Of a stretch of 12,379 nt of DNA, positions 1-12,379 are shown one piece after another; positions within the stretch are counted from its first letter, which is position 1, and the number at the start of each line of letters is the position of its first letter. Under the pieces are notes generated by a model. The model was not told the origin of the DNA. It saw nothing but the letters and a program-made list of their open reading frames with translations, and did no database searches. Both the position numbers and the translations under genes were made by a program. Source of the stretch: Candidatus Altimarinota bacterium (lineage in GTDB: Bacteria; Patescibacteriota; Gracilibacteria; JAHISY01); contig JAGLJE010000025.1 in assembly GCA_023142645.1 (NCBI GenBank), positions 1 through 12,379 of the forward strand, written 5' to 3'.

Positions 1-33
1 CTTGAAAAATGAAGATTTGGGAGGTAGGGAAAC

Positions 34-62
34 TTGAAATCAGAGTAGTTTTATGGTACAAT
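34..62 (+). promoter_or_regulatory. Sigma70-type promoter of the pilin-like pair
   Basis: TTGAAA (34-39) and TACAAT (57-62) are separated by exactly 17 bases, each one base from the -35 and -10 consensus. Transcription would begin near 69, just before the ATG at 77. The -10 box lies inside the first codons of a longer possible reading frame starting at 53, which argues that the ATG at 53 is not used. Strength is inferred from consensus only. Confidence 0.65.
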
Positions 63-76
63 TGAAAGAAATAAAG

Positions 77-685
77 ATGCAAAAACTGAATCTGAAAAAA
101 CGATTCGCCAAAACTTTGCTCGCGGTGTTGCTGCTTGCGGGAATATTTTTCGCGATGGCAGGAGAGGTGAGGGCGGGAACAGGAGTGGAGGGGTCTGCCT
201 GCATGCAAGATCGCGATTGCAAAAGCAATTATTGTCTTGAAAAAGTGTGCACTATGGTATTTGAAGTCGGTTTACAGACGCCGTTCGCGAAGCCGCCAGA
301 CATTCCTTGTAAAAAGACGGAAGATGAAGATGTTTATGTAACGCAAGATGGCTATCTTTGGGTTTGTCGGAAGGGATCGAAAGAATGGGTGCAGATAATC
401 CGCGGGGAGGATGGCGGCGAGATTCTCGAAAACTACGCGGCGATGCTTTATAAGTGGCTCGCGGGATTTATCGGAATTGTTGCAGTTTTAGTATTGATCA
501 TCGGTGGAATTCAAATCACTACCGCCGGAGCGAATCAAGAGGGGCTGCAGAGCGGCAAAGATCGGATCATCGCTGCGTTCGTCGGACTCGCGCTACTTTT
601 TCTTTCAAGTCTCATTCTCTATACGATTAATCCGACTTTTTTTGGCGGAGGCACGGAGATTGAAAAAGAAGTTGCAGAAGAATGA
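77..685 (+). CDS. Secreted pilin-like two-helix membrane protein with Cys-rich N-terminus
   Basis: A 202-residue protein. Residues 1-33 form a signal peptide: basic start, hydrophobic core, cleavage motif VRA before Gly34. A short Cys-rich segment follows (about 42-58, four Cys in the pattern C-x6-C-x4-C-x4-C), with two more Cys near 78 and 97. The C-terminal half holds two membrane helices (about 127-147 and 162-182) joined by a short loop with Gly, Gln and Lys, then an acidic tail. The paired-helix unit resembles the VirB2/TrbC-like 'T4SS pilin' family common in Patescibacteria, normally small secreted or membrane proteins of unproven role. The start at 77 is chosen over an in-frame ATG at 53 because the promoter -10 overlaps the latter and because 77 gives a cleaner signal peptide. 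It lies 19 bases before the next pilin-like gene, so the two are probably co-transcribed. The domain family call is good; the function in surface filaments or secretion is inferred. Confidence 0.75.
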   Translation: MQKLNLKKRFAKTLLAVLLLAGIFFAMAGEVRAGTGVEGSACMQDRDCKSNYCLEKVCTMVFEVGLQTPFAKPPDIPCKKTEDEDVYVTQDGYLWVCRKGSKEWVQIIRGEDGGEILENYAAMLYKWLAGFIGIVAVLVLIIGGIQITTAGANQEGLQSGKDRIIAAFVGLALLFLSSLILYTINPTFFGGGTEIEKEVAEE

Positions 686-704
686 TTCGTTTAAAAATTA
701 AAAA

Positions 705-1592
705 ATGTTTCGCAAAATTTTCATCACGTTTGCAGTCGGTTTCCTCGCTTTTGCGTCGGTTTCGGCCGTCGAGGATTCGACAACTGTATCTACAGATGTA
801 GACGAAACAGCCGCTGTCGAAAAGTCGCTACCGCCCGAATTAATCGGCGGCTCGTTGCTCCCGGGCACTTCAGAGGGTGTCAAAGAAGCTGTGAAAAATC
901 AGGAAGGGGAGGATTTAAACACTGCCGAAAAAAAATTACAGTGGTTGCAAACCACTTTTATTCGAAATGTAATCAGCCAGCTTATCGGCTGGACGGCTGC
1001 GCTCGCGGTTGTTTTTCTTATTTTCGGCGGCTATCAATATCTAACATCGGTGGGTAACGACGAGCAAATTAAATCGGCGCACAAAACGATTACATGGAGT
1101 CTCGCGGGGTTGTTGCTTGCGCTACTCGCGTTTGCGATTGTGCAGATTTTAGTGAATATTAAATTCGATACTGCTCCTTCCTCGAATCTTCTCGCAGCGG
1201 ATGTGTCGCAAATCCTTCCGCTTACGGAAGAGGGTTGGGATAAGATAGGAGAGATTGCAAATTTGCCGCGGGGCGATTTCAAAACAGAATTTCTGCCGGT
1301 AGTTGCTCGTTTCCTGATTTATGGAATGGCTTTCGTGGCATTTCTCGTCTTTTTCGTAGCGGGAGCGTGGCTAGTTGTTGGTTGGGGCAATGATGAATCT
1401 GTTAAAAAAGCTAAGAACGCGATCATCTGGGGAGTCGTAGGACTGGCTTTCGCGGCGGCGAGCTACGCGCTCGTGAAAGGTTTACTGGGAGTTGATTTGA
1501 GTTGGGAAGAGGAGGTTGCGGAGGTTGTGGATGTCGAGACCGTTGAGGAAGGAACTGTTGAAATTGAAGATGAAAAAGAAGATAAAGAGTAG
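705..1592 (+). CDS. Membrane protein with duplicated pilin-like unit
   Basis: A 295-residue protein with a signal peptide (1-21, ending SVSA), an acidic linker, and two copies of a two-helix unit. Helices lie near 90-110 and 131-151 (unit 1) and near 200-224 and 239-259 (unit 2). The loops between helices match in both copies: Gly-Asn-Asp-Glu followed by Lys/Ala residues and then an Ile-x-Trp that opens the second helix, so the protein arose by internal duplication. The C-terminus (about 267-295) is strongly acidic. The unit is of the T4SS pilin-like type seen in CPR genomes. No Shine-Dalgarno is visible; the ATG at 705 follows an A/T-rich stretch. It sits directly after the single-unit paralogue, so the two products may act together at the envelope. 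A role in conjugation, DNA uptake or attachment cannot be decided from sequence. Confidence 0.72.
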   Translation: MFRKIFITFAVGFLAFASVSAVEDSTTVSTDVDETAAVEKSLPPELIGGSLLPGTSEGVKEAVKNQEGEDLNTAEKKLQWLQTTFIRNVISQLIGWTAALAVVFLIFGGYQYLTSVGNDEQIKSAHKTITWSLAGLLLALLAFAIVQILVNIKFDTAPSSNLLAADVSQILPLTEEGWDKIGEIANLPRGDFKTEFLPVVARFLIYGMAFVAFLVFFVAGAWLVVGWGNDESVKKAKNAIIWGVVGLAFAAASYALVKGLLGVDLSWEEEVAEVVDVETVEEGTVEIEDEKEDKE

Positions 1593-1682
1593 AAAAAGGA
1601 TCCAGAAATCATTTACATATAATTTCAGGCATCTAAAAAGGAGTAGGCATTCAAATCCTTGTTTCGTGAGTGTTAAAACTAC

Positions 1683-2993
1683 TCAATCCGCATATACCAA
1701 AACCTCGCTCAAATTCCCAATCTTTTTGTCTCCCCATTTCTTCGTCTGGTAGCCTAGGCTCAAGCCGCACGCTTCGAAAAGACAGCGGTCGGATTTGCCG
1801 TCACCGACAGCTACAGTCTCATCTTTTTTCACTCCCAATTTTCGCAATAACCGCTGCGTTGCTTTTTTCTTACACACCCACAGCCCGCAACATTTTCCAC
1901 TTGAATCGTCATACGGCGAAACCTTCAATTTTCCGGTGAACCTTTTGGATTTGTCGCGTGCAAGGATGGGGCAAACAAAATAAGGAACTTTCAATTTTCC
2001 GGCAAAGTACTCAACTACCGGTGAAAACGCGGATGAAATAATCCGAATTTTATAACGCTGCTGTCGTAACACCTCAATAACGCGGGCGGCATGCGAACTT
2101 ATTGGAATTTTCTCACAAATGGCGGAGATCTCCCGTTGTGTTCGTCCGCGAAAATGGCAAGCAAGCGATTGCGTGATCTTGCGATCAGGTATTTCTCCCC
2201 GCGCAACTTTTCGTCGTAGACTATTTAACTCCTTCGTGAAACCCCACTCTTTCGCGAAAAATTCAATACTGCTACCGGTGATCAAAGTTTTATCGAGATC
2301 AAAGATAACAAGCTTGTGGCGGTGGGAGATTAGTTTCGTTTCAGACAGAATCGTGCGAATCACTTCTTTCGACATTTCTGCGAGGTTTTCAATGCTCTGA
2401 TGTTTGTGTTCTTTTTTGCCGAACGAGACTTCGCGAATAGCTAACTTTTTCTTAGCCGCTTGTAAAACGAGTTGAATATCTACCCCCCAGCCTTCTTCGA
2501 TTTTGCCGAACCGAAATTTTCGACGGTGCAGTGCGAATTCACCGGAAAGTGGATAGTCGAGTTTCACGGTAGGGCAGACGATTTTTAGCAGCGGTCGAAC
2601 GACGAGCTGCGTGACTCGTCCCGACGAGATATCGTACGCGGCTTTCACGAAATCGGCTTCGCCTGAAAGTAATGGTGCGATCAGTTTTTTAATTTTCGCG
2701 GGAGTGATGTTACCAAGATCGGCATCGAGAAAAACGAGGTGGTCGTGTTTCGCGTGTCGCGCTCCAGTCCGCAGTGCCGCTCCTTTCCCAATATTAACTT
2801 CATGTCGAACGACTCGCGCACCGTGCTTCCGCGCTGCCGCGACTGTTTCATCTGAACTGCCGTCATCGATTACGAGAATTTCACAAATTTCGCTCACGCG
2901 CCGTGCGACAGCAATCACGCGTCCGACTCGTTGCTCTTCGTTGAATGCTGGAATAATGCACGAAACGCCGGTAACTTTTTTATTCTTCTTCAT
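1683..2993 (-). CDS. Fused glucosyl-3-phosphoglycerate synthase-like GT and HAD phosphatase
   Basis: A 436-residue two-domain protein. Residues about 8-220 are a GT-A glycosyltransferase: the nucleotide-binding start (PAFNEE, IDDGSSDET), GKG at 69-71, and the metal-binding D90-A-D92. Its second half matches GpgS (family GT81) closely in pattern: GRVTQLVVRPLL, PLSGEFA (148-154), GWGVDIQL, and EHKHQ around His196, equivalent to the metal-binding His of mycobacterial GpgS, then an EMSKEV helix. Residues about 226-436 are a phosphoserine-phosphatase-like HAD (class IB): DLDKT (232-236), Ser320/Ser321, a Lys-rich segment near 375, and GDGKSD (397-402). Together they would make glucosyl-3-phosphoglycerate and dephosphorylate it to glucosylglycerate. 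Known pathways usually use separate proteins. The open frame extends upstream to 3212, but the domain begins at the ATG at 2993 and the upstream part overlaps another gene. Alternative: a GT2 enzyme with another acceptor. Confidence 0.7.
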   Translation of the reverse strand: MKKNKKVTGVSCIIPAFNEEQRVGRVIAVARRVSEICEILVIDDGSSDETVAAARKHGARVVRHEVNIGKGAALRTGARHAKHDHLVFLDADLGNITPAKIKKLIAPLLSGEADFVKAAYDISSGRVTQLVVRPLLKIVCPTVKLDYPLSGEFALHRRKFRFGKIEEGWGVDIQLVLQAAKKKLAIREVSFGKKEHKHQSIENLAEMSKEVIRTILSETKLISHRHKLVIFDLDKTLITGSSIEFFAKEWGFTKELNSLRRKVARGEIPDRKITQSLACHFRGRTQREISAICEKIPISSHAARVIEVLRQQRYKIRIISSAFSPVVEYFAGKLKVPYFVCPILARDKSKRFTGKLKVSPYDDSSGKCCGLWVCKKKATQRLLRKLGVKKDETVAVGDGKSDRCLFEACGLSLGYQTKKWGDKKIGNLSEVLVYAD

Positions 2994-3049
2994 TTTTGCA
3001 CTTACGCTCTTCAAATTAGCATGTTTACAGGTAAAAAGCCAAAAACATG

Positions 3050-3066
3050 TCAGATAAAATATCTGA
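3050..3066. promoter_or_regulatory. Perfect 7-bp inverted repeat upstream of the GT-HAD gene
   Basis: TCAGATA, three A, TATCTGA: a perfect 7-bp arm with a 3-base centre, about 57 bases upstream of the start of the synthase-phosphatase gene. It has no adjoining T-run and lies in noncoding DNA where that gene's promoter should be, so a repressor or activator site is a reasonable guess. No convincing -35/-10 pair was identified around it. Confidence 0.35.
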
Positions 3067-3102
3067 AAAATTAAGGTGATCGTAACAAAAAAAGCGCAAG
3101 GA

Positions 3103-3137
3103 AAAGAGTCGTTATTGACTGAAAGCAACGACTCTTT
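3103..3137 (-). terminator. Terminator-like hairpin after the small membrane protein gene
   Basis: An 11-bp perfect inverted repeat (3103-3113 with 3127-3137, arms AAAGAGTCGTT and AACGACTCTTT) with a 13-base loop lies 14 bases past the stop codon of the gene at 3152-3544. Read on the minus strand, it is followed after about 10 bases by seven T. The distance between stem and T-run is longer than in a classical intrinsic terminator, so the role is probable, not certain. Confidence 0.5.
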
Positions 3138-3151
3138 ATTCCCCTCTCGGA

Positions 3152-3544
3152 TTACTGTTGTTCCGGTTTTAGTGGACTCTGAGAGTGCCGGGGTCCAATA
3201 CCCCAACCCCACGAAAACGTGGTTTCGGTCTTGGTTTTTTTGGGAGTAGGCAGAGCGATGAACTGTTCTAATTCCGAAGGGGTTAATTGCTGTGATTCAC
3301 CCCTTGCTTCGTCATAGATGAAGCAAATTGCGCTTGCGCGATTAATTTTCGCGAGCGTTTTTGTAGCTCCCTTTTTCGTCCGGAACAATATGTTCGTCCC
3401 AGATTTATTATCCCAACAGAGTCCGATTAACTCGGCTGAATGGGAGGAGTTTATGGAATAAATTCCCCATCCGATGATACACAGGACTATTATCAGTCCT
3501 GCTACGATACTAATGATTACTATGCCTTTTTTCTTTTTTGCCAT
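3152..3544 (-). CDS. Small single-pass membrane protein, function unknown
   Basis: A 130-residue protein with a Lys-rich start (MAKKKKG), one membrane helix (about 7-29), and an exposed domain of about 100 residues ending in a Pro/Lys/Ser-rich tail. No known family is recognised. The positive N-terminus suggests the start stays in the cytoplasm and the rest is outside. Start choice: an ATG 15 bases upstream (3559) is in frame, but GGAGGA (3552-3557) stands 7 bases before the ATG at 3544 and overlaps the upstream candidate, so 3544 is the real start. The gene follows a consensus promoter (3777-3805) and a structured leader of about 200 nt, and is followed by a terminator-like hairpin, so it appears to be a single-gene transcription unit under possible RNA-level control. 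Confidence 0.6.
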   Translation of the reverse strand: MAKKKKGIVIISIVAGLIIVLCIIGWGIYSINSSHSAELIGLCWDNKSGTNILFRTKKGATKTLAKINRASAICFIYDEARGESQQLTPSELEQFIALPTPKKTKTETTFSWGWGIGPRHSQSPLKPEQQ

Positions 3545-3551
3545 GACATCT

Positions 3552-3557
3552 TCCTCC
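3552..3557 (-). promoter_or_regulatory. Ribosome binding site of the small membrane protein gene
   Basis: GGAGGA on the minus strand lies 7 bases before the ATG at 3544. It is the clearest Shine-Dalgarno in the window; most other genes here have none, so translation of this gene may be strong or specifically controlled. It lies just downstream of the folded leader and is not inside any of the stems seen there. Confidence 0.65.
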
Positions 3558-3565
3558 ATTTTTTT

Positions 3566-3770
3566 CGTTAATTTATTTTTTCAATCCCGAGAATCTAGAA
3601 GCCAAAAGTTTAGTTGCTCGGCTCTCGGAATTGATGATTTTGTTCAGTAGAGAGGGGATCTGCTTTCGGAATTGTGGCTTTCTGTGAAGATTCCACAATT
3701 CACTTGAAGTCAGATGACTCCCTACTGGATGGGATTTCAAAGGACGACGATTTCCATGTTGCTTTTAACG
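3566..3770 (-). ncRNA. Candidate structured RNA or long structured 5' leader
   Basis: Noncoding stretch of about 200 nt between a consensus promoter and a small gene. The minus-strand transcript folds as follows. Hairpin A (3727-3645): a 10-bp stem (3727-3718 with 3654-3645), a small internal loop, a 5-bp stem (3715-3711 with 3662-3658), a larger internal loop, and a perfect 9-bp apical stem (3701-3693 with 3677-3669) with a 15-nt loop. Hairpin B (3633-3582): an 11-bp stem (3633-3623 with 3592-3582) with an inner GCC/GGC. The extreme ends can pair CGUUAA (3770-3765) with UUAACG (3571-3566), closing the whole. The single imperfect pairs in stems A and B are G-U on the minus strand but mismatches on the plus strand, which points to minus-strand RNA. 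It matches no RNA family I recognise (not SRP, tmRNA or RNase P by visible motifs). It could be a stand-alone RNA, a riboswitch-like leader, or both. Confidence 0.55.
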
Positions 3771-3776
3771 GTGTGT

Positions 3777-3805
3777 AATTTAACAAGTTTATTAAATCTT
3801 GTCAA
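3777..3805 (-). promoter_or_regulatory. Consensus promoter for the structured leader/RNA
   Basis: On the minus strand, a perfect -35 TTGACA (3805-3800), a 17-base spacer and a -10 TAAATT (3782-3777). Transcription would start near 3770, exactly where the closing helix of the structured RNA begins. An inverted repeat ACAAG/CTTGT (3783-3787 and 3798-3802) fills the spacer and could be an operator. A small palindrome TCTTG-T-CAAGA (3797-3807) overlaps the -35. Confidence 0.65.
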
Positions 3806-3868
3806 GAGTGAACAGAGTACACATTAAACTCGAAAAATTAAGGTAAAATTAAAAAGATAATTCAAGCG

Positions 3869-5140
3869 ATGCCGTCTCGTAAAATTAAAAAATCCCGTAA
3901 AAACAGAATTGCGATTCTGCATTATTCGTACCCTCCGGTGGTCGGGGGAGTCGAGTTTGTGATGGAGGGTCACGCTAATCTTCTCGCGGAAATGGGTTTT
4001 CCTGTAAAAATAATCACCGCTACTGGCGGAGAGGAAAATAGTAATCCGAACATTGAAATTGCGAAAATTAGCGAGATTGATAGCAGTAATCCTGTTATCA
4101 AAAAATGTTTCCAAAAAGACGGAAGCATCAAAAAAACGGAGTTCGAATTAGCCAAAAAACTTTTGAAAAAGAAGCTAGCGAAATCACTTTCGGGAGTTTC
4201 GAAATGTTTCGTTCATAATATTATGACGATGCATTTCAATACCGTGCTGACGGCAGCGATATTTGATCTGATGGACGAGCTGAAAAATATTAAATTTATT
4301 GTGTGGTGTCACGATGCTAGTCTCATTAATCTCGATTATCATTTTCGTCTAAAAAATGAATATCCTTTAAATCTACTCGGTAAAATTAATCGAAAAGCCA
4401 AATATGTGACAATTTCAAAAGAAAGGCAAAAGCAAATAGCTGAGTTGTTCGGAGTCAAGAAAAATTTAATCAAAAGTGTTCCCAATGGTATTGATATCAA
4501 AAAACTTTTGAACATCGATTCTGAAATTTGGAAGTTCGCTTCCGACTTTGGATTTTTCGAAAAAGATATTATCGCGCTTTTCCCCACGCGTATTTTGGAG
4601 AGAAAAAATATTGAAAAAGGAATTGATATTATTTGCGAGCTCAAAAATCTCGGGCTGAAAGTTTCATATGTGATTACCGGAATGCCCGATCCTCACAACA
4701 AAGCCACGGCCAAGTATTACGATTTTTTACGAAAATATATAAAAAAGAAAAAAGTAGAAAAGGATGTTATTTTCGTGGCGGACACTAAACAATCAGATGG
4801 ATCGAAATTCAAAATCGACTTAAATAAGTTGAGGAGTCTTTACAATCTTTGCGATATTCTCCTGATGCCTTCGAAACAGGAAGGGTTTGGTTTGCCTTTG
4901 CTCGAGGCCGGGATTTTTCGAATGCCGATTTTTTGCAGCAATGTGAGTCCGCTGCCGGATATTTTCGCAGAGAATGCGAATTATTTCGAGCTGAAAGAAA
5001 GTCCCGCCAAAATCGCCAAACATATTGCGAGTGTTTGCGATAATGATTCAGCTTTTAAGAATTTCAAAAAAGTAATGCTGGATTATTCTTGGCCGTCGAT
5101 TTACAAAAAACACATTCACAAACTCATTTCCCAAAAATAA
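3869..5140 (+). CDS. GT4-family glycosyltransferase (GT-B fold)
   Basis: A 423-residue retaining glycosyltransferase. The N-terminal Rossmann domain opens with HYSYPPVVGGVE (18-29), the glycine loop of GT4 enzymes. The C-terminal donor domain has PNGID (205-209), an Arg/Lys pair in RILERKN (241-247), and the E-x7-E motif E348...E356 in EGFGLPLLEAG, which holds the nucleotide sugar. Length is typical of the family. It lies between the GpgS-like fusion and a GH13_18 phosphorylase, which raises the possibility that it sugar-extends glucosylglycerate, as the GT4-type mannosylglucosylglycerate synthases do. Donor and acceptor cannot be read from the sequence, and a role in lipid or surface glycan synthesis is equally possible. 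No Shine-Dalgarno is seen; a weak -10-like TAAAAT lies at 3844-3849. It converges with the next gene, with only 12 bases between stop codons. Confidence 0.75.
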   Translation: MPSRKIKKSRKNRIAILHYSYPPVVGGVEFVMEGHANLLAEMGFPVKIITATGGEENSNPNIEIAKISEIDSSNPVIKKCFQKDGSIKKTEFELAKKLLKKKLAKSLSGVSKCFVHNIMTMHFNTVLTAAIFDLMDELKNIKFIVWCHDASLINLDYHFRLKNEYPLNLLGKINRKAKYVTISKERQKQIAELFGVKKNLIKSVPNGIDIKKLLNIDSEIWKFASDFGFFEKDIIALFPTRILERKNIEKGIDIICELKNLGLKVSYVITGMPDPHNKATAKYYDFLRKYIKKKKVEKDVIFVADTKQSDGSKFKIDLNKLRSLYNLCDILLMPSKQEGFGLPLLEAGIFRMPIFCSNVSPLPDIFAENANYFELKESPAKIAKHIASVCDNDSAFKNFKKVMLDYSWPSIYKKHIHKLISQK

Positions 5141-5152
5141 AGACAGTTAAAA

Positions 5153-6832
5153 TTACACTAGATAATAAATTCCATAAGGTAATACCTTCCCATTAAATTG
5201 CTTTCGCCGTATTAAGTCGATTTTTTCGAGATATTTATTGATTTTGACTTTTTCTCCGCTGACATTGATTATGACCATCAAACCTCTGTTGTGCTCCGTA
5301 ACAAGTAATCTTTGGTCGCTTTTTACAGTTTTTTCTCTGCGATAAGGATTGAATTGGCATATTTTTTTTCTAGTGTTCAGCAATTTTAGATATGCCTTGA
5401 GCACCTGATGTCTCAACGATTTTTTGTCTTGAAGTTCTTTTTCTATTTTTTTAAACTTCAATTTTTGTCTATTCACGCTTCTTTTTATTCCGCTTTTTTT
5501 CGCCGCTTTAACATTATTCCTCGAACCCAAAAGGCTCTGGATGTATATTCCCGGAATTCCCTTCGCACTAAGCAAAATCGCTTGCGATGCAATAAATCTT
5601 TTCACATCTTCGTCGGTTGGTGCTTTTGGATTATTTATCGCGTCGTAAAAAGAAATATTGAGTTCGTAGGGAACTTCATTTCCACCTGAAAGAGATTTGT
5701 ACGAAGTAAATCCTCCGTGATTTGTGATAGTTTTTGCAAGATTTTGACGCTCTGTTTTTGTTAGGAAATCTTTTGCGCTCAATACACCCACACCATCGTG
5801 CGAAGCCAAGAAGTTGAAGAAAATATTTTTTGTATCTAAATTTTCCAGTAAGCGAAAAAATCGATTTAAGTTACTTGCCTTTTCTCTAGCGAATGCATCG
5901 AGAACGATTGGCGGTAAAGCAAATTGATAAACCAATCTGGCTTCATCACCATTGTGTCCGAAGTAGGAAACATTTTCTTTGTGAGGCAAGTTCGTCTCTG
6001 TGAGTATCATCGCGTATGGTGCGACACATTTCAGAATATCGTGAAATAATTTCACCACAAAGTGTGCCTTTTTTAAATTTAGGCAGCTTGTTCCGAGTTC
6101 TTTCCAGATGTAGGCGATCGCGTCTATCCTCAATACTTCAGCCCCCTGACTTAAATAAAAAAGCATCACATCAATAATTTCCAGTAAAACTTCCGGATTC
6201 TTGTAATTGAGGTCGACTTGATCTTCGCTGAAAGTAGTCCAAACAAATTTATCCCCTTTTTTGGTTTTGAATTTTGTAAGCAACGGACTGGTTCTTGGTC
6301 GGAATACTTTCGAGGTGTTTACCTTCTTGTCGAAATGAATGAAGTAATCTTGATATTTTTCCTCGCCATTCAAAAATCCTCCGAACCATTTGGATTTCGT
6401 GGAAATGTGATTCAAAACGAGATCCACCATTAAACGATAATCTTTTCCGATTTTCCGCACATCTTCCCAGCTTCCAAGTTTGGCATCAACTTTTTTGTAA
6501 TCAATAACAGAAAAGCCATCGTCCGAGCTGGAAGGAAAAAAGGGCAGGATATGCACTCCGCTTATCGATTTCTTTATCCTAGTCTTTAGAAATTCATGAA
6601 GCGTTTTGAGAGGTTTCTCGCCTTTTTTTGAGATGCTGTCTCCGTAGGTGATGAGGACAGAATCCGCGTGAGTCAGACAAACTTTGTTGTGGTATTTTTT
6701 TTTCTTCGCCAAAATTATTTTATCCGATTTATATTTGTCGAGCAGTTTTTTCAGTCGCGGCAAAATTCTCCCGACATCTTTCGCGGAATAAAGATAATGT
6801 AATCTTTCCTCAATTTGTTTCAATGTTGGCAT
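5153..6832 (-). CDS. GH13_18 sugar phosphorylase, probably glucosylglycerate phosphorylase
   Basis: A 559-residue (beta/alpha)8-barrel enzyme of glycoside hydrolase family 13 subfamily 18. An N-terminal extension of about 50 residues precedes barrel strand 1 (ITYGDSI, 61-67). Conserved blocks follow: GVHILPFFPSSSDDGFSVID (92-111), DLVLNH (137-142), RPRTSPLLT (178-186), nucleophile D237 in RIDA, acid/base E279 in TET, and transition-state stabiliser D346 in SHDG. Subfamily 18 holds sucrose, sucrose-6'-phosphate, glucosylglycerol and glucosylglycerate phosphorylases. The length (about 560 versus about 500 for sucrose phosphorylase), the RPRTSPLLT block and the LWKE/IWKELGTSC-type segment favour the glucosylglycerate/YcjM-like branch. 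The reaction would be glucosylglycerate plus phosphate to glucose-1-phosphate plus glycerate, in the cytoplasm. The GpgS-like fusion two genes away supports this substrate. It has its own promoter and is divergent from the ATP-grasp gene. Confidence 0.75.
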   Translation of the reverse strand: MPTLKQIEERLHYLYSAKDVGRILPRLKKLLDKYKSDKIILAKKKKYHNKVCLTHADSVLITYGDSISKKGEKPLKTLHEFLKTRIKKSISGVHILPFFPSSSDDGFSVIDYKKVDAKLGSWEDVRKIGKDYRLMVDLVLNHISTKSKWFGGFLNGEEKYQDYFIHFDKKVNTSKVFRPRTSPLLTKFKTKKGDKFVWTTFSEDQVDLNYKNPEVLLEIIDVMLFYLSQGAEVLRIDAIAYIWKELGTSCLNLKKAHFVVKLFHDILKCVAPYAMILTETNLPHKENVSYFGHNGDEARLVYQFALPPIVLDAFAREKASNLNRFFRLLENLDTKNIFFNFLASHDGVGVLSAKDFLTKTERQNLAKTITNHGGFTSYKSLSGGNEVPYELNISFYDAINNPKAPTDEDVKRFIASQAILLSAKGIPGIYIQSLLGSRNNVKAAKKSGIKRSVNRQKLKFKKIEKELQDKKSLRHQVLKAYLKLLNTRKKICQFNPYRREKTVKSDQRLLVTEHNRGLMVIINVSGEKVKINKYLEKIDLIRRKQFNGKVLPYGIYYLV

Positions 6833-6853
6833 ATTGGTTTTTTTACTCTTCTC

Positions 6854-6882
6854 ATTTTAACAGAAAAACTTTGATTTAGCAA
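6854..6882 (-). promoter_or_regulatory. Promoter of the GH13_18 phosphorylase gene
   Basis: On the minus strand, TTGCTA (6882-6877), a 17-base spacer and TAAAAT (6859-6854). The -35 matches four of six and the -10 five of six consensus bases, with ideal spacing. The start of transcription would be near 6847, leaving a short leader before the ATG at 6832. Confidence 0.55.
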
Positions 6883-6923
6883 GATTGGGAGCGGAAGTTC
6901 TTCGTTTTGTTATTATTAGGTAA

Positions 6924-6929
6924 TATAAA
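6924..6929 (+). promoter_or_regulatory. Possible -10 box of the ATP-grasp operon
   Basis: TATAAA, 11 bases before the ATG at 6941, in an A/T-rich stretch. Seventeen bases upstream is only a poor -35 (TTCGTT, 6901-6906). If used, the mRNA would be nearly leaderless, consistent with the lack of a Shine-Dalgarno here. Confidence 0.3.
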
Positions 6930-6940
6930 ATAATTAAAAT

Positions 6941-8221
6941 ATGAATTTGAATCAGAGTAAACGAGTTCTGTTTGTCGGGTATCGTGGTAAACAAGCACAT
7001 ATTGAACCGGTCCGATTAGCGGGCATTACACTTTTTCTTTTGATTGAGGAGAAAGAAATGAAAGATGAGTATCTATCGCTATTTGAAAATGTTTTTACCG
7101 TTAAAGACTCATTTGATTGGAAAGAAATTCTTTCGGTAATTAAAGATTTTCAATTTGACGGTGTGCTTACTCGCTACGAGGATTTTATTGAGCAAACTTC
7201 CGCGCTGGCAGAATATTTTGGCGCAAAAGGAATTGACTTCAAGAACTCGGTAAATTTTCGCAACAAATATTTGATGAAAAAAGCTTTCGTGGCAAGCGGA
7301 GTACCTTCGGCTGATTTTGCACTGATTAGCTCGTTCGATGAAGTTGCGCCTTTTTTAGAAAAGCATTCGTTTCCACTTATTCTCAAACAAATTTCTGGTA
7401 TTCATTCTAAATTTGTAACAAAAGTAAATTCACCAGAGGATCTCAAAAAAACGCTTTTTGATTTTCAAAAACAACTGCCTCAATCAAGTGATAATTTGCA
7501 GAAAAAGTTCAGCAATTATCCAAAATCAACTGAAACTCCCAATCCACTAACGCATTTTCTTTTGGAGGAGTGTGTTGTTGGAATGGAGCTTACGATTGAC
7601 ACTTTTGTGGTTGGCAGTGAAATGTTTTTTACTCCGATTTGTCGATATATTTTGCCGGAGGAGGTGGGGATTGATGATGTTTGTCTACCGATTCGAATCA
7701 TGCCTTGCGACTTGAATGCAGAAGAGGAGAAATTTATTCTCAAGATTGTCGAAAAAGGGCTGCGAGCTTTGGGAGCAGACTACTGCGCCACTCATACCGA
7801 AGTTTTTTATGATCGTGGAAAAGGTGAAGCTCATATTATTGAGATTGCTGCTCGCGGCGGAGGATTTCGGGCGGAGATGTGCGAAGCAGCTCGCGGTGAC
7901 GATTATAACCTGGTAGTAGTAAATGCAGCTCTCGGCATCCAACCGCAATTATCAGAAAAGCATTTGGCTTACGCAGCAGTCGTGGAAGTATTCAGTCCGC
8001 GAAATGGCAAACTTGCGAAGATCGATTACAGCGTTCTCAAAAATCAAAAAGACATCTCGCATCTCACGATAAACAAAAAAATCGATGAAGAAGTTGGTTT
8101 AGCTCGAAACGGAAAGAGTTTTATCGTGAAGTTTTTACTAAAAGCTGACAACTACGAAAGTGCGCGACGGAGATCGATTGAGTTTTTAAATGAAGTAAGA
8201 AAAACAATTGTGGTTAAATAG
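6941..8221 (+). CDS. ATP-grasp carboxylate-amine ligase
   Basis: A 426-residue ATP-grasp enzyme, in the amino-acid/peptide ligase group resembling BacD-type ligases. Order of parts: an N-terminal Rossmann-like pre-domain (8-90, LFVGYRGKQAH), a segment FRNKYLMKKAF (106-116) typical of the entrance to the fold, ATP-binding Lys149 (PLILK) and nearby Lys161, hinge acids E209/E210 (LLEECVVGMELTID), and metal-binding HTE (265-267) and EIAARGGGFR (281-290). A C-terminal domain of about 100 residues ends the protein. Such enzymes activate a carboxylate as acyl-phosphate and join it to an amine; substrates cannot be predicted from the sequence. The next gene starts 8 bases after the stop, so they form an operon. 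The start is the only ATG close to the conserved N-terminus. Confidence 0.8.
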   Translation: MNLNQSKRVLFVGYRGKQAHIEPVRLAGITLFLLIEEKEMKDEYLSLFENVFTVKDSFDWKEILSVIKDFQFDGVLTRYEDFIEQTSALAEYFGAKGIDFKNSVNFRNKYLMKKAFVASGVPSADFALISSFDEVAPFLEKHSFPLILKQISGIHSKFVTKVNSPEDLKKTLFDFQKQLPQSSDNLQKKFSNYPKSTETPNPLTHFLLEECVVGMELTIDTFVVGSEMFFTPICRYILPEEVGIDDVCLPIRIMPCDLNAEEEKFILKIVEKGLRALGADYCATHTEVFYDRGKGEAHIIEIAARGGGFRAEMCEAARGDDYNLVVVNAALGIQPQLSEKHLAYAAVVEVFSPRNGKLAKIDYSVLKNQKDISHLTINKKIDEEVGLARNGKSFIVKFLLKADNYESARRRSIEFLNEVRKTIVVK

Positions 8222-8229
8222 GGAAGAAA

Positions 8230-8976
8230 ATGAAAAAGCTTCCAATTTTGATTGCGCTGTCGCATTCTACAAACTACCTTCCCGAAGAAGTGGTGAAAAA
8301 GACGCGCATTTCAAAAAAAACACGCGAGCAATATTTCGATGTTGGCAGCAAAGAAATTTTCGATTTACCTGATTGTCATCTTGTGGCGGCTCGGTATTCT
8401 CGACTTTACTGCGACCTCAATCGTGCGTCGGATCAAGTGGCAGAAAATAATATGAAAAATCGTAGCGGAGTAGTTTTGCTACGCACGATGCAAGGTTATC
8501 AAATATACAAAACTTCACCACAAAAACCGGATTATTCCACTCGAATTGTCGAGCATCAAAGATTTTTTCAGGAAATCCGTTCGATTATTAAGAAAGAAAA
8601 AATCCATTTTTTCATTGCAGGGCATACGATGTTTACTAATTCTCCAACTTCTAATTCAGAAAAATGTAGATCAGATGTTATGTTGTCGAATAGTGATTAC
8701 TGCACTTGCACAGCATACACACTCAATTTATTGAAAGTTGAATTTAAAAAGGTGGGCTACAGCGTTTCAGTAAACAAACCGTTTAAGGGTGGGTTCCTGC
8801 TGAATTATTTCTGCCACCGCGACAGGTTGCAGGGTGTGCAAATCGAATTTAGAAGAGGGTTGATTGTTAATGAAAAAACTTTTGAAATTAATGAAAAAAT
8901 GGTATCAGTTCACAATAAAAAAATGGACAAAGTAGTCCGAAAATTTTTTAACAAGCTTCAAAAAAACTTCAAATAA
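8230..8976 (+). CDS. N-formylglutamate-amidohydrolase-like protein
   Basis: A 248-residue protein matching the N-formylglutamate amidohydrolase (HutG-like, zinc-dependent) family in order: SHST (11-14, family P-H-S/P-G), SRLYCDLNRASD (57-68), a central GHTM (121-124), NKPFKGGF (182-189), and VQIEFRRGLIV (203-213), which resembles the family's QLE segment. The family cleaves an amide between a formyl-type group and an amino acid, or related N-acyl bonds. Odd point: the usual Asp two residues before the central His is Ala120 here, so the metal site may be altered. Because the partner is an ATP-grasp ligase, it may hydrolyse the ligase product or prepare its substrate; histidine degradation genes are not nearby. 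GGGAAG overlapping the upstream TAG stop serves as ribosome binding site. Confidence 0.65.
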   Translation: MKKLPILIALSHSTNYLPEEVVKKTRISKKTREQYFDVGSKEIFDLPDCHLVAARYSRLYCDLNRASDQVAENNMKNRSGVVLLRTMQGYQIYKTSPQKPDYSTRIVEHQRFFQEIRSIIKKEKIHFFIAGHTMFTNSPTSNSEKCRSDVMLSNSDYCTCTAYTLNLLKVEFKKVGYSVSVNKPFKGGFLLNYFCHRDRLQGVQIEFRRGLIVNEKTFEINEKMVSVHNKKMDKVVRKFFNKLQKNFK

Positions 8977-9012
8977 TTGCTTTGAAAATCGCTTCCGAGA
9001 AGCCAAAACTTC

Positions 9013-9021
9013 TGCTAAACT
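9013..9021 (+). promoter_or_regulatory. Possible extended -10 promoter of gyrB
   Basis: TGCTAAACT is an extended -10 pattern (TG, one base, TAAACT) 24 bases before the gyrB ATG. No good -35 is found at the right spacing. A small hairpin GCTTC-CGA-GAAGC (8991-9003) sits just upstream. No Shine-Dalgarno precedes the ATG at 9046. Confidence 0.3.
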
Positions 9022-9045
9022 CCCGCAGATTTAAGTTTTTTTTGA

Positions 9046-11240
<2,195 letters not shown>

Positions 11241-11287
11241 CATAAGAAAAAGGAATTCTGACTATAGTTCTCTCAAATAATCCAAAT

Positions 11288-11962
11288 TCACTCCACCCCT
11301 CCCTCCAGCTCTTTAGTTTCTTCGAGCTGAATTTTGATTTTTCCGAGTACACTTCGTAAAACGAATTCCGCAAATTCCTCTGTTTTTCGGAACTCGGTTT
11401 CTAACTTATTCTTCTCAAAAAAATCGCGGAGAATGAAAGTGGTGAGTTTCTGTAAACTCGGGAAAAGCTTGTCTTCCGGCGAAATCGCGGTCGTGAGGAG
11501 ACGAGTGGGTTGCGTGAGTCCGAATTCCAGCAACCCGAAACTCCACACATCGAGAGCCTGTTTAATTTCCGGCGGGAATTCTCCTCTCGTCACCAAAGTG
11601 CGGTTTCCGACTTTTGGAGCTTCGAGCAGTTGTGCGGATTCGCCGAGCATCACTTCGAATTCTTTCTGAGCCTCCGCTTCGACGAGTGCGAGAATTCCGA
11701 GAATAAGACCGGCGGGAATATTGTGATCGAGACATCTAGAAATCAGCAGCATCACTGCGGTATTCGAATGGGTTTGCAGGAATTTCCCGATTACTTTCGC
11801 TAGCCGATTATCTTTCGCGCGAGCTTTTTGCTCCGATTTTTTTAGAGCTTTTTGCGACTTTTGTGTTTTTTTCATCTGATCACGAAAAACCTCGTCCGAA
11901 GCCTCCGCCGCTTTTGCGCCAGCTTCTTCATTGTCGAGCGGATTGAGGTTTTCGAGTCCCAT
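11288..11962 (-). CDS. Soluble protein of unknown function
   Basis: A 224-residue protein that I do not recognise. It has no signal peptide. Its first 60 residues are highly charged (Lys/Glu-rich, with a run like KKTQKSQKALKKSEQKARAK) and probably form a long helix. A hydrophobic helical stretch covers about 68-94 (AVMLLISRCL, IPAGLILGILALVEAEA) but is broken by charged residues, so it may be buried in a domain rather than cross the membrane. The rest is mixed helical with an acidic C-terminus. No catalytic motif is visible. It follows a YtxH-like gene and a membrane protein gene on the same strand, probably an operon, suggesting an envelope-related context. The start at 11962 is the first ATG in frame; no Shine-Dalgarno is seen. 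Confidence 0.55.
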   Translation of the reverse strand: MGLENLNPLDNEEAGAKAAEASDEVFRDQMKKTQKSQKALKKSEQKARAKDNRLAKVIGKFLQTHSNTAVMLLISRCLDHNIPAGLILGILALVEAEAQKEFEVMLGESAQLLEAPKVGNRTLVTRGEFPPEIKQALDVWSFGLLEFGLTQPTRLLTTAISPEDKLFPSLQKLTTFILRDFFEKNKLETEFRKTEEFAEFVLRSVLGKIKIQLEETKELEGGVE

Positions 11963-11994
11963 TCAGTGATCAATAATCGATGTTTAATTAACTA

Positions 11995-12029
11995 ACAATT
12001 GCACATTGTACATTGCAAATTGTAGATTG
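11995..12029. repeat. Five-copy degenerate 7-bp tandem repeat
   Basis: Consecutive 7-mers ACAATTG, CACATTG, TACATTG, CAAATTG and TAGATTG, each ending in ATTG, in the noncoding gap between two minus-strand genes. It is next to the stop codon of the YtxH-like gene and ahead of the start of the following gene. Copies vary only in the first three bases. It may be a decayed microsatellite or a cluster of protein-binding sites. Confidence 0.5.
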
Positions 12030-12031
12030 AT

Positions 12032-12232
12032 TTACTCTTCGTTTTCCTCCAGTTCGCGGATTTTTTCCTCGATTTTTTCAAGTGCTTGCTTTGCCTTTTT
12101 CTTCAAAATCTTTTTCGTTTTTTTCGGAGCAAATTTCAATCCTAAAACAGAAGCGATTGCTCCGCCGATTACCAAACCGGCGAGTAATTTTCCGCCTCCG
12201 CCTTTTCCGGAATTTTCATCTTTTTCATTCAT
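12032..12232 (-). CDS. YtxH-like small membrane protein
   Basis: A 66-residue protein with a Gly-rich start, one membrane helix (about 15-32, LLAGLVIGGAIASVLG) followed by FAPKKTKK (34-41), and a charged coiled-coil-like tail (about 42-66, repeating Lys/Glu). The helix followed by a Phe-Ala-Pro-Lys block is the mark of YtxH/gas-vesicle-protein-like stress-associated proteins, whose molecular function is unknown. Its start lies 3 bases after the stop codon of the preceding membrane protein gene, so it is co-transcribed with it. No Shine-Dalgarno is visible, but the short distance allows coupled translation. Confidence 0.65.
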   Translation of the reverse strand: MNEKDENSGKGGGGKLLAGLVIGGAIASVLGLKFAPKKTKKILKKKAKQALEKIEEKIRELEENEE

Positions 12233-12235
12233 TTT

Positions 12236-12379
12236 TTAACGATTCAAAGAATCCACTCCCCAAATTTGATAAATCCAACGGTAAATCATTTCCACCACGG
12301 TTGTAAAAATTCCAAAAAAGAGCCATGTTGTAGGTAAAATTGCAAATAAAACTACAGTTGATCCTTTCCCCCCACTTCC
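12236..12379 (-). CDS. Partial membrane protein, C-terminal 47 residues
   Basis: An open frame runs in from the window edge on the minus strand and ends with TAA at 12236-12238. It encodes 47 residues: a short Gly/Ser/Lys start, a hydrophobic helix (about 9-29, TVVLFAILPTTWLFFGIF followed by TTV), and an aromatic tail ending VDSLNR. It is too short to name. Its stop stands 3 bases before the start of the YtxH-like gene, which supports a shared operon. Another frame cannot be fully excluded. Confidence 0.45.
   Translation of the reverse strand, partial: GSGGKGSTVVLFAILPTTWLFFGIFTTVVEMIYRWIYQIWGVDSLNR

Follow-up and report, generated by a model that had tools for sequence, protein, structure and literature searches.

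What kind of RNA, if any, is made from the roughly 200 nt of noncoding sequence that follow a TTGACA promoter on the minus strand of this contig, and what could it do for the gene downstream? The whole stretch of DNA analysed here (the window, 12,379 nt) is the entire contig C84 of a genome that is 72 % complete. An earlier note, made from the letters alone, had read the locus as an unrecognised structured RNA with its own promoter, and suggested a new riboregulator, a riboswitch-like leader of the small membrane protein gene or a stand-alone RNA. Judged from sequence comparison, the RNA forms the 5′ leader of one short mRNA and belongs to a conserved family of leaders in which a boxA-like element precedes a hairpin. 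The features of the locus are:

3869-5140, plus strand: glycosyltransferase gene, divergent neighbour of the leader
3777-3805, minus strand: promoter TTGACA-17-TAAATT with a TG upstream of the −10 element; probable start site near 3770
3770-3545, minus strand: structured RNA, predicted 5′ leader of the 130-aa membrane-protein gene
3733-3746, minus strand: boxA-like block CGUCCUUUGAAAUC, putative NusB-S10 binding site
3645-3727, minus strand: hairpin 1, with basal stem 3727-3718/3654-3645 (from the fold and the pair counts)
3717-3716/3657-3655, minus strand: asymmetric internal loop of hairpin 1
3715-3711/3662-3658, minus strand: inner stem of hairpin 1, with the upper stem above it
3581-3634, minus strand: hairpin 2, conserved in position and variable in sequence
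3551-3557, minus strand: Shine-Dalgarno (SD) sequence GGAGGAA, read in the sequence, preceding the ATG at 3544
3152-3544, minus strand: gene for the 130-aa protein, which has a hydrophobic N-terminal segment and no Pfam family
3102-3137, minus strand: terminator-like hairpin, seen by eye, followed a short way downstream by a T run (3093-3087)
1683-2990, same strand as the 130-aa gene: GT2-HAD gene, the next gene after it

The minus strand from 3545 to 3775 folds with a minimum free energy (MFE) of −63.9 kcal/mol (z −4.65), and none of 200 shuffled sequences was equally stable. Hairpin 1, 83 nt long in the window, reaches a z of −5.37 when folded alone. The two long hairpins of the earlier note thus stand, and both of its G-U pairs (3721 with 3651 and 3629 with 3586) are present in the MFE structure. 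Regarding the strand, folding was less clear: the plus strand of the same stretch is slightly more stable (−67 kcal/mol), yet its z is only −2.95. The argument that these G-U pairs point to the minus strand is weakened by this. The strand is settled by comparison across the family copies described below: in 34 rows of an alignment that was itself fitted to a model of the sense strand, helices 1 and 2 contain 48 G-U against 6 A-C wobble cells, which strongly favours the minus strand as the RNA. No family of Rfam release 15 exceeded its gathering threshold; the best match on the RNA had an E-value of 2.4 and the best in the window (E 1.6) was located elsewhere, in agreement with the description of the RNA as unrecognised.

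The promoter consists of TTGACA (3805-3800), a 17-nt spacer and TAAATT (3782-3777), and matches the consensus at 10 of 12 positions. It is present as first described, but by itself it is not significant, because a scan of 1.3 kb for sites with at least 9 of 12 matches found 2 and shuffled sequences yield 2.8. We consider it credible because promoters recur in relatives: 19 of the 34 curated copies have an upstream promoter score of at least 9 (on a scale of 12 plus 0.5 for TG), and the mean score is 8.4 versus 6.8 in shuffles.

Nucleotide BLAST against 99 genomes returned the window itself and one chance match of 23 bases. The 271-bp stretch has no second copy in its own genome, phage DNA gave three 23-base matches and plasmids none. 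A covariance model of the single window sequence and its fold (R1) was scanned against 353 genomes of the class and matched G004, a member of the window's genus (E 7.7e-10), as well as G302, which belongs to a different family (E 0.015). In each of them a strong hairpin occupies the place of hairpin 1 (z −6.6 and −8.2, respectively), and a second hairpin, a TTGACA promoter and, farther downstream, an SD with an open reading frame (ORF) are present too. A strict pattern derived from the three basal stems matched in 5 of the 353 genomes and its reversed control in none, in all rows; a closely related pattern gave four matches in a collection of 84,980 species, with no genomes beyond these five, and viral contigs contained no match to the stem pattern.

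A covariance model of the three sequences (R2), which includes the boxA columns and whose E-values are rough, matched 46 of the 353 genomes at E ≤ 10. At E ≤ 0.015 there were 35 matches, counting the three seeds, spread over 30 genomes, and two matches were then rejected. Rejected by their context were the matches in G230 (L049) and G167 (L058), both with E < 0.01. Among the weaker matches (E > 0.1) we kept G004:C2:142747 as a curated copy and left the others out, and G288 (L044) was counted as a true copy on the strength of the promoter, boxA and hairpin read there. When 379 genomes were drawn from the whole phylum, a mixed set that includes the class itself, R2 matched six of them at E ≤ 0.1, all known members of the class. 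In the collections searched, the boxA-hairpin leader family is so far found only in one CPR class, with named records from Ca. Peregrinibacteria. Some contigs have several copies (three in G296:C55, L062 and L076; two in G283:C9, L061), which suggests duplication of the leader unit. Among the matches listed from the literature that could be searched, none describes this leader family, judging from titles and abstract openings, and no relevant passage was found in PMC11665869.

Base pairs were counted in an alignment of 34 rows fitted to R2. A version with 38 rows, which also contained the antisense match of L031, L063:2527, L065 and L068, agrees with it. In one row, G001 (L045), boxA lies upstream of the matched stretch and the first columns are misaligned. 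Standard pairs fill 89.8 % of the cells compared with 70.6 % in shuffles, 29 of the 31 base pairs have changed on both sides with the pairing kept, cells changed on both sides number 179 versus 55 in shuffles, and none of 500 shuffles reaches any of the five pair measures; these counts, like those of the wobbles, lean towards structure because the alignments were fitted to the model. Less dependent on the model are the slide and shuffle controls, where sliding the partners leaves 37-50 % paired, and the folds of single copies, where 33 of the 34 curated copies have z < −2 when folded alone (median −4.5). Some sequence of hairpin 1 is kept as well: one A-U pair is invariant (34 of 34 rows), and most rows have AUCUG/CAGAU beside the internal loop. 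The compensatory changes across the 34 copies, which the earlier note had named as a check on its stems, are there, and they support its structured minus-strand RNA with a promoter of its own, which proves to be conserved. We are almost certain that the RNA family exists.

Directly 5′ of hairpin 1 lies a block that resembles boxA, the NusB/S10 site of rRNA leaders, and it was compared with such leaders. The sequence TCYTTGAAATC is matched at no fewer than 8 of 11 positions in 31 of the 34 rows, a conservation that is partly by construction because R2 holds the boxA columns. A 16S rRNA gene was found in four of six genomes of the family (G001, G002, G004 and G005), whereas none was found in the incomplete genome to which the window belongs. 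In all four, a close counterpart of the block was seen by eye after promoter-like sequence in front of 16S: GCTCCTTGATTTCTCGG in G001 and G004, GTCCTTTGATTTCTCGG in G002 and GCTTCCTTGAAATCCCGG in G005; the automatic boxA pattern had picked only G005. The resemblance is between CGTCCTTTGAAATC / TGCTCCTTGAAATC in the leader and GCTCCTTGATTTC, GTCCTTTGATTTC and GCTTCCTTGAAATC in the rRNA of the relatives. NusB (TIGR01951, at the NCBIfam cut-off) was identified in five of the six genomes, with Pfam in agreement in the two tested, and not in the window's own incomplete genome. The two kinds of leader also differ, as three of the four rRNA boxes read TTGATTTC where the mRNA block reads TTGAAATC, and in our family the block stands before mRNAs, with a covarying hairpin immediately after it. 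Downstream of boxA the rRNA leaders are rich in A and T, and by eye no comparable hairpin was seen directly downstream in the four genomes, so hairpin 1 may have another job. Between boxA and 16S, the rRNA leaders (L107, L108, L109 and L110) have a common block like AAGTTAGTATTCAAAATGTAGCGGG, closely so in three of the four.

In the six genomes TCYTTGAAATC occurs 42 times, compared with 6 for the reversed control. Thirty of the 42 loci were read, and in 11 of them a hairpin (z ≤ −3) follows directly. Ten of these 11 have a promoter score of at least 9 and eight a ribosome site with an ORF, which in seven of the eight is shorter than 190 aa. A twelfth locus (L097) has a promoter, ribosome site and ORF with a weak fold, and 15 of the remaining 18 lie inside open frames of more than 200 codons. 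Several boxA leaders (L093, L095, L101, L077, L102 and L079) have other hairpin sequences in a similar layout of basal stem, asymmetric internal loop and inner stem. The hairpins of L093 and L095 are alike, and by eye L093, L095 and L101 seem to share a UCU/GCCG internal loop. Since some hairpins differ from hairpin 1, there are several leader types, one more of them in the window's genome (L093).

The recurrent order of the elements is promoter, boxA, hairpin 1, in many cases hairpin 2, SD and ORF. With starts chosen with SDs in view, 30 of the 34 curated loci, the window among them, could be given an ORF on the same strand that has a ribosome site, the exceptions being G237, G288, G289 and G296c. 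Of the options first proposed, a leader of the gene for the small membrane protein therefore fits best and a stand-alone RNA is unlikely. Sixteen of the 30 leaders have at least 40 nt in which a second hairpin could be examined, and 15 of these contain one (z ≤ −3); the other 14 lack room for it. By eye, the hairpin 2 sequences show little similarity across leaders. The distance from boxA to the start codon is 202 nt in the window and ranges from 87 to 362 nt over the 30 leaders.

GGAGG or AGGAG precedes the start in 24 of the 30 leader genes, a number inflated by the choice of starts with preference for SDs, compared with 13 of 58 comparison ORFs of at least 200 aa when any plausible start is allowed and 3 of 58 when only the first ATG counts, so that the contrast is overstated, and the comparison set was not purged of leader genes and may include some. 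Across the window and the loci of family f1, such a strong SD was seen at any plausible start in 5 of 59 ORFs of at least 200 aa, and looks rare. A strongly hydrophobic N-terminus was found in 19 of 21 leader proteins outside family f5 and in 17 of 46 comparison ORFs, again from the unpurged set. It is present in none of the nine proteins of family f5 (L036, L048, L050, L052, L053, L054, L055, L057 and L060), where a compact leader lies directly before the gene and the products of approximately 110-150 aa form, by eye, one soluble family (LTWGGMPHSF-type). Pfam named none of nine leader proteins above its cut-off, and gave nothing for the two f5 proteins tested. In G004 and G003 the leader gene is located between similar neighbours, while BLASTP aligns nothing between the two leader proteins; the leader may thus outlast the protein it carries.

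The boxA-like element was missed in the earlier note, and its presence changes the likely mechanism. The best-supported choice, which we favour while rating it just short of probable, is a boxA-dependent loading of Nus factors that keeps transcription going over the untranslated leader. NusB-S10 would bind boxA as the RNA emerges, NusA and NusG would join with hairpin 1 as a second recognition element, and the elongation complex would become resistant to termination across the long untranslated leader. The message could thereby reach the strong SD and feed SD-led translation. Such a mode of action would be like that of rRNA leaders and phage nut sites, on single genes. The wide spread of boxA-to-start distances favours action on the polymerase over direct occlusion of the SD. 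As a raw count, 4 of the 30 leaders have a terminator-like site downstream of hairpin 1 and before the start codon, and the window has none. The clearest case is G284, where a terminator-like hairpin and a T8 run stand between leader and gene (L038:1730-1747). Antitermination within the leader is thus possible in these cases and is not the general layout. A convergent gene clearly follows the leader unit in 7 of the 15 loci examined, which leaves little for long-range antitermination, so long operons are not an obvious purpose; in the window and L123 the following gene has the same orientation, and the other loci are ambiguous.

The lambda nut site is a boxA followed by a short boxB hairpin that is read by the N protein, and the HK022 put RNA is a two-stem RNA that itself makes polymerase resistant to terminators. 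Our leaders resemble the former in having a boxA and then a hairpin near the 5′ end, and the latter in the presence of two stems. However, hairpin 1 has 83 nt and an internal loop, unlike the short boxB, and in this the leader departs from a nut site as so defined.

Nus loading has to be weighed against control of translation, in which NusB-S10 on boxA, or pairing of boxA with the SD, would set the access of ribosomes, with hairpins 1 and 2 bringing the ends together. According to PMC5725501, boxA lies 6 nt from the SD in E. coli suhB and represses translation. The suhB leader and the other mRNA boxA sites in that source share with our family the position of boxA within the 5′ UTR, whereas here hairpins intervene between boxA and a start codon 87-362 nt away, and in none of the 30 leaders is boxA a few nucleotides from the SD. 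The MFE structure of the window does pair boxA with the SD (3746-3739 with 3550-3557, P 0.64), this pairing reaches P ≥ 0.4 in 6 of the 30 leaders, and when whole leaders are folded the 5′ end also comes to lie at the SD region, through different pairings, in G004, where the boxA region pairs with the SD, and in G302, where the first bases pair with the spacer between SD and start. The outer pairing depends on the length folded. The closing helix proposed in the earlier note forms when 3560-3770 is folded, but it is absent from the longer fold, which has the boxA:SD helix, and no single version is common to the window, G004 and G302. In 18 of the 30 leaders the probability of boxA:SD pairing is 0.03 or less, and the mean is 0.16 (with boxA at a fixed offset); together with the variable distance, this speaks against a single SD switch common to the family, and we consider translational control unlikely. 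We also doubt that the leader acts mainly as a stabiliser or processing site, with hairpins that protect the 5′ end or serve as substrate for a double-strand RNase, so that expression is stable, and a boxA that only helps transcription. The retention of hairpin 2 in position with little similarity in sequence and the frequent strong SD are in line with such a role, but the kept sequence of hairpin 1 (the invariant A-U pair and AUCUG/CAGAU) goes beyond the need of a generic stabiliser.

The same conserved sequence, situated around an internal loop within a covarying stem, could be taken as the pocket of a riboswitch in which hairpin 1 binds a small molecule. We find this quite improbable, as the downstream proteins are diverse, mostly lack a Pfam name and do not belong to one pathway, while the leaders share no helix that sequesters the SD and only four have terminator-like sites. 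A regulatory RNA that stands alone and merely adjoins the gene would account for a compact, highly structured transcript with its own promoter; given the assigned ORFs and ribosome sites on the same strand, and the fact that no minus-strand intrinsic terminator was listed in the window's leader, it is very improbable. An element acting as DNA, either inverted repeats of a mobile element or palindromes bound by a protein, is hardly credible. Its inverted repeats are long, the plus strand folds as well and G296 and G283 have multiple copies, but the asymmetry of G-U over A-C wobbles, the single copy of the 271-bp stretch in its own genome and the orientation consistently towards the assigned ORF all speak for an RNA.

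If boxA-dependent Nus loading is correct, boxA control, so far a matter of rRNA and a few mRNAs, would reach a class of mRNA leaders that recurs. More speculatively, and in our opinion with a rather low likelihood, the family could form a dedicated expression system for envelope or exported proteins that combines mRNAs with boxA and hairpin, a Nus-modified polymerase and initiation at the rare strong SDs, and in which the leader persists as the protein changes. Hairpin 1 would in that case be a new cellular, non-phage element of the nut/put type. Independently of the mechanism, CPR bacteria gain an RNA family that covariation supports, and because the leaders seem to mark genes of small exported proteins without Pfam names, they could help to locate surface proteins.

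Around the leader, the 130-aa protein has one homologue besides itself (80 % identity), and a protein search found no relative among genome contigs or viral contigs. A 33 % match in G004 was rejected as it lies antisense within a large ORF. The terminator-like hairpin after its gene is absent from the listing of the terminator pattern scan. The GT2-HAD protein is a fusion of a family 2 glycosyltransferase and a HAD phosphatase; a synteny check gave weak, partial matches alone in genomes of the window's family, so the gene was possibly acquired. A six-codon ORF (MEIVVL, 3757-3737, minus strand) begins near the predicted transcript start and stops inside boxA. Elsewhere in the window, at 53-685 and 705-1592, we observed two tandem type IV secretion system pilin proteins (PF18895).
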